Assembly (NCBI GenBank): GCA_964036045.1
Contig: OZ038379.1
Span: 82,298,562-82,362,561, forward strand
Direction of reading: 5' to 3'
DNA from: Eutreptiella sp. 'Long Island Sound 2002'
Lineage: Eukaryota > Euglenozoa > Euglenophyceae > Eutreptiales > Eutreptiaceae
DNA: 64,000 nt
Position 1 is the first letter of the stretch. The number at the start of each line of letters is the position of its first letter. Below, piece after piece: positions 1 through 64,000 of the stretch. The position numbers and the translations under genes were made by a program. Under the pieces are notes generated by a model, which worked only from the letters and a program-made list of their open reading frames with translations, made no database searches and was not told the origin of the DNA.

Positions 1-870
1 ATGACCTAACGACCATTGGTATCCATTTGGGCATCCGCAAAAACCACATGGCCATTTGGAAACTCACATTCCGGACGCAAACCGTCCTGTCCACCTCAAC
101 AAGGTCGGATCACTTGACATTGCAACAAAACGCAAAAATCGACCTATCACGGGGATGGCATGTCCTTTTGCAAGCGCCTCCCGTGCACCCGCAACGGTGC
201 ACCATGAAAAACTAAGCGTGCCCACGCAACACGTCCGTTGCTAGCCAATTGAAGGTCACAAGTGCAAGAAAAGTAGCCCAACCATGACTGCATCATCATC
301 CAAACTGCAATTGTCCGATAATGCAACATCGTTTACATTCGTGGGGGGTTGGCCGGAAAAATTGTGCCATGCGCCGTAGCCGATCGGTTGACGGATGTTC
401 AACATTGCCGTTGGTATACTCATTGAAAAGTTGTGTAATATGCACGGTGTCCCCATTGGGGCAGTTGAGATAGGCCTAATTCCGGTTAGAACCATGCCAA
501 CACAGCCACAATTCGAAGGAACAAGCATCGGTGGGATCGCTATCCTCCATTATTTTGGTGTCCGCGGCGGCCCCAGAAATGCATCTTCTTTGTCCAACAC
601 AAGCGGTGCACCACATGGTTTCAAAAGGGTTGCACCGCTTTTGGAAAGAGATTCAAAGAGATTGTGCGCAGATGAGCCAATTTGCGGGTGTTGCTCAATG
701 ATGGTTGTGGCACGTGTTGTACCACTTTCCTGAGACTTTTCGAGATCAACACTTTGTACACGACAATCTGCAGTGTACTGAAGTGGAGTCAATCGATGTG
801 TGGCGGAGCGCTCATGCCGCTTGCATCAATCAAGATATGTCAAAAAAAAATGTCTTCGATGTCCAAAATG
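1..870. other. No recognisable gene
   Basis: I see no ORF with protein-like composition, no splice-bounded exon and no RNA gene here. The sequence is of ordinary complexity without strong repeats. Confidence 0.4.
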
Positions 871-875
871 CAAGC

Positions 876-1345
876 CGTCCCCCACAAAGGGGACAAAATT
901 AGAAATGGCTGCCTCACTCTTGCCTTCTCGGGGACCCACAAGTGGGCAAAATTGCTTCTGTCACCCCTGTCATCTCGGGGGTCCCCAACAAAGGGGACAA
1001 AATCAAAATTGGTTTTCTCACCCCTGCCTTCTCTCGGGCCACAAGTGGGCGGCATTGCTACGTCACGCCTGCGTTCTCGGGGGTCCCGAACAAAGAGGAC
1101 AAAATCAAAATTGGATGCCTCACCCGTGCCTTCTAGAGGGCCCAGGAGTTGGCGGAATTGCTACGTCACCCCTATATTCCAGGGGATCCCCAAAAATGGG
1201 GATAAAATCAAAAGTAGCTACCTCACCCGTGCCTGCTTGGGGGCCCACCGTTGGGCACTATTGCTGCATAACCCCTATGTTCTCGGGGTTCCCCAGCAGA
1301 GGGGACAAAATCAAAAGTGGTTGCATTGGGGGCAAGGAGAAAAGT
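876..1345. repeat. Minisatellite, ~101-106 bp unit, about 4.5 copies
   Basis: The phrase TCCCCAACAAAGGGGACAAAA recurs with small changes near 876, 982, 1083, 1187 and 1290, each time followed by a segment rich in CACCCCTGCCTTCTCGGGG. The units are diverged, so this is an old array. ORFs running through it are a by-product of the repeat. Confidence 0.85.
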
Positions 1346-3998
1346 TTGGATGTGCGGCCCAAAAGAATACCACCACAAAAAAATTCGCTGAAATGGTGTG
1401 CTTGCGGCACAAAACACCCTTAAACCCGCCCCACAGACCTTTTTTTTCAAAAAAGGAATGGGTTTTGCAAAAAACCCCCACGGTATTGGATTTTTGAGAC
1501 ACCCCTCCTGGCGTCCCAGATATCGTAACCACTGGAGAACATAATTTTGTACCACAAAAACCTTATACTAGGGAGGAAAAGTGTTGCATTCTTGCTGCAC
1601 ATCGATCACCAACTCCAAAGTCTTTGCCCCAAGCACAGTACAGGCCACTCAACACGTGACAGAAAAACGGGTGTTTGGAGCATATGCCACGGACATCGTG
1701 AAAGGTCAAATTCAAACCGATGCAAGGGTGCACCTTTATCACATGGTCTGTGTGGCCATTGCTTGCAATAGCATGTGTGAAGCCACAAAACAATAATGCG
1801 GGTGGAGATCTCATGCACATGCTAATGGGCAACGAACGGTGGATATCATGGTAAACAAAGGATATTGTATTGTACAAACAAAGATCAATGCACAACGACT
1901 TACATGGTGAAAGACGGCACATCTGTAGCTTAGCGTGCAACCACTACTTTGAGAACGCAATTTTCGTTGCTTGGTCAGCACCGCAAAGGATGTATGGAAC
2001 GTCATAAGCGCGTATGCACCACTGTTGACCATGACCTTTGCAATCACCTTTACAATTGTAGACATGTGGTGCACATACTAAAGTAGCAGGGCTGCGGTTG
2101 GTCTCCCTTCAATTGCGAAGAGCAAAATATCGCAAACCACAACGCATTGACACCAACGGAACAAGCACGTTGTATTATGTGCGAAGGAGTTGCTGAAGCT
2201 GGCACTTGCAAAGGTCTAGAGCAATGAGGAGTCCATAGGAAGGCTGCAAATGAAAATTGTAGGTGGGGGTATGAGGGTAGGGCGCATGAGAGTACGCCGC
2301 GGATGGACAGACAAAGTGCGAGCACTAACAAATGCGTTGACTTATTAACCTTTTGATGACATTTGATTACACACCGCTGCACGCCTGCAAACGGGGTGAA
2401 AGTACAAAAACAAGAGTGTTGGACATGTATTCGAAGCCCAGAAAAACATTGCGAGAAAAACATTGTGAATGTAGTGTGCTAGCACTTCACTATGTAAAGC
2501 GCAACATGCACGAAACCCTACTAATTGATGTGTAAAAGCTTGATTTGCCATTGCCGAGCTAAACACAACTACCCAGCGGCGCCAAACCGAGTACAATTGC
2601 CAATGACACCCTCCACAACACATTGTAGTTCAAACATCGCCCAGAGGCGATGAAAGGAGGTACCATATAATCTACACACAATGTTGTTTTTGCTGTTTCA
2701 CCTACCAAACATTGCGGTTCACCCGTGCCCTCGACAACAACAATAAGCAAAAACAGTCATGTTGTACACGACAAAAAGGGATGATGGAGGTTGTTGGCGG
2801 GAACCCCAAAAGGCGCCACAACATACCTTGCAATCACACATAACCGAGTGCAGCATTGACCCATTCCATCTCTGCAACAAGATTCCTTTTCCGAGGTAGC
2901 TTTGAGTGTAAACCTCAATTAAACGTGCTTCTGGCCCGAATGCCGAAAAGGTGCACAATGAAAAAAAGGTGTGATACATAGCCTTGCAACAATATTTTTT
3001 CTATGTGCCACACACCATAAACCATGGGGCAGTGTATCGGCGTGGAAATCCTTGATATGGAAACTGGCAGAGGACATATTTTGTGCCAAAGTCCAAAAAA
3101 ATTTATACTAGGGAGGGAAAATGTTGCATTGTTGGTGTATGTCAATAACCAACTGTAAAATCTTTGTCACACAACTAGGGAGAGAGAAAAGGAGTGTTTG
3201 AACCATAGGCTAAGGACACCCGTCCGCTTCACATCTAGAGCGGACACAGAACATCCTTCAAGCGAAAGGAGCCCTGCTAGGCAGGCGACTTCGACATTAG
3301 TTGCCAACAGAGGATGTCAGTTAACAACTTCTCTTGCAAAGTCGGCCTATCCGGAAAATCTACACACCACTTCGGCGTCACCAATTGCCCCTCCCTCCCT
3401 CCCGAGTGGCAATATGCAAAATCAAGTAGTGTACGTGAAGTAGATGCCATGATTCGGTTCTCCAACTACACACAAATTTCGTAAACACCCATGCTAAATG
3501 AATATATTATGGTGGTTTTTAACGAACAGACCACGGAATTTCACTAAAGGGGGTGTTTACGTACTACTATTGTTACCCCTTGATTCCAAAGTCATCACAC
3601 AACACAGCTCTACGGCGGCAGTAATTAACATGAAAAACAAGGTGCATTCGATGATTAAGAGAGGCACCACCAAAGCATACACCTGTATTTCCTATCTTAA
3701 TGAAGCTGGCCGAAATTTGGCCCATCTTTTTGAAAAACATGAAAATAGATAGGCTTATTGACCAAAACAAGCCCAACTGGCGGAAATTCCGGCTACGCCC
3801 GTCACAGGTGGCCCGTCTCCTCGCTTTTCGACGCGACTCCCCCTCCCCCCCAGTAGAAGTGGGCCAAAGGCCCCTGGGGGGGGGGGGCTTTTGGGGGGGG
3901 ACGCTAGCCGCCGAGGAGGGCTTTTCTAAGGCATTGGGTAGAAAAGCTTCAGCGGACATGAGGGTAGCAAGGGGGTACCGGGTACGGCCCGGAAATCC
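1346..3998. other. No gene recognised; dispersed repeats
   Basis: There is no convincing coding sequence. Two segments resemble each other in direct orientation (about 1560-1630 and 3100-3170, sharing TATACTAGGGAGG and TGTTGCATT). The segment at about 2905-3035 recurs inverted at about 4955-5070. These look like remnants of unclassified repeats. Confidence 0.45.
2905..3035 (-). repeat. Dispersed repeat, inverted mate at 4955-5070
   Basis: Reading this stretch on the minus strand gives the same order of words as 4955-5070 on the plus strand: CATGGTTTATGGTGTGTGGC, then AATATTGTTGCAAGGCTAT, then a TCATTGTGCACCTTTTCGGC-like end. The pair is diverged and spaced about 2 kb apart. Confidence 0.6.
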
Positions 3999-4261
3999 AT
4001 GTGCCTCGTCGTCGGAGGGCCGCCGCAAATTTCCGACGCCCCTGCCCTCGTAGCCAGCAGCAACGGGAGTTCCGCATCTTCCGAAGATGGTAGTAGCTCC
4101 TCTTCTTCCTCATCTTCCTCCTCTTCTACCTCCTCTTCCGAGGTGGATGTTCGCCCCAAAAAGAAAGCTTTGCCCGGCAAGGGCACAAAGCGGCCCATCA
4201 CGACTCCCAAGCAAAGTGCTACGAAGCGATGCACGGTGAAGACACCAGGGCGCAAGAAGTA
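3999..4261 (+). CDS. Ser-rich acidic ORF with Lys/Arg-rich C-terminus (partial, hypothetical)
   Basis: An 87-residue open frame ends in TAG. It has a run of about 20 Ser residues mixed with Glu/Asp, then a basic tail ending in GRKK. I do not recognise a family. An acidic, disordered stretch followed by a Lys-rich end also occurs at the C-terminus of the transposon gene at 54.1-56.8 kb, so this could be the last exon of a similar mobile-element gene. Poly-G and poly-C tracts just upstream (3860-3900) make the 5' extent unreadable. Alternatively the frame is a chance product of a (TCC/TCT)n tract. Confidence 0.35.
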
Positions 4262-5693
4262 GGCGGAGCTACACACACACACACGACACAAACTGATACC
4301 TCCTCCACCCTCTACACCTCCTCGCTCTCCCTCTCCTTCCCTTGTAGGAGCATGCACACTAGGACCGGAAGGCCCACACAATGGCGCGGGGAGGGAGGCC
4401 TCGCCCGCCGTAGCCTTCAGGGTCCCCCGAGTTGCATCGTCTGACTAGTGTAGTCACACACACACACCCTTTCTTTTATGCCTTCACCTTAATGTATTTC
4501 TCACCGCATGGTGTATTTCTAACCCCATGGTGCATTCCGAACCCCATGACCGCCCTTGATGCGTTGGAACCCCATGCTGCAATTGTAACCCCATGGTGCA
4601 TTTTGAACCCCATGACCGCCTCGGAGACCCACAGTCCCGAGGTTTTCGGTACCCATTGCCACAAACACCCAAGCCAAAGAAACACTACCGTAGATGTTGG
4701 CACCGGCGGTGCGGATTGTGGGATCGCATTTGGGCTGCATAGCCAACTGTTTGGAGGTGCCCGACACTATGCATTTCACTTGGTGTGGTGTTGGTGGGGG
4801 GGGATTCGGGGGGCCCGGGGGCCCTTCCCAGGCGATACCCCCTCAAACCCCCCCCCAAACCCCCCTTTTTTAAATGTGGCTTGGGGGGGGGGGTTGAAGC
4901 AGGATATCCGATTTCCGAGAACCCCCCCCCTGTCCGGGTGCAGGCTTTAGTGCACTGCCCCATGGTTGATGGAGTGTGGCGCACAAACAAATATTGTTGC
5001 AAGGCTATTTATTATACATTGGTTTCATCGTGCACCTTTCCCGCATTCGGGCCACAAGCACGTGAAATTGACACGATGGCGGCGACCGCAGTGGCTGTGG
5101 GCAGGGAGGGGCCCAGCTGGGCGTCCCCGCGGAGGCCACAGGCGAACCGGCCCCCGTATGTGAGGGAGACCCAGTGGCCTCTAGCGGAGTAAGGGTGAAA
5201 GGGAGTGGGGCGGGGAGTTAAGGGGGATGGAGGCGGAGCGGGTTGTGGTTGTGATTGTGGTGAGCACAAGTCCAAGGGAGGTACCAATTGGGTCTCTTCC
5301 AGCCATTTTGCTACACTGGGTTGGGAGTTTCACTACAGCTACACTTCCTTATGACTTGTGACTCAGAGCGTAGATGTTAAGATTATGGCAGTCACACCAA
5401 TCAAACCTGCACAGCTGCATGCTGTTGCCACACTGCCACGCACTCTCCCATAAGCCATCCATAAGCCATCGTTTGGTCACTCTTTTTTGCGACAGAAGCC
5501 ACGTATTGTCTTTGATGTGATCTCAGCCTCCTGTGCTGGTGTGTGTTGGAGAACAGCTACAGACAGATGCTGTTTTTTTTCACTTGCAAAATGTCTTTGG
5601 GCCCAGCAGTTTGCGCATCCCCAGAGACACCCTGCTCTGCCCTTGAAGGTCTGCCCCGTTCTCAAACCCACAACCGCCCTACCTCACTGCCAG
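4262..5693. other. No gene recognised; short local repeats and G/C tracts
   Basis: Between 4500 and 4620 the words ACCCCATGGTGCATT and ACCCCATGACCGCC alternate in a small local repeat. At 4790-4930 there are long G and C runs able to pair with each other. The segment 4955-5070 is the inverted mate of 2905-3035. No coding exon is apparent before 5694. Confidence 0.45.
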
Positions 5694-5816
5694 GAGTTGC
5701 AGGAGAAGGAGGGGCTTCTTTCATCTGCCACAAATGATATGTTGGAGATGCAAAAGAAATTGACGCTTCTGGACTGCGAACACCGGAGTATGGTGGCCCA
5801 AGTGTCGCGATCTCAA
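5694..5816 (+). CDS. Coiled-coil protein exon (internal, phase 0-0)
   Basis: A 123-base open segment is bounded by a consensus acceptor (CACTGCCAG before 5694) and a GTGTGTGCC donor after 5816. It encodes 41 residues beginning ELQEKEGLLSS, rich in Leu, Gln, Glu and Lys with heptad-like spacing, as in a coiled coil. Both boundaries fall between codons. The exon at 6601-6714 has the same character and phase, so I infer one multi-exon gene on the plus strand. The family is unknown. The exon is inferred from splice signals and composition only. Confidence 0.5.
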
Positions 5817-6600
5817 GTGTGTGCCTCCAGAGCAGCATTTTGCTTCAGGGTGGGTCTACATCCCGGAAGGAACTGGGAGTGAGGGTGCTGATGCCAAAGA
5901 GCTAACATTTTTTTGTGTACCGAATTGACCTCAAGTTTTGGGCCTGCTCAGTGTATTTCACACTTCTCCCGAGGACAGGTTTGCTGATGTTGGTGGGTAC
6001 GTTGGCCATGGTCCATGGAGAAAGGGAACTAAGGCAGGAGTAGGTACTTGCAATTCTGCACGAGCTGCGCTGCCAGAAACATCAACGCGGTTCTGGGAGG
6101 CGGGTGTTTCCACCACTGGATGTGACCCAACCGTCTGCCGGATGTGTCCCGATTGTCCTGCTGCAGGTTTGTACCTTCTGTTTCAACCAGTGATCGGTGA
6201 CTATTCCCTATGGTGGTCATTGTTGTTAGTACCTCCATTTCTTAGAAACACCACAGTGCCAAACATGGCGCGACCCTGCACACCCTTGCAAACACACACG
6301 ACGACTCCAACCTGCATTCACGTGGCCAGATGAGCAGCGCAAGATAGCAGGCGTGCCCATAGAAACAGACCAGCAGGGCATGGCAAAACAGGCGGAATGG
6401 AGAACAGGGCATAGTGATGGGCAAAGTGGAGGTGCAGGGCATGGGTGAGAGGACAGAAGTACCGCAAAAGTTCGAATCTTTTCTGGACCTGAGTTGCGTT
6501 GCTGGGCGGCCCTCTTCAAGTGTTGCAGTGTGGCAGTGGTGGTGTGCTGTCACAAGCCCTCGCTAGCTAGTCCGTGACAATCCCATAGATTGCTGCGCAG
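5817..6600 (+). other. Probable intron between coiled-coil exons
   Basis: The segment starts GTGTGTGCC and ends TGCTGCGCAG, linking two phase-0 coiled-coil exons. No other exon-like segment is evident inside it, though a short one could be missed. Confidence 0.4.
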
Positions 6601-6714
6601 GAGGCGGAGAGCCACTTGCAGCGCATCATGAAGGAGCGTATGGAGCTTTCAATGCAATTGAGTATGCACGATGAGGTCAAGCAGAAGGCGGGACAGCAGC
6701 AGGATAAGGAGCGG
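6601..6714 (+). CDS. Coiled-coil protein exon (internal, phase 0-0)
   Basis: 114 bases, 38 residues starting EAESHLQRIMKERMEL and ending GQQQDKER, flanked by acceptor TGCTGCGCAG and donor GTGTGTGG. Charged and Leu/Met residues follow a heptad-like pattern with no Pro, typical of coiled coil. It is in phase with the exon at 5694-5816 and reads in the same direction, so the two are probably consecutive exons. Gene identity is not recognisable. Further exons must lie outside or in the repeat array downstream. Confidence 0.55.
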
Positions 6715-8096
6715 GTGTGTGGCCCCACTGCAATCATTGCATTTCCTTTGTGTGCGTATGGGTGCCTTTTCCACACACCCATACAAAATTTTTTCTGGGT
6801 TCCTGGATCTGCACGGCGGTGGGGGTGCGACTGAGGCTGTCCCAGCAGTTCTCCTTTCCTACTCTTTCCCTTCTTGGGGCAAGGGAAACAATTGCAGCAG
6901 ACTGGTCACCAACGGGGCCCGACCATGGGATTCAGAGACCAACAAAAGGCAGCACAACCAGGACAGCGATAAGCACTGTAGACAGAGGAGTGGTGACCAC
7001 TGTTGAACAGAGCAACACACAAGAGCTTCTAGTTGCGGTTCACTTGTGTTTATGTGTGTGTGTGTGTGTGTGTGAGCGCACGCGGGCGTGTGTGTGTGGC
7101 CCCTCCATTCTCACTTTGGAGGCAGCACAAAAGGGATGCCCCGGTGCAACTTTCACCGGAGTTTTGGAAAACAGGCTGCCATAGACAGACAGGTGGATTT
7201 CACACATCGCGTCGGCGGCAGCCTGGTTACAGGTGGCCCTGTTGTGTGGCTACAGAAGAGAACATGCTGTGCAAGCGATGCACAAAGGTATACATACAGC
7301 ATATGCAACCTGACTGCCCGACACCTAAGGTACAGGTACAGCAAGAGCTGTGTACTCCTTGGTTTTTCATCGTCCCTCCAAGCCTTGTGCTACAGCTGCA
7401 AGATTGCAACAACCGAAAAAAGGTTTCCAGAAAAAAGGTTTCGAGAAAGACAACAGGAAAAGTTTGTGGGATTTGATGGTACAGGGCATCGCAGGCACCT
7501 AGTGTGAAGATATTCAGTGTTTCGAGACTCTGCACTCTTGTTTCACATCGGCAGATTGTGTATGTTTGTCCGTTGGGGACCGGTGCAATTTAGTATGTAG
7601 ACACCGGGGACTGTTGATTGTTGGGGGTTGGGGGTATGTAGGTAGGTACACAGTAAAGTATGATGACAGAGGTATTGTGGCTCAGTCCTAGGCGGTTTTG
7701 GCCTCTGGTGGCCAGGGCTAAGCCGCTGGTGGGTAGTATCATGGTTGTTTCTTGCCCGAGTTTCTATCTTTGCTCTATGCGATGTGTTTGGCGTCATTAA
7801 TCCAAAAATGCCATGAATGCCTGCTTGACCCGCTTGACCTCAAACAGAACCTATGAATCCCGCTGGGCTTTTGGCTTGCTTGCAGTGAGGTGTAAGTGAT
7901 TATCACACAGATTTGTCTACTTACGCACGAACCAAAGGGTCATGGAGGAGTTGTGTGCTGTTAATGGACTTTCTCTATACCTCCACATCACTCCTTGCTC
8001 CAAAAAGGCGCCCCATCGTCTTGTAGTCACATGCTCCCAATGTTTCATGGCTAACGAGATCTGAGCACTTGGCTGCAAGTGCCTACTTGTTGCGTG

Positions 8097-8130
<34 letters not shown>

Positions 8131-8134
8131 CAAG

Positions 8135-8251
8135 GTTCAAAATTGGAGGATCAAGCGAACAATCCCACCGAGTGGACTCATAAAGAAGAGAGGTTGTTGG
8201 ATCAAGCGCGTGTGAAAGACACACATGAAGCACTGCAATTTTCAGCAATTG
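8135..8251 (+). CDS. Coiled-coil exon, copy 1 of 3 (phase 1-1)
   Basis: A 117-base open segment lies between a (GT)n-TTTCAAG acceptor and a consensus GTAAGC donor. It encodes a Glu/Gln/Lys/Leu-rich peptide (SKLEDQANNPTEWTHKEE at its start) of the same style as the upstream coiled-coil exons. It begins with the last two bases of a codon and ends with the first base of the next, so the exon is symmetric and can be repeated without breaking the frame. At least one further exon must join the phase-0 exon at 6601-6714 to this phase-1 exon. I could not place it. Confidence 0.5.
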
Positions 8252-9561
8252 GTAAGCTAGTCAAAAAGCAAGCGTGATTGTCTAGCCAACAATGCAAGCA
8301 CATCAGGAGTGGGGTTGGGGGTGAGGGGGGGGGCTACTCCTCGGGGTTGGAACCCAACTAATCCCCCCCGCCCATTCCGGTGTTACCCTCCCGCCAGGCG
8401 TCCGCACGCCTAACGGGAGGCGCCCTCCCCCGAGCAGGCTTGGCCTTGGGGTTGAGACGGGCATCCTCAGCCTCTCAGAGTGAGGAAAGCGAGCGCAAAG
8501 GCGTATGTGTGCACAAGGACCCGCTCAAGAGTCCTACCAACACAAGATTCGGGAGGCAACAATCACACACAAAAGAGCAGCCAGGCAAACTACATCAGTG
8601 GCACCGGTGCAGCTTTCACTGGAGTTTCGGAAAACAGGCTGCCATAGACAGACAGGTGGATTTCGCACATCGCGTCGGCGGCAGCCTGGTTACAGGTGGC
8701 CCTGTTGTGTGGCTATAGAAGAGAACATGCTGTGCAAGCGATGCACAAAGGTATACATACAGCATATGCAACTTGCCTGCCCGACACCTGAGGTATAGGT
8801 ACAGCAAGAGCTGTGTACTCCTTGGTTTTTCATCGTCCCTCCAAGCCTTGTGCTACAGCTGCAAGATTGCAACAACCGAAAGAAGGTTTCCAGAAAAAAG
8901 GTTTCGAGAAAGACAACAGGAAAAGTTTGCGGGATTTGATGGTACAGGGCATCACAGGCACCTAGTGTGAAGATATTCAGTGTTTCGAGACTCTGCACTC
9001 TTGTTTCACATCGGCAGATTGTGTATGTTTGTCCATTGGGGACCGGTGCAATTTAGTATGCAGACACCGGGGACTGTTGATTGTTGGGGGTTGGGGGTAT
9101 GTAGGTAGGTACACAGTAAAGTATGATGACAGAGGTATTGTGGCCCAGTCCTAGGCGGTTTTGGCCTCTGGTGGCCAGGGCTAAGCCGCTGGTGGGCAGT
9201 ATCATGGTTGTTTCTTGCCCGAGTTTCTATCTTTGCTCTATGCGATGTGTTTGGCGTCATTAATCCAAAAATGCCATGAATGCCTGCTTGACCCGCTTGA
9301 CCTCAAACAGAACCTATGAATCCCGCTGGGCTTTTGGCTTGCTGGCAGTGAGGTGTAAGTGATTATCACACAGATTTGTCTACTTACGCACGAGCCAAAG
9401 GGTCATTGAGGAGTTGTGTGCTGTTAATGGACTTTCTCTATACCTCCACATCACTCCTTGCTCCAAAAAGGCGCCCCATCGTCTTGTAGTCACATGCTCC
9501 CAATGTTTCATGGCTAACGAGATCTGAGCACTTGGCTGCAAGTGCCTACTTGTTGCGTGAC

Positions 9562-9597
<36 letters not shown>

Positions 9598-9601
9598 CAA
9601 G

Positions 9602-9718
9602 GTTCAAAATTGGAGGATCAAGCGAACAATCCCACCGAGTGGACTCATAAAGAAGAGAGGTTGTTGGATCAAGCGCGTGTGAAAGACACACATGAAGCAC
9701 TGCAATTTTCAGCAATTG
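9602..9718 (+). CDS. Coiled-coil exon, copy 2 of 3 (donor site changed)
   Basis: This is the same 117-base exon in the second tandem unit, with the acceptor TTTCAAG intact. At the 3' end the donor reads TTAAGC where copies 1 and 3 read GTAAGC, so the GT needed for splicing is lost. If real, this copy would be skipped or read through into the intron. Confidence 0.45.
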
Positions 9719-11062
9719 TTAAGCTAGTCAAAAAGCAAGCGTGATGGTCTAGCCAACAATGCAAGCACATCAGGAGTGGGGGTGGGGGGGGGGGGGGGGG
9801 CTACTCCTCGGGGTTGGAACCCAACTAATCCCCCCCGCCCATTCCGGTGTTACCCTCCCGTCAGGCGTCCGCACGCCTAACGGGAGGCGCCCTCCCCCGA
9901 GCAGGCTTGTCCTTGGGGTTGAGACGGGCATCCTCAGCCTCTCAAAGTGAGGAAAGCGAGCGCAAAGGCGTATGTGTGCACAAGGACCCGCTCAAGAGTC
10001 CTACCAACACAAGATTCGGGAGGCAACAATCACACACAAAAGAGCAGCCAGGCAAACTACATCAGTGGCACCGGTGCAGCTTTCACCGGGGTTTTGGAAA
10101 ACAGGCTGCCATAGACGGACAGGTGGATTTCACACATCGCGTCGGCGGCAGCCTGGTTACAGGTGGCCCTGTTGTGTGGCTATAGAAGAGAACATGCTGT
10201 GCAAGCGATGCACAAAGGTATACATACAGCATATGCAACTTGCCTGCCCGACACCTGAGGTATAGGTACAGCAAGAGCTGTGTACTCCTTGGTTTTTCAT
10301 CGTCCCTCCAAGCCTTGTGCTACAGCTGCAAGATTGCAACAACCGAAAGAAGGTTTCCATAAAAAAGGTTTCGAGAAAGACAACAGGAAAAGTTTGTGGG
10401 ATTTGATGGTACAGGGCATCGCAGGCACCTAGTGTGAAGATATTCAGTGTTTCGAGACTCTGCACTCTTGTTTCACATCGGCAGATTGTGTATGTTTGTC
10501 CATTGGGTACCGGTGCAATTTAGTATGCAGACACCGGGGACTGTTGATTGTTGGGGGTTGGGGGTATGTAGGTAGGTACACAGTAAAGTATGATGACAAA
10601 GGTATTGTGGCCCAGTCCTAGGCGGTTTTGGCCTCTGGTGGCCAGGGCTAAGCCGCTGGTGGGCAGTATCATGGTTGTTTCTTGCCCGAGTTTCTATCTT
10701 TGCTCTATGCAATGTGTTTGGCGTCATTAATCCAAAAATGCCATGAATGCCTGCTGGACCCGCTTGACCTCAAACAGAACCTATGAATCCCGCTGGGCTT
10801 TTGGCTTGCTTGCAGTGAGGTGTAAGTGATTATCACACAGATTTGTCTACTTACGCACGAACCAAAGGGTCATGGAGGAGTTGTGTGCTGTTAATGGACT
10901 TTCTCTATACCTCCACATCACTCCTTGCTCCAAAAAGGCGCCCCATCGTCTTGTAGTCACATGCTCCCAATGTTTCATGGCTAACGAGATCTGAGCACTT
11001 GGCTGCAAGTGCCTACTTGTTGCGTGACATATGTGTGTGTGTGTGTGTGTGTGTGTTTCAAG

Positions 11063-11179
11063 GTTCAAAATTGGAGGATCAAGCGAACAATCCCACCGAG
11101 TGGACTCATAAAGAAGAGAAGTTGTTGGATCAAGCGCGTGTGAAAGACACACATGAAGCACTGCAATTTTCAGCAATTG
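11063..11179 (+). CDS. Coiled-coil exon, copy 3 of 3 (phase 1-1)
   Basis: Third copy of the 117-base exon, with both the TTTCAAG acceptor and the GTAAGC donor preserved. It differs from copy 1 by very few residues (one Glu-Arg to Glu-Lys change). Where the gene continues after this exon cannot be seen. Confidence 0.5.
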
Positions 11180-11526
11180 GTAAGCTAGTCAAAAAGCAAG
11201 CGTGATTGTCTAGCCAACAATGCAAGCACATCAGGAGTGGGGGGGGGGGGGGGGCTACTCCTCGGGGTTGGAACCCAACTAATCCCCCCCGCCCATTCCG
11301 GTGTTACCCTCCCGCCAGGCGTCCGCACGCCTAACGGGAGGCGCCCTCCCCCGAGCAGGCTTGTCCTTGGGGTTGAGACGGGCATCCTCAGCCTCTCAGA
11401 GTGAGGCAAGCGAGCGCAAAGGCGTATGTGTGCACAAGGACCCGCTCAAGAGTCCTACCAACACAAGATTCGGGAGGCAATAATCACACACAAAAGAGCA
11501 GCCAAGCAAACTACATTAGTGGCACC

Positions 11527-11800
11527 CTACCCAGCAAGTGTTCCCAAACTGCATGGCAGGTGGCACCATAACAACATGGTGGGTGAGTAGAGCCAAGACA
11601 CCTGGGCATCCAACGCTGAGCAAGTACTACTTGTGCAAGGAGGGTGTCCTTTGAGCCAGTGCAGTGTATACCTGCACGCAACGTGACACAAGAAATGGGC
11701 CACACATGAGCGACATGAGCACCACGCAAAGCGTGCCATAAATTAGCCCAACGTAGTGCGCTGTTCGAACGCTAGCCCTTGCAGCATGAACACTGTAACC
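11527..11800. other. No gene recognised
   Basis: Unique sequence between the 1.46-kb tandem array and the 110-bp minisatellite, without a recognisable exon. Confidence 0.4.
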
Positions 11801-11804
11801 ACCG

Positions 11805-12380
11805 GGCTACCGCACTTTGGTTCCAGAGCCCCAATAGTCCCTTGATTGCTAACGGGACCGGGTAATAGCTGCAGTGAGTACGGCACCGACTGCATCATTA
11901 ACAATGCAGCCACAAGGCTCCTGCACTTTCTCTGCAGAGCCTCAACATTCCTCTGATTGGTAAGGGCACTAGGATACAACTATAGTGACCGCCACACCAT
12001 GAACAGCATGAACAATGTAGCCAAAAGACTGCTGCACCTTGGCTGCAAAGCCCCAGCATTCCTCTTGTTGGTAGCAGGACGAGGATACCACTGTAGTGAC
12101 CGCCGCACCATGAACAGCATGAACAACGCAGCCACAAGGTGGCTGCAATTACGTACAGAGCCCCAATAGTTCCTTGAGGGGTAACAGGACTGGCGTGTGG
12201 CTGCCTTGTGAGCAGTGCAGCGACATGGCAGTGCACTTTGGCTGCAGAGCCCCAATAGTCCCCGGACTGGTAACGGGACTAGGGTGTAGCTGCAGTGATT
12301 ATAGCCCCGGCTGCATTGTCAGAAGTGCAGCCACATGGCTGGCGCATTTTTGCTGCACCGCCACAATAGTCCCTGGGTAT
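11805..12380. repeat. Degenerate minisatellite, ~110-bp unit
   Basis: AGAGCCCCAATAGTCCC-like words recur near 11823, 11936, 12047, 12156, 12245 and 12357 (spacing 113, 111, 109, 89, 112). Each is preceded by a GCAGCCACAAGG..CTGCA segment. A further weak copy lies near 12960. The array is old and frame-scrambled. Confidence 0.8.
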
Positions 12381-14230
12381 CTGGACTAGGGTTCAGGTGC
12401 AGTGTGCAGCATACTGTAACTGCATCATGTAGGCAGCAGCAGAAAGCCCGCAGTGGGTGGCTGCAGCACCAGGTGGCTGCAGCACCAAGCATACAACAAT
12501 CGGGTGGTGGGAGAAGGAGGGCGTCCTCCGAAACTCCACTAGCGGCCAGGATACCAGTTGAAGGGCAATCTGTGTGCGGATCCGCCACGAGGGAACCGGC
12601 GTGGGGAGGCACTAGGTCCACAAGGAACCAGGTTCCCCCAAAAGGAGAAAGCCAACCCAGAGGGCCATCTCAAACATGGACTGCAATGGATGTAGCAATG
12701 ACTAGTGAGTGCAAGATGAATAGTGCAATTGCGAGGCTCCGGCACAAAGCCCGACGAGTGCCTAATGTCCCACCATTGGTAAAATTTAGCATGTTTGTGG
12801 CTACGCTGTTCATGGTACAATCAGTGCTGCAATCACTCTAGCGGTACCCCAGCCCCGTTACCAATCCCGAGACTATTTGGGCCATGCAACCAAAGTGCAA
12901 AAGCTTTGTGGCTGCACTATTCATGCACCTATTGGTGTTGCGTCCACTGCAGCCGCAACCCAATGCCGTTGGCTGCATGGCCCCAATGGTTCCCTGATGG
13001 GTAGCGGGGCCGGCTTAGAGCTGTCGTGTGCAGTAGACAACAAGCTGCAGCACAGTGAGTGCCGCACATTTGTGGTGGCTGCAGCATTTTCTGGTTGCAC
13101 ATTCCTGTGTTGTGTTTGAATGGTATGGAAAGCGTTGGGCACACTTGTGCTGATAAATGATAATGAAGGGGAACATTTCGAAGCCAATTTTCCGCAATTC
13201 TCAATGCCCGAATCTGACGTTAATTAGTGTTGGAGCACGCTTAGCGCAGGTACCAGGTGAGGGTTACGTTGGTATATGGGATTCCAAAAGTGGTCAAAAA
13301 TAGGTTTTCCCAAAATTGTTTCCAAACCCCCTCAACCTGCTCAAATTGGTGATTTTGAGCCTTTTCTGACCCACAATGGCCCACGCAAGTTCCTAAAAAC
13401 CCTTGAAATGGGCACACCACGAACCTACATTGAAGCACAAGGAGGCACGGGGGAAATGCGGGAACTAGGGTAGTTCGGGGGCCTAGCGTGCCCATGGAGG
13501 GGGCTATTTGCATTCGAACCAACCTACATGATGAACGAACACGTTTGACCACCGTTTGGCGTGTTTTGTACCCATATAGTGGCCTCAACAACCTTTGTTG
13601 GGGCCCCAAATACCGCAAAAATTAGCCTTGAAAAGCACCCTTTTTGTTGCTTTTTTGAGTTCCACTTTCATGTGGCGTGGTTGATGGCCATGGACTCCGT
13701 TGGGCACGCTTGTGCTGGCAAATGAGCATGAAGGGGAACACTTGCAATGTAATGCCATGTTCTGGACTCTCTTCCATGCCCTTGTGGCACCACCAGCATG
13801 CGGGGCGAATGTGCTAGTGTAATGGTACGGGGTCCAAAATTGCTCAAAAGAGATTTTTCCAGAATAATTCCAGACCACTTAGTGTGCTTGCACAAGTGCT
13901 TTAAGGCTATTTTGAGGTTTAGTTGCCCCACTTTGGCCCATGCAAGCTGTCCAAAACTATTGAAACGGGCAATTTTAGGGCCGAACAAATGTACCGTGTG
14001 TGTGGGGGGGGGGGGGGTCCAACCGGAATGTGTTGTGTTTACACCCCCTGGATTGCATTGGGCACTTTTGTTGTGATGAATATTGAGAACGAGGATGAAT
14101 GGTGACCTATTTTCGTCACTCAAGACCCTTCAATCCCCCATTGGAGTGGTGCAGCCTGCACGGTGCACGTGCAAGGGTAGGGTTGTAGGTTATGCATTGT
14201 GAACTTCAGTCATTTGTGTTCTTTTTTCGT
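12381..14230. other. No gene recognised; diverged dispersed repeats
   Basis: GGGCACRCTTGTGCTG followed by AATGA...GAAGGGGAACA occurs at about 13138 and 13704, and a weaker relative lies at about 14056. The intervening sequence is full of CCAAAAT/ATTTTGG words resembling the minisatellite of the 41-49 kb region. I see no supported exon. Confidence 0.45.
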
Positions 14231-14238
14231 AGATCACC

Positions 14239-14622
14239 ATGTTTGCCACACAGACCCGGGTTAAGCAAGTGGCCACCCGCTTTGTCCATGTTGTAGATGC
14301 TCTACGCCTTCATGACGGGGATTACATTGGGGACCTTCTCGCGGAATCGGCCGTCTCCTGCCCGCACGCTTGGCGCCAATTTGCTTTGCCCGTTTTTTTG
14401 GCCGAATCTAGTTGTATTGGAGAGGTGCAGAAGGAGGCCATCACTAAGTACGCCTCCAAGCTTCTCCCCAAGGATGAGTGTTGCGAACTCATCCCAAACC
14501 CACCTGCGCCCAAATCAGCATCGCATCCGCTTTCCGGGCTGTACACCCTCCGGAGGTTGAATTACACAGCGGCCACCGGGTTGCTCATTGCTATCCCAAC
14601 TTGCCTGGAGAGGGGTTTGTAG
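14239..14622 (+). CDS. Hypothetical protein, 127 aa
   Basis: An ATG follows a possible 3' splice acceptor (CTTTTTTCGTAG then ATCACC) by six bases, which would fit trans-splicing of a leader directly upstream of the start. The product (MFATQTRVKQVATRFVHVVD at its start) has balanced, globular composition, no membrane segment, and a Cys-Cys pair near residue 82. The codon choice looks coding rather than random. I do not recognise the family. The TAG at the end may not be the true end, since several frames in this window carry secondary TAG stops. The open frame after it is weak. Confidence 0.45.
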   Translation: MFATQTRVKQVATRFVHVVDALRLHDGDYIGDLLAESAVSCPHAWRQFALPVFLAESSCIGEVQKEAITKYASKLLPKDECCELIPNPPAPKSASHPLSGLYTLRRLNYTAATGLLIAIPTCLERGL

Positions 14623-17600
14623 CAGCGCCCGTCATAACTATTGGCCTCTCCCCAACTGTACCGACCGGTGAGCACATTCGACCCGAAGGCCCCCGGCGTC
14701 AACTGGTTGTGGGCGTGCTGGCTTTGCTACATTGCGAGCCTACCCCGCTATGCCGATGATTGATTCTTCCTTCCCCTTAATGTTCATTACCACGAGGGAT
14801 GCCGATGCATGCGATGGCAGGCTTTGGTGAGAACTAAATCTGCCCATCATCAACATGAGCTTCCCGGGTTGCAGTGCTGCTTTCGTCTGGGTCATCGGGC
14901 TCGCCATCTACAGCAACAAATATTGGGGCCACCTTGGCAACCCTTTGGGAAGCCAACATGAAGGTGTGTTTTGTGCACCGACCATCGTTCACATGGTGTT
15001 CAAATATTTTGATCCGCGGTGTTCAAGTGGTGTTCAAGCCATTGCCTATTGGAACAATTTGGTTCCAACGATTCACCTTTGCTCCTTTAGGCAATCGAGC
15101 TCGTTGTGGACACCATGTAGGTGGTCTATGACTCCTCACTACACCCGGAAAAAAAGACGTTTTCCAAAGGTGTTTCTCGACCTATTGAGGTGCTCAAACA
15201 AGTGGTTTAACGCCCTTCCCCCCATTATGCGCCGAATAGGACATTAGGCATTAATGTGTTGTTAAATTCAGAGCACATCATCATCGACGGTTTACAATGG
15301 CATAGTGATAGGTCAAAAGTCCAATTTTTGGTGTCATCGTACTAGGGGTGTTCAACCGCTGGTCATGGGGTGTTCAAGGGTTTGGTTTAAGTTGGTTGAA
15401 TAGCGGTTGAACATAGGACACCGCACCATGGTGTGCAAAAGGGGTCACTAGGGTAGGGGTGAACGTCATGGGGGGTTATTACCCTAGTTACCTTGAAAAT
15501 TGTACTTTTATGCTTCAAAAGATCGGGGAAAATGATTCAGTGTTAGTATTTCATACTTCCGAAAGGATAGGGGGAGTTGGCTTGGATCAAGTCACCAACG
15601 AAAGATGTGGCAAAGACTTTTCTTACTCACTGCAGTCGCTTTTCTGCCACTTTTTTGGTTTTTATGTTTTGGCCAAATGCTCTCCTAAAAACCATAGGCT
15701 GCGGGCCATGCATCAAGCCTCGGTAATGAGCAGTAATACCAGGACACTTAGCAACGGTGGCCGCCCGGCAGCCTGTGCACCCAGCACTTGCAACATCCAG
15801 GGAACCGAGGAGACGCCACCAGAGCGGAGTCCGGCGTCCTAATGCAACAACCGATAGCAAAGGACAGTGGCACCAAGAGACTTAGCAAAAGGGCAATCAG
15901 GCAACGCAGCGAGACCGGGCGATTGCCGGGTCCTGGGAAGCTAGAGGACACCACCCACGCGGAGTCCGGGTCCAGAGCAAACACCAGTGATTTCATTCTT
16001 CAAAATGCCACAAGGAAAAGTCACCGTACAAAAGCCTCTAAACACCACCCATGATTGAATGGAATCCAAAGGACCACAATGAAGGTGTACTTTTAGATGC
16101 GTCGCAGATGGCGTGTTCAATCGCCTAGTTGAACCCCATGGCCCCTTCCACCCTACTCTTGGACATGATAGAAAGGGGGGGGCGGTGCGATACACTTTGC
16201 ACACGAACACTATCCTTAGACAAAATCATGAGTCTTATCCACTAGAATCCTCAGCGTGTGCCTAACCCTATATGTATCCCTGACCCTAATGGTGACTCAA
16301 TGATGCGAACGAACTAGATGGTGAGAGAATACCCACTACGGGGCTACATAAGGATGCACATCGAGGGACACCGAGAACAATACCCGCCACTCCGACAATT
16401 ATACCACCCTGGAAACCCTTCTTTAGTAGCTTCGCTCCCTAGACGGGCGTTTACCGAGCACTCCTCCCACACACCTCAGCTATCGCCCCTTGCCCGCATT
16501 CCCACTAGTCCCCCCTTTGCTGCATTGTTAGTCCCTAAATCGCCCATTTGAAACCTTTTGTGGAGCTTCTATTCGCTCACACAGGTGGAAAATGGCTGTG
16601 ATTGCTCGGGAGACATGCCGCCTAGCACTCGGCCTGCACTCTTTGGCTACCAACCCTCCCCCCGCGTTCCCCGCGGAAGGTCCTATGCTACACTTGTCAT
16701 GTCAAAATTGCCCGTCTCAAGGATGCATTTGAGCTTGCACACGTTCATCTAGGTCCATGATGGCTGAAGGGGGCAGTCAGGGTTGGTCCTTGCATACAAC
16801 CGACCCGGCGAGTTTCGAGACACACTGGTTCAAGGATTTTTTTTCAACAACGAAGGTTCTCGAAAATTTTCTTACAAACCAATCAGGGGCTGGGTGAATA
16901 AGGGGGGAGGGGGGACGGGACAATGGGGCGACCCTGAAGATTTTCTTCGCGGCAAAGACCCCAAAGCACTATTGTTGCATACATACCTCCATACCTACAT
17001 GCCCCGAGACACACATCCCCCTACGTGCTAGTTGGGTTTCGCGCACGAAGCCCCCCCCCCCGCCGCAATGCCAATCGCCAATACGCCCCCCCAACCTCCA
17101 GCCAACCCCCCCCCCCGCTGCCCCCCCCCCCCCAAAGGTTTTGAGCCATAACACGGGGATGGGTCCCATCAAGACGGATGGTAGTCGCGCTCCCCATGTC
17201 ACGTGCCTTGGGCGCCCGTGCGCTCCTAACGACAACACATGTGGCAATTGGCTATTCTCGCGAGGCCCTTTGGGGTTGATATACGCGCGTGCATAGTGCC
17301 CTCATGTGCGCACGCGTTGTTCAGGCGGGTCGGTTGCCGCGGGCTGGCAACCCCATCACCCTAGCCACCCAAGTGTGTCGCTCCGTCGGAGGCTGTGCCA
17401 AAAAGGCAGGGGGCGCAAGGCCTTCAATGCCGGTTGCGCAAGGCCAGGCGGCGCTGCGATCGCTTGCATCTCTTGCACACCGCTCCCATTGTTCCCACTG
17501 TGGTCCACAATGTGCCTTGCCCCTGTCTTGGGCCATGGTGCACCTATGGCATTGCCAAGGGCACCCCCTGCGCCATTGCTTGGTGGGTGCACCAGGTGTT

Positions 17601-18500
17601 TGAAAGTAGCCCCCCCCCCTTGGGTTCGCGGTGCAAGGAGCCTTATCGTCCCGAAAGAAAGACATGAACCTGGTCTCCGTGGTACTTATACTTTGGGCGT
17701 GGCTTGCGGACATCCCTTGTAAAACCTTATTTGGCCCTCTTGACGTAGAGTTGCGCCACAGAGAACTGTTAACCGATATCCGCCCCACATCACAAACCTC
17801 CGGCCCCCCCCGGTCGGACTCGGGCGGGTCTCGCGGCCACTGAAGCCATGTGTTTTGGAAGTGGGGTGTGTGTAGTGCCATTTCCTCCCGGGCAGCAAAC
17901 TACGGGCGCCCCGCAGCCTGTCATGGTGGCGCCCGCCCAATGGGAGCGGTGAGACGCACTGATTTGTGGGCGACCCCGGAAGTAGTTAGCCCGCGGCCAT
18001 GTGCGGTTGCACTAGCGGGGCCGCTTGCCGTAGTACCATGGCTTGCTCCCCTAGCAGGCGCCTGTTCGGAGCAGGTGATTCCGCGGGGATGTGGGGAGGT
18101 GCCGGGCCACCCTTGTAATCAAGAGCCACTCGCGCGCAATATACATTGTCCCCTCCTTCCTGCCATGCCAGCACCACCGCCTAGCAGACCTGTTTGTGGG
18201 TGAAGGCTAGTTCGCACCCTGGTCAACAAGGCAACATGCAAGCATGGAGGCGCAACAGGGGCGCTTGGGATGGTCGGGGCAAGGGACTATACCGGCTGGC
18301 CACTTGGTAGCAGGCGCGCTCCCTCAACTTTGCTACCCCTGTGAAGAGCGCACACCATGACTCTTTGCGCTCGGCATAGCACGTGGCCATGCAACGCGGC
18401 AACCCATTAAGGTAGATGTCATACATGCCATCGAGAGAAACTAGGGTCTTAACCAGGCCCTCGTAAATGTGAACCCCGCCTGTGCTTCGTTGACGTGGGT
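14623..18500. other. No gene recognised
   Basis: Long stretch without a supported gene. A ~130-bp unit is repeated twice at about 15790-15980 (GGAGTCCGG preceded by GAGGACACCACC-like text). TTCAAC/GGTTGAA words cluster at 15340-15420. Poly-C tracts at 17050-17135 and 17610 and G/C-rich sequence to 18.2 kb yield long but unconvincing ORFs on both strands. Confidence 0.4.
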
Positions 18501-18502
18501 TT

Positions 18503-19152
18503 GTGGGGACCGGGTCCCTTTTTGTGACGTTTCCATTGCCAAATGAGTTGAAGGGTGCGTTCACGACGCGGTTGAAGCACCCAGTACGTACCGTCTGGGG
18601 AGGGGGTGGCGGAAAAATGGCGCGGAAGTATCACCTCACGGTCCTGTGGCAGGGTTTGGATGTCGATTTTGCAGTGGGCAGTGTGTGTGTGGAAAACCCA
18701 CACAGTGCCACTCGCCACGGAGTTGTACAAGACCAACAACCGGTGGTCCTTTGATGTCGTGGTTGACAACTTGAAGCGCCGCACCCGTACACCCAATGTG
18801 GGCCCGACACTACTAGAGTGTAGCATGCCGATGCTCTCGCCGCCGGTCTTCAACGATGCACATTCGAAAACAACAGCCCTAGAGATGTGCCTATCCCGGC
18901 CTCATGTTGAGTCCATCCCGCAAGTGTGCTTTGGTGACCCGCAAAAGCTGGCAAGTAGCCTTGTGCCGTATGCCTATAAGACGTGGTTAGTGTAGGCCGT
19001 GGTCGTCTTGTTGCGCCCAAAGGCGCGTGAGCATGTCCTTGCCCAAGTTGGCGCCTTTGGCGACTCGGCTAAGGGTGTCTACAGGGTCCTTTCGCCCTTG
19101 AAACTTGTGCGGGCCCATAAGCCCAAAGCTGGTCCTTCAAGTGTGTTCTTCT
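18503..19152 (+). pseudogene. Decayed ORF of unknown family upstream of the retrotransposon
   Basis: Two overlapping frames read as one protein-like sequence. The first (from about 18560) contains KMARKYHLTVLWQGLDVDFA. The second, after a frame change near 18700, contains NNRWSFDVVVDNLKRRT and runs to TAG at 18993. The same frame continues for about 50 more codons (VVVLLRPKAREHVLAQ) to TGA. The TAG may be a CAG changed by C to T. It could be the first ORF of the non-LTR element that follows on the same strand, or an unrelated decayed gene. No domain is recognisable. Confidence 0.35.
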
Positions 19153-19749
19153 GATGAGAACTGAATGGCTAGTCCAAACACCCCCCCTCGGAGCCACAAC
19201 GTAAGGCACTGCGGTAGCCATGACGGGTAGTACAACTGCAGCAAAAGATTGCAAGTCACTGGGCGAACGGACGCTTCTCTTGACACGGGCGTCACAAGGT
19301 AATCAAACCCTACACGCGGCCTATAGTGCGCGGCACCAACGATGCGTGTGGCCCACCAGCATACCCGCACACCCGCTTCGGCAGATTGCGCGCGTGACGT
19401 CACCCGTGCCCCACGGGGGGGGGGAAAGCGTTGCCTAGACGCACCATTGTTTCTAATGGTGTCCCCCCCGCAGCAACTGCGGCCACTGAAGCTGGTGCAC
19501 TCGCCGCTGCAGCCCTTTTGCCGAAGGGGACAAGTAACCGCCGCCCCCTTCTGCCGTTGGGAAACGCGCTCATTTGGTGTGGGTGGGACAGGGGGGGCAT
19601 GGGAGCGCCGCCAAGTTGCATGGTGTCGCCGGCTGATGATCCAGTCCTGCTGTGATGCCGTGAAGGGATCCCGCCTGTGACGCCCGGACTGCAGTGTCTT
19701 CGAACGTCCAAAGCTGGATGCGGGGTGACGGCGTGCCCACGTCCCGGGC

Positions 19750-20617
19750 ATGCTCGACAGTGCGGCAGTTGCGGCGGGCGTTTTAAAGGTAGAAGGTGCC
19801 ATTCTACGTCGCTTCCAAGAGATGGGCCTGCAGGACCCCCAGGGCGTGGTACATATGGAGAATCAGTGGCGCCACCATGGGTACCACGCGTTCTTAGGGG
19901 TCGATACTCAGGCGGCGTCGGTGGCTGCGGTACGGGGTGGTCTCTTGAGTGCCCTTTGAGCGGACGTGTTCGCCGCGGAGGAGGTTCGAGATTTGGTGGA
20001 CATCGTGCCTGGCAAGCCCATGGCCCTCGATGTGGTGACCGCAAGAGGGAGGTTCACCGTCATCAACGTCCACGGCCCGGGCAGTGCCGATGACACATGT
20101 GTGTCTAAGGCGTCCTTCGGGGCTGAGGTAGCCATGTATGCCGCGGCCAAGAGCGCGGGAGGCACGAGGCCAGTGCTCATCGGGGGGGGACTTCAACATA
20201 TGGCTCGAGTCCCCGGGATACCCCACCACGAGGCGATTCGTGGCACTGTGGGAACAGTGTGGGTTCTTGAGGGCGGGACACACGGCAGAGGAGGACCGGC
20301 AGCCTACGCGTGCAGGACATAAGCTGGACTTCTTTTTGCTCAACGCACCGATGGTCCCATCGGCAATGCGTGAGCGCCCGTACCTGGCACCGGGGACATC
20401 GCCTGCGGCGCTGGGGTGTGACCATGGCCCCGAGGTCGTGCGCATCCCACAAGCAGTGGCTGCCAAAGACAAGATCACACGGCTGGCCTACTGGCACGCT
20501 CAGGGCAGGCTGCACGCCACGTGTCTGGACTCAGCGGGGGTCCGCGAGGCGGCGGCGGCGGCGCTGCAGTGGGCCTGTGATGATTCGGCGCTTTGGGAGT
20601 GGCTCTCGTCAATTTAG
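19750..20617 (+). pseudogene. Endonuclease domain of the non-LTR element
   Basis: Endonuclease/exonuclease/phosphatase-fold signatures occur in the right order. VINVHGPGS is followed by a GGDFNIW motif (in the frame starting 20138), then HKLDFFLLN, then a CDHGPEV motif standing for the usual SDH. In LINEs this domain nicks the target DNA. The frame switches at a run of eight G at 20182-20189, where seven would join the two halves. TGA at 19957 and TAG at 20615 interrupt it further. The N-terminal Asn and Glu motifs are not clear, so the 5' end may be truncated. Confidence 0.75.
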
Positions 20618-21231
20618 AACATTGCAACCATGGGCACGCCGCAGGTTCAGCCGGTCTTCGACGTGCTGTATGCCTTCCGTGACGAAGTGTCGCGAGTAAC
20701 GGGGGTGCCCATCAGGCAAGGACCCGTAGTCGCCGTATTGACAAGCGGAGACAGAGGCGTCTTTGTCTCAGGTCCTCACGGATCAACAGGCCCTCGCGTG
20801 GCGGGCCCGGGAGTTGTGGAAACGCGACGCGGAGGGGGCAAGGCTCGCCTCCAGAGATGTAATCGCGCTGTTGCAGCACCTCCGGCAGGTGAACCCCCAA
20901 TTGTCCCCCGCCACCATGGAGGACTTGTGCGATGCTCTGGATCACCAGCTTCAGCAGCTTGACCTGCTTGTGGAAGAGCTCAGGAGTTTTCTCATACGCA
21001 ACCGGCGCTGGTCCATCAAGGACTACAGGCTGGGCAAGGTACCGGATTTGCAGCTCCGTTCGATGGCGATCCGCCGGGCCATCAACGTGGTTAGCTATGT
21101 TCCCTCCGGCTGATGGTTGGTATGCGTCCCGGAGTCGGAGAAAGTGCTGATGGAGGCCTCAGAGCTCATTGGGGAGGTCGACAGGTCCTAGGAGGCGCTG
21201 TATGCCAAGAGGCCGGTGACCCTACCGGCCT
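20618..21231 (+). pseudogene. Linker between endonuclease and reverse transcriptase
   Basis: Open frames continue in phase after the TAG (NIATMGTPQVQPVFDVLYAF) and in the frame starting 20763 (ELWKRDAEGARLASRDVI). This is Leu/Gln/Glu-rich sequence like the helical linker before LINE reverse transcriptases. TGA at 21111 and TAG at 21189 fall where CGA and CAG would keep the frame open. Confidence 0.55.
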
Positions 21232-22812
21232 TTGAAAGGCTGGTCCGAGCCCACATCGCTCGTGATGGACGAGTGGTCGATACAAAACTACAGCCTTCAA
21301 GACCTCAAGGACGCCGTGAAGCAGGCTGTGGCGGACGACAAGGCGCGGCTGTCCAATAGAGTCAAGGCGGCCTTCATCGCGGAGCTGCCCGAGCTGGTGC
21401 AAGGTCTCCCGGTGCACGCCTACCAGGCCATCCTCCGTGGTGCAGAAGTGCCGGAGTCGTGGCATGAGACCATCGTCTGGCTGATGCCCAAGGGCACGAC
21501 CACAAGGGACTTGGATGCGTACAGGCCTATAGCGTCGGTACAACAGGACATGAGAATGCTCATGACTCCCCTAATGCGGAGGTTCACCGCAGCCGTGGCT
21601 CGTAAGGGAGTGGCTGCCGATTGGCAGCTCGGGGCCATGCCGGGCTCAACGGCGGCGGCCCCGGTGTTTCTGGCACAACGCCGACTGCAAGGGGGACAGG
21701 AGGAGAATCATGTCGTGGCCTTTGATGTCTCCAAGGCCTTCGACACCGCCCCGCATGGAGCTCTGGCTCTCCTCTTGCGCCACATGGGGGTCCCGGAGGA
21801 GGTTATAATGCTCCTCCATACCTTTAGCTGCGGTTCCACAATGCGCATTGTCATGGCGCACTGTCCCACCCCGAGCATCCGCCTCCATCGAGGCCTAAGA
21901 CAAGGCAGCGCGGAAAGGGCCGTGCTCCACCTCCTCCTGCTCGAACCCCTCTTGCGGAGCCTTGCCCGCAAAGCCCAGGGATTTGCCCTCCATGCGGTGC
22001 CGCCTATGGTACATTCATATTGTGACGACCTCTTGCTGATAGCGCACTCCTTACCGCAATTCCCGGAGTACGCAGCGGCGGTTGCGTATAACTTGGCGGA
22101 CATGGTCATGTCCCTCAATGTTGGCAAGCGTGTGTACACCACTACCACTCGCGTCCCCTCCATCATGGTGCACGTGCGCAACGCGGTAACTCCGTGGGTC
22201 TATCTGGTGGCCATGAGTGCTGTGCCGTACCTTTGCCTCATGCTGGATCCGAAAGGAATGGCATCCATGAGGGAGAAGCATGTACTCCGCTGCGAATCTC
22301 TCCTAGGCTGCATGGCAGCAGTGGTGGGTGGCATTCTGCGGTATGCGGTGCCCTACCTGTCGGACACTTCGAAGGAAGTGGTGATGTTAAACGTTGCCAT
22401 CAAGACTGCGGCCTTGCAGTTTGAAAACCTGTTCAAAGACGTGTCCAATGTGGTGGTGCGGTGTGGTAAAGGGCTTAAGTTGGCGGATATTCGGGCCCTG
22501 TGCCGTGACTCTGTGCCAGTAACTTTGGCTCATCTCACGCATCATCGCTTAGCGGTGATCAAAGGTGAATTGAGAGCCATGCTTGACCACCTGCACACGC
22601 AGTATGCGTCGTGGTCAATTCATGGTTCATTCCACGTCCTTCGTGTTCTATGCAGGAGACACGTGGGTCGACCGAGTGCTCAGAGCGATGGGGAAGATGG
22701 GAGTTGGACTCCTCATGCCGTCATCGGTGTACTCGTGCGTGCACACCCATCTGCTGCAGGTGCAATGGGCTGGACGGCGGTGGGCGACACGTTCCTACAC
22801 CTTCAAGGGTAG
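21232..22812 (+). CDS. Reverse transcriptase domain of the non-LTR element
   Basis: An uninterrupted 526-codon frame carries reverse-transcriptase motifs. MPKGTTTRDLDAYRPIA matches the KxxxxxxxxxYRPI entry motif. FDVSKAFDTAPH is motif A with its catalytic Asp. HRGLRQGS corresponds to motif B, though the usual SP that follows is lost. SYCDDLLLIAH is motif C with the catalytic YxDD-type pair. It copies element RNA into DNA at the nicked target. The first ATG is arbitrary; the frame is part of a longer polyprotein. The degenerate motif B and flanking breaks argue it is no longer active. Confidence 0.9.
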   Translation: MKGWSEPTSLVMDEWSIQNYSLQDLKDAVKQAVADDKARLSNRVKAAFIAELPELVQGLPVHAYQAILRGAEVPESWHETIVWLMPKGTTTRDLDAYRPIASVQQDMRMLMTPLMRRFTAAVARKGVAADWQLGAMPGSTAAAPVFLAQRRLQGGQEENHVVAFDVSKAFDTAPHGALALLLRHMGVPEEVIMLLHTFSCGSTMRIVMAHCPTPSIRLHRGLRQGSAERAVLHLLLLEPLLRSLARKAQGFALHAVPPMVHSYCDDLLLIAHSLPQFPEYAAAVAYNLADMVMSLNVGKRVYTTTTRVPSIMVHVRNAVTPWVYLVAMSAVPYLCLMLDPKGMASMREKHVLRCESLLGCMAAVVGGILRYAVPYLSDTSKEVVMLNVAIKTAALQFENLFKDVSNVVVRCGKGLKLADIRALCRDSVPVTLAHLTHHRLAVIKGELRAMLDHLHTQYASWSIHGSFHVLRVLCRRHVGRPSAQSDGEDGSWTPHAVIGVLVRAHPSAAGAMGWTAVGDTFLHLQG

Positions 22813-23031
22813 AGACATCTGTGTTCTTTCTGGGCCCCGGCGGCGAGGTCTCTGACGGATCCGGCGAATGACCTCCCTCACGCGCGGCTTCCATGCCATG
22901 AGCCCGGACACTGGGGTGTACAGCTTCAGGTGTGTCACGAAGGCCATCTGCACCTTCCAAATGCGGGAGTTGGGCCCACTCAGTGGGACCATGTGTGCCT
23001 AACAGCTCTCCAAGTGGTCTTCTAGTCCCGG

Positions 23032-24233
23032 ATGCCCAGTCCCCTAACCCATCGTCTGCTTCACCCAGTGCGGCACAAAAAGGCCACCACGTCCACAAGA
23101 CAGTCCGCTATGGGCAATGGGTATGTGGTGGGCGGGTATACGGACGACGACTGGAACCGGGACTGTCAAGGGCTGCCCATGCCTTTCGTTCCGCTGGCCG
23201 CTGTGGCAGTCTTATTTGGGGACGTCTTCGACGGTCATCGGCAACAGGGCGATCCGGCGTCAGTGTCTCTTCTTACGCCACATGCCGGGGGTCGTCTGGA
23301 CCCTCCGCCCCTTTGGGTTGTACACGGGAGGTCGGCGTTCAACAGGGCATGCAAGGCGCCGTGGGGACAAGAGGAGTGGGCCATAGTCCTACTACTGCCG
23401 TCACGCCCTACCCCTGATGCTGATGCGATCCCGGTCTCGGAGGTGGTCAGGCCGGACAAAGTGCCACATGATCCGCACGTCGCTGTCCCTTGGGTGCGCG
23501 AAGGTGGGGCGGTGGAGTAGGGAACGGTGGTGGTGTATGAGCCGCTCGGCTCCACGGCCGTGTGGGGAGCGGAGTATACCACAGCCCTCGACGCCATCAA
23601 GTCCATAGGCGGATGCGACGTACACTGGCGGCCAAATGGAGTGTATGGTCGAAAGCTATTCTCTGTCTAGGGCTCACGGCTTCCAATGCAGCGTTGCTAG
23701 GGAGAGTCGTGGTGAGCCCACATTCGGACGTGGCATCGCTCCAACCCCACAGGTAGTGCTTGGTGCCAGTGGCGGCGAAAGTCACGTCGTGTGATGCCTC
23801 TCCCTAGGAGGACAAGGTCACCAACGTGGCAGTGGCGAGCCATGGCAGCCCCACGTGGACAGGTGCCATACGTGGCGCGGTCCCCGAGGCGGGGATCATC
23901 GGGGTGGCCCCATCCCTGCTCCACACCCTTCCGTCGAGCCACAAGGTTCATGTTGTGGATGCCTCCATCGTAGGGGCGCACCTGCGCAGGGCACAAGAGG
24001 CCCTGTACCGAGGCATCAAAGGGCCAACCTCCCAATTCATCAACTTGCACGCGTTAAACTGGATCCTGAAGGCCGCTACGCAGAGCTGGAGTACCCCATC
24101 ACTGGGTGGTAGGGCAGAGCTCGCACTTGGCAATAATCCCGTTGGAGGAACCGGACTTCGCTGCGGCCCACGCAAAGGCCCCGCCCGTACACCTCCTGCT
24201 GCCAAAGGAACATGCAACCCACGTGGTGCCTGA
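23032..24233 (+). pseudogene. Post-RT region, possible RNase H remnant
   Basis: The frame 23032-23520 stops at TAG but continues in phase (VVVYEPLGSTAVWGAEYTTA). The string AVWGAEYTTALDAIKSI resembles the AExxAL helix of RNase H domains that follow the reverse transcriptase in many LINEs. I cannot find a convincing DGS motif or the terminal Asp. Downstream frames to 24233 are fragmentary. The RNase H call is a pattern match only. Confidence 0.35.
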
Positions 24234-24408
24234 TGAAGGTGGGGTACTAGAACCACATGTGCCCTCCATGCGGGCTCTCCAGCAGGTTAGGGAGGTGGTT
24301 TGGAACCCGTTAGCCCTGCGCGCACCGGGGCCCACACGCCGTTGGCTGGTGCTGGTGAAGCTGTGCCTTTGGGAACGGTGCATCATGGCCCTACGCACCG
24401 AGACCTGA

Positions 24409-25200
24409 TGCGAGCACGGGACGGGGGCGTCCCCACCATGCAAGTCATGCGACCGTGGCAGCAAAAAATCACCCGTACGGTGATTCCGGCGTCGCTGCAT
24501 CTTTTGTGGAGGGCCCGAGGAAGACACCGGCCACATGCGCATACCCTGTGAAAGGGAGGAAGCGGTGGCGCGGCTGTTGTGTGCGAAAATTGAGGACTTC
24601 ACTGCTGACCTGCCACTCGCGCACAAAGCCATTGAGTTCATGTCCTGGAAAGAGCACGGGTGCAGGTGGACGGAGTCCCTAATGATAGGACTAGTCCCGG
24701 GAGAACTCAAGCGGCTCTTTGTGGCGATGAGGGCTGTGTCGTCCCGGGGCCCGGCGAAGGCCAAGGTGTTCTTGGATGATATGATCTAGATAGGGGAAGA
24801 TGGTTACGCCCGGAGGAATCATCGGCTCACCAAGATCATGCAGCTGCCGCCGCGACATCGGAGGAAGGCTGCGTATGCATTCGTGCGAGGTGATACCCCC
24901 TTCTGCCCGCCGGCTAGAAGGGTTAAACAGTTGCCGCCGTGGAACCCTTTCAATGGCCTCCCAGGCAGCCTTCAGGCGGCCTTTGAGCGTGCGCCGCTGC
25001 ACGCGTTGGTGATTGCTAGGTCGTACATTACACACGCTGAGGTCATGTCCACGTTTCCGCAGTTGATGGCGGCGGCGGCACAGACTCTTGGCCTATGGTT
25101 CGAATCCTCGATAGCCCAAGACTTCCCCCGCATTTTGGGAGCGGTCCCGTACAATGTCCGCACAATCTTGGGCCACCATACGTGGTACCATGGTGCGTGA
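24409..25200 (+). pseudogene. Zinc-finger region of the non-LTR element
   Basis: The stretch at about 24490-24550 reads (in broken frames) RRCIFCGGPEEDTGHMRIPC, a CxxC...H...C zinc-binding knuckle like the one after the reverse transcriptase in several LINE families. The better preserved inverted copy at 63189-63869 has CIFCGGPEEDIGHMRLLC. The frame from 24535 runs to TAG at 24787, where the other copy has CAG (Gln), then continues in phase through FVRGDTPFCPPARR to about 25200. Confidence 0.75.
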
Positions 25201-25308
25201 CCCAGATGGTCGTGACGAACCCTGGCTCAAGGTGTTTGCAAGCCTTCCTGCTGTCGGGAACATCATGGGCTGCCCGGGTGAAGTGCTAGCAGTCTTCGAA
25301 CCACCCTT

Positions 25309-26109
25309 GTGCCCCCTCCCGGTTCTGGCGGTGGCACCGTGTTGGACGTGGGGGCACTGTGGCTGTATGACCAGCAGCTAAGGAGGGTCGTTCCCGTGGC
25401 GGAGGGGCAAAGGTTCATGGCAGTTCTGGTGGGGTCTAAGCAACCTACCCCTGATCGAGAGGGACGACACGCCAAGTCGCGTCACGGAGGGGCTGTTGTC
25501 GCTGCCGGATCGGGGCGACAACGTGGCTGGAGACTCCCGTCACACGTTGGATACCTTAGACCTTGGGCTGGTAGTCGAGGCCCAATCCGGGGGGCAGCAA
25601 TTGGTGGTTGCATCGACCCGCAGCCCCGGTCAAGCCAGGGTGGACGTCTTCGGGGAAATATTGCAGGACTATGGGTGGAGGCTCTTGGCGGGGGGAAACC
25701 GAGTCTCCGGGCAGTGCAGTGGCCCCGGGTACTCGAGTACCTCTCGGGAGGATGGGACGGACAGCCAATGCTCGTCCCGGCGTCCACGTGGGACCACGTG
25801 AAGCACAGCCTACTCCGTAGTCCCACTGCTCGTGCACCTGCGGGTACGCTTCTCCGCCACCAGGAGGCCTGCAATGATGTATGGCAGAACCTGTGGTCTC
25901 AACGCTACGAAGGCGGCTGTGTCCCATCACAGTTGGTGCTCCCGCTAAAGTGCAGCGGGTGCCGCAGAACAACGCCGGTATGGGTGCATCAATGTACCTG
26001 CGGCTCACTGGTGGCGAAGTGGAAACGTGAAGTCGGGGCTCATTTGGGGCTCAGTTGTGCATTGCGATGTCTTTGTGCTTGTTTGTTGTGCGTTTTGCAT
26101 GCTAGGTAA
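25309..26109 (+). pseudogene. 3'-terminal ORF of the non-LTR element, Cys-rich end
   Basis: The frame from 25496 (LPDRGDNVAGDSRHTLDTLD) and the frame from 25309 exchange at G6, 25690-25695. The C-terminal part in the 25309 frame contains LKCSGCRRTTPVWVHQCTCG, a four-Cys arrangement that could bind zinc. Related text on the minus strand is found at about 32440-32525. Confidence 0.55.
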
Positions 26110-26164
26110 TGTGCATTTCATGTTTTTAGAAGTTTTAGATACTCACTTGGTCAAGGTTCAAGGT
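26110..26164. other. Junction between retroelement tail and large palindrome
   Basis: Short AT-richer stretch after the last retroelement ORF. It holds TCAAGG-rich text and no polyadenylation-like tail. Confidence 0.3.
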
Positions 26165-26182
26165 GGGGGGTACTTTTTTTGG

Positions 26183-26345
26183 CGACGGCTCAGTTGACTG
26201 AGCGCCCGACTGAGCCGTCACTGAGCCGTCATTGAGCGGGCTCAGTGAGCGCTCACTGAGCGCTCCGTGAGCGCTCATTGAGCGCGCCAAATGGCTCAGT
26301 GAGCGCTCAGTGAGCGCTCCCTGAGAGCTAATTGGCAGCTCACTC
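26183..26345. repeat. GAGCGCTCA block, left outer
   Basis: Tightly packed copies of TGAGCGCTCA and relatives such as CTGAGCCGTCA. Each is palindromic, so the block can fold on itself. Mirror of 32150-32305. Confidence 0.85.
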
Positions 26346-27659
26346 AGGGCTCACTCAGGAGTTTCTCCCCCTTTCCGCCCTCTCTTCCCACCATTGCTGG
26401 CCCACACCTCACCCTTTTCACACCAACATTGGTCCGCAGTTCTCACCACGTCTTTTCTCCAAGAACTTGAGCGTGCATGCACACATACATACTTGCATAC
26501 ATGTACCCGTGGCGACAAACACACAAACATCCAAACACACAAACTTCGTCACGGACACAAATATCCAAACACATACACACACATACACCATACACACGTC
26601 CACACACACATGCACATGCACAAATTGACAACCACATTCATTCTTGTGTGCAATTATCTTGCGTGTGCATAAACACATGGCCACATTGAACCATGTGAAG
26701 TGAAGGGCTAGGGAGAGATGGTTACGGGGTTGGGGTTCGGGCATATGAACCTAACCATTTGCGAGGGTGTTCCTTGTTGCCTCATGACAATGGCACCCCC
26801 CCCCCCCCCCCACACACACATACACGGGCGCGCGCGCCATGAAGCACAAATAGGGCACAGAGGATATTGCTCGCTTTTGTGAGGTTGATCATACAACCAT
26901 CGTGACCTACACCATCACACACTCATTCTCCTCCCTCTTTATCCCCTCCCGTCCCCTTTTGCCATGCCTGATCCCCCCGCTTACCCCATGCCAACCCCTT
27001 CTCTTGTCTTGCATGTCGCGTCCCCTTGCCCTGCCCTTGCCATGCCTTCCCTATTTGCTGGCCATGGCATCGAGTGCATGATGGTGGCGGCAACGACGAT
27101 GACCTTTGCAGGTATGTTGTCCTAGTGTGTGTGTTCGCGGGTGTGTGCTTGTGCCCATGCGCATGTGCGCAAGTGTGGATGGTTTGTTCCCTCTTGGTTT
27201 CTCTCATGTAGTGTGTTTGTATGTATGTTTGTGTGTGAGTCGGGGGGGGGGGGGCTTGCTCGGATCGATGCGTGGGTGAAGGTGTCCTTGTGCGTCACTG
27301 TGAGTGTGTGACTGCATTCTTTGGTTTCCGGTTGTCTAGGTTTGTGTGCGTACGTGGATTCGTGAATGTGTGTACGCGCAGGTGTGTGTGTGTGTGTGTG
27401 CGCCAATGTGTGTGTGTGTGTGTGTGTGTGTTGCAGCTTTTGCAGCTGTTGTTTTGGATCGTGTTGTTGGTTTTGGTGTTGTGTGGCATAGGGTTTGATT
27501 GTGTGCGCAAAACATTGTGTTTGTGGCTGCAAATGCAGGTATGGTTGTGTTTGTGGTTGTGGCTGTGGTTCTGGGCTTGCGTGAGGTCGTTGCCATGGCT
27601 GTTGTGGTAGCTGTCGTTCTTGGTGTGGTTATGGTAGTGGCTGTGGTTGCGGCTTTGCT

Positions 27660-27760
27660 TGTGGGTGTGGGTGTGGGTGTGGGTGTGGGTGTGGGTGTGG
27701 GTGTGGGTGTGGGTGTGGGTGTGGGTGTGGGTGTGGGTGTGGGTGTGGGTGTGGGTGTCG
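27660..27760 (+). repeat. (GGGTGT)n tract
   Basis: About 16 perfect copies of GGGTGT. The mirrored tract at about 30810-30862 is shorter, so the two arms differ here by repeat slippage. The GGGTGT word is G-rich like telomeric repeats, but it is internal to the palindrome and I do not call it a telomere. Confidence 0.9.
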
Positions 27761-28319
27761 GTGTGTGTCTGCAAGCTGTGTTGTGTGTGGATTTGGTTGT
27801 GGTTGTGTCAGTGTGTGTGGCCCTGGCTGTGGCAAAGGCTGCAGTTGCAGCTTTCACTGTGGCTGCAGCTGTTCTTTGGGTTCTGGCTCTAGCTGGGGGG
27901 GGGGGGGGGGTTAAGGACTGCAAAGAGGGGGGCTCAAATCACCATCCACCCCCTCCCAAAAAAGACCGCACCAAGTTTACAGTGACAGTCTACAGTGACA
28001 GTGTACAATGACAGTGTACAGTGAGAGCATACAGTGCGTGTAGAGTGACATTGTAGAGTGCTAGTATAGAGACTTGGGCGTTGTGGCGGACGTACTGTGT
28101 GTGGGGATACATTCTATGAGACCTTGGGGAGTACAGTGTACTGTGACAATGTACAGTGATAGTGTATAGTGACAGTGTGCAGTGTGCAGTGACAGCGTCC
28201 AGTGCCAGAATACAGTGTACCATGTACAGTGACAGTAGACAGCGACACCATTGACAGTGTACATGGACAGTGTATAGTGACAGTGTACAGTGACAGTGTA
28301 CAGTGACAATGAACCATGA

Positions 28320-28450
28320 GTGAGCCCTCACTGAGCGCTCACTGAGCCATTTGGCGCGCTCACTGAGCGCTCACTGAGCACTCACTGAGCGCGAGAAACG
28401 GCGCAGTGAGCGCGCCAAATGGCTCAGTGAGCGCTCAGTGAGGGCTCACT
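28320..28450. repeat. GAGCGCTCA block, left inner
   Basis: Second block of TGAGCGCTCA-type words, at the border of the central minisatellite. Mirror of about 30040-30215. Confidence 0.85.
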
Positions 28451-30030
28451 CATGGACCACTGTCACTGTACATTGTCACTGCACACTGTGTATTGCACAC
28501 TGCACACTGCACACTGTGTATTTCACACTGCACACTGCATACTGTGTATTGCACACTGCACACTGCACACTGTGTGTTACAAATTGCACACTGCACAATG
28601 CAATGCACACTGCACACCCTGTAATGCACACTGCGCACTGTGTATTGCACACTGCACACTGCACACTGCACCGTGTGTAGTGTGCAATACCCAGTGCGCA
28701 GTGGCACACTGCACACTGCGCCGTGCACCGTGTGCAGTGTGCAATGCCCAGTGTGCACTGTGCAGTGTGCAATACACGGTGTGCATTGGGCATTACACAG
28801 CGTGTAGTGCGCAGTGTACACTGCGCACTGCACACTGTGTACTGCACACTGCACGCTGTAATGCACACTGCACACTGTGTCATGCACACTGCACACTGTG
28901 CATTACAAACTGCACACAGCACACTGTCATGCACACTGCACACTGTGTATTGCACACTGCACACCGTGTGTTACAAATTGCACACTGCACACTGCAATGC
29001 ACACTGCACACAGTGTATGGGACACTGCACACTGTATACTGTGTATTGCACAGTGCACACTGCATACTGTGTATTGCACAGTGCACACTGCACACTGTGT
29101 GTTACAAATTGCACATCGCACAATGCAATGCACACTGCACACTGTGTAATACACTCTGCACACTGTGTATTGCATACTGCACACTGCACACTGTGTATTG
29201 CACACTGCACACTGCACGCTGTGTATTGCACACTGCACACTGCACACTGTGTGTAGTGTGCACTACACAGGGTGTAGTATGCCGTGTGTGATGTAATCCA
29301 CACGGCACACCGTGTAATGCACACTGCACACTGTGTCATGCACACTACACCCTGCACCCTGTGTATTGCACATTGGGTACTGCACAGTGCACCGTGTGCA
29401 GTGTGCAATACCCAGTGAGCATTATGCAGGGTGCGGTGTGTAGTGTGCAATACACAGTGTGCAGTGTGCATTACAGTGGGCAGTGTGCAATTTGTAATGC
29501 ACAGTATGCAGCGTGCAGTGTGCAAGACACAGTGTGCAGTGTGCATTACAGTGTGCAGTGTGCAATACACAATGTGCAGTGTGCAATACACAGTGTGCAG
29601 TGTGCAGTGTGCAATACACAGTGTGCAGTGCGCAGTGTGCACAGCGCACTGCACACTGTGTAATGCACACTGCACACTGTGTCATGCACACTGCACACCG
29701 TACGGTGCAAGCGTTTGGGCGCTCAGTCTGCAGTGTGCAATACACAGTGCGCAGTGTGCATTACAGGGTGTGCAGTGTGCATTACAGTGTGCAGTGTGCA
29801 ATTTGTAACACACAGTGTGCAGTGTGCAATGTGCAATACACACTGCGCAGTGTGCATTACAGGGTGGGCAGTGTACATTACAGTGTGCAGTGTGCAATTT
29901 GTAACACACAGTGTGCAGTGTGCAGTGTGCAGTGTGCAATACGCAGTATGCAGTGTGCAGTGTGCAATACACAGTGTGCAGTGTGCAGTGTGCAATACAC
30001 GGTGTGCAGTGACAATGTACAGTGACAGTG
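28450..30030. repeat. Central minisatellite, inverting at its middle
   Basis: Repeated CACACTGCACACTGTGTATTG words run in one orientation to about 29250 and in the reverse orientation from about 29390 to 30000. Cys/His-rich ORFs through this block on both strands are artefacts of the repeat. Confidence 0.9.
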
Positions 30031-30039
30031 AACCATGAG

Positions 30040-30215
30040 TGAGCCCTCACTAAGCGCTCACTGAGCCGTTTGGCGCGCTTACTGAGCGCTCACTGCGCCG
30101 TTTCTCGCGCTCACTGAGCGCTCAGTGAGCGCCGAGTGAGCGCGCCAAACGGCTCATTGAGCGCTCACTGAGCGCGCCAAATGGCTCAGTGAGCGCTCAG
30201 TGAGGGCTCACTCAT
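30040..30215. repeat. GAGCGCTCA block, right inner
   Basis: Right-arm counterpart of the block at 28320-28450, somewhat longer. Confidence 0.85.
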
Positions 30216-31080
30216 GGTTCACTGTCACTGTACACTGTCACTATACACTATCATTGTACACTGTCCATGTACATTGTCAATGGTGTTACTGTCTACTGTC
30301 ACTGTACATGGTACGTTGTAGTCTGGCCCTGTACGCTGTCACTGCACACTGCACACTGCCACTGCACACTGTCACTATACACTGTCACTGAACACACTGT
30401 ACACCGTACACTGTACATTGTACACTGTACTCTGTACACTGTACTCCCCAACGTCTCATAGAATGTATCCCCACCCACAGTACGTCCGCCACAACGCCCA
30501 AGTCTCTATACTAGCACTCTACACTGTCACTCTACACTGGCTGTATGCTCTCACTGTACACTGTCATTGTACACTGTCACTGTAGACTGTCACTGTAAAC
30601 TTGGTGCGGTTTTTTTTGGGAGGGGGTGGATGGTGATTTGAGCCCCCCTCTTTGCAGTCACTTACCCCCCCCCCCCCCCACAGCTACAGCTAGAACCCAA
30701 AGAACAGCTGCCGCCACAGTGAAAGATGCAACTGCAGCCTTCGCCACAGCCAGGGCCACGGACACTGACACAACCACAACCAAATCCACACACAACACAA
30801 CTTGCAGAAACACACCCACACCCACACCCACACCCACACCCACACCCACACCCACACCCACAACCAAAGCCGCAACCACAGCCACTACCATAACCACACC
30901 AAGAACGACAGCTACCACAACAGCCATGGCCACGACCTCACGCAAGCCCAGAACCACAGCCACAACCACAAACACAAGCATACCTACGTCTGCAGCCAGA
31001 AACACAATGTTATGCGCACACAATCAAAGCCTATGCCACAAAACACCAAAACCAACAACAGGATCCAAAACAACACATGC

Positions 31081-31115
<35 letters not shown>

Positions 31116-32149
31116 GCGCGTACACACATTCACGAATGCACATACACACACAAACCTAGGCAACCAGAAACCAAAGAACGCAGTCACACACTCACAACCA
31201 CTCACGCACAAAGACACCTTCACTCACGCATCGATCCATGCAACCCCCCCCCCCCACCCCCCCACACACAAACACACATACAAACACACTAAATGAGAGA
31301 AACCAAGAACGAACAAACCATCTACAGCTGCGCACATGCGCATGGGCACAACTACACACACATGCAAGCACGCACACACACACACACACACACATAATAG
31401 GACAACATACCTGCAAAGGTCACCGTCCTTGCCGCCACCATCATGCATGTGATGCCATGGCCAAAAAATAGGAAAGGTAGGACAAAGGGGACGGGGCAGG
31501 CAAGAGAACAGAAGGGCTACGCACGAGGGAAGCGGGGGAACGCATCATAGCGAAAGGGGAGGGGAGAGGATAAGGAGGGCGGGGGATCAATGTGTCATGG
31601 TGTAGGTCAAGATGGTTGTATGATCAACCTCACAAAAGCGAGCAATGTTTTTTGTGCCCTATTCGTGCTTCATGGTGTGTCTCTGTGTGTGTATGGGGTG
31701 GGTGGGTGCCATTTTCATGAGGCAACAAGGAACACCCTCGCAAATGGTTAGGTTCATATGCCCGAACCCCAACCCCGTAACCATCTCTCCCTAGCCCTTC
31801 ACTTCACATGGTTCAATGTGGCCATGTGTTTATGCACACGCAAGATAATTGCACACAAGAATGAATGTGGTTGTCAATTTGTGCATGTGCATGTGTGTGT
31901 GGACGTGTGTATGGTGTATGTGTGTGTATGTGTTTGGATATTTGTGTCCGTGACGAAGTTTGTGTGTTTGGATGTTTGTGTGTTTGTCGCCACGGGTACA
32001 TGTATGCAAGTATGTATGTGTGCATGCACGCTCAAGTTCTTGGAGAAAAGACGTGGTGAGAACTGCGGACCAATGTTGGTGTGAAAAGGGTGAGGTGTGG
32101 GCCAGCAAGGGTGGGAAGAGAGGGCAGAAAGGGGGAGAAACTCCTGAGT

Positions 32150-32305
32150 GAGCCCTGAGTGAGCTGCCAATTAGCTCTCAGGGAGCGCTCACTGAGCGCT
32201 CACTGAGCCATTTGGCGCGCTCAATGAGCGCTCGCGGAGCGCTCAGTGAGCGCTCACTGAGCCAGCTCAGTGACAGCTCAGTCGGGGTGCTCAGTCAACT
32301 GAGCC
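32150..32305. repeat. GAGCGCTCA block, right outer
   Basis: Right-arm counterpart of 26183-26345, ending at the outer terminus CTCAGTCAACTGAGCCGTCG. Confidence 0.85.
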
Positions 32306-32399
32306 GTCGAAAAAAAGAAACCCCCCCGGTCAAATCCTCTTGGCCTAGGGATTGGCGTCCCTTTGGGGACATTCCAAAACCCCAACCCACCCCCGAAAG

Positions 32400-33045
32400 C
32401 CACAACTTTTCACATTGAACCCCTTGAAAAACACCACTTAGCCCCAAATGAGCCGTTTTAGCCCCAACTTAGCCCCCACTTCACATTTCTAAGTGAGCCG
32501 CAGGTACAAATGTCCCTCTATCACACTTTGTAGGTCATGCCGAGAGCGCGCCGGTAGGGGGTGGCCCAAAGCGAGGTGGGCGCTTCGCCACTCGGGACAA
32601 CTGTCGTCGGGTGCGTGGAGGGTTATTTCGCGTGATTTGCGGGGTGTCTAGGTGGATGGAGTGCGCTGCCCACATGACCCGACTGCAGCATTTGCCCTCC
32701 TGTTGTGGTGGGCTGCGCTGGACGGTGACTCACAAGTTCTGTGGCTTTGGCATCACCGAGGAATTTTGTAGGGGAGCTGCCCGTTTAGGGGATGCTGCTG
32801 CGTGGCGAGGTGGCAAGATGGGGGATGAGCCGAGTGTTGTCCGTCCGAAGGACGCGAAGGCGGTGGTGGCATTTGAGAACTCGTCTCCTACTAGCTTGAA
32901 TTTGCGGCAACGGCGTACTTGATGTGACAGCGAACGTTACGTGGCAGGTCGTGCCGGCCTGATAGTGCACCGTATCGCCTCCGCACACGCGGTTAGGCTG
33001 GTGAGCTAGGGCTACGCCCGCCTGTCCCGGGTCGCAGCATATCAA
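32400..33045 (-). pseudogene. Possible 3' remnant of a second retroelement copy
   Basis: On the minus strand the stretch near 32525-32440 reads ACCTGCGGCTCACT, then GTGAAGT, then GGCTCATTTGGGGCT, as does the 3' end of the plus-strand retroelement at 25995-26065. In translation both contain CTCGSL. Sequence further upstream on the minus strand is too diverged to follow. If correct, two retroelement tails face each other across the palindrome. Confidence 0.4.
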
Positions 33046-33049
33046 AATG

Positions 33050-33610
33050 AGGAGTCATGGGTCGTTCCCACCAGGGGAACAAGGCCCAAACCCCTGTAGG
33101 GTATCCCATGGCACCGGGGTCTCTACTGGCGGCCCGGCAACGGCAATCACTGGGGTTCATTCTCAGGTTACTCTTGGGGTTGAGGGGACACGTCTGTGTC
33201 GCTGTAGCAGCGCCACAAGTATTGGCCGGGTATGTAGCGGCTTGGTAGGTCGGGCGATGCATAGGGTCACCTCCGCATGGGCGGCGGCATGGGTTATGTG
33301 CGGGTGCTACAAATGGGTGGCGGATGGCCGAATGGTGGAGCCGGGGAAGTATTGGGGCCGCCCATGGGCCCCGGAGGAAAATCAATGGGAGTACAGGGGT
33401 CTCTCCTGACCCCAGGTGCAACTCAGGGAGGTATAGGCGCCGCCCACGGGCCCCGGAAACAATTCGGTGGGAGTACCGGGGTGTCCTGTGACCCCTCGGG
33501 TGACTCATGGAGGTGCCGGGGTGTCCCTCTGACCTTTGGAACAACTCAGAGGGTGTACTGGGGCATCCCCTGGCCCTTCAAACAAAATAGAGGGATAATG
33601 CAGGCGGGCA
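33050..33610. repeat. Degenerate minisatellite, ~75-80-bp unit
   Basis: GGGGCCGCCCATGGGCCCCG-like text near 33355 and GGCGCCGCCCACGGGCCCCG near 33435 mark successive units. Weaker units with GGTGTCCC continue to about 33600. No coding sequence is supported. Confidence 0.6.
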
Positions 33611-34628
33611 TGTACATAACCCAACCATCTGATCTCTGCACGTGAAACCAGTAGCACGGCGGCGGGATAGGTGGCGGTTATGAGCGCGGGGAAGGGCACC
33701 TGCGGGCAATGGGCCACCGCAGTGGAGTGGGGGTATGGCCCGGCGGCGGTGCGAGCAGGCGGTGGGGCGACGCACAGGAGGAGCAGCACGCATAGCCTGT
33801 GCAGTGGCAGCGAGCACGCACGGCTATGTAAGGGGAACATGACGTGAGCGGCCCGTGATGTATCCTCGTACACCGTGTCTGTATGAGAGGTCCAGGGGGT
33901 GAGGCACGGGTGTATGCTATAAGTAGGCACGCCACGTTGTCGATGGATGCCGAACATGCGGCCTGGCGGCCGTCGTGTGGCGGCCGCCGTAGTTTGGTTA
34001 TCGACCACCTGTAGGGGTACCCAGCAGCGGTTCGCCCAGGGCCGTGGTAACTAGGTTCACCTCATCTGGTCCACATACATTCCCCCGAAACCTGCCCTTG
34101 ACCCTTACCTGCAATGATTGGCCAGCTTTTGTGGTTGTGCCACCTCCGCCACCAGAATCCCAATCAGCGATAGTCACGGGTTGTGCCTCTCATGCCGCGG
34201 GGTGGCCGGCATCCCCCCTGTGGACCCTCGTGATATAATCTATGAGGGTATGTAAAAATACCACGGGTCACCTCAGGTCACAGTCTTGGGGAGAGGGTAC
34301 CAGTCCTATATATATGTAGGGTCTGAAGGGGGTATACTGCGGTCGCGGCTCATGGCTACTGGTGGCAATGGAGTATTACCGTGTGCTCATATACGATGAT
34401 GTGGCTCAATTTGGGGATACGCGGGAGGTGCTCGGGATGGGCACATAGCACTTATGGCGTGTACGATGCGGACAAGGGGGCAATGAAGGCTGAGGGCCAG
34501 GCTAGGCTGGGGCTCCCCAAAAACCCTGACTGCGCATCCTTGGACTTATGCACGTTCGATACCGGTTGCAGGGTGCACATGGTCCGAGGGGATGAAACAT
34601 CCAAGGATACTAGGGGTGGACACCGTGA
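33611..34628. other. No gene recognised
   Basis: G/C-rich sequence of ordinary complexity with several medium ORFs on both strands, none protein-like enough to report. Confidence 0.4.
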
Positions 34629-34995
34629 CAGGGCCAGCTCTTGCTTCGCCGCATGCATGGTGCTTTGTTTCTTGGTTGCTGCATTGCACCCACGGAAGGC
34701 GCCCTTGCTTTTTGCTTGTTGCTACGCTGCTGCGTTGCCATGCCTTGCCCCTTTACCCCCGGCGGTCCGACGGGCCAGCGCTCGTCGGGGTTGCTAATGC
34801 TAACAATCTGCAGTTGCCACTGCCCAGCCGGTATCCCCGGTCTATTGGGTCCTCTGTCAAGCTGTGGGCCACCTCAGGCAGCCCTGGGACCCACGGGATC
34901 GAGCGAGGCAGGAACCACGTGTCGGTGCGAGATGCCCGGTAACTCCGGTAGACAGCATGATAAGTGGTTAGGAATGTGACTATGACTATGTATGA
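34629..34995 (-). repeat. Repeat D, left arm (inverted)
   Basis: About 360 bases that recur in the opposite orientation at 35557-35905 and in plus orientation at 62629-63000. Shared text includes ACCACTTATCATGCCGTCTA next to the TA tract and GGTTCCTGCCTYGCTCGATC. Divergence grows away from the TA tract. Confidence 0.88.
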
Positions 34996-34998
34996 ATG

Positions 34999-35019
34999 TA
35001 TATATATATATATATATAT

Positions 35020-35073
<54 letters not shown>

Positions 35074-35080
35074 GTATATG

Positions 35081-35112
<32 letters not shown>

Positions 35113-35130
35113 CATATATACATATATATT

Positions 35131-35184
<54 letters not shown>

Positions 35185-35225
35185 TACATATATATATATA
35201 CATACATATATATATGTATATGTAC

Positions 35226-35302
<77 letters not shown>

Positions 35303-35309
35303 TATATAC

Positions 35310-35381
<72 letters not shown>

Positions 35382-35450
35382 CATATATATACATATATAT
35401 ACATATATATACATATATATACATATATATATATATATACATATATATGC

Positions 35451-35513
<63 letters not shown>

Positions 35514-35550
35514 CACATATGTATACATATATATACATACATATATACAT
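34999..35550. repeat. Imperfect (TA)n tract
   Basis: About 550 bases of TATATA interrupted by CATATA and TATGTA, between the two inverted D arms. Short GACTATGACTATG words border it on both sides in inverted orientation. Confidence 0.97.
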
Positions 35551-35556
35551 AGTCAT

Positions 35557-35905
35557 AGTCATAGTCATAACCACTTATCATGCCGTCTACTGGTGTTACC
35601 GGGCATCTCGCAGCGACAGGTGGTTCCTGCCTTGCTCGATCCCGTGGGTCCTAGGGCTGCCTGAGGTGGCCCACAGCATGACGGAGGACCCAGAGGACCG
35701 GCGATACCGGACCACCAGGCTTTGGGGGCAGTGGCAACTGCAGAGCATTAGCATTAGCAACGGCGACGGACGCTGGTCCGTTTGTTCGCCGGGGGTAAGG
35801 GGCAAGGCATGGCCGAGCAGGAGCACTGCAACAAGCAAGCACAATGCCTAGGGGGGCAGCACTGCAGCAACCAAGAAACAAAGCAGCAAGCATGGGCACA
35901 GGACG
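35557..35905 (+). repeat. Repeat D, right arm
   Basis: Inverted mate of 34629-34995, so the whole 34.6-35.9 kb region can form a hairpin with the TA tract as loop. It abuts the light-harvesting pseudogene on its right. Confidence 0.88.
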
Positions 35906-35944
35906 AGATTGAAGATGGTGATGCAACCCACGTGCTGGCCCGCA

Positions 35945-36613
35945 TGCCTTGGGGCTTGCTGCAGGTCCAGCACTGTCCCAACCGTAGTCACCAGGGTACT
36001 CACCGGTCGAGTAATTAAAAAACACAGCTGTCCGCAGTGTTGGGGCCCAGCCACTTCTTGCGGCGACGACCACACCAGTGCGACAAATCCACCCCGGGGG
36101 TCCTTCTTCTTCCCAGCATCTGTGAACATGGCAACAGACGGCGCATACTGGAAGGCAATCTCAAGGGTCAACCCGTTCACCGCGTACGGATCAGCAATGT
36201 GGCAGGCCCAGTTCTCAACAGGGCCTTGGCCGGTGACGGCAGCCTGCACAAAGTAGCCGAACATGGAGAGCTTCGCCAAACAGCCTTTCCTGATCTCCTT
36301 CACCTTCAGCTCGGCAGCCATATCAGGGTCGTTGGCCAAAGCCAGAGGGTCAAATCTCTTGCCAGTAGGGTACACCAGATCAAGGTCACGTCCACCGAAT
36401 GGACCACCGTTCACACGTTAAGCCTCGATGGCACCCATCAGGACAACCTGGCTGGCCAATACGGCAAGGATGGACTGGGCGCGCACCAACACGGGGGCAC
36501 CCATGTAGTTCCAGCCATATGACTCGAAGATCATGGCACCAGCCATGAACCACACACCTTTGCTGGCACCATTGTCGACGGTAGTGCACGTCTGCAGCTG
36601 CTCAGGGGTCAAG
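35945..36613 (-). pseudogene. Light-harvesting chlorophyll a/b (LHCII-type) polyprotein fragment
   Basis: Reading on the minus strand from 36613: LTPEQL, then a WFMAGAMIF segment, [19 protein letters not shown] (the helix-B region), [20 protein letters not shown], and ELKVKEI...SMFGYFVQA (the third helix). A linker-like [10 protein letters not shown] follows. A new N-terminus then begins with [20 protein letters not shown] and [11 protein letters not shown]. Unit-linker-unit order is the Euglena LHCII polyprotein layout. It is broken by TAA at 36418-36420 in place of the usual aromatic residue, and by frame changes at 36092-36100 and at the A6 run 36017-36022. In the ExxNxR chlorophyll-binding motif, N and R are replaced by K and C, so it is not a functional antenna protein. 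Confidence 0.88.
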
Positions 36614-39600
36614 GGGGTGGGGGGGGGGGGCGTCCTCGCTGTCCGTCCTCTGGCGTAAGCACGTCGCAAGCACGACGCAGGCACGAGGTGCGGCACTTGT
36701 CCCTCTGCAGGGGGGGGGGGGGCTTGCCGTGTGGCTCCCGTCGTCGCCCTTCCTACCGTGCGTTCGCTCCCCCGGTGCCCCCCCCGCTGGGGCTTGCACG
36801 GCGCGTGCTTCCTACGGGCACGGTCGTGTGGTCCGTCCCGCACCCTCTCTCCGCTGCCTCCCCACCTTGCCGCGTTGTCCTCGGGGGGGAGGGGGGCACT
36901 GTCCGCCCCTCCCTACCTTCATCCCCCACCCTTGGGGGGGCGGAGGTGTGTGTGGGGGGGGGGAAGCCTTGTCGTCATCCCTTTGTTGCACGCATGTCGC
37001 AGGCACGACGCAAGCACGGCGCAGGCACGAGGCGCGGCACCTGTCCCTCTGCACGGCGGGGGGCATGCCTTTTGGCCCCCGTCGTCGCCCTTCCTACCCT
37101 GCGCTCGCACCCCCGGTGGTCCCCCCGCTGGGGCTTGCACGGCGCGTGCTCTCTACGGGCACGGTCGTGTGGTCCGTCCCGCACCCTCTCGCCGCTGCCT
37201 CGCCCCTCCTACCCTGCGTGCGCACCCCCGGGGGGGCGGAGGTGTGTGTGTGGGGGGGGGGGGGGGCGCCCTTGTCGTCGTCCCTTCGTTGCACGCATGT
37301 CGCAGGCACGACGCAGAGTCGGTTTCAGGACGCGCACGGCGCACGGCACGACGCATGGCAACTATCCCCTACTCTGCCCCCTGTGCTCCCTCCCTCGCCC
37401 TCTGTGCTCGCTTGGTGCTGAGCAAAGCCCCTGTCTCCCTCGTCGCTCCCTCCCTCTGCGCCGGCTGTCCGGCCTTCGCTCACCTCCTAAGTGTCCTACC
37501 TCTTTCGCCCTGCCCGTGCCCTCTTCCCTCGTCCTTGCCGGCCCTCGATGCATGATACTACGCAGGCACACAGCACATTGCACCTTTGGGGGCGGGCTGC
37601 CTTGTGGCAGCACGCCGCGGCACCCCGCCTTGCCCAGTGCCCCCGTGCGCTGCGGGCGGCTCGCTCGGTTGTGGGGCACCTTGTTGCCCCCTTCTCTGCT
37701 CTGCCATCTCTGACCCCCTGCCCTCAGGCTAGCGCGAGCACAGTGCGGAGCAATTCGCGAGGCAGTGCTCCCTCTCTGCCCCCCTCTCTGCCCTGGCCCC
37801 CTGGCCCCGTCCTGCCCCCTGTCTGCTCGCCCTCTCTCACCCTGCCCTGCCCCTCGTCCTTGGTTGCAGGGTCTCCGGCCTCCTGTCTCTCTGTCCCCCT
37901 CCTCCCTCTATCCCCTTGGCGTGCACCGTGCAGAGCAATGCGCAAGGTAACCCTCCCACTCCCTCTCTCCCTTGCTGCCCCCTGGTGTCCTAAGCTCCTG
38001 GTATGCGGCATGCACTTTGTACCGCACACGATACCCCCGGGGGCAGGCTCCCTAGCGGCCGCGGCACGTCCAGGGCCCCCGCTTGCCGCAGGCGGTCAGC
38101 TCGGTCGCGGGGCACCCCCGTCGTTCTTGCCCCTGGTCCGCTCACACTAGCCGTGCATAAGGTCCGTGTTTAGCTTGCTTCTGTTCTCTCGCCTCCTCTT
38201 CCTTACCTCCGCCCTCTGGCCAGCGCGAGCACGGTGCGGAGCAATTCGCGAGGCAACCCTCCCTCCCTGCTCCCCCCCTCTGCTCCCGCTCCCTGGCCCA
38301 GCCCTGCCCCTTGTGTGCCCGTTCTCCCTCATCCTCCCTTGCCCCCCTTCCCAGGCCCCTGTGTCCGTGGCCCTCTGTCTCCCTGTCTCCGTCTTTCCTT
38401 TACCTCCCCGGCAAACACTTCGCGGAGCAATACGCGTGGCATCCCTCCCTCTCTCCCTTCACCTTTCTGCCCTCTGTTGCCCTGGTCCCTGGGCAATTGG
38501 CACGCACGTCGCACTGCACCCGCCTGTGGCCTTTTTCCCTCTATGCCCGCCCTGCCCCCCCCTCCCCTCCCTGCCCTTTGCACCCCCTGCCACTATGCAG
38601 GACACTGTGTAGGCGAGTCGCACGCATGTCGCAGGCACGCACCTGGCCTCTATCGTCGGCGCCGTCTGGCTGGTTGGCACCACGCTGTGGCCGCCCGCCG
38701 CTGCCACAGCCCCCGCAGGAGCCGCCTCCGCGGGAAGCCACTCCAAACGCCGCGGGGGGCGCGGCCCTCGTTGGCCCCGGCTGCCCCCCGGCCAGGGTTC
38801 TCTGCCCCGGCTGTCCGGCTTGCGCTCGCCTCCTAAGTGTCCTACCTCTTTTGCCCTGCTCATGCCCTCTCCCCTCGTCCTTGCCGGCCCTCGTTGCATG
38901 ACACTACACAGGACACTGCACCTTTGGGGGTGGACTGCCTTGTGGCAGCACGCCGCGGCGCCCCGCCTTGTCCTGTGCCCCCGCGCACTGCGGGCGGCTC
39001 GCTTGGTTGTGCGGCACCTTTATGCCCCTGCCCCACGTTCGCTTTATCACGCCGCCGTGGCACGCCTCCTTCCCCACCCTGCCATCTCGCCCTCCCTCGT
39101 CCTCCCTTGCCCCCCTTCCCAGGCCCCTTGGTCCCTGGCCCTTTGTCTCCCTGTCCCCGTCCTCCCTTTACCCCCCCGGCATACACTTCGCGGAGCAATA
39201 CGCGAGGCATCCCTCCCACTCCCTCTTCACCTTGCCGCCCCCTGGTGCCCTGGTCCCTGGGCTTGTGGCACGCACGTCGTACTGCACCCGCCTGCGGCCT
39301 TTGTCCCTCTACGCCCGCCCTGCCTCCCCCTCCCTCCCCTGCCCTTTTCCCTCTCGGACACTACGCAGGACACTGTGTAGGCAAGTTGCACGCATGTCGC
39401 AGGCACGCACCTGGCCGCTATCGGCGGCGTCGTCGGGCTGGTTGGCACCACGCTGTGGCCGCCCGCCGCTGCCACAGCCCCCGCAGGAGCCGCCGCCGCG
39501 GGTAGCCACTCCAAATGCCGCGGGGGGCGCGGCCCTGGTAGGCCCCGGCTGCCCCCCGGCCAGGGTTTCACTGTATCCCCCGCGCGGACGCACCTGCACC

Positions 39601-39850
39601 TTGCCCACCAGTTGTACTCTGGGCGCCGGACTGCATGTGCTGACAAAGAAGCATCACGCTGCGGCTGCCCGCCGCTGCCACAGCCCCCGCAGGAGCCGCT
39701 GCCGCGGGTGGCCGTTCCATATGCCGCGGGGGGCGCGGCCCTAGCAGGCCCCGGCTGCCCCCCGGCCAGGGTTTCACTGTACCCCCCGCGGCGCCTGGTC
39801 GCCGGGGGGGATCCATCAAAAGTTCCTGTAAGAGATCCAAAAAAAATAGG
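36614..39850. repeat. C-rich repeat region with nested tandem duplications
   Basis: A ~344-bp unit (TCCCGTCGTCGCCCTTCCTA at 36733 and 37077) is repeated at 36.65-37.3 kb. A ~1.35-kb unit (CTCCTAAGTGTCCTACCTCT near 37485 and 38835) is repeated after that. A ~130-bp GC-rich segment (CGCCGCTGCCACAGCCCCCG) appears near 38696, 39460 and 39680. Extreme strand bias (CCCTCC on the plus strand) gives long Pro/Arg-rich ORFs that I do not accept as genes. Confidence 0.8.
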
Positions 39851-39857
39851 CACACGG

Positions 39858-39858
<1 letters not shown>

Positions 39859-39928
<70 letters not shown>

Positions 39929-39959
39929 GTGTGTGTGTATATATGTATATATATGTATA

Positions 39960-39991
<32 letters not shown>
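39859..39991. repeat. (TA)n tract
   Basis: TATATA with a few TATGTA and one GTGTGTGTA interruption, directly abutting the inverted-repeat element on its right. Confidence 0.97.
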
Positions 39992-45170
<5,179 letters not shown>

Positions 45171-48100
45171 ATTATTATTCGATGCAATTTCCACTCATAG
45201 AGGGGCCAAAGTGGCTCTCAAGGGCCTCAAAATGGGCTCTTTTCACTTGTTTGTGCGCCCCAAAGGGTCGACGATGACTTTTGGAAAACCGCGCTTTTGA
45301 CCCTTTTTTGACCCTTTTTTGGTTCCACAACGGCCCATTTTCATGGCATTTTGGGATTTTCCATGGGCCAAAACGCGCCCCCACAGGCTCAAGATGGGCT
45401 AAAAACACTTGTTTGGGCGTCCCGAATGGTCTAGGATCATTTGTGGAAAAATGCCTTTTTGACCCATATGTGACCCATTTTTGGTCCTGATAAGGCCCAT
45501 TTTCAAGGCATTTCGGGATTTTCCATGGCCCAAAACGTGGTACCACGGGCTCAAAGCGGCCTAAAAACACTTGTTTGAGAATCCCAAATGGTGTAGGAAC
45601 AACTTTGAAAGAAATCATTTTTTTCGCCCCCCGGACCCTGATGGATCCACCGTTGACCTCAACCGTGCGCGCGCTGGGTTGCCCTCCAGCGGCACCAAGT
45701 GACCCCTGGTACGGGGGTCTCGGCGTCTCGTTGGGCGACTTTGAGGCTTGTAAACCACAAAAAGTGGGTGGTTGCAGGTGGAACACGTGCCCTCGAAATT
45801 TGGTTTGAGTGACGTAGCCAAGATACGGCTTGTTCTCAATTTTGGGCCCGTTTGACACAAACGGCGCACATTGAGGCCATTTGGAGGCATTTTTCGGCCG
45901 TTTCTAGGAAATATTGTGGAGGTATAGGGCAACAAAGGCCTCTTGCTCACGGGGCAATCAAGACGCACGTGAAGTGTAGCAACTGTTTGCCTTCTTTTGG
46001 CCTTTTTTAGTGGGTTTCGCGGCCTTTTTTTGGCAAAAAAACGCTGTTTTGGGCCCAAAATGAGCAGTTTTGCGAGCGCACCTCCCGACTTGGTGCCCCC
46101 GCCTCGGGGCGCCACCCTTCAGTTTTTGGCTCAAAACTTGGATTTCGGAAGGCCACCACCTAGCCTCTAGGAGGGCTAGAGTAGAGTAGAGCCCGGAGCG
46201 ATGAGGCGGAACAATGGCAAAAACCGAAACGAGTAGTGCTTGTTGCTTCCTTGTTGCTTGCTTGCTTGTTGCTTGCTCGATAGCTAGAATTTAGATGGAG
46301 AGGGTTTTTTCCAAAATTGACCTTAGACCACTTGGGATGCTCAAACAAGACGTTTTAGCCCATTTTGAGCCCATGGGGACGCGTTTTGGACCGTGGAACA
46401 TCCCAAAATGCCTTGAAAAGGGGCCGTTTTCGGACCAAAATTTGCTTAAAATGGGTCAAAAACACATTTTTGCAAAAGTAATCTTAGACCATTTGGGGTG
46501 CTCAAACAAGTGTTTTCAGACCTTTTTGAGCTTGTGGTGACGCGTTTTGGCCCATAGAAAATCCCAAGATGCTTTGAAAGGGGGCCGGTTTGGGAGCCAA
46601 ATTGGGTGAAAAATGGGTCCAAAACGCGTTTTTTCCAAAAGTGATCCTGGACCATTACGGGTGCACAAAAAAGTGAAATGAGCCTACTTCTAGCCCGTGT
46701 TGACGAAGTGTAGCCTCTTCCGCCATGTGTATGCACCAAGTTGTGTCCTTGGCGCGTACCTGAGAGCCGTATGGTGCAGCCACCTAGACGTGGGGAGAGG
46801 GGTGTACATTAGAGGATATATTTCAATATGTTTGGCATCCGGATGTTCCAGGGTTGCTTTTGGAAAAACGCGTTTTTTGCCCATTTTTGACCCCTTTTTG
46901 GTCCCACAACGGCCTATTTTGGAAACATTTTTGGATTTTTCATTCCCCAAAACGTGTCACCACGTGCTCAAAATGGCCTAACAACATTGGAAAACTGTGT
47001 TTTTGACCCGTTTCTGACCCATTTTTTGACCCATTTTTGAGCCCAAAACGGCCCATTTTAAAGGCATTGTGGGATTTTGGATGGGCCAAAACGCGTCACC
47101 ACGGGCTCAAAATGGGCTAAAAGCACTTGTTTGAGCATAGATTGGTCCGGGATCACTTTTGGAAAAAAGCATTTTTGGCCCATTTTCGAAACCATTTTTG
47201 GTCTCAAATGTGCCTATTTTCAGGGCATTTGTGGATTGTGCATGGGCCAAAACGCCTCACCAGATGCTCAAAATGGGCTGAAAACACATGATTGAGCATC
47301 CCAAATGGTCCATGATCATTTTGGAAAACTCCGTTTTGGCATTTTGGCATTTTCCATGGGCTAAAACGCGTCACCCGGGGCTCAAAATGGGCTCAGAACA
47401 CTTGTTTGCGCATCCTGATGGTCCAGGATCCATTTTGGAAAAAAGCGTTGTTGACCCATTTTCGAACCATTTTTGGTCCCGAAACGGCCCCTTTTCAAGG
47501 CATGTTGGGATTTCCATGTGCCGAAACGCGTCACCACGGGCTCAAAATGGGCCAAAAAAACTTGTTTTAGCATCTCAAATGGTCTAGGATCCATTTTGGA
47601 AAAACTCGTTTTTGACCCATTTTTCGCCCTTTTTTGCCCCCAAAACAGCCCATTTTCAAGGCATTCTCGGAGTTTCATGGGCCCAAACGCATCACCACGG
47701 GCTCAAAACTGGCTAAAAACACTTGTGTGAGCATCCCAAGTGGCTAGGAACCACTTTGGAAAAAAGGATTTTTTTCACCCCGCGGACCGTGGTGGACCAA
47801 CCGTTGGCCCCCGCCGTGCGCAGGTTGTGCTGCCCTCCGGCTCCATCAAGTGAGCACTAGTACGGTGGTCTAGGTGTCTCGTTGGGCGATTCCCGGGCTT
47901 GGAAACCACAAAAAGTGGGTGGTTGCGGGTGGCCTAGGTGCCCTCGGAATTTGGTTTGGAGTCACGTAGCCCAAGATACGGCCCGTTCTTGGTTTTAGAG
48001 CTGTTTGACACCATAACGCACATTCGGCCCTTTTTCGCCATTTTTTTTTGCCGTTTCTTGGACATATCGTGCAGTTAGAGGGCAAGAAAGAGCTCTTTGT

Positions 48101-48390
48101 CATGGGGCAGTCAAGGCGCACGCGAGTGTAGCAGCCGTTTCCGTTCGTTTGGCCATTTTGGCCGGGTTTCGGGGCCGTTTCGGGCCAAAACAGGCTATTT
48201 TGGGACACAAAATGTGGTGTTTTGGGAGGGCACCTCCCGAATTGGCGCCCCCGCCCTGCAAGGCCACCACCTCTCGAGTAGGATGCCTAGATCAAGGAAG
48301 GACGGAGAAACGGCCAGAACGGAGGAATGATGTGCTTGCCTGCTTGTATCTTGTTATTAGCTAGATTTAAGAGGAGAGGGGTGTAGTAAT
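45171..48390. repeat. Degenerate element-C copies in both orientations
   Basis: Plus-oriented minisatellite units near 45247, 45405 and 45569 lead to a C-type 3' part ending near 46300. Minus-oriented units (GGGATGCTCAAACAAG near 46340) lead to an inverted C left end at about 46735-46830. Plus-oriented units near 47130, 47290, 47398, 47562 and 47720 then lead to a C right end at 48358-48390 (AGAGGGGTGTAGTAATATA). At least three broken copies are joined. Confidence 0.75.
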
Positions 48391-48465
48391 ATATATGTGT
48401 ATACATATATATATATATATATTTATATAATATATATATACATATATGTGTGTGTGTGTGTATGG
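48391..48465. repeat. Short (TA)n/(TG)n tract
   Basis: TATATA with a GTGTGTGTGTGT end, between a plus-oriented and a minus-oriented C copy. Confidence 0.93.
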
Positions 48466-49614
48466 GAGAGGGGTGTCGTGATACATTACTACACCCCTCT
48501 CCCGTTAAATCTAGCTAACAAGCAACAAGCAACAACAAGCAACAAGCAAGCAAGCACTTCTTTCCGTTTTGGCCATTGCTCCACCTCATCGCTCCGGGCT
48601 CTACTCTACTCTAGCCATCCTAGAGCCTAGCTGGTGGCCTTGCCAAATCTAGGTTTTGAGCCAAAAACTCAAGGGTGGCGCCCTAGGGTGGGGGCGCCAA
48701 GTCGGGAGGTGCCCTCCCAAAACTGCGCATTTTGTGCCCCTAAACGGCGTTTTTTTGGCCCAAAACGGCCCCAAAACTCAGTCAAAACGGCCAAACGAAG
48801 GGAAACAATTCGAACACTCCACATGTGCCTCAATTGTCCCGTGACCAAGAGCCCTTGCTTGCCCTCCAGCTCCACGATATGCCCGAGAAACGGCCCGAAA
48901 GTGGCGAAAAATGGCCTGAATGTGCGTTGTTTGCGTCAAACAGGCCCGAATCCAAAATCGGGCTGTATCTTGGGTTACCCGGCTCCAAACCGAATTCCGA
49001 GGGCACCCAGACCACCCGCAATCCCCCACTTTTTGTAGTTTCCAAGCGTCACAATGGCCCAACGAGAGCTGTAGACCCCCGAACCAGTGGTCACTTGGTG
49101 GAGCCGGAGGGCAGCGCAGCCCGCGCATGGTTGGGGCCACCGGTGGGTCCACCGGGGTCTCCGGGGCCCAAAAATTCATTTTTTCCAAAGTTGTTCCCAG
49201 ACCACTTGGGATGCCCAAGCAAGTGTTTTTAGCTCGTTTTGAACCTGTGGTGGCGCGTTTTGGGCATGGAAAATCCCAAAATGCCTTGAAAATGCGTCGT
49301 TTTTGGATCAAAAATGTGTCAAAAATGGGTCGAAAACGTGTTTTTCCAAAAGTGATCCTCGACCATTTGGGATGTTCATACAAGCGCTTTTAGCCCATTT
49401 TGAGGCCATTGGCAGTGGTTTTGGCCCATGGAAAATCCCAATATGCCTTGAAAAGGGGCCGTTTTGGGAGCAAAAATGGGTGAAAAATGGGTCGAGAACA
49501 GGTTTCTCCAAAAATGACCATGGACCATTGTGGGTGCACAAAGAAGTGTTTTGAGCCCATTTTGTCATTGTTTTGATCGAGTGTAGCCTCTTCCGCCACG
49601 TGTATGCACGGAGT

Positions 49615-49622
49615 TTGTACCC
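49615..49622. repeat. Left target-site duplication of transposon A
   Basis: TTGTACCC, repeated at 62496-62503 at the other end of A. Confidence 0.8.
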
Positions 49623-49868
49623 ACTGTGAACGGATTTTTTGAATGATTGCGCTCACTTTGCCGATTTTCAGCCCGTTTTGCGTGTTGTGCCCTGTCTTTG
49701 TGCCCGTTTGCGGTGCTTACTTCACCTAAAATTCGTAAAAAGTCGTACTGCGCTATTTGTAGCTCGAATAGGTCATAATGTAGCTTAAATTCGCAAATAA
49801 CATTCGCATTCGCATTCGCATTTGCAACCTAAATTCGCCACTAAATTCGCATTCATTTGTGGCTTCAC

Positions 49869-49900
49869 ATTCGCGCGAACTTCGCGCGAACTTCGCGCGA
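49869..49900. repeat. Left subterminal TTCGCGCGAA cluster of transposon A
   Basis: Three perfect TTCGCGCGAA palindromes at 49869, 49880 and 49891, spaced 11 bases apart (one helical turn). CATTCG repeats precede them at 49800-49855. Such arrays near transposon ends often bind the transposase; that role is inferred. Confidence 0.85.
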
Positions 49901-49929
49901 ATATCCTTTGCTTTTCGCGCCTTTTGTTC

Positions 49930-49961
49930 AGACCTCACTAGCTTTCGCTTTTTCTGTGACC
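49930..49961 (+). promoter_or_regulatory. Probable 3' splice (leader trans-splice) acceptor upstream of gene A1
   Basis: TTTTCGCGCCTTTTGTTCAG is followed 30 bases later by the first ATG of A1. Comparable pyrimidine-AG sites precede the other three transposon genes, consistent with spliced-leader addition in euglenids. Confidence 0.5.
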
Positions 49962-50940
49962 ATGTCCAGCGGGCAGTGGATCCCCATGTCCCAGATCGGG
50001 TCCCTCTCCCTCCCCGACCGGGCCGACGGCACCTTGGGCTAGTACCAGGGCCTCGCCCTTCGCGCCGGCACGTTGGAGGAGGCCACGTACACGGGGGGCC
50101 TGGCAGTGGAGGAGGTGGTGGGGTGGGCGAAAGGGTTGGCCATGCCCCCCCACGTGATCCATGTGGACATGCGCACCCCCGCAAGGGCGGGACGGTGGGG
50201 GAAAAAAGGTTGGGCCACTCTTCTTTTCCGGGAGTTGCAGGTGGTCCTCCTGGGGTTGCGGGTCGTCCGGCTCATTCCCGCCCGCGACTCGGTGGAGAGC
50301 CTTTTAGGAATCATGGCCATGCACACCGTGGGCAAGCCCAAGCCTGGCCTTTGTGCCATCTACCCCACCACTGGCCTCGTTCACTGCCCCATGAGGATGG
50401 ACATGATTGCCATCAATAACTATTGTCCTGTCGGTGAGCCGCAGGCTAACCATTCTAACCTTCCTTTTCAATGGCAGGGAGTGCAGGCCCAGTGGTCGGA
50501 CGATATGGGCATCTTGCCCAGCCACCCGACCCTGCCCCCTCTCCACCACATGTCCGATATCACCGTGCCCACTCTCCATAGGATGAAGGGGCTCGGTCGG
50601 TATCGGGGAATCGCGGACCCCCCCCCCTTTCATTACGCCCGAGCCCCCCTTGCGCACGGCACCCCTGCAGGACCCCCCCTCGTATGCCACCGCTAACCCC
50701 TCCGTGAAGGCTGACCACCCAGCCCCCCCGATGGCCGTCAACTTCGTGGACGGCCTCCGCTACACAGTCCACCGCGATATTCTTTTGCGGAGGACTGCAA
50801 GACCACCTGGGCGAAGGTGGAAAAAATTTAGGGGGGGGGACCAAGTTCCTCAACACTTTGACCCGGTGTTCAATGTGAAACCGGTGGAGGACCAGAGGAA
50901 GGTCCCCACCCTTCCTCAGCGGTACCAGTCCAAGCCCTCC

Positions 50941-50945
50941 AAAAC
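50941..50945. repeat. Left target-site duplication of transposon B
   Basis: AAAAC, repeated at 57470-57474. It lies inside the coding sequence of gene A1. Confidence 0.88.
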
Positions 50946-50970
50946 CTTAGGCGGCTCTATACGCACGTAG
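50946..50970 (+). repeat. Left terminal inverted repeat of transposon B
   Basis: Perfect 25-base match to the inverse of 57445-57469. It includes GGCGGCTCTATACGCACG. Confidence 0.95.
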
Positions 50971-51157
50971 ACTTCGTTGCTAAAAGGCACGATTCATGGC
51001 GATTTCAACATCCGTTTTTTGCACCCAAAAAAAGCATATCATTTTTTCGGCCAACCCCACGTGGATTTTCATCGTGGGATACAACAACCTCGCCTTTTGT
51101 TGCTTCCAGAGGTGTACGTATACACCCCCTATTCCGGGCTGAGAATTGTATCATTTA

Positions 51158-51189
51158 AAATTTTTGGGCACTGCAGTGCCCAAAAATTT
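51158..51189. repeat. Palindrome B-P1 (subterminal)
   Basis: Perfect 32-base palindrome: core GGGCACTGCAGTGCCC with AAATTTTT and AAAAATTT arms. It is the most complete copy of the family. Confidence 0.95.
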
Positions 51190-51406
51190 GAAATGGCTTT
51201 TTTCAGTGGGTTCTCCAGTACACCTCTGTAGTCATCTCCACAGGTGATGTCATACTGCAGCAGCATGCATCAAAACTTGGCATACCCGTTATCCATGGGT
51301 CATTGCACCGCGGTGTTATACTCGGAAGGCCACGTACAATGTACCTTGCTAAATCACTTCCATTCCTGTCCAAATGTGCACTTGAAAATGGACTTCCAGT
51401 ACTTTT

Positions 51407-51422
51407 GGGCATTGCAGTGTCC
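51407..51422. repeat. Palindrome B-P2
   Basis: GGGCATTGCAGTGTCC, two mismatches from the core, upstream of gene B1. Confidence 0.85.
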
Positions 51423-51689
51423 AAAAAATTGAAAACTCCGTATTTCACTCCTATTGGTTCCCATTGCGTAACACCTGACAAAGGACGTATGAATCATTGG
51501 ACGTTGGTGCTCATCCTCTGCTCATTGGAAATATATTGCTGGTTGTCTGACTGCCACCTTGGAGTGTACTAGGTTTTGGAACGTCCCACGTCCATTGGGG
51601 GATACATTGTTTGGATCTTCGCTGGCAGCTTTTGGTCTATGCCGCATCAGGTTTGTTTTGTGATGGTGCCTCTGTTTTCTTTGTCCCCT

Positions 51690-51722
51690 TACCTTTGCTG
51701 CCCGCGAACAGGACTTTTGTCC
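51690..51722 (+). promoter_or_regulatory. Probable 3' splice acceptor upstream of gene B1
   Basis: TTGCTGCCCGCGAACAG is followed by GACTTTTGTCC and then the ATG at 51723. A T-rich tract lies just upstream (51655-51690). Confidence 0.5.
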
Positions 51723-54031
51723 ATGGATGCGGCTCCCTTCCGGCAGTTCCTTAGTTCGAAGGTATATGCTTCAAAGGAGGATGTATTTGAGGCTGTGGGT
51801 GTGGATAAGGGTGCCGATGCGTTTTGTACGTGGGTGTTAGATCTCCGGTTGGAGTGGAGAAGTAGGCGGTCTGTTGGTGAATACATCCAACAAAGGGACA
51901 GACGGACCGTTAATTGTCTGCCGGACCAATGGTTCCGTGTTGCTGAGCAAGAGATTTTTAATATATGGTCTGTTCTACACAAGAGGTGTCGTCCACGTGC
52001 CAAGAGGGCTGTAGGTGTCCAACCCAAGAGTCGTGTGCAACGTAGGTGTTTGGCTCACATGGGTCAACGTTCTTACAATGTACCCTCCTTTGCAGTTCAA
52101 GGAGCAACTGCGTGCACCAGTCTTTGGCAGACCTTGGAAGGTAAACCCGCTGTTCTATGGTTTGATAATTTTTATAGACGTAACCTCCGGCCTGTGCCTG
52201 GTAATGAGAACCGGTCCCTTAATTGTACAGCTGGTGCTATCATACTCTTGAAACGACCTGTCGACATTATGCCGTCTTTTCCTAGCCTCTCGGTCTTGCG
52301 GCAGAGGATTGTTTACATTGCAGACTTGTTGGTGCAGAGCCATAAAAACTTCATTGGTGGCTTGCAAGGGTTGATGGACGACCCCATCCGCCTTCAACAT
52401 GTTCGTTGTCCCTTGGACATACGACGGGATAATGTTACCAGCCCAGCTTGGACCCCCTTTTTTCTCACAGACCTAACTGTGTCCGCTACCCCCGACCTTG
52501 TCTCTATTATTCACGGGCTCCAGGAGGTGCAGCAGCACACACAGCACCGTCTTCCATTGTTGGTCGACGAAAATATTCACCACCGTGTCCTTAAGCTCGT
52601 TTACAACATCAGCTATGCTTGGTACAACGTGCCCCTATTCTTTACACGTACCCTGGTAGTGTACGGCACATGGCACCCATATAAATATTGTGTAACCCTG
52701 TGCTGCGGAAGATTCTTCCCTTTATTTACCTATTTTTCCTATGGTTCACTCAATTTGGGCACTGCAGTGCCCAACTTTCCGAAACTCATCTATATGGAGC
52801 GTATGATTCTGGTGCTCTTGCACTTGGCCCATAAGTGGCGCCAACCTTTGGAACAGAAGTTACAGATCTAAGGGGTTTGCACCGACCGGGTAACGCTAAT
52901 CACAGCACACTTCTTACACAGATGCAAGGGTTGGTAACACTGCTGTATGGTTACATTTCAGCCTTGTTTATTATTGGGTCGCAAGTGAGGGATTGTCATT
53001 GGTCTGCACAGGGAGAGCAGCACGCTGCAGGGCCATTGTTGAGCCGTTGTCTACACGTCCTTCTGAGGCTCACCCTAGGTTATGAGGGCAAGGTTGAATA
53101 TGTGCGCACCATTGTTGTTGCTAGGCTGTTGTGGTCCCACTGGTTTGCCCGCTTACCTGGGGTGGCACACAGTGAGGAACCGTGTGAGGCCCTGTTAAGC
53201 CGTGTTGTGCACTTAATGGCACAACACCCTGGGAACTGTACGTTGCAACAGGTGCAGGACCTGTTTATACTCACTCCCGTTGCAGACCAGACCCCAAAGG
53301 ACCTGCAGTACGTTAATGTTCCCAAGGGACTACCACAACTGGTTGATCGTCGTTTCACCAGATTGATGGCGCGGTTTGATGTTGGTGTTATACCCCCCCT
53401 GGTCTGGTCCAGTCAGAAGTCGAGTATCGTGCAAGACAGGTGGGATCCTGCCAAGATGTATTTTCCTTGCGCACTAGATACGGTGCTCACTGCAGAGCAT
53501 TACCGAGATCTATGTGCCAAGACATTGCAGACACTTGTTAAACGTGTTAAAGTTGATGCTCACGTGATCCCAGAGCTGGGTAGACACGTGCCACAACGTC
53601 CTCCAGGTGATATGGACACAACAGTAGCAGAGGCACAGGACATGTTACGCGCATGTAATACACCAGACCGGTACAAGCGACGCCGGCCAGCACGCGCTTT
53701 TGCGCAAAGGGACCCCGCCCGGATACCCGCCCCCCCCCAATGCTGATGGCGACAGTGACAGTGATGAGGACCCCCCCCCCCCCGCTGGTGGGGCAGCCGG
53801 AGATCCAGACCTGAGGGCTGCTGATTTTGTGGGTGATGATGGATGGGACCCGGACCCCCCCCCCCTCCAGAAGCAGTGTCTGTTCACAGTGATGATTCCG
53901 ACGCCCCCGTGGCTGTCTTTTCGGAGCTGAATGAGTTTGACCCTCGATTTTTACCAGGTGCATCCGACTGTGATGCTATTTCTGCCATCTGTGTTCAATC
54001 GTCGAGCGCTGCCAGTAGTCATCAACATTAG
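51723..54031 (+). CDS. B1: probable transposase of transposon B (two exons, acidic tail)
   Basis: Exon 1 is 51723-52743 (start MDAAPFRQFLSSKVYASKED). The intron 52744-52856 contains palindrome P3. Exon 2 is 52857-54031. Joining them keeps one frame and gives about 730 residues. Notable strings are VLWFDNFYRRNLRPVPGNEN and LPLLVDENIHHRVLKL, each with an Asp at the end of a hydrophobic strand as in RNase H-fold DDE transposases, then TWHPYKYC and HSEEPCEALLSRV with candidate Glu. The C-terminus is a disordered acidic tail (DGDSDSDEDPPPP). The tail changes frame at C9 53730-53738 and C11 53855-53865, which looks like homopolymer error. The transposase call rests on being the larger gene of a TIR element and on this pattern. 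Confidence 0.55.
52744..52856 (+). other. Intron of B1 carrying palindrome P3
   Basis: 113 bases, GTTCAC...GGAACAG, phase 1. The palindrome core is at 52757-52772. An alternative intron, 52692-52921 (GTAACC...ACACAG), also keeps frame, but it removes the RFFP segment and is longer than its sister introns. Confidence 0.6.
52757..52772. repeat. Palindrome B-P3 (in intron)
   Basis: Perfect GGGCACTGCAGTGCCC core, with TT/AA extending the symmetry. Confidence 0.95.
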
Positions 54032-54094
54032 AAGCCTATAAATCAACAATTTGCAGCCCTGTGGCCTTTTGTAGTGTGTCGTGTGACCCTTTGT

Positions 54095-54112
54095 TAGCCC
54101 CTTTGCTAAGTT
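54095..54112 (+). promoter_or_regulatory. Probable 3' splice acceptor upstream of gene B2
   Basis: CCCCTTTGCTAAG is followed by TT and the ATG at 54113. Confidence 0.4.
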
Positions 54113-56788
54113 ATGCCTTCTGATACCGAAATGCCGGAAGGGGATGAGCAGCAAACCGCATCGCAAGCCGTTCACACAGCGGAGAAGACACGGGCGCAGT
54201 CGGGGCAGGCTCCAGTGAAGCGGACGGGGACAGACCGGGCAACGGAAACATCCCGGACAACGTGGATCAAAAAGGAGCTGGTCAAGATACAGCTGACCAA
54301 GATAAAGTTTGACACCGACCTCACGCGTGGGCAGACCAGAGAGATGGACGAGGACTCAGTACTATCGCGGATCGCAAGCCTGAGGACAAATCCACCCTGC
54401 CGGCCTATCTCAAACATTCTCATATGGCGAAACGAAGATACACTACCATCCTGTCACACACGCGTCGTAATTTTCACAAAGTCTGGTCGTTTGGGCACTG
54501 CAGTGCCCATCTCGCTGATGTCCCCCATCTACCATCTCCTTGTGGTGCATTTTTCTATCAGCTGAAATTCCCTACTGCTTGGGCGGGGCTCATATCCTGA
54601 CGGCACTCCAAAGACTTCACCGAGAATACTGTGAGAAGTCACGGGCACTGCCGGACTGGTTACAACACGTCTACTGCGAGGAGATCAGACACGACTTTCC
54701 TGTTGACATCAGAGAGATTATTGGAGGCGATCACAATGCGGTACAACACTCAGTGAGCAAGCTGAGTATGGGACAAGGGGCCGCTTGAATTTGGACTGAA
54801 GTGCAGAAGGGCAAAGCGAAAGAGATGCTGCTGGTGCCTCTGCGGAAGTGTGGCTGGCGGGGCGAGAAAACATCTGTGGTATGAGAGATGCACGATGAGA
54901 CCACCGTTGTCAGTCCTTTGCGTACCTGTGGCCTGTCCAACAGTGTATCCCTGCCAGGACTCAATCTGGAAAAATTGGAGACCGCTGGTTTCATTACTGG
55001 AGATATCTGGTGGCCGCGTGGCTGAGTTTATTGACACCTTTGAGAAGACTGCCGGTGAAGGTATTATGTCCTCTGAGCACCTGTTTTCGTCGTCTTTTGG
55101 TGTTCATGGGAACTGCAGTGCCCAAATTCGATGCGACCCTAATTTTTGCACTGTTGTGCTCAACCCCTACCCTCTGCGGCCGTTGACGGGACTGCATGGC
55201 GACCAGATGGATGAAATACTGCTGTACATGGCTGGAGATGGGGCAAGATCGCAGGACTACATGTCAAGGCCAGACTGTTGAAGCGGGGCCGCCTGTGGGA
55301 GATGCTGTACCTTCACCTGGACAACACGCTCATCCATCCTTCTCGACGTATGTTTATGGGGCAGCTGGGTCTGGCGCGATCGCTGTTGACCCCCCCCCCC
55401 CCGAACCCACGACGTAAGGCTGTTTCGATCCCAGTGGTACCAGTGGTCTCCTGTTCTAACAGCGAACGTGCATGAAATGCAAAGAGTCCGCAAACTGCTT
55501 GCAAAGTCGCCGAGGGCCGCCAAATTGTCACTGGGGAAATGGACCTGGAGTGCCGAAAATCCCTTACCAAGCTGGGACACCATCCAGAAAGCACCGCTGT
55601 GGCAGGATGAGGAATGGGCTGACCTGAGGATTGCACTGGCGAGGCTTGTCAAGGAAACTGCAGTGACAACGACTGATGGGGAGAAATCAACAACTATCTA
55701 GCTCAACAAGCCGCAGGATGGGATTGAAGCAACCGGAGCTCGGGCAAAGGCAATTGCGTTGGTTCCTGGCAAGGCCATCCCGTATACAATTGCATTGAGG
55801 GAGTACAAAGCGGTATGCAACCATTAGGCATAAGAAACGGATCGATTTCGCATTGCTGGTCACTTTAGGCACTGCAGTGCCCATATGTAATGAAATGTGC
55901 TTTTGACAACAGGTCTTCATTGAGTGTACGAAGGAACAAATGGACGATATCCATCCCCTGGTGCTGAAGGTTGCTGCGAAGTTGGTACCTGTGGCTATTG
56001 GTGGAATGGCGGCCGATGTTAAGTTCCTGGTTAATCAATTGCGCGACTCTGAGGAGTGTGGAGGCTGGCAGTAAGTATATTATGACCTCTTTTTTTTATC
56101 AGGCAGTCGGTCACCCGACCTATCGGTTCGAGGAGAGGACTATTTGCTTCTGTGTTCCCGACAAGTTTAGGGTGAAGGTCCCGAATATTTTCATTTGCGA
56201 TCAGGGTGCATACGGCAGCACCATTGGTCTGGCAGCGGCTGCTTGGCTCTTGCGTGTGCTTGGTATTGTTCCCCGACGCGACAGACAGTCCGAGGATGAA
56301 GTCTGGCTCCTGCTTTTGACAGCATCGGCTGTATTGCTAGCACAGCTCCTGTCCTGCCTTCTTGAGTCCCCCTGTCTGGCAGCTTGCTTCACTGGGCGCC
56401 AGGGTTTGTTTAACCAATTCTGTGAACAGCTAGCGGCGTATGTGCAGGAGATGGATTGTGTATACTTGGGTAACTGGGAAGCTTGGATGCCAAGGATTAG
56501 GGACTGTAGCCAGTTGTGGTGCAGCGGCCTTGGGAAGGGGAAGATGAGGAGGGGGGGGACGATGTGGAGGAAGAGGAGGATGACGAGATCGTGCTGGTCG
56601 GAGGTGGCGACAGCAAGAAGAGGAGCACCCCCAGCAAGAAGAAGCCGTCCTCCGACGACAGTGGGGATGAGGTTGATGATCCCCCCAAAAGGCCAGCCAA
56701 AAAGGCCAAGGACAGTACCCCCCTCAATATGTTTCACGCCAAAGTAGGTCAGGCCAAGGGTAAAAAGGCTCCACCAAAGAAGAAGTAG
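54113..56788 (+). CDS. B2: second protein of transposon B, unknown family, multi-exon
   Basis: Exon 1 is 54113-54466 (charged; TSRTTWIKKELVKIQLTK). Exon 2 from 54562 joins in frame and contains PYCLGGAHILTALQRLHREY ending near GGDHNAVQH. The GGxH...helix...N pattern is reminiscent of ParB/sulfiredoxin-type folds (weak). A probable intron spans 55061-55254. The next exon includes RLWEMLYLHLDNTLIHPSRR, VRKLLAKSP and ALVPGKAIPYTIALREYKA to 55812. An intron follows at 55813-55912, then an exon 55913-56070 (FIECTKEQMDDIHPLVLK). The last part ends in an acidic then Lys-rich tail (KKAPPKKK, TAA-type stop TAG at 56786). It is interrupted by TGA 54786, TAG 55699 and C13/G8 frame changes at 55390 and 56551. 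Possibly a DNA-binding partner of the transposase. Confidence 0.45.
54467..54561 (+). other. Intron of B2 carrying palindrome P4
   Basis: 95 bases, GTAATT...CTATCAG, phase 1. Removal joins two long open frames exactly. The palindrome core is 54493-54508. Confidence 0.8.
54493..54508. repeat. Palindrome B-P4 (in intron)
   Basis: Perfect GGGCACTGCAGTGCCC core. Confidence 0.95.
55061..55254 (+). other. Probable intron of B2 carrying palindrome P5
   Basis: GTATTATG...GATCGCAG. Removal links the frame containing GGRVAEFIDTFEKTAGEG to the frame containing LHVKARLLKRGRLWEML. Other boundaries are possible because two upstream frames are open here. Confidence 0.45.
55108..55123. repeat. Palindrome B-P5 (in probable intron)
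   Basis: GGGAACTGCAGTGCCC, one mismatch from the core. Confidence 0.9.
55813..55912 (+). other. Intron of B2 carrying palindrome P6
   Basis: 100 bases, GTATGC...GACAACAG, phase 0. It joins EYKA to VFIECTKEQ in a continuous frame. The palindrome core is 55867-55882. Confidence 0.82.
55867..55882. repeat. Palindrome B-P6 (in intron)
   Basis: AGGCACTGCAGTGCCC, one mismatch at the outer base. Confidence 0.92.
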
Positions 56789-56916
56789 ACTGCGTTGTGC
56801 GGTTTGCACTGCCTGTGTCCATGTCAGTAGTTTTTTCGCCTCGATTTGCACACTGTCGCGCGTCCTGTTCTATGCAGGTGTGAGACTGGTGCCCTTTTTC
56901 ATGTTTTGGTAATTTT

Positions 56917-56932
56917 GGGCGCTGCAGTGCCC
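56917..56932. repeat. Palindrome B-P7
   Basis: GGGCGCTGCAGTGCCC, downstream of gene B2 and 545 bp from the right end of B. Confidence 0.9.
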
Positions 56933-57247
56933 ACATTCAGCGACTCGCCATTTTTTTTACCCCTGCTGCGCCATTTCTTTTGCAGGCATGGTTGCCGTCA
57001 TTTATTATTGCATTGGCTGCACTGGCGGCGCCTCTGTTGTTTGTCGGCACCACTGATGGTGCATTATTCTTGACGCTTCGCATACAATCACAGTGACTGG
57101 GTCAGCAGACGCAGCAACAAAAAGCAAACCACAGTTTTGCATGTGTTTGCCTGTCGTCCTCTCTGCTTCATTTTTTAGGCTGCATTTTACGGCATGGTTT
57201 GAAATGCAGCAGCGGATGATTTGGAAGAATTGGATTTTTCTTTGGAT

Positions 57248-57263
57248 GGACACTGCAGTGCCC
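57248..57263. repeat. Palindrome B-P8 (subterminal)
   Basis: GGACACTGCAGTGCCC, 214 bp from the right end, the counterpart of P1 at 228 bp from the left end. Confidence 0.9.
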
Positions 57264-57444
57264 AAATTTGAAGGGGATACATGACTTTTGACTGGCACAT
57301 GTTGTACCCCCTACACACAGTCATTTTGGATAATTCACAGGTTTTTGGGGATGTACCCTGCAAAGCACAATTATGCAATTTTTCAAAGTGGTTTTTTAGC
57401 CCCCGTTTAGGGGTGGTACCCATTTGGGAACTGTGGCAATTTTG

Positions 57445-57469
57445 CTACGTGCGTATAGAGCCGCCTAAG
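57445..57469 (-). repeat. Right terminal inverted repeat of transposon B
   Basis: Exact inverse of 50946-50970, followed by the AAAAC duplication. Confidence 0.95.
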
Positions 57470-58397
57470 AAAACCGGGGGGCTGGCTGGTGTCCTTATTA
57501 AAAAGTTTATTAACTCCATGCAGGAGTGTGTCCCCGATCCGTTTGAGGACTTGTTTGAGATGCCGTGTTCGGTCATCGTGTCGGGTGCTGAGTTGGGGGA
57601 CCAGCTCCCGCACACGGATGTCTCCACCGCCCCCGACATGCTCCCCCCCCTTGACCACCACCCCTCCAGCTGCCACATCTCCACCTTCGTGGCCCTCTCC
57701 CCCGAATACCGCCTCAACATCCAGGCGGGAACGGTGCTGGGGGAGGCCACGGAGCAGAGGTGGGACGAGGTCCTCCTCCGACAGGGGGAGGTCCTCGTCA
57801 TGGTCAGCACTGCCCGGCACCTCGGGCTCCCCTCTCCCCCCGGGCAAGAGATGCAGGGGGCACTGTTTACGCAGTGGACCCCCAATCGGCGTCATTCGGG
57901 GGTTAAGCCGAATACGACGCATTTGGACCCCTCCACCCCCCTGGAGCTCAAGGACTGCCTCAGCCTGCTGGGATGTTGGAGGGAGGGGGAGGACGTGCCC
58001 GCGTTCGGGCAACTGTTGCTGTTGGGTGTCGGATTGGAGGCTCGGTTGGGGCTGGCCAACCGGGACGTTGTGGACGACATCTTCAGCCCCCCGAGGTGCA
58101 GCCAGGCCCCTCGGTGTGCACACACCATCCCCTGTTCCTCTCCCGCTCCGCGCACGGCATCTCCCCCGTCACCGTGCGCGAGGGGGAAATCCTCTTGTGG
58201 AACGGGGCGTACGAGATGGAGGTGGTGAAGGCGGACTCGACGGACGGGGACGCTGAGGTGACGTGGGCACTTGGGGCTACGCTGCCCTCCACGCGCCCGG
58301 CCCCCGCATGGCGGCTGCTACACGTTCGCCGGAGTGGAAGCTTGCGAAGGAGTCCAAGAAGGGGACGTGGACTGTGACCTGCCCGTGTGAATGCGAG

Positions 58398-58573
58398 GTA
58401 TGCATTGTTTTCTACCCCGTATTCGCGCGAAGTTCACAACTGTGTGCTTCGCATTCGAATATGCTCATTCAGGACTTTGTCGCGAAGCTAGCGCGAACTT
58501 CGCGCGAAGTTCGCGCGAATTTCACGTGAGTTTTACATTTCATTCATTTTCCATTTCATTTCCTTCTCAAGAG
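58398..58573 (+). other. Intron of A1 carrying TTCGCGCGAA palindromes
   Basis: 176 bases, GTATGC...CTCAAGAG, phase 0. It joins TVTCPCECE to SWHYCLPNPRAAV in one frame. Perfect TTCGCGCGAA occurs at 58422, 58499 and 58510. Confidence 0.75.
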
Positions 58574-60060
58574 TCATGGCACTACTGTCTGCCCAACCCC
58601 CGAGCGGCCGTGGCCGCCCGGAAGCCATTCCGCCCGGCCGGGCACACCAGTGCCCCTGCAGTGCCGGGCACGGGCACGGGCACGGGTACGGGCGCGGGCG
58701 ACCACGTTTCCTTTGACGTGCGCTCGAGTTCGGCCGGCGCCCCGCCCGCTGACCTCCGGCCGACCGTTCCCGCGGCCCCCCCTCCAACCCCCGGCTCCAA
58801 CGTGGTCGTCGCAAACCCGGTGGCAGGAACCGGTGCCACGGCCTGCCCGTCGGACCTCGCCCCCATCACCACCCTCTCCATGCTGCGGACCCAGCCCCCG
58901 CTCGCATGGAAGCTGGACCTCCCGGGACGGAAGCGGGCAAGGGAGGAGTTCGTGGCGACGACGTGGGAGATCGAGGTGGAGACGCAGGATGGGGCGCGGG
59001 AGCCGCCCCTCAAAATTTCCTTCCCCTGCGCCATCACCCACCCCAGCCCCGGGGGAGGTTGGAAGGAGGGGGAGAGGGTTATTGCCCTCTACGCATACCG
59101 GCTGCGTGGAGGGCATTGGAGGATGGATTGTTGCGTGCAGGGTAGGGCGGGGGTGCCGGCGGGGCAGCCGAGGTGGTTGGCGGCGTTGGCGGTGACGGGG
59201 GTGAGGGGATGGGGGGACCGGGTGGAGGAGCACATGAGCCACGCGTGGCTCCAAATGCTCACCCGGGCAAAGGAGGAGCAGCGGCGGCATTTGGGGGAGG
59301 TGGGGGGAGTGGTGGACGTGGATGCGGACGAGGGGGAGCGGGAGGGGGACGATGCCTCCTCCATGCGGAGCTCCAGGAGCGGGGGGTCCAGGGGCAAGGT
59401 GGGCCGGCCACGCAAGGTCCCCAAACTGCTCGCCAAGTCGGGGGGCCATGCCCGAGTGGCAAAAGCGGGCGGTGGCGGCGGAGGGGAAGGTTCTCCTCCT
59501 GCGGGGCAAGCTCCAGGAGGCGGAGCAGCGGGCGCAGGAGGCGGAGCGGCGGGCAACGGCAGCGGAGCGGGAGCGGGACGTGTTGCCGGCGCAGACCCGC
59601 AAACCCAAGCCCATGCCGCGGCAGCAGCAGGAGGTGGGGCGAGCGGAGCGGGGGGGGGGGGGGGGGGGCAGCGGCCGGGGGGGGGGGGGGTTGAGCGACA
59701 GGGTGAAGTACCTCATGGCGGGGAGCTAGGCCTGAAAGTCCCAGGCAGAGAAGGTGAAGGGGGAGCTCTCAGCAGCGGCCGCCACCGCGCGCCTGCCGCT
59801 TGGCCAGAAGGAGGGGGGGGGGGGGCTGTCCTTCGAGTCGATGGTGCCAGGGTATAAGGCTGCCTTGGAGAGCCATGACGCCGTGGAGAAGCGTTACCCG
59901 GGGGACGCCCTGGTGGAGGCCGCCACTAACCCTGCCTTCAAGCCCCCCACGCCCGCCGAGGCCTAGGGCTCTGGGAGCTCCATTGGCACTGCAAGCCAGT
60001 AGTGTCACCCTGCCAACGGCCCTTTTTAACCCTTGTACATTACACCGGGGCCGGAACATG

Positions 60061-60160
60061 CTGCGAACTTCGCGCGGTTCCTTGCAAACGCGCGACCGAC
60101 CCAGACGACCACTGTCCTGGGATTTTTTGCAAACTTCGCGCGAATTTCGCGCGAATTTGT
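60061..60160. repeat. Intergenic TTCGCGCGAA cluster of transposon A
   Basis: Perfect copies at 60135 and 60146 (spacing 11) and a partial copy near 60069, between genes A1 and A2. Confidence 0.85.
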
Positions 60161-60310
60161 ACAGTATTTTTGTTTAATAGTGGTTCCCAACTCATGGGGT
60201 GTACAAATGTGTTGTACAAATTTTTTGTTGTGTGGTGGATGCCAATGGGGCTACTGTGTCTGACTTTCTTGACTTTCATAAACAACATGCATTGCCTTTT
60301 GCCTATTGTC

Positions 60311-60323
60311 AGTGTTTTTTGTC
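60311..60323 (+). promoter_or_regulatory. Probable 3' splice acceptor upstream of gene A2
   Basis: TTTTGCCTATTGTCAG is followed by TGTTTTTTGTC and the ATG at 60324, the same layout as upstream of A1 and B1. Confidence 0.55.
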
Positions 60324-62105
60324 ATGGGACGTGGCAGTGGCGACAAGGGGAAGAAGGCCTTTGCCCATGTCAAGTCTAGGCAGCACCGGGCCCGCCGGTT
60401 GAGGACACTGCAAGAAGTTGTATCGGGGGAACTAGGAGCCGAGTACCTGGTGAGGCACCTCCCGGACACGGGGCAGATTGTCCTCACGCCGGTAGACAGG
60501 GGGGGGGAGTGGTGCTCTACCCACTACACCATCCATGTGGGAGAAGACCGTCGCAGCGGTGTGGCGCATCCGATCGCTGCGCAGTACCTCACTCCCCATT
60601 TAGTGGAGGGAGTACCATGGGAGGACGTGTGGGTCACCATGCAGCAGCTTGCGCAGCCCGCATCGGAGGGGTTTGTAGCCAAGACGGGGGATGACACGGA
60701 GCTATACGGAACCTTTTGCCCGTTACCGGCGCGGTTGCAACATTTGTACCGTTGCCGACCAGTTGAACCCGCCCACGTCCAACAACCGGGCAATCCAAGG
60801 CTGCATTGGATGCCACTAGCAGTGGACGGCACGTCGCGGCACGAGGCGTCCTTGGTGCATTGCACCCTCCGGGGTACCCGTAGCCCCGATCAACTAGCAA
60901 GTTGGTGGCTATTGGGGGGTAGTGAGGAGTGGTCGACCTTGTACGCGGCTGCTCAAGAGGTGGACTTCGACGAACAGTTGTGGGATGCTAGTAAGGTTGT
61001 CTTCCAAGACACTTCCGGTGCCGACCGGGAAACACTTTTCTTCCTCTGTGCCGATGGCAAGGCACAAATCTTGATGGCCAATTGTACAAATTTCAAACTC
61101 GAGGCTCCACGAGCCCTGGTTTGTTGGGTTTGCCGCCGCAATAGGCCAGACTGCCTTGCCAATTTTGGCTTGGAAGCCACCATTGACGGGCAGTGGGAGA
61201 TTGTGCTCCCCATGGGAGCCATATATAGACACATCCCAGCCAAACGTCGCATTCCCTACTGCGGGTTGCACGGGGTGCTGCGGGTAACTATTTGTGGTAT
61301 TTCCGGCATGAGGGATGCGGTGTCGGCTGCCACTGGCAAGTCCGCGGCGGTCGTCGCCCGCAATTTTTTCGAACCGATCTCAGATGTTGCCCGCATGGCA
61401 GCCAAGACGGTAACAAAGGGTAGGATGGCAAAGGGCAATGACACCGCCAACACAAAGGCAAACGTTAGGCTAGAGTGTGCCGCGGCTGTGCAACTCATGC
61501 GCACCCGGAGGTGGGAGGCACTCATTGCCGTGTGCCTTGAAGAGGGGCGAATGAACAACAAGCGGGTGGGGGGAAAACCAGGGGGGGATGTTTGCAGGCA
61601 GTGGTGGGACAATTTTGCCAAGATGTGTATATATGCATGGCGGACATCTTGGCTGTCCGGGGCAGACCTAGGAAGATTACGTGACTGTAGCATAGCAATG
61701 GGCAAAGCCCACTTACTCTTGGAATGGCCTAAGCTGCTGTGGTCACATTTGTGGATTGACCACATGTATTTTTTTGCCAGCCAATGGAGAAATCTCTCCA
61801 AATTTTCATGCTTCACCATGGAAGGCAGCCACCGTAGGCTCAGGCGCATGTTGCGCAACAGCGGGGGCCTAAGCCTTCTGCGTGGGCGGCTAGGTGTGCG
61901 GGTTGTCGTTGACAACCACACCATAGACGACAGCCTTTGTGCGGAGGGGTGGGACGTCACAAAGAGGTCCATGCGTGGGCACGGCCCTGTGCCCGTACAG
62001 CAATTGGCTAGGCGGGCCCGCAAGAGGGCCCTTAGTGACCTCAACTATGTACATACCCTTACGCAACGTTTCAGACGCCGCAAACAGCGCAAACAGCCAG
62101 CATAG
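60324..62105 (+). CDS. A2: DDE-like transposase of transposon A
   Basis: An intact 593-codon frame starts MGRGSGDKGKKAFAHVKSRQ (basic N-terminus). The start was chosen because it follows the acceptor by 11 bases; an upstream in-frame ATG at 60306 precedes the acceptor. FFLCADGKAQILMANC gives a strand-ending Asp. ALVCWVCRRNRPDC has a CxxC that could bind zinc. YCGLHGVLRVTICG follows. Near the C-terminus, WIDHMYFFASQWRNLSKFSC and FTMEGSHRRLRRMLRNSGG supply a candidate Glu on a helix. The order Asp strand, insert with Cys, helix Glu is that of RNase H-fold transposases with a domain insert. The basic C-terminus ends RRRKQRKQPA. It is one of the few unbroken genes in the window and could be functional. 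Confidence 0.65.
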   Translation: MGRGSGDKGKKAFAHVKSRQHRARRLRTLQEVVSGELGAEYLVRHLPDTGQIVLTPVDRGGEWCSTHYTIHVGEDRRSGVAHPIAAQYLTPHLVEGVPWEDVWVTMQQLAQPASEGFVAKTGDDTELYGTFCPLPARLQHLYRCRPVEPAHVQQPGNPRLHWMPLAVDGTSRHEASLVHCTLRGTRSPDQLASWWLLGGSEEWSTLYAAAQEVDFDEQLWDASKVVFQDTSGADRETLFFLCADGKAQILMANCTNFKLEAPRALVCWVCRRNRPDCLANFGLEATIDGQWEIVLPMGAIYRHIPAKRRIPYCGLHGVLRVTICGISGMRDAVSAATGKSAAVVARNFFEPISDVARMAAKTVTKGRMAKGNDTANTKANVRLECAAAVQLMRTRRWEALIAVCLEEGRMNNKRVGGKPGGDVCRQWWDNFAKMCIYAWRTSWLSGADLGRLRDCSIAMGKAHLLLEWPKLLWSHLWIDHMYFFASQWRNLSKFSCFTMEGSHRRLRRMLRNSGGLSLLRGRLGVRVVVDNHTIDDSLCAEGWDVTKRSMRGHGPVPVQQLARRARKRALSDLNYVHTLTQRFRRRKQRKQPA

Positions 62106-62187
62106 AACGTTTGGACGGTTCATGGCCGGCGAAGTGGACGTGCGTGTTATTTTGAATGCATACCTGTACGCAAAAATGGGGCCAATG

Positions 62188-62230
62188 TCGCGTGAACGTC
62201 GCGCGAAGTTCGCCCGAATTTGTCCGAGAT
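62188..62230. repeat. Right subterminal TTCGCGCGAA-like cluster of transposon A
   Basis: GTCGCGCGAAGTTCGCCCGAA and neighbours, diverged from the perfect palindrome, then GATTCGCATTCGC. Together they mirror in content the left cluster about 260 bp from the other end. Confidence 0.65.
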
Positions 62231-62495
62231 TCGCATTCGCAAGTGTCGCAGGAGACACAGGCGAACGGCACAATACGAATAGGGCATTAAACGGCTACCA
62301 TGGCCACACAGTGTATGGAAAAGGGGTGGTTTTTTCTCGCAGGGACCTGTGTTTTATTTTTTTAGAATTCTTGAAACCATATCCTCCATTCCAACCCATT
62401 GAAAAAGGCCTTTTTCGGACAAAATAGTTGTTTTGGGTACCCATATTCGCTCTCTCATTCAAAATTTCCCTTAACGGCAATTCGCAAAGGGTACA

Positions 62496-62503
62496 TTGTA
62501 CCC
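62496..62503. repeat. Right target-site duplication of transposon A
   Basis: TTGTACCC, matching 49615-49622. Element C5 resumes directly after it. Confidence 0.8.
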
Positions 62504-62568
62504 TTTGCACGTACCTTAGAGCCGTATGGTGGAGCCATGTAGAGTTGGGGAGAGGAGTGTAGATTAGA

Positions 62569-62570
<2 letters not shown>

Positions 62571-62628
<58 letters not shown>
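62571..62628. repeat. (TA)n tract
   Basis: About 55 bases of TATATA between the end of element C5 and a D repeat. Confidence 0.97.
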
Positions 62629-62632
<4 letters not shown>

Positions 62633-63000
62633 ATAGTCCTAGTCATAACCACTTATCATGCCGTCTACTGGAGTTACCGGGCATCTCGCACCGACAGGTG
62701 GTTCTTGCCTCGCTCGATCCCGTGGGTCCCAGGGCTGCTTGAGGTGGCCCACAGCATGACGGAGGACCCAGAGGACCGGGGATACCGGTCAACCAGGCTT
62801 TGGGGGCAGTGGCGACTGCAAAGCGTTAGCATTAGCAACGGCGACGGACGCTGGCCCGTTTGTTCGCCGGGGGTAAGGGGGCAAGGCACATCAATGCAGC
62901 AGCATCGCAACAAGCGGAAAGCAAAGGCTTCTCCGTCCGGCGCAAAGCGGCAAGCAAGGCACAAAGCAGCACGCATGCGGCGAAGCAAGAGCGGACTCTC
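62629..63000 (+). repeat. Repeat D, third copy
   Basis: Plus-oriented copy of the 35557-35905 arm, beginning TAGTCATAACCACTTATCATG next to (TA)n. Only one arm is present here. Confidence 0.88.
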
Positions 63001-63188
63001 CGTTGTTCGCGTACCCCCGCCACCGTGGAGACGTCCAGTACCCGTGACCCCACGTAATCCACTGTCAGTTGCGTACTCGTAAATACCCACCACCCCTGAC
63101 TCCTCATATCCCACTGCCAGCCCGCAATAACCCTTTTATGCACAGCCAGGATTTCTCGGAGGCTCCAGCCTAGCCTGGCTCTCAGCCT

Positions 63189-64000
63189 TCATCGCCCCCG
63201 TGTCCCCGACCGTGGCACCAGCAATGCGTGCAGCGGTGCCCTCTGAAAGGTTGCCCGCAGGTCGCCGGGGAGGCCGGCAAACGGGTTCCACGGCGGACGC
63301 CGTTGGATCCTCCTTGCCGGCGGGCAGAAGGGTGTGTCACCTCGCAGGAACGCGTATACCGCCCTCCTTCGATCTTGCATCGGCAGCTGCATGATCTGGG
63401 TGAGCCGATGGTTCCTGCGGGCATACACATCTTCCCCAATCTGGACCATGTCCTCCACAAAGAGCCTGGCCTTGGCAGGGCCCCGGGACGACGCCGCTCG
63501 CACCGCAGCCAACAGCCGCTTCAGGTCCCCGGGGACGACACCCGCCATCAGGGATTCAGTCCACCTGCAGCCGTGCTCCCTCCACGCCACGAACTCCACC
63601 GCCCTGTCTGTCAGGGGTAGCTCCGCCGTGAACTCCTCCACACGCCTGCACAGGAGCCCTGCCACCTCCTCGTCCCGCACACACAGCAGGCGCATGTGGC
63701 CAATGTCCTCCTCCGGCCCCCCACAGAAGATACAGGGGTGGGCCGGTATTGCCATACACGTGAGCTTCTGTCTCCACCGTCGCATGACCTGCATTGTGGA
63801 CAAGCGACCGTCACGTGCCCGCAGCATATTTCTGTGCGTTGGGCCGTGGTGTGCAGCTCCCAGGGGCACCGCCTCGCAGGCGCCAGCCAGTGGCGTGCGC
63901 CCTGGTGCGTGCCGCTAGCGAACGCCACTCCATCTCCCGGACTTGCTGAAGGGCTTGCATGGATGGCACACGCGCCTCGAGCTCTCCATTATCCCCCGGC
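63189..64000 (-). pseudogene. Inverted second copy of the non-LTR element, zinc-finger region (runs off window)
   Basis: On the minus strand the frame 63869-63189 is open. It contains HPCIFCGGPEEDIGHMRLLC (CxxC...H...C), EHGCRWTESLMAGVVPGDLK and FLRGDTPFCPPARR, colinear with 24400-25020 of the other copy. At 63441-63443 it has CAG (Gln) where that copy has TAG. Upstream the homology continues to the window edge (VPSMQALQQVREMEW) after a frame change near 63880. It is cut off at its 3' end near 63185. Confidence 0.82.

Follow-up and report, generated by a model that had tools for sequence, protein, structure and literature searches.

A young, high-copy DNA transposon family of Eutreptiella with a predicted DDE transposase and a palindrome repeated along the element

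The 64,000-nt stretch analysed here, referred to as the window (Eutreptiella sp. 'Long Island Sound 2002', GCA_964036045.1, contig OZ038379.1, positions 82,298,562-82,362,561, forward strand), contains a cut-and-paste DNA transposon, element B, that has been recently active. The copy in the window is a degenerate member of a young, high-copy family. We consider it probable, at roughly 0.6, that B is a DDE transposon of unassigned lineage, of which the repeated 16-bp palindromes would be binding sites for a dimeric and perhaps self-encoded protein. In the window, the element is delimited as follows:

50946-57469, element B, with 25-bp TIRs, a 5-bp duplication and eight palindromes
50941..50945, left TSD copy AAAAC, 5 bp, from the sequence and the empty-site join, which restores an open frame
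57470..57474, right TSD copy AAAAC, 5 bp, from the sequence and the empty-site join
50946..50970, + strand, left TIR, 25 bp
57445..57469, - strand, right TIR, 25 bp

The TIRs are perfect over 25 bp and start with CTTAGG, and no further TIR copy was found elsewhere in the window with up to three mismatches allowed. When B and one AAAAC were excised in silico, an open frame ran across the insertion site. These findings bore out the 25-bp TIRs and the 5-bp duplication that an initial annotation of this DNA had claimed. The reading frame split by B (window 50587-50940 and 57475-58228) yields a joined protein without a Pfam match, and its PHTD motif may be reminiscent of 2-oxoglutarate dioxygenases. 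Elsewhere in the window, a 607-codon open frame (60282-62105) without a Pfam match at E up to 1 is perhaps another transposon gene, while a 530-codon open frame (21220-22812) contains YCDD and resembles a reverse transcriptase.

A search of the genome (2.28 Gb in 2205 contigs) with the first 225 bases of B returned 521 candidates, 40 of which, the window copy included, were scored; each was 98-100% identical over the whole query. Twenty loci and two more were retrieved for comparison and, together with the window copy, they comprised 14 full-length copies of 6.46-6.53 kb and nine others. Matching 5-bp duplications flanked 14/14 full-length copies, and the mean pairwise divergence among 13 of these was 2.8%. 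The B family thus combines matching TIRs with a duplication of fixed length at independent insertions, as defines cut-and-paste transposition. Among the nine other loci, five (L019, L020, L024, L030 and L034) likewise had matching 5-bp duplications. L022 had no such match, its flanks matching over 6 bp, and for L023 and L029 no right end was present within the retrieved stretch. The flanks of L025 were also without a 5-bp match, and this locus adjoins another B-like end; its right flank opens with tcttaggcg, so that a second B-like end seems to abut the derivative. All 21 matching duplications (14 from full-length copies, 5 from shorter ones and 2 from the B-prime relatives described below) have A or T as the third of their five bases, possibly reflecting a target preference.

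The 16-bp palindrome GGGCACTGCAGTGCCC is present in B in eight copies with 0-2 mismatches, starting at element positions 221, 462, 1812, 3548, 4163, 4922, 5972 and 6303. Their positions in the window are:

51166..51181, palindrome 1, exact, in non-coding DNA; flanking sequence lengthens the arms to 22 nt each at 95% complementarity; exact in 12/13 copies
51407..51422, palindrome 2, 2 mismatches in the window copy, non-coding
52757..52772, palindrome 3, exact, within the B1 coding sequence (Gly-Thr-Ala-Val-Pro)
54493..54508, palindrome 4, exact, in putative B2 intron 1
55108..55123, palindrome 5, 1 mismatch, in the open frame of B2 exon 3
55867..55882, palindrome 6, 1 mismatch, in putative B2 intron 3
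56917..56932, palindrome 7, 1 mismatch, downstream of B2
57248..57263, palindrome 8, 1 mismatch, downstream of B2

The mapped starts agree with the eight palindromes, and with the nearly symmetric placement of the outer pairs (228/214 and 469/545 bp from the ends), described in the initial annotation. With up to three mismatches, the whole window contained 10 matches, whereas shuffles gave 0.76 on average and 3 at most; two of the 10 lie outside B, at 25709 and 58640. Genome-wide, the exact palindrome occurs at 866 sites, and its reversed control at none. The first 50 of these sites, all on one chromosome, formed 25 clusters, every one of which was B-derived: 12 displayed the spacing of B and the remaining 13 matched B by BLAST. 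Within this sample, the genome-wide search that had been called for thus placed the sites in B-type copies, and we rejected the idea that palindromes are scattered independently of B. In viral contigs the palindrome was found at three loci, and the TIR prefix of B at none.

Four of 15 short loci checked around genomic palindromes had only the first 239 bases of B in common. Three loci, taken whole and here called B-prime (L050, L051 and L052), measured 3412 bp each and were 97-98% alike. Their ends resemble those of B over the left 239 bp and the right about 620 bp (91-92%), and their duplications were exact in two cases and ATAGA versus ATGGA in the third. Tblastn with six proteins of the B1 and B2 families found no match in any of the three loci, and alignment of bases 240-446 and 478-700 to B was no better than the best shuffles. 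Nevertheless, the B-prime interiors carried 3, 2 and 3 palindromes at up to two mismatches, where 0-0.002 were expected. A palindrome with 1 mismatch lay 240 bp from the first one in two of the three loci, with 3 mismatches in L051, the corresponding spacing in B being 241 bp, and the right palindrome pair was spaced by 330 bp in B and B-prime alike. As the B-prime loci were selected by an exact palindrome, site 1 is biased by this choice, and the interior sites are not.

The first of the two genes that we found in B is:

51723..53740, + strand, B1, predicted DDE transposase, one exon; window copy frameshifted between about 52857 and 52874

A further frame change in C-runs follows after about 53735 in the window copy. 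A proposed B1 intron at 52744-52856 was rejected since this stretch is coding in 13/14 copies and is spanned by the alignments of relatives; it looks intron-like because the window copy, alone among the 14, has its frame shifted there. A single frame containing the palindrome peptide and residues beyond the site was present in 12/14 copies, and L015, which a match to that peptide overlooked, has a 599-codon open frame across it. All four B1 landmark peptides stood in one frame in 7/14 copies, six of them open from position 548. Furthermore, the protein P0001 (288 members) runs through 52744-52856 as coding sequence, and 12 of 13 distant B1 relatives (26-41% identity) have an unbroken alignment that enters this stretch and extends to 52808 or beyond; the alignment of the thirteenth, P0010, stops before it.

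The predicted B1 model (pLDDT 84.7) has an RNase H-like, DDE-transposase-like fold, with P element and Hermes as its nearest neighbours, in line with the RNase H fold for which structure prediction had been suggested. A Foldseek search with this model gave no match at E <0.001 (TM 0.24/0.30). On the predicted model, its structural neighbours and the conserved columns, an RNase H-like fold with ordered D, D and E would be present, and the candidate catalytic triad is D148, D282 and E486 (P0001 numbering). E486 is the likeliest third residue; E359, E485 and E489 are also conserved among the 26 members aligned. In this prediction, B1 is a DDE transposase of the RNase H fold in which a helical insertion precedes the catalytic Glu.

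For the second gene, B2, four open stretches recur among the copies, and coordinates were mapped from copy L013:

54113..54437, + strand, B2 exon 1 (putative)
54438..54561, + strand, B2 intron 1 (putative, 124 bp); donor GT lost in the window copy, kept in 12/14 copies
54562..54878, + strand, B2 exon 2 (putative), broken in the window copy
54879..54957, + strand, B2 intron 2 (putative, 79 bp), no palindrome
54958..55812, + strand, B2 exon 3 (putative), broken in the window copy
55813..55912, + strand, B2 intron 3 (putative, 100 bp)
55913..56788, + strand, B2 exon 4, basic and acidic low-complexity C-terminus; frame-broken in the window copy

The introns were picked among many frame-keeping GT-AG joins by their donor, pyrimidine tract and exact frame, the signal of a codon-usage scan being too weak to place them. 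Donor GT and acceptor AG were kept in 12 and 12 of 14 copies for intron 1, in 14 and 13 for intron 2, and in 14 and 14 for intron 3. This is consistent with the proposed structure rather than proof of it, because recent copies would keep such sites anyway. The B2 intron previously proposed at 54467-54561 leads to a frame that stops soon, and we replaced it with one starting at donor 54438, which joins the frames and has GT in 12/14 copies. Accordingly, of the two genes described earlier as intron-bearing, B2 retains that description with its three putative introns, while B1 reads as one exon. In copy L016, element positions of about 3480-3830, around intron 1 and exon 2, look inverted: the palindrome is displaced by ~66 bases towards the left end, and adjacent sequence matches the reverse complement.

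According to the initial annotation, the four internal palindromes each fall in an intron, every intron has one, and the motif is kept out of coding sequence. The first claim stands for the sites at 54493 and 55867 and fails for those at 52757 and 55108, which lie in open frames; the second is contradicted by intron 2, and the third by both genes, as B1 reads the palindrome as Gly-Thr-Ala-Val-Pro and B2 exon 3 contains it within GNCSAQ. The frame around 55108 is open in L013 and L031, where there may be an in-frame B2 intron. It thus seems that the palindromes are maintained as DNA motifs irrespective of location, in non-coding sequence, in B2 introns and in the frames of B1 and B2, and their link with introns appears incidental.

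Neither B1 nor B2 had a credible match in Pfam, NCBIfam, PHROGs or PDB sequences, so that profile searches left both protein families as unrecognised as they were at first reading. Weak single matches were obtained to NUDIX_4 (E 0.0057, one member), to EST1_DNA_bind (E 0.018, three members), to a PHROG for P0028 (E 0.073) and, in the PDB sequence search, to ribosomal eL14 (E 0.036). An Rfam search gave nothing informative. Across phage records, viral contigs and prokaryote genomes, relatives of B1 amounted to one weak locus, apparently within a phage. With up to 8000 candidates considered, the B2 protein search listed only the B family's own proteins among its matches, and profile searches recognised no DNA-binding domain in B2. 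In the literature covered, we found nothing on the B family, which is not proof that the family is unpublished.

From these data we propose that B1 would cleave at the 25-bp TIRs and insert the element into its target with a 5-bp stagger, which would produce the 5-bp duplications. The 16-bp palindromes may act as repeated sites bound by a dimeric protein, most likely B2, the element's second protein. We put B2 first because no gene besides it and B1 was found, and because the B2 C-terminus is a charged, basic tail. In CACTA and hAT elements, subterminal repeats assemble or regulate the transposition complex, and by analogy the bound palindromes might do the same in B.

Alternatively, the palindromes could bind a host factor, or constitute a silencing or replication signal, instead of being sites for the element's own proteins. 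We regard this as rather unlikely, while granting it more weight than any other alternative. It would fit with the distribution of palindromes across the whole element and in the interior of B-prime, where there is no homology to B1 or B2, and CTGCAG at the palindrome centre is also a symmetric site for CHG methylation. Further in its favour are six deletion derivatives (1.9-3.3 kb) that preserve 366 bases or more of the left end and 791 or more of the right end. All six retain palindrome 1 and, at up to three mismatches, both right palindromes, but at least three internal palindromes are missing from each, and L019 lacks palindrome 2 as well. Since they are absent from these mobile derivatives, most internal palindromes seem dispensable for mobilisation in trans. 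In contrast, the B origin of 25/25 sampled clusters (50 of 866 sites) would be a less likely outcome for a general host site.

It is somewhat less probable still that B is a very divergent, hAT5-like member of hAT with 5-bp duplications, its transposase then not being a new lineage. Most hAT elements have 8-bp duplications and hAT5 has 5 bp (PMC12730594), so that the duplication of B agrees with hAT5 only. No Pfam hAT model matched any of 26 B1 members at E up to 10. In addition, the TIR start of B differs from the hAT consensus.

Much less probable is the idea that the palindromes, left over passively as relics from an old internal duplication, have no present function. Among recent copies, the mutation level was lower at the palindrome than in its flanks for 5/8 sites and higher for 3/8, the differences were small, and no clear deficit of mutations was apparent, as a relic would predict. 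On the other hand, the surroundings of site 2 in B-prime are unalignable, yet a palindrome is found there at a like spacing (240 versus 241 bp). Moreover, the exact palindrome is 1 of 1024 synonymous spellings of Gly-Thr-Ala-Val-Pro and is retained within the B1 codons in 11/13 copies, though these share recent ancestry. Finally, the original model, in which internal palindromes are confined to introns, can practically be discarded: two of the four internal sites do lie in putative B2 introns, but B1 is read through its site in 13/14 copies and in relatives, the frame across the exon 3 site is uninterrupted in L013 and L031, and putative intron 2 contains no palindrome.

We favour B as a DDE transposon with palindromic protein-binding sites. 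Weighing against this reading are the small and mixed mutation differences between palindromes and flanks, the loss of internal palindromes from mobile derivatives, the lack of a Foldseek match at E <0.001, the additional conserved Glu residues of B1 and the failure of profile searches to recognise a DNA-binding domain in B2. A bolder version of this reading, which we advance as speculative and rather doubtful, is that B1 founds a new eukaryotic DDE superfamily and that the palindromes are body-wide operators under selection, in coding sequence and in relatives lacking B's genes included, by which the transposon is marked or packaged lengthwise, and not only at its ends, by its own dimeric DNA-binding protein. 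A DDE-like predicted fold without a database model makes B1 a possible addition to the eukaryotic superfamilies, with recent copies on hand. With the identical 16-mer present in introns, in reading frames, in the non-coding ends and in a relative that lacks B's genes, the array offers a direct test of the way in which a transposon marks itself.

Compared with known superfamilies, B with its 5-bp duplication differs from KDZ (Zisupton), which has an 8-bp duplication (PMC12730594), and B1 has no KDZ match in Pfam. In Transib/RAG1, the second Asp and the Glu flank a C(2)C motif (PMC12730594). B1 has no conserved CxxC, the word occurring in 4/26 members, and C425 is its sole Cys column conserved at 70% or more (26 members). 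Transib elements have a 5-bp duplication, as does B, and termini beginning with CAC, whereas those of B begin with CTTAGG. P elements make an 8-bp duplication, unlike the 5 bp of B in 14/14 full-length copies; no P element was among the best 50 Foldseek matches listed for the B1 model, and there was no sequence match. B1 may somewhat resemble DUF6589 proteins; DUF6589 was not listed for the 26 B1 members at E up to 10, a negative that holds if the model is in the Pfam copy searched. CACTA/EnSpm elements combine a transposase, a second protein and many short motifs, and B is like them in having two proteins and many short motifs. However, the TIR and duplication lengths differ, there is no sequence match, and in B the motif is a palindrome that extends along the whole element, reading frames included.
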